The notes beneath the pieces were generated by a model. That model was not told the origin of the DNA. It saw only the letters and a list, made by a program, of their open reading frames with translations, and ran no database searches. From a virus: a stretch of 35,320 bases of DNA. The stretch is taken from IMG/VR virus record IMGVR_UViG_3300011115_000089, positions 1 to 35,320 of that record; one strand, 5' to 3'. Both the position numbers and the translations under genes were made by a program. Positions within the stretch are counted from its first letter, which is position 1; the number at the start of each line of letters is the position of its first letter. Positions 1 to 35,320 of the stretch are shown here, one piece after another.

Positions 1-1004
1 GCAGTTGTTGCGGTAGCCGCATTTCCTCCAATGGATAAACCGCTTGCAGTGCCCGTTAAACTTGTTCCAGGGCCGCTAAATTCAGTTGAGGCGGTGATAG
101 TGCTTCCACCGACTGTAGAGCCGCTAATCGGCGTTCCTGTGATCGTGCCGCCCGTGATTGCCACATTGTTGGCGTTTTGGGTGGACATTGTGCCCAGCCC
201 CGAAACTTGCGTGTTTGCAATGGCAATAGTTGTGTTTGTTGCGCTGGTGATCTGCCCTTGAGCGTTTACCGCCACAACAGGAACAATTGAAGCAGAACCG
301 TAGGTTGCCGCCGTAACTCCAGTATTGGTAATGGAAAACGTGTTTCCAGCAAGGGTTAACCCTGTGCCTGCGGTGTACGAACCAGCGGAATTAAATTGCG
401 TCCACGTTATTGCGGTAACGCCAATCGTGCCGGTCTTGCTTGAAGTGCAGACCCATCCGGTTGTGGCCTGGCTTCCGTAAAGAACAAGGGTATATGCGCC
501 TTGAACCTCTGACCATGTATCCATTTGCGGGGAACGTGTCCACGCTGTTGCCGATACAACATAAAGGCCATTTTCAGCGGCAGCACCTTGATTTTTTACT
601 AAAACCAAGTCTCCAGCAACAAGGGAAACGGTGTCAATTGTCTGAAGTCCTGACAACGTGATGTTTACGGTTGTTCCCGCTTGGCAGGCGTTTTTTGGAT
701 TTAACCCTTGGACAATCGCATCAGCGTATGCTTTATTGACAATATCGTTTGCGCTTGCTGGGGCGGTTGAAATCGTGCCCGTTGTGGTCGCAATATTGGT
801 AAACACGCCGGTTGAAGGCGTTGTCGCTCCAATTGTCGTGCTGTTAATCGTGCTGTTTGTGATGTTTAAGCCCGATTGATCTGGGCTAATTGTTGCGGAA
901 AATGGCTGACCCTGCCCAATAAACGTATTGAATGAATTATCCAAATTAAACAGAGCCTGCACGGGCAGGATGTTTTGGTCTACTGTTTTAGCAGGGTCAG
1001 ACAT
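1..1004 (-). CDS. Tail fibre protein, 5' part (runs off left edge)
   Basis: Translating leftward from the ATG at 1004 gives an unbroken frame to base 1, about 334 codons, beginning MSDPAKTVDQNILPVQALF. The middle section (IVNKAYADAIVQGLNPKNA and the following stretch with AGDLVLVKNQ and ENGLYVV) is a motif common in phage tail-fibre proteins. The rest is Thr/Ser/Gly-rich beta repeats ending GLSIGGNAATATT at the edge. The start lies one base after the stop (TAA-T-ATG) of the upstream gene. The gene is incomplete here; its continuation is probably the fragment at 34448-35320. Role by inference: trimeric adsorption fibre. The fibre class is clear, the receptor is unknown. Confidence 0.8.
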   Translation of the reverse strand, partial: MSDPAKTVDQNILPVQALFNLDNSFNTFIGQGQPFSATISPDQSGLNITNSTINSTTIGATTPSTGVFTNIATTTGTISTAPASANDIVNKAYADAIVQGLNPKNACQAGTTVNITLSGLQTIDTVSLVAGDLVLVKNQGAAAENGLYVVSATAWTRSPQMDTWSEVQGAYTLVLYGSQATTGWVCTSSKTGTIGVTAITWTQFNSAGSYTAGTGLTLAGNTFSITNTGVTAATYGSASIVPVVAVNAQGQITSATNTTIAIANTQVSGLGTMSTQNANNVAITGGTITGTPISGSTVGGSTITASTEFSGPGTSLTGTASGLSIGGNAATATT

Positions 1005-1005
1005 A

Positions 1006-1350
1006 TTAACTTTGATTCCCGACAGGTGTTACATACACAAGTGAAGGGCCAGCACCAGCGCCAATCATGCGAACATAAAAGGGTATGGTAGGGCAAGCCA
1101 ATACAACAGGGGTTGTCATCAACGGAGGAAGCAAAAAGTCGCCAGGTGTACCAGACACCGGCAACACAGCAGCGCCCACATTGGCATCACCTAATTTAAC
1201 CGCAACGGCGACTGCGCCGGTGTTTAGAAACGATGCAAAATTAACTTGATCGTTTACTTGGTCATTAATGATGGTTGCCGATGTTGACGATGCTGTCACA
1301 GATACAGCGGTTGTTTGACCAACCACTCGCAGGACAGTCGTATTAGACAT
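1006..1350 (-). CDS. Small virion-associated protein, unknown
   Basis: 114 residues, starting MSNTTVLRVVGQTTAVSV. It is rich in Ala, Val, Thr and Ser with no charged core, as expected for a beta-structured phage particle protein, and has no catalytic motif. It sits between two other small virion-type genes and the tail fibre; its ATG follows the upstream TAA after one base and its own stop is one base from the fibre start, so translation is probably coupled. The position between coat and fibre suggests a head decoration or fibre-attachment role, but that is inference from location only. Confidence 0.7.
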   Translation of the reverse strand: MSNTTVLRVVGQTTAVSVTASSTSATIINDQVNDQVNFASFLNTGAVAVAVKLGDANVGAAVLPVSGTPGDFLLPPLMTTPVVLACPTIPFYVRMIGAGAGPSLVYVTPVGNQS

Positions 1351-1351
1351 A

Positions 1352-1678
1352 TTAGACCGCCGTTACAGGCAATGGGCCTTCCGCACGAACGATTTGGATT
1401 ACATACGTTCCTGCGACTGGTGTTGCGCTTGCAGCGGTAGCATTCAAAAACTGCAAAGACAAAACGTTTGCGGTGTAGCAATCTGCTTCACCAGGCGTTA
1501 TTCCTGCGGTTTGGGCAGAAGTTGCACCAATTACCAAAACAATGTCTGTAGTTTGCAGGCCAGGCACCGTAAACGTCTGAACGGCGCTGGTATAAGAAGC
1601 AACCGCAGCAGGGGTAAGGGAAGGGCCAATGTAAAAGGTTTCGTGGGAATTGCCACGGGTGACTGTCGTAGAGGACAT
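1352..1678 (-). CDS. Small virion-associated protein, unknown
   Basis: 108 residues starting MSSTTVTRGNSHETFYIGPS. I chose the ATG at 1678 rather than the upstream in-frame one at 1726 because AAGGAAA stands 7-8 bases before it and because the upstream start would lie inside the terminator hairpin at 1721-1744. The protein is a Thr/Ala/Val-rich beta-type sequence with a central run of hydrophobic strands, similar in style to the next gene (1006-1350). It is the first gene downstream of the terminator, so it may need readthrough or a separate promoter. Probably a minor capsid or decoration protein; function not recognised. Confidence 0.7.
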   Translation of the reverse strand: MSSTTVTRGNSHETFYIGPSLTPAAVASYTSAVQTFTVPGLQTTDIVLVIGATSAQTAGITPGEADCYTANVLSLQFLNATAASATPVAGTYVIQIVRAEGPLPVTAV

Positions 1679-1714
1679 TTTGATTTCCTTTGTAAAGGTG
1701 TTTAAATTGTAACG

Positions 1715-1744
1715 AAAAAAGGCCACCCCCTCTCAGAGATGGCC
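1715..1744 (-). terminator. Rho-independent terminator after coat-operon gene
   Basis: On the minus strand a GGCCA...TGGCC stem (1721-1744) with an inner CTCT/AGAG pairing is followed directly by six T residues (1720-1715). It lies in the gap after the 147-residue gene that follows the coat gene. The plus strand also has a T-rich tail after the stem (1745-1755), so it could act in both directions, but leftward is the stronger reading. Confidence 0.75.
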
Positions 1745-1763
1745 CCTTTTCTTTTACATCAGT

Positions 1764-2207
1764 TTAGAACGGTACGCTGAAGTCGTAGCCGTAAACGTAT
1801 ACGTCAAACGTAGCGCCAGCGACTGCGGTAGTCAGTCCAGCGGTTACGTTCAAGTACAGGTTTTGAACGGTTGTAGCGGTGGTCGATGCCGTAGGAGCAA
1901 CCAAAGAAGCGCCTTGAGGAGTGCTCAAGTTTGCCGCAGTAATTGCACCGTACAGGCTAGAACCACCGGAAGTCGTAGCGACACCCATAGCCAAACCAGT
2001 AGGCGTTACAGAAGCGCCTGCGTTGTTCAGATTGGTGACAATCAGACTTTGGGGGAGAAACACGCTTGAGTTAGCCACTTGCATAGCGTAATTGCCAGTT
2101 CCATTGGCGGTTACGTTTTTGATAGTAGCAATAAGACGCAATGCTTGCGTGGTCAATACATTTTGTGGATGAATTGTGGTTGTTGATGCTGGGCCTGGAT
2201 TTGCCAT
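1764..2207 (-). CDS. Putative capsid decoration or minor virion protein
   Basis: 147 residues, starting MANPGPASTTTIHPQNVLTT. It is Ala/Thr/Ser-rich with alternating hydrophobic residues (NSSVFLPQSLIVTNLN; LYLNVTAG) and ends in an aromatic segment, YVYGYDFSVPF. It follows the coat gene directly, with AAGGAAAC before its ATG, and precedes a strong terminator, so coat and this protein are likely the most abundant products of this block. That position and composition fit a capsid-binding protein; I recognise no domain. Confidence 0.75.
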   Translation of the reverse strand: MANPGPASTTTIHPQNVLTTQALRLIATIKNVTANGTGNYAMQVANSSVFLPQSLIVTNLNNAGASVTPTGLAMGVATTSGGSSLYGAITAANLSTPQGASLVAPTASTTATTVQNLYLNVTAGLTTAVAGATFDVYVYGYDFSVPF

Positions 2208-2264
2208 GATAAGTTTCCTTTAATAAAGTTAATGAACGGGGAGGATTTCTCCCCCCCTGTCCAA

Positions 2265-3497
2265 TTAGGAGGCGATACGGCAGGCCAACTCGGGATAGAG
2301 TGGAGCCCAGCCATAAAGAACGTCAAGACGGGTAGGAATCGAGTCGTTGTTGATGGTGTACTGACGCACAACACGCATAGACAGACCGATTTCCTTATCG
2401 CTTGCACGACCAGCAAAGTGAACGCCATCAGGCAGTTCCAAGTCAGCGACTGCAAGAGTAAACGCATTGCGGTGCATCATCATATTTTGCGGGGAAGCCA
2501 CGCCGGTGTTGTTAAACGCCGTAATGTTTTGCGAACCGCTAGAAGTGATGCTGACGTTTTGGAATTGACCAGCGGTAATGATAGCGGGGCTAACTTGTAC
2601 CGATGTTGCGCCAGTTCCGACAGAAGTCGTAGCCATCACAACAAAGTTACGCAGTTTGCCGTAAGACTGACGATTCTGTGGGTTGACTGCGAACACGCCA
2701 GGGATGGTGAACACGTCACCAGCATTGAGCGTAGAGGCAGACGATGCAGCCAAAGAAATTGTCGAGAATTGCGACCAACCAGAAGTCAGGAAGCCGGTGC
2801 CGGTGGTTACGTTGATTGCAATAGTGTTTGCGCTCCACGAACCAAAGGTTTGGCTAACAACGTTCTGATCCAGTTTCCAGTTGCATCCAGCCGAATCACG
2901 ACCCATCAAACCCTTGCGATACTGTTCGCCGATGGCTTCTTGGGGCACAAATAGACCCTTGAGGCTGTCAACGATAGTTGCAGAGGTAAACGGCTCAATG
3001 ATGACCGAACGGCGACCGTCACGGGGAGCGCCTTCGCTGTCCAAGTATGCGCCAGCGGTCAGATAAGTAATCAGACCAGTGGGAGGCGTACCGGCAGTTC
3101 CAACGATGTTCGCGGTGTTCAGATTAGCCATAACCATACCATCGCGGTCAATCTTATTGGCGATTGCAGCAACAGCGGGTTTCAGCACACGATCCGAGAA
3201 CATATCCAGCGACAGAGCCAAGTCCTGAGTAGTGAACTGGGTATCAACGTGGAACTGAGTGGACAAGGTAACAGGCACCGATGTTTCGTTGAAATCTTCA
3301 ACGTTCAAGGCGGGGCCAGTTGTACCGATGAAACGACCAGGTTTACGGACGTTCACGGTGTTACCGATTTTCGCACCAACAACGGCAAATTGGTCGTCAT
3401 AGTTGCGATCTACTTCAGAAGTGAAGGTAAGTTCGTTCTCCAAGACCATCAGCGCTTCGTTGGTGATCTTGGAAATAGTTAGCAAATTGTTTGCCAT
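2265..3497 (-). CDS. Major capsid protein, P22 coat family
   Basis: 410 residues, close to the P22 gp5 length (430). The N-terminal section (NLLTISKITNEALMVLENEL, then NYDDQFAVVGAKIGNTVNVR) and the following TQFHVDTQFTTQDLALSLD stretch are typical of the P22 coat family (HK97-fold shell subunit). A Gly/Thr/Ser-rich middle region (about residues 220-330) corresponds to the place where P22 coat carries its inserted domain. The C-terminus has RLDVLYGWAPLYPELACRI. It assembles the icosahedral head around the scaffold encoded immediately upstream. TTAAGGAAAAATC precedes the ATG. Family assignment is from sequence memory; confident. Confidence 0.93.
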   Translation of the reverse strand: MANNLLTISKITNEALMVLENELTFTSEVDRNYDDQFAVVGAKIGNTVNVRKPGRFIGTTGPALNVEDFNETSVPVTLSTQFHVDTQFTTQDLALSLDMFSDRVLKPAVAAIANKIDRDGMVMANLNTANIVGTAGTPPTGLITYLTAGAYLDSEGAPRDGRRSVIIEPFTSATIVDSLKGLFVPQEAIGEQYRKGLMGRDSAGCNWKLDQNVVSQTFGSWSANTIAINVTTGTGFLTSGWSQFSTISLAASSASTLNAGDVFTIPGVFAVNPQNRQSYGKLRNFVVMATTSVGTGATSVQVSPAIITAGQFQNVSITSSGSQNITAFNNTGVASPQNMMMHRNAFTLAVADLELPDGVHFAGRASDKEIGLSMRVVRQYTINNDSIPTRLDVLYGWAPLYPELACRIAS

Positions 3498-3519
3498 GAT
3501 TTTTCCTTAAAAATAAAAA

Positions 3520-4425
3520 CTATCGAATTCGACCAGCCTTACGAGCCGCTTTCCACGCTTGGTAACTTCCGTGAAACTGACCGTCTGAGCCAATTTCTAC
3601 TTGGTTAGCGTTTCCAGCATTCCGAATCGGGCTGATCGGTGGTGGTGCTTTACTCTTACCGACAGGATTACTCTGCTTAGTCTCAGGTTGCTTCTCAAAC
3701 TTCGCTTCCAACTTTCCAATCTCGCGTAGCGCAGCAAATGGCGACATTGAGGCTATCTTCTTTGCAAGATCGTCCTCTTTGGCTAAGTGGTATAGGATTT
3801 GTGGGCCTACGTCACTTTCCAAAATGGCATCACGAATGGGGTCGCTTACCGCAACACCACTTGAGGCCACCATGTCATCAAAATCGGGAATATCGGCCTT
3901 CGCTGTTGCAACTTTCTGCGCCCAGGTAGAAATTACTTTCTGCCGCGCTTCGTCTGCCCTGCGCTCCACATCTTCACGATCTCGCCTAACCAATGCCTGC
4001 TCAGCCGACCAGTCCGCTAATGCCTCTGCATATTCAAAGGCGTCAGTAAACTGACTTGGCTGAGGCTTTTCGTCAACCGCTTTAGCCTGTTGGGGCTGTT
4101 GCTGCTGCTTAAAAGCCGCTAACTCAGCTTCCAGCTTTTGCCTTGCTTCACGTTCCTGCGCCGCTTCTTGGCGGGCCTGTTCGCGCTGCTTGGTTATCTC
4201 TGAAAACCGCTTTTCGAGTTTCGGATTTTGTTTCCGTTCCTCTGTCGGTTTCGCTTCCTTTTCTGCTCCTGATTCACTCCCATCATCGCTTTCTGTCGGC
4301 TCTGAAGGAGAATCCTCAACTTCAGCCTCGGCAGGCGCTTGATCGGCTAAACCCATTCGGTTTGCATAAAATTCCGCTGCATTCTCGCTGGTCAAAACTT
4401 GACCGGCTTCTTTTTCACTTGACAT
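3520..4425 (-). CDS. Scaffold protein, P22 gp8-like
   Basis: 301 residues, matching P22 scaffold (303). It is highly charged: an acidic region (residues about 30-65), a long Glu/Arg/Gln coiled-coil region (about 65-115, including KQQQQPQQ), an alpha-helical middle, and a basic C-terminal end GSYQAWKAARKAGRIR that fits the helical coat-binding tail of P22-like scaffolds. It lies directly upstream of coat. Its first residues, QVLTSENAAEFYANRMGL, resemble the N-terminus of the ADP-ribosyltransferase-like protein encoded next to it (positions 4493-4954), so this segment may bind a shared partner such as the portal or other scaffold molecules. Confidence 0.9.
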   Translation of the reverse strand: MSSEKEAGQVLTSENAAEFYANRMGLADQAPAEAEVEDSPSEPTESDDGSESGAEKEAKPTEERKQNPKLEKRFSEITKQREQARQEAAQEREARQKLEAELAAFKQQQQPQQAKAVDEKPQPSQFTDAFEYAEALADWSAEQALVRRDREDVERRADEARQKVISTWAQKVATAKADIPDFDDMVASSGVAVSDPIRDAILESDVGPQILYHLAKEDDLAKKIASMSPFAALREIGKLEAKFEKQPETKQSNPVGKSKAPPPISPIRNAGNANQVEIGSDGQFHGSYQAWKAARKAGRIR

Positions 4426-4437
4426 AGGTTTCCCTAA

Positions 4438-4490
4438 GATTTTTACCCAATTAAAACCTAATTGGTAAGGTTGTGTGGTTTATACCACAA
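4438..4490 (-). other. Two tandem hairpins between ART-like and scaffold genes
   Basis: On the minus strand the intergenic RNA would contain TGTGGT-ATAA-ACCACA (about 4474-4489) followed by TTACCAATT...AATTGGGTAA (about 4446-4471). No T-run follows the second stem on the minus strand, so these look more like mRNA-processing or stability elements, or weak attenuators, than a strong terminator. They separate the AT-rich accessory gene from the scaffold gene. Confidence 0.5.
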
Positions 4491-4492
4491 AT

Positions 4493-4954
4493 TTAAGATT
4501 TTGGATCATAATTTCTAACAACTTGATCGTGATTAAAAATTGCTGTTCCAAGGTCTTTAAAAGAATTAAATTCTATTCCGTGATAACCAGCTTTTTTTGC
4601 TTTTTCTAAAGCATCTTGAGATGCAGTTTTAAGATTTTCACCTGACTTCATTGTGTTAATTAATTTTCCTGTGCGTCTTTGCGTTAATTTTGCAAACTCT
4701 CTTGTTCCTTCTTTAAGAATTTTTGCATTAGGATGTAATCCTATTGTTTCAATTTTTCCATCAGAACCAGCATAAGATTTAGCAACTTCATGGTGGGGAG
4801 TAATCCATAATTCGCCCTCTCCGATGCCACCTTTCATTTTTTCAGTTGAGCCAGTTGTTCCCCTGTAATAAATTTTATGTTTTTCAGGTTTAAGGCCCAT
4901 TTTTTTAGCATCATACTCAGACTTGTTTTCTGATGTAACTATTTCGCGGGCCAT
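4493..4954 (-). CDS. ADP-ribosyltransferase-like protein with scaffold-like N-terminus
   Basis: 153 residues. Residues 28-32 (IYYRG) place the Arg expected at the start of an ART fold; residues 50-63 (WITPHHEVAKSYAG) match the second conserved strand and helix; GYHGIEF (123-129) and AIFNHDQVV (138-146) match the C-terminal end typical of ART domains in phage polyvalent and MuF-type proteins. Residues 5-21 (IVTSENKSEYDAKKMGL) resemble the scaffold N-terminus. Its ATG overlaps the portal stop (TAATG), giving coupled expression during head assembly. The gene is far more AT-rich than its neighbours: about 30% GC in bases 4501-4560, against about 58% in 5341-5400 of portal. It may modify a host protein after injection, or a virion component. 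A final catalytic Glu is not certain. Fold assignment moderate; substrate unknown. Confidence 0.65.
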   Translation of the reverse strand: MAREIVTSENKSEYDAKKMGLKPEKHKIYYRGTTGSTEKMKGGIGEGELWITPHHEVAKSYAGSDGKIETIGLHPNAKILKEGTREFAKLTQRRTGKLINTMKSGENLKTASQDALEKAKKAGYHGIEFNSFKDLGTAIFNHDQVVRNYDPKS

Positions 4955-7038
4955 TAGATTGCCCTTTCTGTAGTTTCGGAAGATGCTTCACGCAAAGCAC
5001 GGCGGTCAAGTTCAGCAAGCATTAGGGCCACTTCGGCCTTCATGCGCTCAATTTCCTTTTGGGTTTCGGTTTTAATCACAGTTTCATGGGCAGATGCTTC
5101 CATTTTCATTTCCATTTCCTTGTGACGTTCGGCGTTTGTCAATTCAAGTTCGTGGGCGCGGTTTGTCTCTTTAATCAAAACGCGTTTGGTTTCGGCATCC
5201 TGCTTGACCTGCTCAATGTCTTGGCGCTGCTTGATGACCATTTGCAATTGTTGTAATTGCTGCTGCATCTGCTGCATTTGGGCCTCATTTGCCTTGAGTT
5301 GCATCTGAACTTGGGGCGGTACGGGCGATTTATCGTCAATCTGCGACATGGGATTAGACGCTGCAAGCCGGTCGGCAATAACGTCTGCGCCAGGGAAATC
5401 CATGTTTCGGAACACCAAATCGCCTGCAACTTTAAACAATTCGGGGTTGCCGTTTACCAATGGCATCATGGCATCTACTGCCGCTTGGCGCTTGGAATTA
5501 AAGCCTGGGCCGGTGTCCATAACCACATCGTATTGGCCCACAGTCATGTCGTGCATGACCTTAAACACGCCTTCTGCGTCTTGACTGGCCTTATTGATTT
5601 CCACCAAATCAGGCTTCCCATCGTCACCAATGATTCGCATAACCCGCTGAGAATCGTAAATGTGCGGAATCAAATCAAGGATGATTTTGCCGGTTTGGGC
5701 AATTGACTTTGTAAGGTTGTCGTAAAAGTCAAAGTTGGTAAGGTCAACTTGTTGTTGCTGACCGTTCAGCGCCTTGCCTGAAATATTGCCTGGAAGTTGC
5801 TGAGATGGGTCGTAAATGCCCATCAGGGTAGCAATGTCGGTGTTTATCCCTGCCGCTGCTGCCATGACACCGGCAGGCGGTGGCTCGGGCTGGAGGCGTT
5901 GCGGAGGCGGCGCGGTATTTCCATCAATGTCGGTTTGCTTGTAGCGCAGCAAGGGGAATGACTTAACGTTAGCCGCTGCCCATTCGCTTTCATGGCCTTC
6001 GTCTTGACCTTCTGCCATGATCCACTTGGCCTTGGGAGCCAGCGCGACAGATTCCGTGATGGTTGTCTGCCAGAAGTTGTACATCCGCTGGGCATCCTTG
6101 GCGTGACGCACCATGCCAAACTTGTGGCGCTTGTCTCCAATGACAACGTGCCGCCCGTAAACAGGAACCACGGGGATATAAGTGCCAGGCCAATCGCGTT
6201 CCTCAATGACTTCGACTGCGGTAAGTTTCTTCCACTTGATTGTTCGCTTGAAGGATGCACGTTCACCAATGATTTGAATGCCTGCCGCCTCAAGACGGGC
6301 GCGGAAATCCTTACCTTCAGCAAATTTGGACGTTCCATCGCTTAGTTGGTACAGGGTTGCCGATTCCCGTTTAACGTAGAAATACTCGGCAATGCGTATA
6401 TCTTCCTTGGTAATCCATTCGGATTGACTGTCACCCGTGCCCCGTTGGGTAAAAGACGTTCCATCGTCATTGTTGGGGTAAAGTTTGCGGAACTTGGCCT
6501 TGCTCATCATGGTGGTGATAAGGCAGCGCTCTGCGTCCGAACCATCTACACGCTCGGAATTGGGGTCAAAGTAGACGGTAAAAGGATTAGGGATCGCGTC
6601 AATGTAGATTTCTTGATCGAAAGAATCTTCTTTGACGTAATCGGTTGTTACCCGCCAAAAGCCCCAACCCATCCGCACGGCATGGTCAAAACCTGTATCG
6701 TAGGCGTTGTCAGCGTTGGAATTGACCTCGATGTGGCGGCACATTCCTTCAATTACGTCTGCGGTTTTAACGTCCGCTTCGTTGTTTGTGGCGTGAACCT
6801 TGATGCGGGGGCGTTGCTGGCGCTGCTGATTGGTGACTTGGCGGCAGTATCCGTCCAATTTGTTAATCGTCAGGACAGGGCGCGATTCAAGGTTGCGGGA
6901 GTTTTGCAGTTCAACGGGCCATTGGTCACCATTGACAAACTTTAAATCCTCCAAACCTTCTTGGCGATTCATCGTGTCTGCATCGTTGCAGAGTTTGAGG
7001 AAGTCAATCGCTTCGTCAATAATTGGGTCAATATCCAT
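4954..7038 (-). CDS. Portal protein, P22 gp1-like
   Basis: 694 residues (P22 gp1 is 725). The N-terminus has FLKLCNDADTMNRQEGLEDL, then DGYCRQVTNQQRQQRPRIKV, both typical of the P22-type portal family. NPFTVYFDPNS and EDIRIAEYFYVKRE fall in the wing and clip regions. The C-terminal 130 residues form a Gln- and Glu-rich coiled coil (QMQQMQQQLQQLQ onward), corresponding to the P22 barrel. It forms the dodecameric vertex through which DNA enters and leaves, and binds terminase, scaffold and the gp4-like neck protein. Its start is directly downstream of the large terminase gene, one base overlapped with that gene's end. Confidence 0.93.
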   Translation of the reverse strand: MDIDPIIDEAIDFLKLCNDADTMNRQEGLEDLKFVNGDQWPVELQNSRNLESRPVLTINKLDGYCRQVTNQQRQQRPRIKVHATNNEADVKTADVIEGMCRHIEVNSNADNAYDTGFDHAVRMGWGFWRVTTDYVKEDSFDQEIYIDAIPNPFTVYFDPNSERVDGSDAERCLITTMMSKAKFRKLYPNNDDGTSFTQRGTGDSQSEWITKEDIRIAEYFYVKRESATLYQLSDGTSKFAEGKDFRARLEAAGIQIIGERASFKRTIKWKKLTAVEVIEERDWPGTYIPVVPVYGRHVVIGDKRHKFGMVRHAKDAQRMYNFWQTTITESVALAPKAKWIMAEGQDEGHESEWAAANVKSFPLLRYKQTDIDGNTAPPPQRLQPEPPPAGVMAAAAGINTDIATLMGIYDPSQQLPGNISGKALNGQQQQVDLTNFDFYDNLTKSIAQTGKIILDLIPHIYDSQRVMRIIGDDGKPDLVEINKASQDAEGVFKVMHDMTVGQYDVVMDTGPGFNSKRQAAVDAMMPLVNGNPELFKVAGDLVFRNMDFPGADVIADRLAASNPMSQIDDKSPVPPQVQMQLKANEAQMQQMQQQLQQLQMVIKQRQDIEQVKQDAETKRVLIKETNRAHELELTNAERHKEMEMKMEASAHETVIKTETQKEIERMKAEVALMLAELDRRALREASSETTERAI

Positions 7039-8319
7039 TTAGGCCATCCATGACTGTGGTGCGTTGTAGGTCGGTTTCGCTACCCGTTTTTTCGGCTCAT
7101 TGACAACTAGCCCTAACATTCTGAACGCATCAGCCCCGTGCGAATATTCATTGTGCATGGGGTTTTTGCTGAACATCTTTGTTTCAGGGTCAACGTCAAA
7201 CCGATAATGTCGCAAACATTGTAGCCCATCCGCGCAATTTTCCCTATCAAACCAGCAATTTCTGAAAAGCGTCCTTGCAGCGTTAATGCTATCAGGAATC
7301 GGCGTTCTTGGGATAATTTTGGTTTTGTAGCCTGCTGCCCGCACAATTTGGTCAATAGAACGCCCTGCCGCTGCGAGGGTTTTGTTCTCTGCATCGTGTG
7401 GCAGCCATAGTGTATCGTAGACGTAGCCGTAGGTTTGCATCTTGGCTAAGTAATCGGAAATCGTCCTTTGGCTGTCCTCATGGTAGCGAATCAGGCGGGT
7501 TTCCATGCCGATGAACTGCACAAACCATATTGCCGTGGCATCCGACCAGCCCAAGTCAAACACCGCATGGACAGGCTTGGTGGCATCATAGGCGACTTTG
7601 GTGATCCGCTCCTCAAGGTCTGCCATCTGCATTTCGCGGGCAAATACGGCCCCATCCACGGTTTGGCGGCAGATTCCTTCCCAGACGGTGTTATATGCCT
7701 CCATGTCCCTGTCGCGCAGGGAATTTTTCTCAATTTCCAGCGTCTCGGGGAACCAGGGGTTGTCCGACCAGTTGATTTTCTGCACCACAGCATTGGCAGG
7801 CGGGTGCAACACAAAGCGCTGATATGTCTCATCGGTCTCCAACTCAGGGTTGAAAGTAATCCATATCTCGGAATCCTGCTTACGAATGGTAGGAATCAAG
7901 ACGTTCCACGACAACCGGCTGGTCGTTTGGGCTTCTTCCACCCAGCAAATGTCTACGCCTTCGTAGGATTTGACGTTTGCCACATTGTTTTTGAGACCAA
8001 CAAAAGAGAATTCCGTCCCATTTTTGCCCCGCAAACTGCTTTGGGTGATCTCATAAAACCCGTCTAGCCGTAAATCAATGATCTGGTCGCACAGCAGTTT
8101 GTGGACAGAATCCCGTATAGAAGTCTGAAATTCACGGGCGCAAAGGATGCGTAATGGCCTTTGAGCGCCTTTAATCAGCAGCGCCCTTGCTACCCCCCAA
8201 GACTTAGCGCCGCCCCGTCCACCGTACAGGATTCGATATCTTTGCTTCTCAGGCTGGAACAAGCATTGCAGTTTCTGCGGGAACTGCGCGTTGGCGATTT
8301 GGCCTTGAACTTCACTCAT
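7039..8319 (-). CDS. terL: Terminase large subunit
   Basis: 426 residues, the size of the PBSX/Terminase_3 type. Walker A is GGRGGAKS (residues 33-40), Walker B with catalytic acid is VDICWVEEA (122-130), and the coupling motif IWITFNPE follows at 152-159. The C-terminal nuclease domain begins with HAVFDLGWSD (Asp255) and continues with LPHDAENKTL (Asp309). It powers DNA packaging and cuts the concatemer. The gene overlaps the small terminase end by 8 bases and abuts the portal gene. Both active sites look intact. Confidence 0.95.
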   Translation of the reverse strand: MSEVQGQIANAQFPQKLQCLFQPEKQRYRILYGGRGGAKSWGVARALLIKGAQRPLRILCAREFQTSIRDSVHKLLCDQIIDLRLDGFYEITQSSLRGKNGTEFSFVGLKNNVANVKSYEGVDICWVEEAQTTSRLSWNVLIPTIRKQDSEIWITFNPELETDETYQRFVLHPPANAVVQKINWSDNPWFPETLEIEKNSLRDRDMEAYNTVWEGICRQTVDGAVFAREMQMADLEERITKVAYDATKPVHAVFDLGWSDATAIWFVQFIGMETRLIRYHEDSQRTISDYLAKMQTYGYVYDTLWLPHDAENKTLAAAGRSIDQIVRAAGYKTKIIPRTPIPDSINAARTLFRNCWFDRENCADGLQCLRHYRFDVDPETKMFSKNPMHNEYSHGADAFRMLGLVVNEPKKRVAKPTYNAPQSWMA

Positions 8320-8647
8320 TGGGCTTTACAAAAGACACTTGGATGCCTTGTAACGGCTCCCCGTCTGCGCCGGTTAATTCGTTTTTAACCGTTTCAGACC
8401 AGCGCATTTGAGCCTTTGTCCACCATATTAGGCTGGAAGTGTCGCCCGATATAGCCTTGGAATACAGCGTTTTGGCAATCTGCCCGTTGGCTTTAGCCTT
8501 GCCCATGTCCAATTCTGCGCGGTAATGCTTGCGCAGCGTTTTATCGTCAATCCCGACCAGGATGGCGATCTGTTCGTGAGGCAAGCCTAACCCACTACTG
8601 GATTCAACCAGTTTGCGAGTTTGATCGTTAACTACGTGCGTAAGCAT
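8312..8647 (-). CDS. terS: Terminase small subunit
   Basis: 111 residues. An N-terminal helix-turn-helix (RKLVESSSGLGLPHEQIAIL, then VGIDDKTLRKHY) resembles the DNA-recognition domain of phage small terminases; the middle (GKAKANGQIAKTLYSKAISG, then WWTKAQMRW) is characteristic of a family always encoded just before terL. It recognises the packaging site and stimulates the large subunit. No pac or cos site is evident by eye. Overlap with terL supports the pairing. Confidence 0.88.
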   Translation of the reverse strand: MLTHVVNDQTRKLVESSSGLGLPHEQIAILVGIDDKTLRKHYRAELDMGKAKANGQIAKTLYSKAISGDTSSLIWWTKAQMRWSETVKNELTGADGEPLQGIQVSFVKPNE

Positions 8648-8674
8648 TTTATAAAGGGGAAATGTGCTGAAATT

Positions 8675-9820
8675 TTAGGCAATCTCGGCAGATTCTGTCA
8701 ATAAAACGGCTTTTTTGCCTGTGAAGTCTTCCCAACGCTTAACAATTGCATCACAATAACCAGCATCTTGTTCCATTAAATATGAACGCATATTGTTTTT
8801 TTCACAAGAAATAGCAATTGTTCCACTGCCCGCAAACAAATCTAACACCGCACCTTTTTCGGGTACTTTCAGATATTCAATTGAAAAATCCATAATTTCT
8901 ACAGGTTTTTGTGTTGGATGAATACTTCCTTTTAATTTATTGCGATTGATTGTCTTGCTTCGTAATGGCTTATCTTCGGTTGTCCATGCTAATTCACCAT
9001 CAGACATTGTTAAGCCATCTTGACCCTTACTCCAATATAGCCAACCACGTGTAGCGGGTAACAAATCAGAAAAATAATTGCCGCCCCAAATTACAGCAGG
9101 AACATTCATGGCAACAATCCAATTAAACATTCCTGCGTCTGGTCTTTCAGCATCCCAATGCTTTTTTTCGTGGTATTTGCGATTGTGTTTAGGATTGGGA
9201 TTTGTTGATTTTTTCTGACCATCAATACCAATTCCATAAGGCGGGTCAGTAACTATTGCATTTGGATATACGCCATCAAGCAATTTATCAATATCAGCAA
9301 CGCTATTGCTATCCCCGCACATAAGCCTGTGGTTGCCCAACTGGTAAATGTCGCCCAGCTTAGTCTTTGGTTTTTCAGGCACTTCCGGCACGGCATCCTC
9401 GTCCGTCAATCCTTCCACAACCTCCGGCTCAAGCAAGGCGGCTAACTCTTTTGGGTCAAAACCCAGCATTTCGAGCGCAAAACCGTCTGCCAAGAGTTCG
9501 TTTAACTCAATGGTTAGCATCTCATTGTCCCACCCAGCATTAAGCGCCAGGCGGTTGTCGGCAATGATGTAAGCCTTCTTTTGGGTTTCTGTCAGGTCTG
9601 CCAGTTCTATGGTTGGAACTTCGGTATATCCCAACTTGCGGGCGGCTAATAGCCTGCCGTGGCCTGCAATGATGCCGTTTGTCCCATCCACCAATATCGG
9701 GTTAGTCCAGCCAAATTCCTTAATGCTTGCCGCGATCTGAGCCACTTGTTCGTCTGAGTGGGTGCGGCTGTTGTTTACATAAGGGATTAGTTCTGTGACC
9801 TTTTTTTGGGTAATTTTCAC
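8675..9820 (-). CDS. ParB-like / DNA methyltransferase fusion
   Basis: 381 residues with a GTG start overlapping the stop of the upstream small gene (GTGA). Residues 1-115 form a ParB/Srx-type domain (IPYVNNSRTHSDEQVAQIAA, then GIIAGHGRLLAARKLG). After a linker (about 130-155), residues 156-375 are a beta-class DNA methyltransferase: DPPYG (about residue 192) and, later, DLFAGSGT (AdoMet site). DPPY points to N6-adenine or N4-cytosine methylation. It probably protects phage DNA from restriction. The base composition changes inside the gene: about 55% GC in 9421-9480 (ParB part) but about 25% in 8881-8940 (methyltransferase part), so the two halves probably have different histories. Confidence 0.92.
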   Translation of the reverse strand: MKITQKKVTELIPYVNNSRTHSDEQVAQIAASIKEFGWTNPILVDGTNGIIAGHGRLLAARKLGYTEVPTIELADLTETQKKAYIIADNRLALNAGWDNEMLTIELNELLADGFALEMLGFDPKELAALLEPEVVEGLTDEDAVPEVPEKPKTKLGDIYQLGNHRLMCGDSNSVADIDKLLDGVYPNAIVTDPPYGIGIDGQKKSTNPNPKHNRKYHEKKHWDAERPDAGMFNWIVAMNVPAVIWGGNYFSDLLPATRGWLYWSKGQDGLTMSDGELAWTTEDKPLRSKTINRNKLKGSIHPTQKPVEIMDFSIEYLKVPEKGAVLDLFAGSGTIAISCEKNNMRSYLMEQDAGYCDAIVKRWEDFTGKKAVLLTESAEIA

Positions 9821-9957
9821 TTTTTCTTTGCCTTTTTCTCGGCTTCCCGCTTCTCAGCGTAGGCAATTGCCACGGCTTGCTTCACGGGTTTACCGGCTTT
9901 TACCTCGGTTTTGATGTTTTCCTTGAAAGCCTTGGGGCTTGCTGATTTTTTAAGCAT
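9817..9957 (-). CDS. Small basic protein, DUF6496-like
   Basis: 46 residues: MLKKSASPKAFKENIKTEVK at the N-terminus, then AGKPVKQAVAIAYAEKREAE and a Lys-rich end. The pattern AFKxN...GKPxKQAVAIAY is seen in very small phage and bacterial proteins of unknown role. Its stop (TGA) overlaps the methyltransferase GTG, and its start lies inside the end of the GroES-like gene, so it is embedded in a coupled series. Its strong positive charge would suit nucleic-acid binding, which is inference. Confidence 0.75.
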   Translation of the reverse strand: MLKKSASPKAFKENIKTEVKAGKPVKQAVAIAYAEKREAEKKAKKK

Positions 9958-10213
9958 TTTCCACCACCGCGCAAATGTCAGCCTCTTGGATTACCTGGTA
10001 GTCCTGCCCGTCAAAGCGATGGGTGGGCCAGTTCAGATAGTCGCCGTTGCCGTACTTTATGAAATCCCCGACTTTCACTTCATAAACGTCAGGGCCGCAA
10101 GCAACAATTGTGCCTTCGTTAAAAGGCTCTTTGTTGTTGACAATGATGATATCAGATAGGTTTCTGACCTGTGGTTTGACCACAACACGGTCTTGCAAAG
10201 GGATTAAATTCAT
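9950..10213 (-). CDS. GroES-like co-chaperonin
   Basis: 87 residues (bacterial GroES is about 97). The start, NLIPLQDRVVVKP, is the diagnostic GroES first strand; SDIIIVNNKEPFNEGTIVAC contains the mobile loop with a hydrophobic III triplet in the place of the IVL motif that binds GroEL; VGDFIKYG and ADICAVVE complete the fold. By analogy with T4 gp31 it may replace host GroES so that the host chaperonin folds the phage coat protein. The ATG overlaps the upstream stop as ATGA. No GroEL gene is present, so it would work with the host's. Confidence 0.9.
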   Translation of the reverse strand: MNLIPLQDRVVVKPQVRNLSDIIIVNNKEPFNEGTIVACGPDVYEVKVGDFIKYGNGDYLNWPTHRFDGQDYQVIQEADICAVVENA

Positions 10214-10458
10214 AGCGCATCCACTTCCGCTAAAAATTTAGGGTCAAGCAATTTGGGCGGCCTGCCACGCTTCTTCGGTTCGGCTTCTGTAGCCGTTACT
10301 TTATCTTCGGTTATGGTCATTGTGACCACAATTTGCGCTTTATGCTCTCCACACCATTCGGTTTTATGCCGATTCTGGAATAGGGGAAAACGCCTACATT
10401 GACCCATTATTTGATGGTCAACAAAAAAAACACATGAATTACAATTACTATCAGCCAT
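10210..10458 (-). CDS. Cys-rich small protein with AT-hook-like tail
   Basis: 82 residues starting MADSNCNSCVFFVDHQIMGQ. The ATG at 10458 was chosen because AGGAGAG lies 6-8 bases upstream; the longer frame from 10557 would begin inside the neighbouring gene. Four cysteines and a histidine (CNSC, QCRRFP, WCGEH) look like a small metal-binding knuckle. The C-terminal part has KKRGRPPK, an AT-hook-like motif. It could be a small DNA-binding or adaptor protein. It precedes the GroES-like gene with an ATGA overlap. No family name recognised. Confidence 0.72.
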   Translation of the reverse strand: MADSNCNSCVFFVDHQIMGQCRRFPLFQNRHKTEWCGEHKAQIVVTMTITEDKVTATEAEPKKRGRPPKLLDPKFLAEVDAL

Positions 10459-10482
10459 GCCAACTCTCCTTGGTTTGGTTAG

Positions 10483-10525
10483 GAGGGTGGTTGGGGTTGT
10501 TCTCCCCTTCCACCCTCTGCTTTTT
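10483..10525 (+). terminator. Strong hairpin; plus-strand terminator or minus-strand mRNA stem
   Basis: GAGGGTGG (10483-10490) pairs with CCACCCTC (10510-10517), and GGGG (10493-10496) with CCCC (10504-10507): about 12 GC-rich base pairs. On the plus strand it is followed by TGCTTTTT. On the minus strand, the direction of the flanking genes, no T-run follows, so leftward mRNA would keep a stable stem just ahead of the Cys-rich gene's ribosome site. It may block antisense transcription, protect the mRNA, or both. Confidence 0.6.
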
Positions 10526-10736
10526 AACGGTAGTGCGAACGGTCGTGCGTGTAGCAAACGGCCTCTTTAGAGCCGCCTTTGAGGTCTTTGCTCATGTAGG
10601 CATCTTCTTTGCCCATGCCAACGCCACCGACAATCTTTTCACGGCGTTCGCCGGATTTGTCGCTTGCCAATGCGCCCTTGGGCACTTTTTCGCCAGTACG
10701 TCCAGATTTGAACGCTTCTTTGTCCATTTTTCCCAT
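10524..10736 (-). CDS. Small charged phage protein, unknown
   Basis: 70 residues starting MGKMDKEAFKSGRTGEKVPK. The ATG at 10736 has AAGGAAA just upstream; the frame extends to a TTG at 10751 but that would place the start on the ribosome site. The protein is rich in Lys, Gly and Glu, with SGERREKIVGGVGMGKEDAY in the middle, and looks disordered. It is the first gene of the leftward series that leads to GroES, methyltransferase and terminase. No function can be assigned. Confidence 0.65.
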   Translation of the reverse strand: MGKMDKEAFKSGRTGEKVPKGALASDKSGERREKIVGGVGMGKEDAYMSKDLKGGSKEAVCYTHDRSHYR

Positions 10737-10745
10737 GATATTTCC

Positions 10746-10788
10746 TTGCAAGGTTAACGGGTGACATTACAATGTCGGGGTCATTATA
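10746..10788. promoter_or_regulatory. Divergent promoters with palindromic operator candidate
   Basis: Rightward: TTGCAA (10746-10751), 16-base spacer, TACAAT (10768-10773). Leftward: a perfect TATAAT on the minus strand (10788-10783) with a weak -35 (TTGTAG, 18 bases away). A perfect inverted repeat GACATT-AC-AATGTC (10763-10776) covers the rightward -10 and the probable leftward start point. This is the only gap between the 70-residue leftward gene (10736) and the 70-residue rightward gene (10803), so one regulator bound here could control both. Confidence 0.55.
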
Positions 10789-10802
10789 GGAGATTTTGCC
10801 AC

Positions 10803-11015
10803 ATGGCTACAAATTTTACCCTCAAACGTGAAAAAGCCGTTCACACCATCCCCAAAGTCTACGAAATTGAGCGCGAGCATAAAGCCGAAAAGCGCAAAGT
10901 CATGGCCTTGGAAAAGGAATTGAAGGCTCATGAGCGCACCGATGCGGCCCACGCCCATCCTATGCACCGATCTCATGAGCAAAAGAGTGCCCCGCTTCCG
11001 TCCATGCGGAAATAG
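10803..11015 (+). CDS. Lone plus-strand small protein, helical, unknown
   Basis: 70 residues starting MATNFTLKREKAVHTIPKVY, with the ATG at 10803 preceded by TAGGAGA. Residues 18-45 are strongly charged and helix-forming (EIEREHKAEKRKVMALEKEL), followed by a His-rich section (HERTDAAHAHPMHRSHEQ). It is transcribed against all its neighbours and its last 56 bases overlap the 3' end of the oppositely oriented HNH nuclease gene. Promoter, ribosome site and palindrome upstream argue that it is real. The mRNA could also act as antisense to the nuclease gene. Function unknown. Confidence 0.65.
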   Translation: MATNFTLKREKAVHTIPKVYEIEREHKAEKRKVMALEKELKAHERTDAAHAHPMHRSHEQKSAPLPSMRK

Positions 11016-11322
11016 GCACTTTGTCAGGCCACTTTCGGGTGGTCAACAGGATTAGGACGGTACGCTGGTGGGCTTTCATCCACATTTCTTGCCGTTCGTC
11101 CTTGCTCATGTCCGCGCCTTGGTCTAGTGCGGAATGACAGGCAAAGCACAGGCTAGCGACTAGGTTATCGTCTGCTTTGACTGCTTTACCCTTGCCGCCT
11201 CCCCAGTTTATGTGTGCGGCGCAGACCGTTCCATCCTCAATTCCACAATGTTGGCAGGCAATTGTGCGGCAGGCTTCTAACAAAGCCTTTGATCTGACGT
11301 ATTTACGCTTCGGAAAAAGCAC
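10960..11322 (-). CDS. HNH-type nuclease, YbcO/DUF1364-like
   Basis: 120 residues, GTG start at 11322, 20 bases inside the end of the NinB-like gene. The core CQHCGIEDGTVCAAHINWGG (residues about 23-42), followed by KADDNLVASLCFACHSALDQ, has paired CxxC cysteines, the AH(I/L) histidine and the final CxxCH of the YbcO/DUF1364 group of phage nucleases found beside ninB in lambdoid genomes. It likely acts in phage recombination or DNA processing. The final 56 bases are overlapped head-on by the plus-strand gene at 10803-11015. Confidence 0.82.
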   Translation of the reverse strand: MLFPKRKYVRSKALLEACRTIACQHCGIEDGTVCAAHINWGGGKGKAVKADDNLVASLCFACHSALDQGADMSKDERQEMWMKAHQRTVLILLTTRKWPDKVPISAWTEAGHSFAHEIGA

Positions 11323-11584
11323 GGAACTTTACCCCTTGTTCTGTACCAAATGCCGTAGATAGTTCAATCAACTCGGTCATCTCGGCAACGGTCATCTTGC
11401 TTGTTCTTGCCCCAATGATGACGAATCCACCGTCAATGCCAGGCACAACCTTTTGTCTTTTAAGGGCGGCGGTCAAAACGTCTTTCCATTCTTCCTTGTG
11501 AAGTTTTTGACCATACCACACCACTTGATTGGCAATGTCCTCAAGGTTTGCCCACATCATGCGGTTTTGTTCAAGGCTTCTCAT
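11303..11584 (-). CDS. ninB: NinB/Orf-like recombination mediator
   Basis: 93 residues. RSLEQNRMMWANLEDIANQV, then VWYGQKLHKEEWKDVLTAAL, then VVPGIDGGFVIIGARTSKMT is the classic NinB pattern (lambda Orf is 146 residues; short forms like this are common in phages). Orf helps load annealing proteins on single-stranded DNA coated with SSB. Together with the ERF protein and YqaJ exonuclease on the other strand it makes a complete phage recombination set. Start overlaps the end of the preceding gene by 14 bases. Confidence 0.88.
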   Translation of the reverse strand: MRSLEQNRMMWANLEDIANQVVWYGQKLHKEEWKDVLTAALKRQKVVPGIDGGFVIIGARTSKMTVAEMTELIELSTAFGTEQGVKFRAFSEA

Positions 11585-11846
11585 CTATTACCCTTAAGAC
11601 GTTTAAAGCCGCTTCTGGCCCGTCAACCCTTGATAAAGGCCCGCCGTACCAATTCTCGAAAAACTTGTCCTGTAAGGCCGTTAAACGCTTTTTAGGGCCA
11701 TCTTTGACTTCCATCAGGATTGTCCATCCTTTGTAGCCGACCAAAAGATCAACAGGTAGGCCAAGAATCCACACGTTTGCCCCTGCCGCCCGTAGTGCGC
11801 TGACTATCTGCGCCTGGTTAGCGTCAACCCTTGCTGCGCGTCTCAT
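11571..11846 (-). CDS. PD-(D/E)XK/VRR-NUC-like nuclease
   Basis: About 91 residues from the ATG at 11846, chosen because it overlaps the upstream stop as ATGA; an ATG 12 bases upstream is also in frame. The arrangement VDANQAQIVSALRAAGANVW, then VDLLVGYKGWTILMEVKDG has the Glu/Gln helix, the Asp strand and the ExK strand of the PD-(D/E)XK fold, and KKRLTALQDKFFENW follows as in small VRR-NUC/Holliday-resolvase-like proteins. It probably cuts branched or recombination DNA. Context (NinB, YbcO-like) agrees. Confidence 0.78.
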   Translation of the reverse strand: MRRAARVDANQAQIVSALRAAGANVWILGLPVDLLVGYKGWTILMEVKDGPKKRLTALQDKFFENWYGGPLSRVDGPEAALNVLRVIDEKP

Positions 11847-12403
11847 GCCGCACCCCATTGCTGGGCCATCGCCTTGGCTATGCCTTTGTAGGTTGTTGAT
11901 CTAAGTTTCCATCGCAACGGGCTGGGCGGCATTTTGTGAATTCTGTCGCTTCTTCCGTCAACAATATTTGTCGGCATTAAATTTGGCAGATTTTTAAGCC
12001 AAAGACAAGTTGACTTGGTTTCACCATGCCCAAATTGCCAAGGCTGGATAATTTGATCTGGCTTACGGATTTTGCTGCTGATAATGCTTATTGGGTTTTC
12101 TATGGCAATTTGGTTTATTGGCGCATCCATCAATGCTTGGACAAACGCCAATGCCTCATCTTGCACACCACTTGCCTTCTTAGCCGCAAAATGTCGCGCT
12201 CCTGATACCGCCAAATGAGTGCATGGTGGGTGGGCAATCATTATGTCCCAGCCATCGTTAATTACGTCAAACACATTGCCTTGGAAATGCGGGCCTTCCG
12301 CATCTGTGGGAAGCAAGTCACAACTCATTGCGTCATGTCCTAAAGCAATAAACGCATCTCGAACCGTTCCAGAATATTCACAAGCAACCAAAACTTTAGC
12401 CAT
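11843..12403 (-). CDS. C5-methyltransferase-like protein, short form
   Basis: 186 residues. It opens with KVLVACEYSGTVRDAF, an AdoMet-binding-like strand-loop, then DIMIAHPPCTHLAVSG with the PPC motif carrying the catalytic cysteine of C5-cytosine methyltransferases, and QIAIENPISIIS, an ENP in place of the usual ENV. The C-terminal part has RSDRIHKMPPSPLR and ends in AKAMAQQW. It is shorter than restriction-associated enzymes and lacks an obvious target-recognition domain; such short forms are frequent in phages. Either a minimal methyltransferase or a relative with changed activity. Confidence 0.75.
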   Translation of the reverse strand: MAKVLVACEYSGTVRDAFIALGHDAMSCDLLPTDAEGPHFQGNVFDVINDGWDIMIAHPPCTHLAVSGARHFAAKKASGVQDEALAFVQALMDAPINQIAIENPISIISSKIRKPDQIIQPWQFGHGETKSTCLWLKNLPNLMPTNIVDGRSDRIHKMPPSPLRWKLRSTTYKGIAKAMAQQWGAA

Positions 12404-12566
12404 TTTTCATTTGCTCCAGTATGTAATCTTTAATTCCCTTGTACAAATCCTCTTTGTCCAATTCCTTGACCCGCCGCCATGCGTAGTCTTTTGCTCCAGG
12501 CATCCGGCACAGGGTAAGGTAATGGGCAAACATCTTGTCGCGGGCCTCATCAGGATGCCAGGGCAT
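12396..12566 (-). CDS. Small phage protein, unknown
   Basis: 56 residues from the ATG at 12566 (MPWHPDEARDKMFAHYLTLC, then RMPGAKDYAWRRVKELDKED). The frame is open up to 12653 but that would overlap the upstream gene by over 100 bases, so the shorter start is preferred. It is Trp- and charge-rich and probably helical. It overlaps both neighbours by 8-17 bases, typical for this operon. No domain recognised. Confidence 0.6.
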   Translation of the reverse strand: MPWHPDEARDKMFAHYLTLCRMPGAKDYAWRRVKELDKEDLYKGIKDYILEQMKNG

Positions 12567-12990
12567 CGCGGGCCATCTGTACAACCGCCACGGGCTTTTT
12601 CCTGCCAGCAGCGTATTCATCCAAAATTTTCCGCGCCCAGGCTTTTGAATCAACCCCTGGCCCCATCCTCAAAGGCGCAAGTTTTGCCAATTCCTGCTTT
12701 ACACGCTCTGGGTCGGCGGCTGGCTCGGGCAAAGCCAAAGGTTTGACAATCGGCGCTTGCATACACAAATTCTTGAACTGGACAAGGTTTGGCGGGCGCT
12801 CGGGTAGGTGTTCTAGGGCATAGGAAATTGACATCATGGCCTCTTTGGATTTCAGAAACCCCGACAATTCGTGCATCCAAAACGACTTTATTTCGTTTAG
12901 CGGGGCGCTTCCCAGCGAGTTATCCCATGCGTTCCCGTAAGTCATGGACAGTCGTTCAAAGAGTCGATCAATGGGTTGTGTCATCTTCAA
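12550..12990 (-). CDS. Lambda P-like replication protein (putative helicase loader)
   Basis: 146 residues (MTQPIDRLFERLSMTYGNAW from the second in-frame ATG at 12984 is an alternative start). The N-terminal part FERLSMTYGNAWD followed by LEHLPERPPNLVQFKNLCMQ resembles the conserved block of lambda P-type proteins, which recruit host DnaB to the origin; lambda P itself is longer (233). The C-terminus is helical and charged. It is directly downstream of a DUF1376 protein, the usual order in O-P-like modules. The assignment rests on pattern and context. Confidence 0.62.
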   Translation of the reverse strand: MKMTQPIDRLFERLSMTYGNAWDNSLGSAPLNEIKSFWMHELSGFLKSKEAMMSISYALEHLPERPPNLVQFKNLCMQAPIVKPLALPEPAADPERVKQELAKLAPLRMGPGVDSKAWARKILDEYAAGRKKPVAVVQMARDALAS

Positions 12991-13702
12991 TCTCCAAAAA
13001 TGGTGAATATTCGGACGTTCTGCCTGTCATGGCCTCCCATCGCTTGCGCTTGAAATCGTATTCCTTCTCGGCAAAGGATTTCTGCCCTGCATCCTTGTCT
13101 TTCAGCCATTCAGCCTTAAACCCTGTCCATCCCCTTGCACAACAGGTTTCTAGGGCGGCTTGGAGGCTTATCCCTGCTTTACCGGCTTCCTTGATGATGC
13201 CGTTCAAAGCGGTTTGGGTTACGGCGGCTTTCTTGGCCTTGCGTAAAGTTAACCAATCCTGCCAAACAATGTCCGTCACACCGTCAGGTGGGGCGACTGT
13301 ATTATTCTTTGGTTTATGGTTATTGGTTATTGGTTCTTGGTTAATGGTTGCTATTGGGGTAGCAGTAGGGAGGGGAATGGGGGGGCTATCGGGAGGGGAT
13401 TGCCAACGCTTTGCGGCACCACGCTTTCCAGCGTCCACCATCTCTCTGTACTTGGCTATTTCAGCGTCTGCCCGAGGGCTAACAAAACCATTTTCTGTAC
13501 TGACAAAAAACTCGTCCAAGACGCTTAAAACCTCTTGTTCGTATTCCCGCAAGCCAATCTGCCTGGCAATGTCGCGTTGCCGAATTGGGGTTTCGTGTAG
13601 GTAGTAATGATCCAAAAGCCGCCGGTAGGCTATGTCCTCAATCGCATTTAGATGATGCGTGTGGCTCTTGTAGTCACCAATGTGGAATTGGTAGTAGTGC
13701 AT
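12968..13702 (-). CDS. DUF1376 replication-associated protein (O-like position)
   Basis: 244 residues, ATG at 13702 preceded by AAAGGTT. The N-terminal domain is a clear DUF1376: MHYYQFHIGDYKSHTHHLNA, then IEDIAYRRLLDHYYL, IARQIGL and VLDEFF with FVSPRADAEIAKYRE. A Pro/Thr/Asn-rich linker follows (about residues 105-140, including TINQEPITNNHKPKNN), then a helical C-terminal domain. Such proteins occupy the place of replication initiator O in many phages and are thought to bind the origin; the linker DNA is itself repetitive, as origins inside such genes often are. Origin not proven. Confidence 0.78.
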   Translation of the reverse strand: MHYYQFHIGDYKSHTHHLNAIEDIAYRRLLDHYYLHETPIRQRDIARQIGLREYEQEVLSVLDEFFVSTENGFVSPRADAEIAKYREMVDAGKRGAAKRWQSPPDSPPIPLPTATPIATINQEPITNNHKPKNNTVAPPDGVTDIVWQDWLTLRKAKKAAVTQTALNGIIKEAGKAGISLQAALETCCARGWTGFKAEWLKDKDAGQKSFAEKEYDFKRKRWEAMTGRTSEYSPFLEIEDDTTH

Positions 13703-13798
13703 GGTTTTAACCTTTATCACGGTTGTTATCACATAAAAGAAGCATCGGCAGGACGGTGATAAGTCGTCTTTTCCCCCGCTAAAGGTAGCCGCGCCCTA

Positions 13799-13825
13799 AC
13801 TATAACTCAATTTTTCACTTGTGAA
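13799..13825 (-). promoter_or_regulatory. Leftward promoter with operator palindrome (third site)
   Basis: Minus-strand TATAGT (13804-13799) lies 15 bases from TTCACA, which is half of the perfect palindrome TTCACTTGTGAA (13814-13825). The half-site TTCAC/GTGAA matches the operators at 14418-14429 and 14485-14496, except that the spacer between halves is 2 rather than 4 bases. It would drive the leftward replication genes starting at 13702 and be occluded by the same regulator. Confidence 0.45.
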
Positions 13826-13883
13826 GTTGGTGGTTGCTCACATAAAGCAGTGGAACCTGATTTACCTATTGGAACTTCAAGAC

Positions 13884-14216
13884 AACGGCGCTAACCCGTT
13901 AAACAACCACCAACACGGCTGGGGACTGCATCTTGCGATAGGCTCCGTGCGCTCTCGGTTGACTACCAGCCTGTACCTTGTCCGAGGGTATCAATCCCCA
14001 TGCGTGTAAGTTGTTGGTGTCCCAATCGCCAGCAGGGTGCTTCCCTCTGGCCGGAGCGTGGGTGGGTTGTATCAGCCGCAAAGCCCTCACGATGCGACAT
14101 AGCCAAAGCGTCCCTTGGCGATTTCCCGTTTCCACCAACACGGCTGGAGACTGAATCTCATGCAACGGGCATCACCCGCTGCTCGGTTGTGAACCGACAA
14201 TCCCCATGCGTCTTGG
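13884..14216 (+). ncRNA. Candidate structured RNA built of two imperfect repeat units
   Basis: Two related units, A (13887-14006) and B (14117-14210), share GGCGnnnnCCCGTT, CCACCAACACGGCTGG, a small hairpin (GGGA-CTGCA-TCTT in A; GAGA-CTGAA-TCTC in B), a CTCGG/CCGA stem, and end in CAATCCCCATGCGT. Between them AATCGCCA (14024-14031) pairs perfectly with TGGCGATT (14116-14123), enclosing a CCAG/AGGG...CCCT/CTGG hairpin. The G-U changes in unit A keep the first hairpin paired only if the plus strand is the RNA. No terminator or strong promoter is obvious. No good protein-coding frame covers it. Alternative: a replication origin or recombination region. Confidence 0.45.
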
Positions 14217-14226
14217 CGCTGTAACT

Positions 14227-14406
14227 TTAACCTACTTTTTGCGCTTCCGCAATCTGCTTCTTGAACTTGTACACCAGCACCTGCTGCCATGATTTAGGCA
14301 CACCGCGCTGCCGCCAGTTGCTGATGACGTTCTGCTTTACGTCCAGCATATAGGCCAATCTGCCTACCCCGCCAGCCGCTTTGATTGCTATTTCTAGGAT
14401 TTCCAT
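14227..14406 (-). CDS. Cro-like DNA-binding regulator
   Basis: 59 residues: MEILEIAIKAAGGVGRLAYM, then LDVKQNVISNWRQRGVPKSW and a basic tail. GGVGRLAYMLDVKQNVISNWRQRG is a textbook helix-turn-helix of the Cro/YdaS type (phage Cro proteins are 60-80 residues). The ATG at 14406 is only 5 bases from a perfect minus-strand TATAAT (14417-14412), so the message would start at or beside the ATG. It stands between divergent promoters and probably binds the TCACnnnnGTGA sites there. No larger CI-type repressor is encoded in the window. Confidence 0.82.
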   Translation of the reverse strand: MEILEIAIKAAGGVGRLAYMLDVKQNVISNWRQRGVPKSWQQVLVYKFKKQIAEAQKVG

Positions 14407-14411
14407 TCCCC

Positions 14412-14440
14412 ATTATATCACATCCGTGAAGTGTTGTATT
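14412..14440 (-). promoter_or_regulatory. Leftward promoter and operator of Cro-like gene
   Basis: A perfect TATAAT on the minus strand (14417-14412) is immediately preceded by the operator TCACGGATGTGA (14429-14418). A -35 is weak (AATACA at 17 bases). The expected start point falls on or next to the ATG, so the transcript would be leaderless, as for lambda cI made from PRM. The operator fills the promoter spacer. Confidence 0.65.
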
Positions 14441-14474
14441 AGGGAAACTCCCTATAAAAAAAGTTAAAAAAGAC

Positions 14475-14502
14475 TTGTCAGACTTCACAATTGTGATATA
14501 GT
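14475..14502 (+). promoter_or_regulatory. Rightward early promoter with operator
   Basis: TTGTCA (14475-14480), a 16-base spacer and TATAGT (14497-14502) preceded by TGA, an extended -10. The spacer contains the perfect 12-base palindrome TCACAATTGTGA (14485-14496), which abuts the -10 exactly as in the leftward promoter. It faces the early operon that begins at 14547, so a Cro-like protein bound here would shut off that operon. Confidence 0.75.
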
Positions 14503-14546
14503 TCACCCATGCCCTGAACTTCTCGGGGTCTTTTAAAGGAAACAAA

Positions 14547-14732
14547 ATGAAAAACGCAAACGCAATGACTTACAACGAATTCAAGATTGCTTACACAGCA
14601 GCCTTCAATCGCGCCATGTCCTACAAGCCATCCGAGTGCGGCTCTGTGGTGTACGCAGAAAAAATGGCCAACCTTGCCGACGCTTACCCAGAGTTTGCAG
14701 AACGCGCCGAAAACGAAACCCTTTCTGCATAA
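14547..14732 (+). CDS. First early gene, small protein, unknown
   Basis: 61 residues: MKNANAMTYNEFKIAYTAAF, then NRAMSYKPSECGSVVYAEKM and ANLADAYPEFAERAENETLS. AAAGGA lies 7 bases before the ATG. It is the promoter-proximal gene of the rightward operon and is followed by a hairpin that could stop part of transcription, so it is likely the most abundant early product. It is acidic and helical. Early takeover or antirepressor-type roles are possible but nothing in the sequence names one. Confidence 0.75.
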   Translation: MKNANAMTYNEFKIAYTAAFNRAMSYKPSECGSVVYAEKMANLADAYPEFAERAENETLSA

Positions 14733-14739
14733 ACCAAAC

Positions 14740-14758
14740 GGGGCTTTGGCCCCTCTTT
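14740..14758 (+). terminator. Intercistronic attenuator after first early gene
   Basis: GGGGC (14740-14744), loop TTTG, GCCCC (14749-14753), then TCTTT. Five GC pairs and a short broken T-run suggest partial termination or 3'-end protection of the first early message rather than a full stop, since the next gene starts at 14769 with its ribosome site (TAGGAG) just past the stem. Confidence 0.6.
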
Positions 14759-14768
14759 AGGAGTCAAC

Positions 14769-14981
14769 ATGAAAGACATAGCACTACTTCAGGCAGAGTA
14801 CGAAGAAGCCCTCCACCAAGGCTTAATCACTCCCGCAATGATGGCAGAAACAATCAACATCTGCGAATTCTCACTTTACGCCCATTTCCGTCCTGTGCAT
14901 ACCTGGATGCACACCGACTTAGGCGACATTCACCACGAAATACACAACGCAATTGGTTGCGCTGAAGGAGTAACAGCATGA
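14769..14981 (+). CDS. Small early protein, unknown
   Basis: 70 residues: MKDIALLQAEYEEALHQGLI, then TPAMMAETINICEFSLYAHF and five histidines in the second half (HTWMHTDLGDIHHEIH). TAGGAG precedes the ATG. Its stop overlaps the next start as ATGA. The His cluster could hold a metal ion, but no known motif is complete. Function unknown. Confidence 0.72.
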   Translation: MKDIALLQAEYEEALHQGLITPAMMAETINICEFSLYAHFRPVHTWMHTDLGDIHHEIHNAIGCAEGVTA

Positions 14982-15061
14982 ACAAGTACAAAGATTACAC
15001 ACTGGCAGTTTTTATCGGCATTTCCCTTGCATGGGTTTTAGTTTACGGATGGGCACTATGA
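14978..15061 (+). CDS. Very small single-span membrane protein
   Basis: 27 residues: MNKYKDYTLAVFIGISLAWV followed by LVYGWAL. A short charged start leads into one hydrophobic span, TLAVFIGISLAWVLVYGWAL. The ATG overlaps the previous stop (ATGA) and its own stop overlaps the ERF gene start (ATGA), so it is exactly placed between two coupled genes, with GAAGGAG upstream. That placement supports a real gene despite its size. It may alter the host membrane early in infection; unproven. Confidence 0.6.
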   Translation: MNKYKDYTLAVFIGISLAWVLVYGWAL

Positions 15062-15672
15062 AAGTTTACAAAGCAATTAACGCCGTTCAGTCTGAACTGG
15101 CAATCCTTGGCATCACAAAGAACCGCCGCAATAGCCAAGGCAGCGGTTACAACTTTCGCGGTATAGATGACGTTTACAACGCCATTGCGCCCTTGTTGTC
15201 CAAGCACGGATTGTGCATTTTGCCTCGCGTCTTATCGCGTGATTGCATTGAGCGCATCAGCAAATCAGGCGGCGGCTTGTTCTATGTAACCGTAGACGCT
15301 GAGTTTGATTTTGTATCCGCAGAAGATGGCAGCAAGCATACGGTTAAAACGTTTGGCGAGGCTATGGATAGCGGCGACAAGGCCACCAACAAGGCAATGT
15401 CAGCGGCATACAAATACGCTTGCTTTCAAGCCTTTAGCATTCCCACAGAAGCCGACAACGATGCTGATGCCCACACGCATGAACTTCAGAAATCGGAACC
15501 TAACGTAAATGCCATTGAGGAACTGTTAGTAAAAATGGCGACTTGCGCGACCATAGATGAATTAAAACTTGCCTACAACGGGGCTTATGCCTGTTGCGAT
15601 GGCGACCAGGTGTATCAAGCCAAAGTAATTGCAGTCAAAAACAAACGTTTAAAGGAATTAAAAAATGTCTGA
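15058..15672 (+). CDS. erf: ERF-family single-strand annealing protein
   Basis: 204 residues from the ATG at 15058, selected because it overlaps the preceding stop (ATGA). MKVYKAINAVQSELAILGIT, GYNFRGIDDVYNAIAPLL and GEAMDSGDKATNKAMSAAYK are the three signature blocks of the ERF superfamily, typified by P22 Erf. It anneals complementary single strands and circularises or recombines phage genomes, as needed by a terminally redundant phage without an integrase. The C-terminal 60 residues vary and are charged. Partners here are the YqaJ exonuclease and SSB-like protein downstream. Confidence 0.93.
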   Translation: MKVYKAINAVQSELAILGITKNRRNSQGSGYNFRGIDDVYNAIAPLLSKHGLCILPRVLSRDCIERISKSGGGLFYVTVDAEFDFVSAEDGSKHTVKTFGEAMDSGDKATNKAMSAAYKYACFQAFSIPTEADNDADAHTHELQKSEPNVNAIEELLVKMATCATIDELKLAYNGAYACCDGDQVYQAKVIAVKNKRLKELKNV

Positions 15673-15910
15673 TGATATTGAAATAAGGGCTTATCAGGCT
15701 TTGGTGCGCGAAGTGGACAACGAAATCAAAGAAGTGGAGGCTCGGTATGACAAAGAGTTTTCACGGGTTTGTATGCTTGTCCATGTTATTGCACAGACAG
15801 TTCCAAACCCTAAGTTAGTCATTCAAGAAGTACAAGATCGCTTAAGAAAAGATGGTGACACTGACAATAACTTAGTTCAGTTCTACCGCGAAAACTACGA
15901 ATTGGTGTAA
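15665..15910 (+). CDS. Small charged protein, unknown
   Basis: 81 residues: MSDDIEIRAYQALVREVDNE, then IKEVEARYDKEFSRVCMLVH. The first half is a likely coiled coil and the second half is hydrophilic (VQDRLRKDGDTDNNLVQFYR). It overlaps the end of the ERF gene by 8 bases. It may be an accessory to recombination because of its place between ERF and the exonuclease; no recognised domain. Confidence 0.7.
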   Translation: MSDDIEIRAYQALVREVDNEIKEVEARYDKEFSRVCMLVHVIAQTVPNPKLVIQEVQDRLRKDGDTDNNLVQFYRENYELV

Positions 15911-15912
15911 TC

Positions 15913-16080
15913 ATGCTTAAACAAGTAAAACCTTCTTCCACCGAACCAACTTATTACGTTTGCACAAATTGCAACTGGGCTTGGCAATCATTGCAAGAGG
16001 CAAATAAACATTCCTGCAATGGAAGCCCACCACCACAACCCGCATTTCAATCATTTACAGGAAACAAAAATGTCGCTTGA
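15913..16080 (+). CDS. Small zinc-finger-like protein
   Basis: 55 residues: MLKQVKPSSTEPTYYVCTNC, then NWAWQSLQEANKHSCNGSPP. CxxC at 17-20 and H...C at about 34-36 form a C2HC-type knuckle in which WAWQ and LQEANKH fit the strand and helix of a classical finger. It starts 2 bases after the preceding stop and ends 11 bases inside the exonuclease gene. Likely binds DNA or protein within the recombination block; not identified further. Confidence 0.62.
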   Translation: MLKQVKPSSTEPTYYVCTNCNWAWQSLQEANKHSCNGSPPPQPAFQSFTGNKNVA

Positions 16081-16723
16081 ACTACCTAACACTTGGCCTG
16101 GCTTGATTGAACAAGGCACGGACGATTGGTTTACTGTCCGTCTGGGCAAGGTAACCGCCTCACGGGTTGCTGATCTGATGGCAAAGACCAAAAGCGGTTA
16201 CTCCACTAGCCGCGACAACTACATGGCTCAACTGGTTTGCGAACGCCTCACCCAAACCAAAGGCGATTCGTTTACCAGCACCGCGATGGAATGGGGCACA
16301 ACTCAAGAGCCATTTGCCCGTGCAGCGTATGAGGCCAAAACGGGCGCAATGGTTGAGGAAGTAGGCTTTGTACCCCACCCAACAATTGAGTGGGCTGGTG
16401 CCTCTCCTGATGGCCTTGTCGGGGACGATGGGCTAGTAGAAATCAAATGCCCAAATACGGCGACCATGATCGACACATTGCTAACCGGCAAAGTGCCTTC
16501 CAAGTACAACACGCAAATGCAATTCCAAATGGCTTGCACAGGACGCGCTTATTGCGATTACGTTGTATTCGACCCCAGGATGCCCGCTAAAGCCCAATTG
16601 TTTATTAAACGGGTTAACCGCGACAACGCATTTATCAGGGAAATGGAAGGGGAAATCATTAACTTTTTATCAGAAGTAAACGTTCAAATTCAACAACTTA
16701 ACGCAATCATCGAAAGTAATTAA
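16070..16723 (+). CDS. YqaJ-family 5'-3' exonuclease
   Basis: 217 residues from the ATG at 16070 (CAGGAAAC upstream); longer in-frame starts would overlap the finger gene further. QGTDDWFTVRLGKVTASRVA is the diagnostic first motif; GASPDGLV and GLVEIKCP carry the Asp and Glu-x-Lys of the PD-(D/E)XK site (about residues 125-145); TQMQFQMACTG is the following helix with conserved Gln residues. It resects double-stranded ends as lambda Exo does, providing single strands for the ERF protein. The active site appears complete. Confidence 0.92.
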   Translation: MSLELPNTWPGLIEQGTDDWFTVRLGKVTASRVADLMAKTKSGYSTSRDNYMAQLVCERLTQTKGDSFTSTAMEWGTTQEPFARAAYEAKTGAMVEEVGFVPHPTIEWAGASPDGLVGDDGLVEIKCPNTATMIDTLLTGKVPSKYNTQMQFQMACTGRAYCDYVVFDPRMPAKAQLFIKRVNRDNAFIREMEGEIINFLSEVNVQIQQLNAIIESN

Positions 16724-16725
16724 TC

Positions 16726-16959
16726 ATGGCAATCACTAAAGAAATTTCCTGCGTAGTCGGGACGTACACAAACAAGGACGGACAACAAAAGAACCGTTAC
16801 CAGCGTATTGGGTCAATCATCAACACCAAGAACGGGGAAATGCTCAAGCTGGACGTTGTTCCATTAATGGATGGCGGCTGGTCAGGCTGGGCGTATCTTA
16901 ACGAACCCAAAGAAAAATTTAAAGGATTGCCAAATGATGACTTTGACACACCATTTTGA
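16726..16959 (+). CDS. Small SSB-like protein
   Basis: 77 residues. CVVGTYTNKDGQQKNRYQRI followed by GSIINTKNGEMLKLDVVPL has the short, strand-turn-strand rhythm of a minimal OB fold, and the end GLPNDDFDTPF resembles the acidic SSB tip (DDDIPF) that recruits repair enzymes. It starts 2 bases after the exonuclease gene. Lying in an ERF-exonuclease block, it most likely coats phage single-stranded DNA. Bacterial SSB is about 180 residues, so this is a reduced form. Fold is inferred, not proven. Confidence 0.62.
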   Translation: MAITKEISCVVGTYTNKDGQQKNRYQRIGSIINTKNGEMLKLDVVPLMDGGWSGWAYLNEPKEKFKGLPNDDFDTPF

Positions 16960-17245
16960 GCATCCACGCGCTCGAAACACCGACCCTCTAACCAGTTGGC
17001 AAGCCGCAGGGTCGGCAAAAGAACTTGCAAAGCATCACGCAAAAATTATTGTGGAATGCTTGAAAACATACGGGCCATTGGGAAAGGACGGAATTTCCCG
17101 CTTTACCAATCTTGAGCCGCATCAAATTGGCAAGCGCTTGCCCGAATTGGAGCGCGAAGGGCTTGTTGGGTTAACTGGCAACACCGTTAAATCAAACACT
17201 AACCGCATGGAAAGGGAATGGTATGCGATTTCTGAAATTTTTTAA
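16934..17245 (+). CDS. Winged-helix DNA-binding protein
   Basis: 103 residues from the ATG at 16934, overlapping the SSB-like gene by 26 bases. RARNTDPLTSWQAAGSAKEL is a frequent N-terminal signature of small phage regulators, and GPLGKDGISRFTNLEPHQIG, then KRLPELEREGLV form a winged helix-turn-helix, with GNTVKSNTNRMEREW as the wing. It may regulate later genes or act at replication sites. An in-frame earlier ATG at 16871 is less likely because of the long overlap. Confidence 0.75.
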   Translation: MMTLTHHFEHPRARNTDPLTSWQAAGSAKELAKHHAKIIVECLKTYGPLGKDGISRFTNLEPHQIGKRLPELEREGLVGLTGNTVKSNTNRMEREWYAISEIF

Positions 17246-17420
17246 AGACTACTGGAGAGACTTGACCCCTTTGGAAGTCATCACCCATTCTTTGGCCCAG
17301 GCGCATCTTGAGAGGCTTGAATCAGAGAACGCCACCGAGTACGCAAAGGCTTGCCTCCAACTCAGCCTAGCCCGTATTGAGCGCCTTAACGAACGCATGA
17401 AGGAATACAAACGTGACTGA
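17223..17420 (+). CDS. Small helical protein, unknown
   Basis: 65 residues: MRFLKFFKDYWRDLTPLEVI, then THSLAQAHLERLESENATEY and AKACLQLSLARIERLNERMK. The amphipathic start followed by a long Leu/Glu/Arg helix suggests a coiled-coil or membrane-peripheral protein. It overlaps the winged-helix gene by 23 bases and the following gene by 8. No domain recognised. Confidence 0.65.
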   Translation: MRFLKFFKDYWRDLTPLEVITHSLAQAHLERLESENATEYAKACLQLSLARIERLNERMKEYKRD

Positions 17421-17583
17421 AGCAGACAAAAAATACATGGAATCTAAGCAAAAGGATTGGGAGTTTGATGAGCCCGAGCCCAGCGACTACGCGCAGTTTG
17501 TGCAGCAGGTCAAGGGCTTGATCGTGTGGGTGATTTTTGTGGTGGGGCTGTCCATGATTTTTGCAGCGGTGGTGATGAAATGA
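17413..17583 (+). CDS. Small tail-anchored membrane protein
   Basis: 56 residues with a GTG start: VTEADKKYMESKQKDWEFDE, then a charged stem and the hydrophobic span LIVWVIFVVGLSMIFAAVVM near the C-terminus. The GTG overlaps the preceding gene and the stop overlaps the next ATG (ATGA). Topology would place the charged part in the cytoplasm. It may be an exclusion-type or host-modifying protein; unknown. It is too short for many gene callers. Confidence 0.6.
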   Translation: MTEADKKYMESKQKDWEFDEPEPSDYAQFVQQVKGLIVWVIFVVGLSMIFAAVVMK

Positions 17584-17879
17584 ATCAACCACATAAACAC
17601 GCAGCCCTTATCAAAGCATGGGCAGACGGCGCTGAAATTCAATATTTGCATTCAGAAACAGGGTATCCAGATTGGATAACAATTAGCTCACCTTCTTGGG
17701 ATGGGCAGGGTGAATACCGCATCAAGCCGAAGCCACCGAAGCCTGATGTTGTTAGGTATGTTTGTGCCGCCACTGAAGGCATGGGGCCAGTCATTGAAAA
17801 AAAATGGTGGGCAGACAACCTCAAGCTCACTTTCGATGGCGACACAGGCAAACTCAAAGCAGCGGAGGTGCTTAAATGA
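17580..17879 (+). CDS. Conserved-type small phage protein, unknown
   Basis: 99 residues from the ATG at 17580 (ATGA overlap). MNQPHKHAALIKAWADGAEI, then DWITISSPSWDGQGEYRIKP. The pattern of W-x-x-G-x-x-I, a Trp before a Pro, and a closing YRIKP is seen in small phage proteins of unknown role in early operons. The C-terminal half has WWADNLKLTFDGDTGKL. No enzymatic motif. Confidence 0.72.
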   Translation: MNQPHKHAALIKAWADGAEIQYLHSETGYPDWITISSPSWDGQGEYRIKPKPPKPDVVRYVCAATEGMGPVIEKKWWADNLKLTFDGDTGKLKAAEVLK

Positions 17880-18100
17880 GCGATATGACAGATTGGTTTC
17901 CGCCGCACATCAAGCCGGTGCGCGAAGGTGTGTACGAAGTTAAATTTACAAATAGACAAAAAAAGGATGCACCCATGTACGCTACATGGAATGGGCGATG
18001 GTCTTGTTGGTCACACTACAAAGACGATTTGTATCACACACGATTTCTTGAAGCAGTGCAAAACAAATGCTGGCGCGGGTTTACTAAGGAGCAAACATGA
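17876..18100 (+). CDS. Small Trp-rich protein, unknown
   Basis: 74 residues: MSDMTDWFPPHIKPVREGVY, then EVKFTNRQKKDAPMYATWNG. WFPPHIKPVREGVYEV and a WNGRWSCWS turn give a small beta-sandwich-like pattern that recurs in phage early proteins of unknown role. It is joined to both neighbours by ATGA-type overlaps. Confidence 0.7.
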   Translation: MSDMTDWFPPHIKPVREGVYEVKFTNRQKKDAPMYATWNGRWSCWSHYKDDLYHTRFLEAVQNKCWRGFTKEQT

Positions 18101-18681
18101 CAGGCTACGAAAGCAAACGCGCTGCGGCGCAGGACAAGCTGGAGCCATGGGACAACGAAGCGTTTAGCAATTGGTGGGACGCTGACTACGACGACAGAAC
18201 TAACCCCTACGAGAAAGACAGCTTTGCATATTGGGCTTGGGCAGGATGGCAAGCAGCCTTGGCACAGCCAGCGCAGAAATGCCCTAACATAAAAAACTGT
18301 GGTGGGGCGTGTTTCCAATGCGAGTATTTCAACGCAGAGAAAGGTGAAATGGAATACCCCGTAGTACAACCAGCGCAGGAGCCTGTGGCTACGCTGTTTG
18401 GCACCTTGCCTGTTTACGACAACACCCCAGCACTCCCGGCGCAAGAGCCTGTGGCGTGGCTATGTAGCCCAGACGAAAACGGCTTATTTGAGTTACCAAC
18501 AACTCACAAGGCTTGCAAAGATTGTTTTCCTGTCTACACCACCTTACCGCAGCCAGCGCAAGAGCGTGAAGCATTGAAATTAGCGCTTGAAGTGTTGGAA
18601 AATTTGCCTGGATTTCGGGCAGATATTGACAATGCCATAACCGTTATCAAAGACGTTTTGGAGAAAACACATGAAAATTGA
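18097..18681 (+). CDS. Protein with internal PAQEPVA repeats, unknown
   Basis: 194 residues. An N-terminal helical, Trp-rich part (EPWDNEAFSNWWDADY; AYWAWAGWQAALAQ) is followed by three or four units built on PAQ(E/K)PVA (about residues 56-155), with CxxC-like cysteines (CPNIKNCGGACFQCEY) between them, and a helical end. Neighbouring copies are similar at DNA level (cagcgcaggagcctgtggct at about 18371 and ggcgcaagagcctgtggcgt at about 18438), consistent with expansion by slippage or recombination. Such modular proteins vary among phages; role unknown. Confidence 0.72.
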   Translation: MTGYESKRAAAQDKLEPWDNEAFSNWWDADYDDRTNPYEKDSFAYWAWAGWQAALAQPAQKCPNIKNCGGACFQCEYFNAEKGEMEYPVVQPAQEPVATLFGTLPVYDNTPALPAQEPVAWLCSPDENGLFELPTTHKACKDCFPVYTTLPQPAQEREALKLALEVLENLPGFRADIDNAITVIKDVLEKTHEN

Positions 18682-18847
18682 AGTAATAAAAGACTACGCC
18701 CTGCCTTGTATGCAAGCAGAAAAGTGTTTAAAAGACGCGCACCAGTTCATGCTTGCCAATCAGCCAATCAAAGCAATGGAGGCGGGAGTAATTGCGATTA
18801 ACCACATCCACGATATGCTGGATGCCATAGAAGAATCACAAAAATGA
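18671..18847 (+). CDS. Small helical protein, unknown
   Basis: 58 residues: MKIEVIKDYALPCMQAEKCL, then KDAHQFMLANQPIKAMEAGV and IAINHIHDMLDAIEESQK. It looks like a two-helix bundle. It overlaps the preceding gene by 11 bases and the following start by 4 (ATGA). It is below usual length cut-offs but clearly part of the coupled series. Confidence 0.65.
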   Translation: MKIEVIKDYALPCMQAEKCLKDAHQFMLANQPIKAMEAGVIAINHIHDMLDAIEESQK

Positions 18848-19074
18848 GGGCAATGACAGAACGAATTAGGCCCATCCTTGTTCAGTATGAGGAAGGCTTA
18901 ACCGCACGACACATAGCGGCATTGCTTGGCGTTCCTGCCGATGCGGTAAAACGATCTATAAGCACTATGGCAGACGTTTACATTGATAGATGGACATCAC
19001 ACACCGATGGCGGTATGTACGTCCCTGTTTACGTCAAAGTAGAAGTGCCCGAGGATTGCCCTAAACCATTATGA
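18844..19074 (+). CDS. Helix-turn-helix protein, last early gene
   Basis: 76 residues. RIRPILVQYEEGLTARHIAA, then LLGVPADAVKRSISTM is a helix-turn-helix with a following basic helix, and WTSHTDGGMYVPVYVKVEV would form a wing. As the terminal gene of the early operon it is a candidate late-gene activator or other regulator. Its end overlaps the 3' end of the lysozyme gene by 6 bases, head-on, with no terminator seen between them, so transcripts from both sides may run into each other. Confidence 0.68.
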   Translation: MRAMTERIRPILVQYEEGLTARHIAALLGVPADAVKRSISTMADVYIDRWTSHTDGGMYVPVYVKVEVPEDCPKPL

Positions 19075-19545
19075 AAGGAACACGGCGCGTTCATCTTTGC
19101 GCCTGTTCTGCAATCCTTTCAATGGCTTACCGCCTGCCATGCAATACTTTAGTAGTTCATCCGCAGCGCCTTCAATATCGCCGCGAATAACTTTTTGCCT
19201 AAACGTGCTGCGCTGAAGTGTTCCCAGGCCAACATTAAAAGCAAAAGAAACGCAAGCATCGAATTGGTTTTGGGTAAGTTGGACAGGGATAAATTGCTCA
19301 ACACCGCGCTCAAATCGGGCCAAATCAGATTTAAGTATTGCATTTACTTCCTCCATGCTGAATTGACGGTCATCCTCGGGCTTTAAAGGCACCAAATCGC
19401 GCTGATCTAATTTCATTGCACCCTGTGTAGGGTAAAGCACATGGCCTACGCCAATTGTCCATAGGCGGGCGGGGCAACGATACGCACGTTGGCGCACACC
19501 TTCATGGTGCTTAATCATTTCAATTGCTTTGTTTGAAACTTTCAT
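19069..19545 (-). CDS. Endolysin, GH24 lysozyme (T4/P22-like)
   Basis: 158 residues from the ATG at 19545, chosen for its ATGA overlap with the preceding gene. KHHEGVRQRAYRCPARLWTI, then GVGH fits the E-8-(D/C)-5-T catalytic spacing of the family, with Cys replacing Asp as in some P22- and P1-type enzymes. TQNQFDACVSFAFNVGLGTL and the Trp-less end GGKPLKGLQNRRKDERAVFL are typical. There is no signal peptide or anchor at the N-terminus, so it needs a holin to leave the cytoplasm. It cleaves peptidoglycan. Confidence 0.93.
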   Translation of the reverse strand: MKVSNKAIEMIKHHEGVRQRAYRCPARLWTIGVGHVLYPTQGAMKLDQRDLVPLKPEDDRQFSMEEVNAILKSDLARFERGVEQFIPVQLTQNQFDACVSFAFNVGLGTLQRSTFRQKVIRGDIEGAADELLKYCMAGGKPLKGLQNRRKDERAVFLS

Positions 19546-19697
19546 TTGCGTCTCACGGTTTGAACACAACCAACTTTGTATCCCAGATCACGCCATTCTT
19601 GAGCCGCTTTCTGACAGGCGGCCTCATACTCAAAGTACCCCACCGTAGTGACGTACTGCATATTAATGCCTGATATGAGTACAAGAGTCCAAATCAT
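19542..19697 (-). CDS. Small exported protein between holin and lysozyme
   Basis: 51 residues: MIWTLVLISGINMQYVTTVG, then YFEYEAACQKAAQEWRDLGY and KVGCVQTVRRK. A short hydrophobic N-terminus acts as a probable signal or anchor, and the rest has two cysteines in a helix-strand arrangement suited to the periplasm. It is joined by ATGA overlaps to both the holin-like gene and the lysozyme. Its place in the lysis cassette suggests an accessory (spanin-like or antiholin-like) role, though it has no lipobox and no coiled coil. Confidence 0.6.
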   Translation of the reverse strand: MIWTLVLISGINMQYVTTVGYFEYEAACQKAAQEWRDLGYKVGCVQTVRRK

Positions 19698-20209
19698 TTG
19701 CCAAAGGCTCTGCCCCCGAAATGAAACGCGATTATTGATGCAAACAAAGCCTGGGTGTTAGCGTCCCACAATTTTTCAGCCAGCACAGGGAATTGAACGC
19801 CGTTGTTGTATCCGTAGACAAACAATCCTACATCCACAAACACCAACAAGAAAAAGAAACCAAGAGTAATGAACGAACGAACGCCAGCGCGTAGGTTTTT
19901 CATCCATTGACTTGTTCCTTCATTCAAAGATTCATCATGTTGATAAATGGCATTCATCTCGGCAACTTGGGCGCTAACTAGGTTTTCGTTTGTTTTAGCC
20001 GTAGTCTCCATCTCAAGTTGGGCGCTATGGATTTGCTCTACACGTTCTTGAGCCTCGAACCCTGCTTTACGAAGTTCTAGTTCCCTTTCAATTTGCATTG
20101 CAGCCAATGCTAGTTCATGCTTCTTGTCGTTCCTGTCTTGAAAGAAATCAAGCAATTTGGGCAAACCGCCCATTAGAAAAGAAATGAGTGTAGAAAGAAT
20201 CGTAAGCAT
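19694..20209 (-). CDS. Putative holin, 3-TM (GTA-holin-like)
   Basis: 171 residues from the ATG at 20209, which overlaps the preceding stop. An N-terminal amphipathic/hydrophobic segment (MLTILSTLISFLMGGLPKLL) is followed by a long charged helix (DRNDKKHELALAAMQIEREL onward), then two hydrophobic segments: FITLGFFFLLVFVDVGLFVY and LFASIIAFHFGG. This organisation is that of the three-segment holin family found in gene-transfer agents and many phages. It would form the membrane lesion that lets lysozyme out. Family assignment by organisation. Confidence 0.7.
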   Translation of the reverse strand: MLTILSTLISFLMGGLPKLLDFFQDRNDKKHELALAAMQIERELELRKAGFEAQERVEQIHSAQLEMETTAKTNENLVSAQVAEMNAIYQHDESLNEGTSQWMKNLRAGVRSFITLGFFFLLVFVDVGLFVYGYNNGVQFPVLAEKLWDANTQALFASIIAFHFGGRAFGK

Positions 20210-20682
20210 TAATGTTTCTCCAAAAGCATAGTAAGCCACCAAAAGACAAGGCCCAAAACCAAAATCAAAATTGCACCGCCAAGCAGCCAATTGATGAACT
20301 CGTCCATCTCTTTTTTCTTGGCAGCGGCGTGTTTTTCGTCCAAGATTTCTTGCGACTTGCGGGTTTGAATGATGTTATTACGTTCAATCATCAATTGCTG
20401 CCACAAATCAGCATTGCCACTCATCACCATGTAGTTGTTCAGTTCTCGCTCAGCGTCTGCTAGTTGTTTGGCCTGCATAACAATTTCAAATGCCGCAGCG
20501 GTATCTGATTTTCCAAACGCCGATTTTGGATTTGATGCTGCTTTCTGTACAACATCCTTTGCCTCAAAGAACTTCATCATGTCGCCGGTAATGGCGTGAA
20601 TGTCTTTTCCTAAAGCAATGGCAGCCTTAACCCCCTTTACGGCGGCTTGCGCTGCTGCAAAGGCGGTTAGAGGATCAATCAT
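20206..20682 (-). CDS. Helical protein with C-terminal membrane span
   Basis: About 157 residues from the ATG at 20682 (ATGA overlap); the annotated stop is at about 20209. It begins MIDPLTAFAAAQAAVKGVKA with GKDIHAITGDMMKFFEAKDV, continues in long charged helices (AKQLADAERELNNYMVMSG; IQTRKSQEILDEKHAAAKKK), and ends in one span, WLLGGAILILVLGLVFWWLT. This type of protein often sits beside phage holins and may act as an antiholin, an i-spanin-like coiled-coil protein or a scaffold at the inner membrane. Undetermined. Confidence 0.65.
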
Positions 20683-20849
20683 TTCACATGACTTATAAAG
20701 GTAAAGATAACCCCTGCCATGCCAATCAGCATAGAACCAGCAGTATTCATTATGATTCGCTCCATGCGCTTGAGCCTGGCGTTGATCTGATCGTAACGCT
20801 CGGCACAAACGGCCTCATGCGAATTTAGGCGGGCTTCAGTTTCGGTCAT
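20679..20849 (-). CDS. Small XhlA-like membrane protein
   Basis: 56 residues: MTETEARLNSHEAVCAERYD, then QINARLKRMERIIMNTAGSM and LIGMAGVIFTFISHVK. A charged N-terminal coiled coil followed by one C-terminal span is the plan of XhlA-type haemolysin/holin-associated proteins. It overlaps the tail-collar gene stop and the next start by ATGA. It opens the lysis cassette; probably it modulates holin timing. Confidence 0.65.
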   Translation of the reverse strand: MTETEARLNSHEAVCAERYDQINARLKRMERIIMNTAGSMLIGMAGVIFTFISHVK

Positions 20850-21388
20850 GATTTTTGGATAAATGCAAGTGCGTAATAAGTTGGCAAGTTAGTACCAACG
20901 CTGCTTGTCACCGATGACGTAAAGCCACCCGTATTTCCGACTGCGTAGGTGTTACCCGCGCCTACAACAAACGAATCCTTCAGATTGGGAGTTCCATTAG
21001 ACCCATCGCAAAGATAGTAACCAGACGGAATTGAACCAATCGTTCCCGACCACATGATGATGCCGCCAGCCGGTACTGCGCTAACCGCCGATGTTGTACC
21101 GATGATTCCATACAGGTTGTCGTATGTCTGAATGACGTTAAACGCCGAATCAGTCAACGTAAATTTATAGTTGGAGCCAGCGGTTAACCATATCTCTTGC
21201 GGTGGCCTTCCGTCCGTGCCTAACTGGATTGGATTGGTGTTGGCAATCGTGCCCGCAGACGATGTGTAAGTCGCCGCAGGGGTTGTGGTGCCTGCCAAAT
21301 AAGTGTAAATATATCCCCCGTTTAAGGGGATTCCTGTGGTGGTAAAGAACTGGAATCCGTTACCGATGGGAGAAAGATTGACTGCCAT
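20846..21388 (-). CDS. Tail-collar-type fibre or spike protein
   Basis: 180 residues. Part one (residues 1-95), GNGFQFFTTTGIPLNGGYIY, then YLAGTTTPAATYTSSAGTIA and IQLGTDGRPPQEIWLTAGSN, is a widespread phage fibre N-terminal module that attaches to the particle. Part two (about 105-145), PAGGIIMWSGTIGSIPSGYY with LCDGSNGTPNLKDSFVVGAG, is the phage tail-collar domain. The protein ends a few residues later, so it is short: a mini-fibre or a remnant. It is placed after the ejection proteins and next to the lysis genes, the place of tailspikes in P22-like genomes. Confidence 0.82.
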   Translation of the reverse strand: MAVNLSPIGNGFQFFTTTGIPLNGGYIYTYLAGTTTPAATYTSSAGTIANTNPIQLGTDGRPPQEIWLTAGSNYKFTLTDSAFNVIQTYDNLYGIIGTTSAVSAVPAGGIIMWSGTIGSIPSGYYLCDGSNGTPNLKDSFVVGAGNTYAVGNTGGFTSSVTSSVGTNLPTYYALAFIQKS

Positions 21389-21390
21389 TT

Positions 21391-22356
21391 TTAATCCTCA
21401 ATTACACCGCTATATTTTGCGGCGGCGTTTTTACCAAATTGCTCTTTTTGCTTGTTTGCAAACCATCCTTTGCCCAATTGGACAATAGGAATTGACATAC
21501 CGCCTGTTCCTTTTGCTGCCAATGCTTCTAAGCCGGTTGCGCCTGCTTGTTTTGCCATTTCTGCCATTTGGCTTGAAAACGTGTTTGAATAATTAAACAC
21601 CTTGGTTTTTGGCTGTGCAATTTTGTTTGTCAAAAAATTAATTTCATTAAGATTTTTTGCGCCTTCTGCGCCATGCAAATCTATTAATTTTTCTTTTTGA
21701 TTGTATAAATAGTCGTGCAAGCCTTTGGGTGTTAAGTTAAGAATGTCACCAGACACGCCGCTTGCTTTTTTCAATGCCTCAATCTCGCCAGCCTTCATTG
21801 CTTGATGCGCTTCTGAGTCTTGCCCCAATTCACGAATCATGCGTTGTATATCTGCGCGGGAACCTTTAGTTACATACTTGCTGTGGAACGTATCAGCGCC
21901 AGCGCTACCAATTTCTTCTAAGGCATCTTTTGCGCTAACCGCCTCTTTAACCGCTTGTTTGTAGCCAGGAACGTCCCTAATGGTATCAAAACGCTCTTTT
22001 GCCAATCCAATGGCTTTGTCTGCAAGTGGTTTAAGTTGTGCTGCTTCTTCAACCAAAGGTATTTTTTGCAATTCTTGACGAATGACAAATGCCGCTGCTC
22101 TTTCGCTGCCTTTGCCTTCTTTCATGTACTGACCAAGACGTTGATTCAACTTTAAGAATTTGTCAAACGTCATTTGCCCGTTTGCTTCCTCTATTTGAGT
22201 CAATGTTTTTTGCAAAGATTCGGGAACATCGTTAGACAACAATTCTTCAGAAAGTTTATTTTTTGCATTTTTAATGAACTGCAAACCATCAACAGGGAAT
22301 TGATCTGTTGCAGCCAAACCTTTTTGTTGACGCAATTCACTGTACTTGTCTTTCAA
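21391..22356 (-). CDS. Ejection protein, C-terminal half (after in-frame stop)
   Basis: 321 residues, with a TTG as the only near start. It is in the same frame as the gene upstream (22363-23817): the codons between are TAA, GGC, GAT, then TTG. FPVDGLQFIKNAKNKLSEEL, GQMTFDKFLKLNQRLGQYMK and LKPLADKAIGLAKERFDTIR are typical of the helical C-terminal part of large ejection/internal virion proteins, and such domains normally continue directly from the upstream part. So this is best seen as the second half of an 808-codon gene interrupted by an ochre codon, either re-initiated from TTG or silent. Confidence 0.7.
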   Translation of the reverse strand: MKDKYSELRQQKGLAATDQFPVDGLQFIKNAKNKLSEELLSNDVPESLQKTLTQIEEANGQMTFDKFLKLNQRLGQYMKEGKGSERAAAFVIRQELQKIPLVEEAAQLKPLADKAIGLAKERFDTIRDVPGYKQAVKEAVSAKDALEEIGSAGADTFHSKYVTKGSRADIQRMIRELGQDSEAHQAMKAGEIEALKKASGVSGDILNLTPKGLHDYLYNQKEKLIDLHGAEGAKNLNEINFLTNKIAQPKTKVFNYSNTFSSQMAEMAKQAGATGLEALAAKGTGGMSIPIVQLGKGWFANKQKEQFGKNAAAKYSGVIED

Positions 22357-22362
22357 ATCGCC

Positions 22363-23817
22363 TTATGCTTTGCTAATTTTTTCTTGCCGAACAGCATCAT
22401 TTTTAAGAAATCCATTGATTTCAAACTGCCCAATGTCATTAGGGCCATAACCTCGAATATCAGGCGCAAGATCGTCGCGCACTTTTTCCAACGCAGTTTT
22501 TACTTGTGTTGGTTGATTTTCAAACAATGGGCCAATGGTTTCTGGATGCGCTCCGCGATTGTTCCATTCATCTGCATAGCCTTGACCTGTGCGCTGTCCT
22601 CTTGAAAGTCCGATCCCGTGTTTATCTTCCAACAATGCGGTTTGACCAGCCTCTAAATTAACTTTGCTTGGATTAGACTTTTTAAGCATTTGCGCGAATT
22701 CGGGAGAGGCTTCTGCTGCTAATGCGCTTACGGCGGTTGGCCTGTCTACGGCAGCGGCTCCAGCGGACAAATTTGCCGCCGTTGGCACTGCTGCGGCTGG
22801 CGCTGCGGTTGGCATTGGTGCGGAAGCCAATCCTGCCTTTTTAGCCTCAAACGCTGCCTGCACATCAGCAATCTGTTGAGGAGTCATATTTGCGGGTTTA
22901 CGCATGACTGCGGGTACTTCTGACGCAGTACGGAGCCCTGGCGTAACAAAACTTTGCGTTCCTAACGGCGCTTGGCCTTTACGCAAGCCCAATAAACCAG
23001 GCGCTGTTTCAATTACACCTTTGGTAATTGCACCCGCCGCAGGGTAACCTTGCTCTGCCAATGCGCCGCCAGCCGCTTCCGCAATAGGGTTAACAATATA
23101 TTCTTGGGGCAATCCCAATGCCGTAATAATTGCTTTTGTTGTTGGAGATGTTGGCTCATACGATAAGGCTTGTTGAACCTTATTGACAAATTCCGCTCCT
23201 TGACCCTCGGGGCCAGGCAACATTGTGCCTGCAAGACCAGCCAAACCAGCAATAGATGTAGCGCCTAAATTTTGTGCAATCGTTCTAGGAACTTCAGTAA
23301 TAAATTGATTTTGCGTTAATTGAGATTCTGGAGTTGTTGGAATTGATTGTTTTGATTGCTTTAGGCTTTCAAAGGCGTTTTGAAATGCTTGAGCAACTGC
23401 GCTTTTTGGTGCTTGGTCAAATTGCGGTTGTGCGCCTTGGCGTTGCAAACGTGCTTGCGCTTGAGCGTTTACATTTATGTTTGACGGTGTGTAAGGTGCT
23501 TCTTCACCAGAAATCAATGCGCGTAATGGGTCAGCGGGTTTGGCTGGCGCACTAACTTGCATTGGCGCAGAAGGTAAATTTGCTTGCTGCAACGCTTTTT
23601 GCGCTTCAGCAATGTCTGCCATATTTCTTTGATATGTAGGCGTTCCAGGTTTAAGGTCGTTTGTAACTTCTTGAAATTGCCTCAATCTTTCCGCAAGGTC
23701 GTTGTAACCAAGCATTGCCTCTTTGGTTAACTGACCACCTTTTTTTGCAGGCGTTTTTTGAGCAGGCGCAGGCTGCTCATCACCAGCAATAAGAGAGCGC
23801 AACGCATCAGCAGCCAT
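22363..23817 (-). CDS. Ejection protein, N-terminal half
   Basis: 484 residues before TAA at 22363-22365. The N-terminal 200 residues are Ala/Gln/Pro-rich and flexible (PAPAQKTPAKKGGQLTKEAM; PSAPMQVSAPAKPADPLRAL), then come hydrophobic helices around GATSIAGLAGLAGTMLPGPE and a second Ala-rich region (PMPTAAPAAAVPTAANLSAG). The end GPNDIGQFEINGFLKNDAV, RQEKISKA should run on into the next frame. Such proteins are injected before the DNA and extend the channel through the cell envelope, as for P22 gp7, gp16 and gp20. The ATG overlaps the preceding stop (TAATG). Confidence 0.75.
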   Translation of the reverse strand: MAADALRSLIAGDEQPAPAQKTPAKKGGQLTKEAMLGYNDLAERLRQFQEVTNDLKPGTPTYQRNMADIAEAQKALQQANLPSAPMQVSAPAKPADPLRALISGEEAPYTPSNINVNAQAQARLQRQGAQPQFDQAPKSAVAQAFQNAFESLKQSKQSIPTTPESQLTQNQFITEVPRTIAQNLGATSIAGLAGLAGTMLPGPEGQGAEFVNKVQQALSYEPTSPTTKAIITALGLPQEYIVNPIAEAAGGALAEQGYPAAGAITKGVIETAPGLLGLRKGQAPLGTQSFVTPGLRTASEVPAVMRKPANMTPQQIADVQAAFEAKKAGLASAPMPTAAPAAAVPTAANLSAGAAAVDRPTAVSALAAEASPEFAQMLKKSNPSKVNLEAGQTALLEDKHGIGLSRGQRTGQGYADEWNNRGAHPETIGPLFENQPTQVKTALEKVRDDLAPDIRGYGPNDIGQFEINGFLKNDAVRQEKISKA

Positions 23818-25295
23818 TAATCCAAACTCCCTTTGGTTATGAGTTTCTGAATGTTATCGTACTTTTCAGCAAACAACTTACGGGCTTTCGGGTCTTTACC
23901 AAGCAAATTATTGATTTGCGTTTTTTGTTCTTGCGGGTCTGTCACATTGTTAAAAATGTTGATTGCTTGAAACACTTTGGAATCTGCGTTTTTAGACCAT
24001 TCTTGTTGAAACTTTGCAGCGTTGTTGTCGCCGTATTTTTGAGCAAACAAATTTAAAGCAGGCGCTTTTAATTGCAATTCAGTTTTGGTTGCGTCAATGC
24101 GTTGCATGATGTTAAGCAAAACGTCAGGGTTGTAAGTTTCCGTGCCGGTTGCTTTTGCTTGCAATCCTTGGCCTGCAACTGTATCCAATGAACCGCCGCT
24201 TGCTTGCAATTGAGCAATTTGAAGGTTTGCCAAATCTTTAGAAAGTTGTTGGTAATCGGAACTTCCAGCAATACTTTTTAAATTTCTTACGGCAGTACCA
24301 ATTGCGCCGCTTGTATACCAAGAACCAGGATCAAGTTTTGTAATTGCAGAAAACGATTCTTGAACATTTCTGTTCATGTCTGCAACATTGTTTAATCCAT
24401 TGGTTAAATTTGTTCTTAACTTAACGCCATTGGCTTGCGCTTCTGCCTCGCCTGGCAATGGAATGTATTGTTGCGTTGTGCGCTTGGGAAACGTAAGAGC
24501 AACAGGGGCGCTCAATCCAAATGCGCCGCCCATGTCTAACGGTTGTACTCCCACTTGCGGTGCTGGTGCAGCAGATGGGGCTGGCGCACCTTCTTGCATA
24601 CCACCAGCCGTGCCAACAGTAACAGTCGGCGCTTGATATGGCAAACGACCAGGAACTTGCGTAACTGTTCTACCTTCCGGTGTGACCGAAACAGTAGGCT
24701 GAACGGCATTGCGTTTTTCCAATGCGGTTTGCGTTTGCCCTGCGGTGTTTGCCAAATAATCGGCAAATTGTTGAGGCTTGCCCAATGCAGTAAGCAGACC
24801 TGGCGCAGTCAATGCGTCTGCCGTTCTTTCGGGAATGCCAGCAGTTCGTGCAGAAACTTTGATTTCGTGCATGATGTCTGAGGCATCACTAGACGATACA
24901 TTTTTTGGGTCTTTTAAACGTGGGTCAGTACGGAATCCATCAAGAATTTTTGCAAACGATTCGTGCATTCCAGAATCGTATTTAAACCGAGAATCTAGTG
25001 CGTCTACTTCTGCTTTTTGCGCTTGCGAACTAGCCGCGCTGATTCGGGGTTGTGCAGTACCCGCTGCAACATTTGCCTCTGTTCGTGAACGCTCCGATTC
25101 AGCCTGTGCTTTAGCAACGTCAGGATTAAACATTGCTTGCGCTTTTTGCAATTCCAATTGACGTTGTTGTAACGCCAAAGGATTCATCTGTTGCGCTTGT
25201 TGGTATTGCTGCACACCCGATGCCATGTTCATCATGTCCGCAAGTGACGTTTGCGGCATGGCAAGATTGGTGTAGCCTGTGAAAGAGTCTGCCAT
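23817..25295 (-). CDS. Ejection protein (internal virion protein)
   Basis: 492 residues. The first 70 residues are Gln/Met/Ala-rich helix (MNMASGVQQYQQAQQMNPLA; LQQRQLELQKAQAMFNPDVA), followed by charged helices, a Pro/Gly/Val-rich linker (about 200-260), and a helical C-terminal domain (TNGLNNVADMNRNVQESFSA; SDYQQLSKDLANLQIAQLQA). Composition, size and position between two similar proteins and after the hub gene mark it as one of the three P22-like ejection proteins. No enzymatic motif (no transglycosylase Glu block) seen. Confidence 0.75.
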   Translation of the reverse strand: MADSFTGYTNLAMPQTSLADMMNMASGVQQYQQAQQMNPLALQQRQLELQKAQAMFNPDVAKAQAESERSRTEANVAAGTAQPRISAASSQAQKAEVDALDSRFKYDSGMHESFAKILDGFRTDPRLKDPKNVSSSDASDIMHEIKVSARTAGIPERTADALTAPGLLTALGKPQQFADYLANTAGQTQTALEKRNAVQPTVSVTPEGRTVTQVPGRLPYQAPTVTVGTAGGMQEGAPAPSAAPAPQVGVQPLDMGGAFGLSAPVALTFPKRTTQQYIPLPGEAEAQANGVKLRTNLTNGLNNVADMNRNVQESFSAITKLDPGSWYTSGAIGTAVRNLKSIAGSSDYQQLSKDLANLQIAQLQASGGSLDTVAGQGLQAKATGTETYNPDVLLNIMQRIDATKTELQLKAPALNLFAQKYGDNNAAKFQQEWSKNADSKVFQAINIFNNVTDPQEQKTQINNLLGKDPKARKLFAEKYDNIQKLITKGSLD

Positions 25296-25304
25296 ATCTA
25301 ATCC

Positions 25305-27164
25305 TTAAGTTACTTTAGGTGGCGCAAGCAATGACGCAAGGAATGTGGAGTTTGCAAGGCCGCTTGTGCCCCCCGCAAGCGCTTGGGCTTTACCAACTGC
25401 TGCCGCTGCTTGTGCGTTAGCCAATGCGGTTTGCAGATCAGTTGTGCCTTTGCCGTAAGACGTTCCAGCAGCCTGTGCGCCAGTGTTTGCAGTTTGTCCC
25501 ATTCCCGCCAATCCTGACAAATTTTGGTAAATGTTTTGACGTTGATCTTGGTAATTTTTAAACGCATTTTGATATGCAGTTCCCGCATAGTCTTGCGTGT
25601 ACTTATTCAAGCCTTGCAACGTATTGCCCGACAACGCACCACCGCCAACGTTTGCAGCGCGTTGGTTTGCCATCTGCCCTTGCTGGAGCATAAAGTCATA
25701 GTTAGGTGCTAACCCTTTGGCTAAGTCTGAAGCATCAAATTGGTGCTGCAAATAGCCTGATCCTGTGCCCGTAGTTGTAGGCAAACCAGTTACAGGGTCA
25801 TAAATTTGGTATGTTCCGCTGCCAAGTTTTCCAAGTTCAGTTAGTGCCGTTGTTCCGGTTAACTGATAAGGCTTTTGAAACCCTAATTGTTGGTTGTAAA
25901 TGTCTTTCAGTACGCCTTGCGAGGCTGTATTTGCTGCGGTTGTAGCGTCCAATCCAGTGTTGATTGCGCTGGTTAGGTTTGCAGCATTGCCTGCACCAGT
26001 AAGTCCAGTTAAAAATGTTGCAAGTTGCGTTCCTGTTAGGCCAGTCAACTGTGATAGTTGTTGCAAAAGGCTTGTGTTCGCAGTCGTAAGAGCATTAATG
26101 CCACTTGTGCTTAAAGAACTAATGCCACTTGTGCTTAAAGCACCAATGTTAGATGTGCTTAAAGCGCCAATGTTAGATGTGCTTAAAGCATTGATAAAAG
26201 ATGTGTTTAACGATTTAAGATATTCTGTGCTTAGTGCAGAAATATTAGATGAACTAAGAGAACTAATAACAGACGTTGGAAGCACTTTAAGTGCATCTGA
26301 AACGCCACCTGAGCCTACAACAGATTTTCCTGTAAGGTTAAGAATATCATTTGCGGTAACAAGACTGTCGCCTATTCTTAACGATGCGCCAGGGCCGCCA
26401 CCAGTGGTTAATAAATCACCAGGGTCTAACGATGTGTTTGCAATTGCTTTAAGACCTGTAAGACCACCTACTGTTAATTCAGCACCAGGCAAAGGAGAAG
26501 GATTTACTAAAGGCTTTAACCCTTGAGTTGCACCGCCTGTGGTTAGCCCTGCACCTCCAGCCGCTGCCGCAGTTCGTAACGCATCCATGCCACCAGCAAC
26601 TGAAGAAGCCAAGTTAGAAGCAGCAGTTCCAGATAAACCAGCAATATCAGCACCGCCCATTGCGGCAATGTCTGCTGCGCTTAATACATCTCCAACATTA
26701 CTTACAACGTTACCAGCACCACTTAGCACATCACCAGCGCCTGCGCCAAACTCAGCACCGCCGCCACCGCCAAACAACTCACTAGCAGCAGGGCCAAACA
26801 AATCATTGAGGGCTGGGCCAAGAAAGTTAGCACCAATCATTGACAAAGCAATTGGGGCTACTGTTTTAATAAATTCCCCAAAGTTGCCACGGTTTACCAA
26901 GTCTGTCGGCTTCCCAGACAAATCAAGATATTGATATTGGCTTTTGCCGTTGTCGTAACGGTAACCAATAGGCGCTTTAGTTGTGTCAGGCTCTTGATTG
27001 CCGCCGTGAACGGTACGCATTGGGTAAACCGGCTCTACGTCCGTCCCAATAGTTTGACGAGCGTTTTTTACCCAAGACGGCTCTGTAAAGTCTGCCGCGC
27101 TTATGGTTTTTGGTGTTGCTGCTGGCGCAATAATCGGCGCTACAAAATCTGAACCTCTAGGCAT
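25305..27164 (-). CDS. Ejection/DNA-transfer protein with octapeptide repeats
   Basis: 619 residues. The start MPRGSDFVAPIIAPAATPKT leads to a Gly/Ala-rich hydrophobic region (residues about 100-250, with FGGGGGAEFGAGAGDVLSGA). Residues about 299-364 are tandem 8-residue units of the form (A/S)LSTS(N/G)I(G/S). The C-terminal third is helical and Gln/Ala-rich (YDFMLQQGQMANQRAANVGG; YAGTAYQNAFKNYQDQRQNI), which is typical of the membrane-inserting class of ejection proteins. It is the first of three such genes. Strong plus-strand shadow frames arise from the low-complexity DNA and are not genes. Confidence 0.78.
   Translation of the reverse strand: MPRGSDFVAPIIAPAATPKTISAADFTEPSWVKNARQTIGTDVEPVYPMRTVHGGNQEPDTTKAPIGYRYDNGKSQYQYLDLSGKPTDLVNRGNFGEFIKTVAPIALSMIGANFLGPALNDLFGPAASELFGGGGGAEFGAGAGDVLSGAGNVVSNVGDVLSAADIAAMGGADIAGLSGTAASNLASSVAGGMDALRTAAAAGGAGLTTGGATQGLKPLVNPSPLPGAELTVGGLTGLKAIANTSLDPGDLLTTGGGPGASLRIGDSLVTANDILNLTGKSVVGSGGVSDALKVLPTSVISSLSSSNISALSTEYLKSLNTSFINALSTSNIGALSTSNIGALSTSGISSLSTSGINALTTANTSLLQQLSQLTGLTGTQLATFLTGLTGAGNAANLTSAINTGLDATTAANTASQGVLKDIYNQQLGFQKPYQLTGTTALTELGKLGSGTYQIYDPVTGLPTTTGTGSGYLQHQFDASDLAKGLAPNYDFMLQQGQMANQRAANVGGGALSGNTLQGLNKYTQDYAGTAYQNAFKNYQDQRQNIYQNLSGLAGMGQTANTGAQAAGTSYGKGTTDLQTALANAQAAAAVGKAQALAGGTSGLANSTFLASLLAPPKVT
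26073..26270 (-). repeat. Tandem 24-bp units coding an octapeptide repeat
   Basis: About eight units in the minus strand, e.g. (SSLSSSNI)(SALSTEYL)(KSLNTSFI)(NALSTSNI)(GALSTSNI)(GALSTSGI)(SSLSTSGI)(NALTTANT). The central four are close to identical at DNA level (plus-strand gatgtgcttaaagc recurs), the outer ones are diverged. The spacing of Leu and Ile every four residues suggests a helical or solenoid stack. Recent copies show ongoing expansion or contraction. Confidence 0.85.
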
Positions 27165-27174
27165 TTTTTTGTCC

Positions 27175-27405
27175 TTACACGTTGTAGTACGGGATTTTAT
27201 AAGCGTTGCCGTTAACGGTCACGTTTATAAAGCCGACTGGATTGGCGGGCAAGGTTGCTGAACCTGCGGTTGCCGTGGTTGCGCTTGAAAAATTAAGCAA
27301 ATTAAGAAAAAACTGCTGCCACGCCCGAGTTGGGCGTTTTGTGTTTGCGTCCAAAAACTCCGCTTGAGGATACGGATTAATTTGCTGCGTATTGGAAAGC
27401 GCCAT
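27175..27405 (-). CDS. Small virion-type protein, unknown
   Basis: 76 residues: [20 protein letters not shown], then NTKRPTRAWQQFFLNLLNFS. A hydrophilic N-terminus with a single amphipathic helix (RAWQQFFLNLLNF) is followed by Ala/Thr-rich residues and VGFINVTVNGNAYKIPYYNV. It is between the hub and the first ejection protein, where P22 has the needle and head-assembly genes (26 and 14). It starts on the hub stop (TAATG). It is too short for a needle; probably a minor tail component. Confidence 0.68.
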   Translation of the reverse strand: MALSNTQQINPYPQAEFLDANTKRPTRAWQQFFLNLLNFSSATTATAGSATLPANPVGFINVTVNGNAYKIPYYNV

Positions 27406-29402
27406 TAGTTTTCCCCACTTGATGATTTAAGGTTTGCCGACACAATGACAGCGTTCACAGGGTCAGAAATAGACACCTCAAACACTCGATCACGGGCCAT
27501 GCCCAAACGCCGCCAAATAGCACGATTTTTAAACCGGCCCAATTGTCCGATGCTGACCCAATACTCTTTTGACCAAGTAGAGCCACCATCGTTAGACCAG
27601 CGCAACATGGCTTTAGGGTTAGTCGTTGTAACCGTGGAATCAAATGGGATTGAATCGCCAATAATGTCTTGTTGGTCAAACGGAATTGTCAAAATTGCCG
27701 TACTTGTAATTGTGTAAGGCGTTTGCAACAAAATTGTGCGCGAATAAGAAATTTGCGGGATAAACAAACCAGTTGTGCCAACGCCTGGTTGAAACTGAAT
27801 TTGCAGTTCATCAAAATATTGGCGCTGAAAGTCGGTCACCAAATGAGGTGCACGGCGCAGTCTGCGAACGTTTGTGTTGTTGTCGGTGTAATTCAGTTTG
27901 TCCAAAGAATAGATTTTGCCGTTGGAGTAATCGCCAACTAAAACCTTTCCTTGGAACGATGCAGAGCAATTGCTCCAATGCCGCATATAAGTGCCATCAG
28001 AGGCCATGCCGAGCCATTTGTGCCACATCGTTGTGGTTGCGTCATAAGCCCATGTCAGATTCAATGTGGGAAACGTAACAACATAAACTTCGTGACCTTC
28101 CAGTTGGTAGGTGTACGAAATAGCATCATCTATGTATTGATTTGTTAAGGTATTCTCTACCGCATGGGTTGAAATCCTTTGTGGGATATACCCTTGCATT
28201 TGCATGATCTGCGCTTGTCCACGATTGTTGCGGGAAACGTAAGCAAATGAATTGCCAAGGCGGGCGACAGAGAATTGGGCAGCAATACCGTGCTGAGTGG
28301 ACGTTCCAGGAATACGTTGGAAAGGAAAGGGAACCGCGCCCACATCCGTCCAAACCTCAGAGGATGCTTCACCCATCAAATAAACTTCTCGATGGTCAAC
28401 AATTAGGGCAACCAACTTATCGGGAGCGCCATCCTTGAATGCGTAGGATGTGGATGTTGAGATCGTGCTCAACAGGTCAGACGATCCCCATTGCTGTGTG
28501 CCTGGATTGTTGTAGACGAAATAATTGTCCACAATGTCCACCGATGTGCCGCCACTAAACGCACCATCAGAACTTGGCAAAACGCTGAAATTCAGCGCAT
28601 ACATGGTTATGCCGGTCGCAATGGTGTGCGCCGTGCTGATCGTATAAGTGCCAGTTCCACCCGAGCCAGTACCCAGCGCGGTGATGATTGTTCCCGCCGT
28701 AATGCCTGCGCCTTGTAAGGTTTGACCAAGGTAGATTGTGCCGCTTGCTATTGCGGACACGGTAAGAGTCGTGCCTGCAATGGTCGCAGTGAATCGAGCG
28801 CCAACCGCAGCAGAAGTCATTGTTTCTGCCGCTACGGTTTGGGATAAATTAATTGTGTAAGTGCCTGTTCCACCTGTACCCGTGCCCAAGGCGGTAATCA
28901 CAGTCTCTGCCGTGATGCCGATGCCGGTCAAAGATTGATGAGCCGTAATTGTTCCACTACTTACTTGGGTAACCGTTAGGGTTGTTCCGCTGATAGAACC
29001 CGTAAAAACGGCGTTGGCGGGGCTGGAAATGCGCCATGTGTACCGATAGGCTCCATCCACAATATAAGCGTTTATTCCGTTGTCAGAGATGCCAACACGA
29101 CCCGAGGACGAATTAAGAATGCCGACCACGGTTGCGGACAGGTTTGACGTAAAGACGTAAACGTAAGAACCGCAGACCGCAATCATTTGAGTGCCGCCCG
29201 ACAAAGTACGCAAGCCGCGCACTTCAGCATTGTTTAGCACCGCCTCTAGGGTTAACCCTGGAGTCGGGTAAAGCGCAACAACGCCCCGAACGCCGCCTTC
29301 TTTTAGCGGGTCAATTTCGGGGAAAAAGTTAATGCACTCCTGCGATTCTTGATAAATCGATGGAGATTCGTAACTTGGTCCCACAAATCCGAATTCAGGC
29401 AT
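27405..29402 (-). CDS. Tail hub / packaged-DNA stabilisation protein, P22 gp10-like, with two inserted domains
   Basis: 665 residues (P22 gp10 is 472). [20 protein letters not shown] with INFFPEIDP and [11 protein letters not shown] is the conserved opening of the gp10 family; later [40 protein letters not shown] and the [10 protein letters not shown] to [20 protein letters not shown] end follow. After residue 130 two beta-rich modules are inserted: residues 132-197 and 203-268, each [20 protein letters not shown]-like with [12 protein letters not shown] near the end. They account for much of the extra length. The hub forms the distal part of the tail. Its start overlaps the HNH gene end by 8 bases. 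Confidence 0.88.
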
Positions 29403-29988
29403 TTTCGGTGTCCTTGTAAGAATCGCCTCTAATCAAGGTTTTCATGCTTGGCAAACTGATGCCAAAACGCCGAGCCAATTCCCTTGTGGGAATTCCCTCT
29501 TTGCGTAATTTTCTGGCTTCTCTTGCTTGTTGCATGGTTAATTTACACCTTGGGCCTGTGTCAGCAGGAAATTTGTTTTGCCGATTTTTTGCAACTTTAT
29601 CTGCCATGTTTTCAGCATGAGTGCCAACCCATAAATGCTTTGGATTGCAGCATGATGGATTGTCGCAAGTGTGTAGCAAAAAGCCTGTTTCGTCATAAGA
29701 TTTTGGCGCGTTTAATTCAATAATTCCAGGGTTTACAAGATTAAAAATGACTCGATGAGCAAAGTAAGCCCATTCTTTTATTTGCACTCTGCCATAACCA
29801 TCTTCGTTTTTGTATCCCATCCAGTTCCAACATTCATCTTCGCCGCGTTTATCAACTTTGCTCCAAAGAACGTCAGGAGTGTTGGCAGGCTTGCCAGGAG
29901 GCCGTGGGCCTTCTCCATTCCTTTTTCGTTCTTGATATGCGCGTTGATATTCACGTTGTTTTGCTTTTTTTTCTGCCAGTTTGTCCAT
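29395..29988 (-). CDS. HNH homing-type endonuclease
   Basis: 197 residues from the ATG at 29988 (GGAG six bases upstream). After a basic helix ([20 protein letters not shown]) comes the core: [20 protein letters not shown], then [19 protein letters not shown] with the catalytic His, and [20 protein letters not shown] with the metal-binding Cys/Asn/His. The end ([40 protein letters not shown]) is a helix-turn-helix for target binding. It lies between neck and hub genes, has its own promoter, and is AT-richer than neighbours: a free-standing mobile endonuclease. Its last bases contain the hub ATG, so hub translation may depend on it. Confidence 0.9.
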
Positions 29989-30014
29989 GATGATCTCCAA
30001 GTTAAGGGAGTTCC

Positions 30015-30043
30015 ATCATATACATTTCTGAGTAATCCGTCAA
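30015..30043 (-). promoter_or_regulatory. Promoter for the HNH gene
   Basis: Minus-strand TTGACG (30043-30038), exactly 17 bases, TATGAT (30020-30015): five of six matches in each hexamer to the sigma70 consensus. It lies in the short gap (30052-29989) between the neck-protein stop and the HNH start, so the mobile gene appears to have brought its own promoter, which would also add early transcripts for the hub gene. Confidence 0.72.
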
Positions 30044-30052
30044 GTTTATATA

Positions 30053-31024
30053 TCACCGCAAGAAACCTCCGGTCAAAATCCAGCCGGCATCTTTAGAGCG
30101 TCCGGTAAGCAGTGCATCCTGATAGCGCGAAACCATTTGCGGGCGCATATTGGTGCGTTTGATGGTCGCCTTAGCCTCGCCTGCAAACTTGGAAATCATG
30201 CCAATTTGCACGGGGCTGGCTTTGCCGTACATGGGCATTAGACGTTCTGCAAGACACCAGCGCAGCGCGTTAACGTAACCTTGCGGGATTCGCATAATGT
30301 CGTACATCGTGGTAAATCGGGCAAAAATTGTGTCCGTAAAGATGTGCATTTCACCTTGGGACGGATTAGGCCACACGCTCAGATTTCCCAATGTGTCGCC
30401 AGGGTTGTAGTACAAAGCCTTGGGCCAAGGGCCGTTAAGGGTTTTGAGGCCGATCAATGAGTAATCGTCAAGGGTCAACACCGCCACGGGGTAATCTAGG
30501 CCACCGCCAAGGATGGGCTGTCCGTTGGACGTTGTGTTAATCCGCACAAAAGCAGAGTTGACGCGCAATGGCTTTTGGTAAAAACCCGAGATTGTGGTGC
30601 TTGCCACGTTCTGAGAAATGTTTACTTGGTACGTTCCCGCTTCCAAAATATCGCCACCAGCACCACCGATAAACGAAACAATGGTCGTTCCAGGCGTAAT
30701 GCCTGTGCCGGTCAGGGTTTGGTTTAACGTAACAGCGCCAGATGCAATAGCGGTCACCGTTAGGATGTTGCCAGAGATTGAGCCGGTGAAACTTGAGCCT
30801 ATTGTCCCGCCTGGGCCGATGGTGTATTGGATTTGTCCACTTGTCACGGGAAAAATTATTTCCGTGAAGTTATAGACCATCATGTCCTCGTTAGACCATT
30901 GATCTAACATATCGTTGAGCATATCGAACGCATCTTGCGCCGCATCAGGCGTAGGCGTTTCCCCAGCCTCCAAGGCTCCAATGTCTTTTAATGCTCTTGA
31001 TACTATGTCTATTGGCTGTGCCAT
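30053..31024 (-). CDS. Neck/tail adaptor protein, P22 gp4-like, with one inserted domain
   Basis: 323 residues from the ATG at 31024 (GGAGCAACA upstream); P22 gp4 is 166. [40 protein letters not shown] and [12 protein letters not shown] are the family's conserved N-terminal part; it continues in [12 protein letters not shown] and PKALYYNP. Between them, at about residues 78-146 of the 323-residue form, sits a module ([20 protein letters not shown], then [17 protein letters not shown]) of the same kind as the two in the hub gene. The protein closes the portal after packaging and joins it to the hub. The family match is good; the insert is foreign to it. Confidence 0.82.
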
Positions 31025-31338
31025 TGTTGCTCCAAGGTAAACACAGGCGGTTTCCACGGAGGCACAACAGATTTCGACTTACTTAGAAGCGCCAATTGTT
31101 CCTCTAGCCGTGATTCTATTACATTTTGCCCGTATTGAGTAGCACCTTCTTTGATCCAAGAAATCACCTGTGCCTCGGTAACTTCAGCGTAAGGGGTGGT
31201 CGGATTGAACTTGTCAAACTCCCAAATCCCCTCAGTTTCCACTTCATTTGTCTCATCTGTAGCCAAAACGTGATACTTGGCGCGGGTAATTACTTTTCCC
31301 TCAACCGATATATCTAGGATTTTCCAACTGGTAATCAC
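31009..31338 (-). CDS. Conserved small tail-module protein (DUF7936-like)
   Basis: 109 residues: [20 protein letters not shown], then [20 protein letters not shown] and [20 protein letters not shown]. The pattern of an N-terminal SWKI strand pair, a TPYAxxTEAQVxxW helix and a Pro-rich end PPWKPP is widespread in podoviruses and T4-like cyanophages, always near tail genes. It overlaps the neck gene by 16 bases. Function unknown; probably a particle assembly factor or minor tail part. Confidence 0.72.
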
Positions 31339-32135
31339 AATGTGATAGACCCTGATGATGTAAATTGATAAACAATTAATGAACCAACTGTAGTGACTGT
31401 TGGGCTTCCTGTGGTTGCAGAAGCAGCCTTATTTGTCCTAATAATAACAACCCCTTGTTTACCGTCTTTACCAGTAATTCCAACAGTATCCGCTTGAGCA
31501 CCGCCGCCATAACCAAGGACACCAAGGCCATCAGCGCCAAAACTAACTGTCCCGCTTCCACCGCCAGCGCCAGAATAATAAACCGCAGTTCCTGTGATTC
31601 CATACGGTAGGCCATTGCCACCAGCCCCGCCTACGCCGTAAACGCTAGATGTTGCGCCTGCCGATCCTGCGCCGCCTCCACCGCCTGCGCTTGTGTTGGT
31701 TCCGTCAAAGTTTCCACCGCCGCCCGCATTGCCTGTTCCGTTTCCTGCGCCGCCATTTGAGGGAGTCGCAAACGATCCCCAAGAGCCTGCACCACCAGAA
31801 CCATTTGATGCGTTACCAGCCAATCCATTTCCGCTACCAGTATATCCACCGCCGCCACCACCGCCTGCGGTCAATGAAAAAGCAGAGGATGAACTACCGC
31901 TAGTAGGAGTGCCGACCCCCGAACCGCCACCTCCAACGGTAATTGTGTACGTTCCTGATGATGGGGCCAAAGAATCAGAATAAATAATGCCACCGGCTCC
32001 ACCTGGCGCAGAACCAGTTGCGCTTAAACGTGAACTTCCACCTCCACCGCCAACAATTAAAACGGAAAAGTTAGGGCCGGTTGTAAACCCATAACTATGT
32101 GGGCTTAAAAGACCAGTTGCGGCAAGGAGTGGCAT
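31335..32135 (-). CDS. Glycine-rich tail adhesin-like protein (copy 2)
   Basis: 266 residues. A short N-terminal part precedes long Gly-rich tracts (about residues 30-215) of the GGGGGGG and GGAGGNG type, then DGKQGVVIIRTNKAASATTG and SPTVTTVGSLIVYQFTSSGS. The last 40 residues match the end of the gene at 33105-34067. Such Gly-rich domains form polyglycine-II bundles at fibre tips (T4-like gp38 class) and determine receptor specificity. Overlaps neighbours by 4 bases or so. Plus-strand frames here are only the shadow of GGN codons. Confidence 0.82.
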   Translation of the reverse strand: MPLLAATGLLSPHSYGFTTGPNFSVLIVGGGGGSSRLSATGSAPGGAGGIIYSDSLAPSSGTYTITVGGGGSGVGTPTSGSSSSAFSLTAGGGGGGGYTGSGNGLAGNASNGSGGAGSWGSFATPSNGGAGNGTGNAGGGGNFDGTNTSAGGGGGAGSAGATSSVYGVGGAGGNGLPYGITGTAVYYSGAGGGSGTVSFGADGLGVLGYGGGAQADTVGITGKDGKQGVVIIRTNKAASATTGSPTVTTVGSLIVYQFTSSGSITL

Positions 32136-32137
32136 GA

Positions 32138-32764
32138 TTATGCAAACCTTGTGATTGATTCCAAAACCGTATAAGTCGCCGATGCAGTCTTAATAATTGC
32201 AACGCTATACACATCAAGGCCGCTTGCATTTCCATTAACAGGCGCACTTCCATTTTGCCATTTAGGTGTAATGGTTGTTCCGTCAATCTTGAACACGTTT
32301 TGATAGTAGGCGGTTGCTCCTTGCGTAGCAATAAACACGATGGTCAAAGCCTGTCCAACAGACATTAGGCTATTCAATGATGTAGAACTGTTCCCGCGAA
32401 CGTTAAGCGTCCAGTTTCCCGAGGCGTTTGTTGTGTAATACAAAACCGACTGTGTGGTAACGTCAAAGTTAATTGTTCCAGTTGCTGCGGTGGCCGAAAC
32501 TGTGGCAGTTTCTGCGGCATTAACAAGAGTAGCCGCAAGGTTTACCGTTGTTCCAACAAAGGATTGCGTTCCCGTCCAAGTGTTTTGATTTTGGATATAT
32601 GCGCCAGGATTGGTAAAACTCAGCGTTCCGCTTCCATTGGTGATAAGTGTTTGACCTGTTGTTCCATCAGCATTTGGCAGCGTAAAGTTTACGGTTGACG
32701 AAATGTTTGGGCCAAGAAGGTTGACTGCGCCACCCGAGGCGGCTTGAAAGGTTAAAGTGCTCAT
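32138..32764 (-). CDS. Tail-fibre-associated protein
   Basis: 208 residues from the ATG at 32764, which overlaps the upstream stop as ATGA. MSTLTFQAASGGAVNLLGPN, then SSTVNFTLPNADGTTGQTLI is a common fibre-repeat opening. VSATAATGTINFDVTTQSVL, LNSLMSVGQALTIVFIATQG and NVFKIDGTTITPKWQNGSAP follow, a block often seen in fibres of T4-like and podoviral cyanophages. It probably forms part of the fibre shaft or tip with the neighbouring proteins. Confidence 0.75.
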   Translation of the reverse strand: MSTLTFQAASGGAVNLLGPNISSTVNFTLPNADGTTGQTLITNGSGTLSFTNPGAYIQNQNTWTGTQSFVGTTVNLAATLVNAAETATVSATAATGTINFDVTTQSVLYYTTNASGNWTLNVRGNSSTSLNSLMSVGQALTIVFIATQGATAYYQNVFKIDGTTITPKWQNGSAPVNGNASGLDVYSVAIIKTASATYTVLESITRFA

Positions 32765-33096
32765 AGTGCTACCCAAGAAGTTGTGGCCTCATCCCAAGTA
32801 TAGCGAGTCCCGTCATCAGGATAAGGTATTGGAGAATTCCAAAGGCAAGTGTTTTCGTCCAAAGTCCAAGACGCAAACGGTTGTGGAGGGATAAACGCAT
32901 CCCTGGTTATGTCATAAGTAAACCCAATTCCAGCGTAATTTTTTCGCAATGGACGACCCTCTGGATGTTGACCGCCGTAAGTGTTGTAAGACGTTTGCAC
33001 CCATCCATCGCCAAACGCACCGGAATTTATTACATCTTGTTCGGCTACGATTACTTGCGTAACAATGCCGTTTTCAACTTTTGCAAAATGACTCAT
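32761..33096 (-). CDS. Conserved small tail-fibre-module protein
   Basis: 111 residues: MSHFAKVENGIVTQVIVAEQ, then DGWVQTSYNTYGGQHPEGRP and RKNYAGIGFTYDITRDAFIP, ending TRYTWDEATTSWVAL. This whole-length pattern is familiar from aquatic phages (podoviruses and cyanomyoviruses), where it lies among tail-fibre genes. Its exact role is not known; a small fibre-tip or assembly protein is likely. It is one of the better clues that the phage belongs to aquatic communities. Confidence 0.75.
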   Translation of the reverse strand: MSHFAKVENGIVTQVIVAEQDVINSGAFGDGWVQTSYNTYGGQHPEGRPLRKNYAGIGFTYDITRDAFIPPQPFASWTLDENTCLWNSPIPYPDDGTRYTWDEATTSWVAL

Positions 33097-33104
33097 TGTT
33101 TACC

Positions 33105-34067
33105 TCAGAATGTGATTGAACCGGAAGAAGTCCATTTGTATATACGATAACCGCCTGTGACTGTAATTGTTGGGGAGCCCGTAGTTGATGCAGCAGCAAT
33201 GTAAGTATCGGGATAACGAATAATCACAATTCCCGAACCGCCCGCACCACTTGTAACCGTTCCTGTCCTCCATCCAGCGCCACCGCCACCGCCGCCAGTA
33301 TTTACTGTTGCATCCGTTGCTGCTACATAAGAAGGATAACCAGACCCACCTGCGCCGCCACCACCTGCACCACCAGCAGCGCCTAAAGCAGCGCCAGGAG
33401 TATTGTCTGCACCGCCACCGCCACCACCAGCATAAGTTGTGGTTGAGCCAGAAATAGATGATGCTGTTCCTGCTCCACCAACACCGCAAGCAGATGCACT
33501 TCCATTACCTCCAACCGCGCTTGCGCCACCGCCGCCAGCACCTCCATAAGTTGGAGAACTACCAGTTCCATTGCCGCCAGCATTTCCTTGACCAGAAGTA
33601 CCAGAGCCACCTGATGCGCTAGGTGATGCGCCACCACCGCCAGAACCACCAGTGCGGCCTGCGCCACCAGAATATGCGCCGCCACCACCACCACCCGTAG
33701 ATGTAATTGTTCCAAATACTGAATTAGAACCATCATTTCCAAAATTAGGCGTATTGTTTGGAGTTACAGAAAGAGCAGCGCCACCAGCGCCAACAGTAAC
33801 CGTAATAGCAGAACCAACAGAAACAGAATATCCAGTTGCAGTTCTATATCCACCAGCACCGCCGCCACCGCCATCGCCTGCGCCGCCCGAACCACCGCCA
33901 GCAACAACAAGATATTCAACCGTTGTTGGTGAAGAAGGAACCAAAGGCCAAGCAGTTGCCTGCAATCCTTGCGTTACCTCATTTAAGCGCCAAATTCCAA
34001 TCGCAGCGGACGTTGTATTTGTCGCCGCCGTTGACGAAAGAATTGACCCTTTATAGCGGGTAGACAT
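33105..34067 (-). CDS. Glycine-rich tail adhesin-like protein (copy 1)
   Basis: 320 residues. N-terminal MSTRYKGSILSSTAATNTTS and GIWRLNEVTQGLQATAWPLV form an attachment part. Residues about 55-275 are Gly-rich blocks (VEYLVVAGGGSGG at the start, GGGGGGADNTPGAALGAAGG later). The end GSGIVIIRYPDTYIAAASTT, then GSPTITVTGGYRIYKWTSSG parallels the second copy at 31335-32135. It starts on the previous stop (TAATG at 34067). Probably a polyglycine-II receptor-binding tip. Confidence 0.83.
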   Translation of the reverse strand: MSTRYKGSILSSTAATNTTSAAIGIWRLNEVTQGLQATAWPLVPSSPTTVEYLVVAGGGSGGAGDGGGGGAGGYRTATGYSVSVGSAITVTVGAGGAALSVTPNNTPNFGNDGSNSVFGTITSTGGGGGGAYSGGAGRTGGSGGGGASPSASGGSGTSGQGNAGGNGTGSSPTYGGAGGGGASAVGGNGSASACGVGGAGTASSISGSTTTYAGGGGGGADNTPGAALGAAGGAGGGGAGGSGYPSYVAATDATVNTGGGGGGAGWRTGTVTSGAGGSGIVIIRYPDTYIAAASTTGSPTITVTGGYRIYKWTSSGSITF

Positions 34068-34438
34068 TAGGTAATTGCCTCATACGATCCAGTTAATTCA
34101 ATGGCGTTTGCCGTTCCAACGGTCACCACAATGGATTGCGCCTCGCCCAAGTAAAACGCCGTGCTTTTGTCAACAACAACGATTGAGGCGTTAACAGGCA
34201 CTGGAATTTGGTACACGATGCGATAGTTTGTGCCAGCACCAGCCGCTGCGCTATTGATTGCGACAGTAACGTTTGCAACAGAGCCCGTCACGTTAGCCGC
34301 CACAATGTTGTCAATTTTGTTGACCGTGTTAGATGCAGGCGTTAGCGCAGTCCAAGTGGTTGCCCCTGTGGTGCTAGGAATAAGGTAAGACGTATTTCCA
34401 TAAATGGAAGTGACGTTGACGATATTAGGATTTGCCAT
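34067..34438 (-). CDS. Conserved small structural protein
   Basis: 123 residues: MANPNIVNVTSIYGNTSYLI, then PSTTGATTWTALTPASNTVN and KIDNIVAANVTGSVANVTVA. The later part, DKSTAFYLGEAQSIVVTVGT, completes a beta-sandwich-like pattern that I recall from structural proteins of cyanophages. It lies just after the fibre gene. Likely a particle surface or fibre-associated protein; function unknown. Confidence 0.75.
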   Translation of the reverse strand: MANPNIVNVTSIYGNTSYLIPSTTGATTWTALTPASNTVNKIDNIVAANVTGSVANVTVAINSAAAGAGTNYRIVYQIPVPVNASIVVVDKSTAFYLGEAQSIVVTVGTANAIELTGSYEAIT

Positions 34439-34447
34439 TTTTATTCC

Positions 34448-35320
34448 TCAATAACCAAAGATTAGGCTCATTGCTATGGCTTTACCCGTTGTAATGCCTG
34501 TCGATGCAACCGTGATTGAACCTGATCCGTTTGTAACTGTTATGCCCGATCCTGCGGTTAAGGTTGTGCGGGTAAAACCTGTGCCGTTTCCAATGTCCAA
34601 CGCTCCATTTGCGGGAGTGGATGAAAGGCCAGTTCCACCATTTGCCACGGTTAACGCATTGGTCAAGGTTAAGGATGTAACCTCCAAAGTGCCGGTAGAA
34701 GGCGTATATTTGTACTTTGTGGAACTGGTGTATTCCGTTGTAACAACGCCGCTTGTCGCCGTAGAAAACAGCGGATAAAGCGCAGTTGCGGTAGTTGTAT
34801 CATCAGCAATCGTAATGCCTGACGTTGGGCTTGACCAAGTGGGAGTGCCCGAGCCGCTAGACGTTAAGACCTGGCCAGAAGTACCCGCCGCAGTAAACGC
34901 ATAAGCCGTACCTGTGCCATACGCCACCGCGCCCGCAGTTGGAGTTGCTGTCGCATTTGTGCCCCCATTCGCAATTGGCAGCGTTCCGGTCACGCCTGTG
35001 GTTAAGGGTAAACCCGTCCCAAAGGTTAGGGTTACAGATGATGGAGTGCCCAAAATAGGCGTTACAAATGTGGGGCTGGTGGACAATACGACATTGCCCG
35101 TTCCGGTGCTTGACGTTACCCCTGTTCCACCCGATGCGACCGGCAAAGTGCCTGTGGTCAACGCTGAAGTTGACGTAGCGTAAACCGCGCCGCCCGATGT
35201 AAATGTGGTCAGGCCGGTGCCGCCGTTGGTTGTGTTTAATGTGCCAGCAAGTGTCACTACGCCATTTGTCGCCGAGGATGGGGTAAACCCTGTCGTTCCT
35301 GCGCTAAATGACGTTACCGC
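34448..35320 (-). CDS. Tail fibre protein, 3' part (runs off right edge)
   Basis: 290 residues from the edge to the stop. The frame is open to base 35320, so the GTG at 35257 is not the true start; the first residues read AVTSFSAGTTGFTPSS, a usual fibre motif. Repeats such as NGGTGLTTFTSGGAVYATST and GTLPVASGGTGVTSSTGTGN form the shaft; the region STKYKYTPSTGTLEVTSLTL followed by GTGFTRTTLTAGSGITVTNG leads to the end SGSITVASTGI...LIFGY. It is most likely the same gene as 1-1004, giving about 624 residues if the ends are joined. Confidence 0.8.
   Translation of the reverse strand, partial: AVTSFSAGTTGFTPSSATNGVVTLAGTLNTTNGGTGLTTFTSGGAVYATSTSALTTGTLPVASGGTGVTSSTGTGNVVLSTSPTFVTPILGTPSSVTLTFGTGLPLTTGVTGTLPIANGGTNATATPTAGAVAYGTGTAYAFTAAGTSGQVLTSSGSGTPTWSSPTSGITIADDTTTATALYPLFSTATSGVVTTEYTSSTKYKYTPSTGTLEVTSLTLTNALTVANGGTGLSSTPANGALDIGNGTGFTRTTLTAGSGITVTNGSGSITVASTGITTGKAIAMSLIFGY

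What the first reader, a model, noticed from the sequence alone, without database searches (positions are those of the whole stretch)
4493..4954. An ADP-ribosyltransferase-like protein with a scaffold-like N-terminus, encoded between portal and scaffold
Seen: the gene starts on the portal stop (TAATG). Its residues 5-21 (IVTSENKSEYDAKKMGL) align without gaps to scaffold residues 10-26 (VLTSENAAEFYANRMGL), 9 identities in 17 plus conservative changes, while the DNA of the two segments has diverged. The remainder carries IYYRG, WITPHHEVAKSYAG, GYHGIEF and AIFNHDQVV. Known: this order is typical of ART domains in phage polyvalent and MuF-type proteins, and T4 packages the ADP-ribosyltransferase Alt and injects it. 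Inference: the shared peptide is a docking signal that brings the enzyme into the procapsid, so that it is carried in the virion and delivered with the DNA.
Basis: partly seen in the sequence, partly recalled or inferred. Interest (0 to 1): 0.86.

Follow-up and report, generated by a model that had tools for sequence, protein, structure and literature searches.

The report
Scaffold-mimicking tag on swappable phage cargo
In a large group of uncultured freshwater phages, a small gene slotted beside the capsid genes carries a short copy of the start of the phage's own scaffold protein fused to one of at least 19 unrelated, interchangeable domains, which looks like a natural address label for loading proteins into the virus head and probably delivering them into the next host.

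Summary
The gene lies on the minus strand (4493-4954). Its N-terminal 17-mer matches the scaffold N-terminus 9/17, with different codons at every shared non-Met residue, far beyond chance.

Among 226 distinct portal-scaffold junctions found through the scaffold, most are empty; 30 hold an extra gene and 27 of those carry the tag. A tag-pattern scan of 2.9 million viral contigs gave 43 hits, all at the N-terminus of such slot genes; 257 Gb of prokaryotic genomes gave 8, and the six readable ones are unrelated. Behind the tag sit at least 19 unrelated, mostly basic cargo families (ART-like, ParB-like, GNAT, ASCH, GP88, unknowns), exchanged independently of the backbone.

Best reading: a scaffold-mimicking capsid-targeting peptide with interchangeable effectors, working like T-even internal proteins, but in P22-like phages.

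The window's cargo is probably an ADP-ribosyltransferase, but this is weak (sub-threshold Pfam hits, no usable AlphaFold model). Encapsidation and delivery are inferred, not shown.

In passing: a covarying RNA pseudoknot, absent from Rfam, lies in the scaffold leader.

The parts
4493..4954 (-). slot gene: scaffold-like tag plus cargo domain, 153 aa, pI 9.45, GC 0.34 against 0.48 for the window
4892..4942 (-). tag, residues 5-21 (IVTSENKSEYDAKKMGL)
   Evidence: profile scores and controls; shared by at least 19 cargo families
4520..4876 (-). cargo domain, residues 27-145, weak match to ART-PolyVal (PF18760)
   Evidence: E=0.0028, 18.9 bits against a cut-off of 31.2; relative L120 E=9.6e-5
3520..4425 (-). 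scaffold gene
   Evidence: phrog_8865 head scaffolding protein, 6e-41
4348..4398 (-). scaffold N-terminal motif, residues 10-26 (VLTSENAAEFYANRMGL), the part the tag resembles
   Evidence: top place in the six-frame scan of the window; kept in all relatives listed
4954..7038 (-). portal gene; its stop codon overlaps the slot gene's start
   Evidence: PF16510, 1.6e-176
2265..3497 (-). major coat gene
   Evidence: PF11651, 1.4e-35; phrog_283
4425..4488 (-). structured scaffold leader downstream of the slot gene: 5' hairpin (4475-4488), H-type pseudoknot (4447-4472), hairpin holding the ribosome-binding site (4425-4436)
   Evidence: covariation on 38 leaders, first alignment

Best explanation
The first ~20 residues are a capsid-targeting peptide that mimics the N-terminal motif of the phage's own scaffold protein. 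During head assembly it would bind the same partner as the scaffold N-terminus, or the scaffold itself, and so bring a small, usually basic cargo protein into the procapsid. When DNA enters and scaffold leaves, the cargo would stay with the DNA and be delivered with it into the next cell, where it acts early on host proteins, nucleic acids or defences. The portal-scaffold junction is a slot in which unrelated cargo domains are exchanged; in this window the cargo is probably an ADP-ribosyltransferase of the polyvalent-protein type. SHOWN here: the gene, the tag, its non-random likeness to the scaffold, its conservation as protein across at least 19 unrelated cargo families, the slot, and the exchange. 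INFERRED: binding partner, encapsidation, retention, injection, enzymatic activity.
For: Tag-scaffold similarity far above controls. 27 of 30 genes found in 226 junctions without using the tag carry it. All 43 tag-pattern hits in viral contigs are N-termini of slot genes, while readable hits in prokaryotic genomes are internal in unrelated proteins. 19 unrelated cargo families share it, several of them enzyme-like. Synonymous sites near saturation (pS 0.71) with the peptide kept (pN 0.34) across cargo families. A tagged gene also sits between terminase and portal in L285/L286, and two slot genes in L179/L107 are both tagged. Cargo is exchanged independently of the backbone. 91% of tagged proteins have pI above 8.5 and the median length is 130 aa, as expected for proteins packed with DNA. 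Late operon position, start coupled to the portal stop. In P22, loss of the scaffold N-loop lowers gp16 in particles and ejection proteins appear to co-assemble with scaffold (PMC12005531). T4 and P1 use N-terminal leaders for the same purpose (PMC12373910, PMC3012670, PMC9024508).
Against: No proteomics or particle data. The binding partner of the scaffold N-terminus in this group is unknown. Tag and scaffold motif differ consistently at some positions (K6 and D10 in the tag), so they may not bind identically. Three slot genes lack the tag (L290, L309, L321) and one (L280) is very divergent. The ART assignment is below threshold and without a structure model. A scaffold-bound cargo could leave with the scaffold.
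Confidence: 0.68

Rival explanations
1. The tag takes the cargo into the procapsid or onto assembling heads, but the cargo leaves with the scaffold or acts only in the producing cell, so nothing is delivered to the next host.
For: P22-type scaffold leaves the head during packaging (PMC12005531), and a scaffold-like peptide could leave with it. No retention signal was identified.
Against: Cargo types include enzyme-like domains of the polyvalent repertoire that are predicted to be injected (PMC5512222), and the basic pI suits packaging with DNA.
Confidence: 0.15
2. The tagged proteins are late-expressed accessory proteins that bind the scaffold's partner to modulate assembly or block satellites or competing phages, and are not cargo.
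For: The tag alone predicts competition with the scaffold; the genes are optional and exchanged.
Against: At least 19 unrelated domains, several with enzyme-family matches (GNAT, ASCH, ParB-like), are hard to explain as assembly modulators.
Confidence: 0.08
3. The tag is a recombination or translation-initiation segment: conserved DNA at the 5' end that lets cassettes swap or couples translation to the portal, with the peptide a by-product.
For: Insertion is precise and the start overlaps the portal stop; tags recombine against cargo (L006 and L016 share a cargo but begin MAREIV and MPTV).
Against: Synonymous sites are near saturation while the peptide is kept; tag and scaffold share the peptide with different codons; the tag also occurs at another site.
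Confidence: 0.05
4. The resemblance of the 17 residues is chance.
For: The stretch is short, 9 identities.
Against: 0 of 21,500 shuffles and 0 of 4,354 other N-termini reach the window's score; second-best place in all six frames of the window; recurs on unrelated proteins in the same slot.
Confidence: 0.01

Closest known systems
T-even internal proteins (Ip1-3) with the N-terminal capsid-targeting sequence
   Same: Short shared N-terminal leader, otherwise unrelated small basic proteins, optional and variable between related phages; described as sharing no homology other than the leader that directs packaging (PMC12373910; PMC3012670).
   Different: Here the leader resembles the phage's own scaffold, the phages are P22-like, and the genes sit between portal and scaffold. 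Packaging and injection are shown for T4 but not here.
P1 DarB N-terminal packaging signal
   Same: The N-terminal 30 residues are sufficient to send a foreign protein to the capsid (PMC9024508).
   Different: One large Dar protein; P1 has no identified separate scaffold, so the signal is not a copy of one.
Polyvalent proteins and MuF or portal fusions of effector domains (Iyer et al. 2017)
   Same: ART-PolyVal-like and ParB-like cargo types recur there; fusion to a head protein is the proposed route into the virion (PMC5512222). GP88, another cargo here, is fused to the polyvalent InPase domain in Tunturi_5.
   Different: Here each protein is a single small domain on a ~20-residue tag, with no MuF or portal domain; the word scaffold does not occur in that paper.
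P22 capsids loaded with scaffold-fused cargo (engineered nanocages)
   Same: Cargo enters a P22-type shell because it carries a piece of scaffold (review PMC9962691 found, not read in detail).
   Different: Engineered systems mostly use the C-terminal coat-binding part of gp8 (recalled, not checked here); the natural tag corresponds to the scaffold N-terminus.

Membership tests
T4-type internal protein with capsid-targeting leader | a short conserved N-terminal leader on otherwise unrelated proteins | tested here: met
   19 cargo clusters behind one tag
T4-type internal protein with capsid-targeting leader | leader sequence homologous to the T4 one | not tested
   only similarity to the phage's own scaffold was tested
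T4-type internal protein with capsid-targeting leader | found in the virion and injected | not testable with these tools
   needs particle proteomics
T4-type internal protein with capsid-targeting leader | leader removed by a prohead protease | not tested
   no protease search was made; scaffold and coat are P22-like
ART-PolyVal (PF18760) | score above the curated cut-off of 31.2 bits | tested here: not met
   18.9 bits for the window, 23.6 for L120
ART-PolyVal (PF18760) | match over nearly the whole domain | tested here: met
   residues 27-145 on profile positions 7-130 of 140
ART-PolyVal (PF18760) | ART fold | tested here: inconclusive
   AlphaFold2 pLDDT 36 from two sequences
ART-PolyVal (PF18760) | catalytic residues and NAD-dependent activity | not testable with these tools
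   no family alignment could be built
MuF-fused effector | MuF domain in the same polypeptide | tested here: not met
   no MuF match for the window protein or any scanned slot protein
Polyvalent protein | 2 to 15 domains in one polypeptide | tested here: not met
   153 aa with one weak domain match
P22-like head module (for the host phage) | P22-type portal and coat with a separate scaffold gene | tested here: met
   PF16510, PF11651, phrog_8865

The most novel reading that the evidence does not exclude
P22-like phages use scaffold mimicry as a general loading code: a short copy of the scaffold N-terminus is enough to load small basic proteins into the procapsid and deliver them with the DNA, and a shared pool of at least 19 effector families circulates through one slot. 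The group would be a natural counterpart of engineered scaffold-fused P22 nanocages.
Probability: 0.6. Interest if true: 0.88.

Novelty: new variant of a known kind. Interest (0 to 1): 0.8.

Why it matters
If right, a single short peptide identifies injected effectors by sequence alone in a widespread group of phages, as the T4 leader did for internal proteins, and turns many unknown small proteins into testable early-infection effectors or anti-defence proteins. It would also point to a role for the scaffold N-terminus, which in P22 was not resolved in the procapsid and has been linked to gp16 incorporation and scaffold release, and would provide a natural N-terminal loading tag for P22-type particles.

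Tried and rejected
AlphaFold2 on the window protein with its one close relative (pLDDT 36) and on the six-member PFIN-like cargo (pLDDT 46): unusable, so no fold search was run. PDB sequence searches with the protein and the two-sequence profile: nothing relevant. PF18760 search in about 200 genomes: no members, so no ART family alignment could be built. tblastn of the window protein and L120 against phage and plasmid records: no relative. Chance similarity, a DNA-level recombination arm and an assembly modulator were considered and put low (see rivals). A first profile test had scaffolds left in its control set; it was repeated with scaffold hits removed. Zeros in the identity table are alignment failures and were not used. 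The apparent insertion in L274 is a broken portal frame and was dropped from the slot count.

Full report
WHAT IS THERE. The window is a 35,320-base virus record. On its minus strand a head operon runs terminase - P22-like portal (4954-7038) - the gene in question (4493-4954) - scaffold (3520-4425) - P22-like coat (2265-3497). The gene encodes 153 aa, starts on the portal stop (TAATG), has GC 0.34 in a record of 0.48, and its product has pI 9.45. Its residues 5-21 match scaffold residues 10-26 at 9 of 17 positions; all eight shared residues other than Met are encoded by different codons (read).

IS IT MORE THAN CHANCE. A profile was built from scaffold N-termini alone. Over all six frames of the window the best place is the scaffold itself (57.7), the second is this tag (24.1), the third 0.8. 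With a smoothed 14-column profile and a cleaned control set, 0 of 21,500 shuffled N-termini and 0 of 4,354 other ORF N-termini reach the window's score. The highest 'control' ORFs turned out to be further tagged genes.

THE SLOT. Four scaffold-based scans gave 226 distinct junctions with both portal and scaffold readable. Most have a short gap of 50-99 bp; 30 hold a gene after one broken portal (L274) is set aside; 27 of the 30 begin with the tag. The exceptions are L309 (a short protein resembling the tagged KHPKYAKLKAALG family), L321 and L290. In the window's group the insertion is clean: the empty-site sequence TA[AG]ATTTGTGGTATAAACCAC... resumes right after the cargo stop. Of the scaffolds closest to the window by DNA (92-97%), most have an empty slot, and L006/L016 at about 94% carry a different cargo.

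THE TAG IS SPECIFIC. A degenerate DNA pattern for the tag found 43 stretches in the viral collection, every one at the N-terminus of a gene following the portal; in nearly all the scaffold follows, the rest being cut by contig ends or, in L092, followed by another short ORF. The same pattern in 257 Gb of prokaryotic genomes gave 8 stretches; the six that read in the tag frame sit inside unrelated proteins. The tag also rides on a gene in a different place, between terminase and portal, in L285/L286, and L107/L117/L179 carry two slot genes, both tagged.

THE CARGO. 48 tagged proteins fall into 19 clusters with no detectable similarity to each other behind the tag. Identified types: GNAT acetyltransferases (L108, L308, above cut-off), GP88 (L112, 5.5e-23), ASCH (L149, above cut-off), ParB-like (L287; L119 through phrog_2579 at 2.8e-30), PFIN-like (L095 cluster, 2.3e-4, below cut-off), ART-PolyVal-like (window, L120; below cut-off), a Tpt1/KptA-like hint (L001/L029, E=0.024), and many unknowns. 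They are small (median 130 aa) and 91% have pI above 8.5. Untagged relatives of some cargoes live in other phages: the L119 domain in Vibrio and mycobacterial phages, the PFIN-like domain in Nodularia phages, and GP88 fused to inorganic pyrophosphatase, a polyvalent-protein domain, in Tunturi_5.

EVOLUTION. Across different cargo families the 17 tag codons have pS 0.71 and pN 0.34, so the peptide, not the DNA, is kept. The commonest tag is VTSENKAE[FYH]D...[LM]; the scaffold motif shares [VL]TSENx[AS][ED][FY]....[LM]. Tag likeness between phages with different cargo is weakly correlated with likeness of their scaffold motifs (rho 0.13, reached by 6 of 1000 permutations). Cargo moves between backbones: L001/L029 cargo 96% with scaffold 61% and portal 70%; L024/L041 92% against scaffold 74%; window/L120 73% against scaffold 54% and portal 65%. 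Cargo genes evolve under purifying selection (pN/pS 0.05-0.54). L006 and L016 share a cargo at 95% but begin MAREIV and MPTV respectively, which suggests recombination inside the tag.

MECHANISM. The simplest account of one scaffold-like peptide on many unrelated proteins inside the head operon is a loading signal. In P22 the scaffold's N-loop was unresolved in the procapsid, its absence leaves scaffold in the head and reduces the ejection protein gp16, and ejection proteins appear to co-assemble with scaffold (PMC12005531). That makes the scaffold N-terminus a reasonable address for cargo, although P22's own N-terminus was not compared here. What the peptide binds, whether cargo is kept when scaffold leaves, and whether it is injected are inferences.

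COMPARISON. T-even internal proteins share nothing but an N-terminal leader that directs packaging (PMC12373910, PMC3012670), and P1 DarB has a sufficient N-terminal signal of 30 residues (PMC9024508). This looks like the same kind of arrangement with a leader drawn from the phage's own scaffold. MuF and portal fusions and polyvalent proteins are the other known routes (PMC5512222); none of the cargoes scanned has a MuF domain. Seven literature searches found no description of scaffold-like tags of this type, but the library covers open-access papers only.

SCAFFOLD LEADER. Every insertion examined in the window's group lands upstream of a structured leader. On 38 representative leaders an H-type pseudoknot and a hairpin around the ribosome-binding site give 88.5% paired cells and a covariation score of 0.494, against 0.165 for shuffles and at most 0.077 when the partners are slid. 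No Rfam family matches. Translational control of scaffold synthesis is the obvious guess (P22 scaffold autoregulation is recalled, not checked).

LIMITS. No usable structure model was obtained for any cargo. The ART assignment of the window's own cargo rests on two sub-threshold profile hits and conserved motifs, and I put it at about 0.6. Slot counts come from metagenomic contigs with some near-duplicates left after removal of identical ones.

Noticed in passing
window 4425-4488, minus strand (scaffold leader): A covarying RNA structure upstream of the scaffold start: H-type pseudoknot (AACCT/AGGTT crossing CCAATT/AATTGG) plus a hairpin holding the ribosome-binding site. 38 representative leaders: 88.5% of cells paired, covariation score 0.494 against 0.165 for shuffles; no Rfam match. 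May control scaffold translation.
   Followed up: partly
L285 and L286, 500-827: A tagged gene of the NDFYSKYKEK cargo family lies between the large terminase and the portal instead of between portal and scaffold, where the slot is empty: a second insertion site.
   Followed up: partly
L179 / L107 / L117, portal-scaffold slot of 877 bp: Two tagged cargo genes in tandem, with different tag variants (MPDVVTNDNWQDYVANKL and MPTVTSENKAEHDREFM).
   Followed up: no
L309 and L310, portal-scaffold slot: A short slot protein (MKELNHADYISKEL...) that resembles the tagged KHPKYAKLKAALG family but has no recognisable tag.
   Followed up: no
L383 3368-4705 (Tunturiibacter phage Tunturi_5): A GP88 domain fused to an inorganic pyrophosphatase domain in a protein annotated as minor head protein; GP88 is one of the tagged cargoes (L112).
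   Followed up: partly
window 8675-9820, minus strand: A ParB-N domain fused to an N6/N4 DNA methylase upstream of the terminase genes.
   Followed up: no
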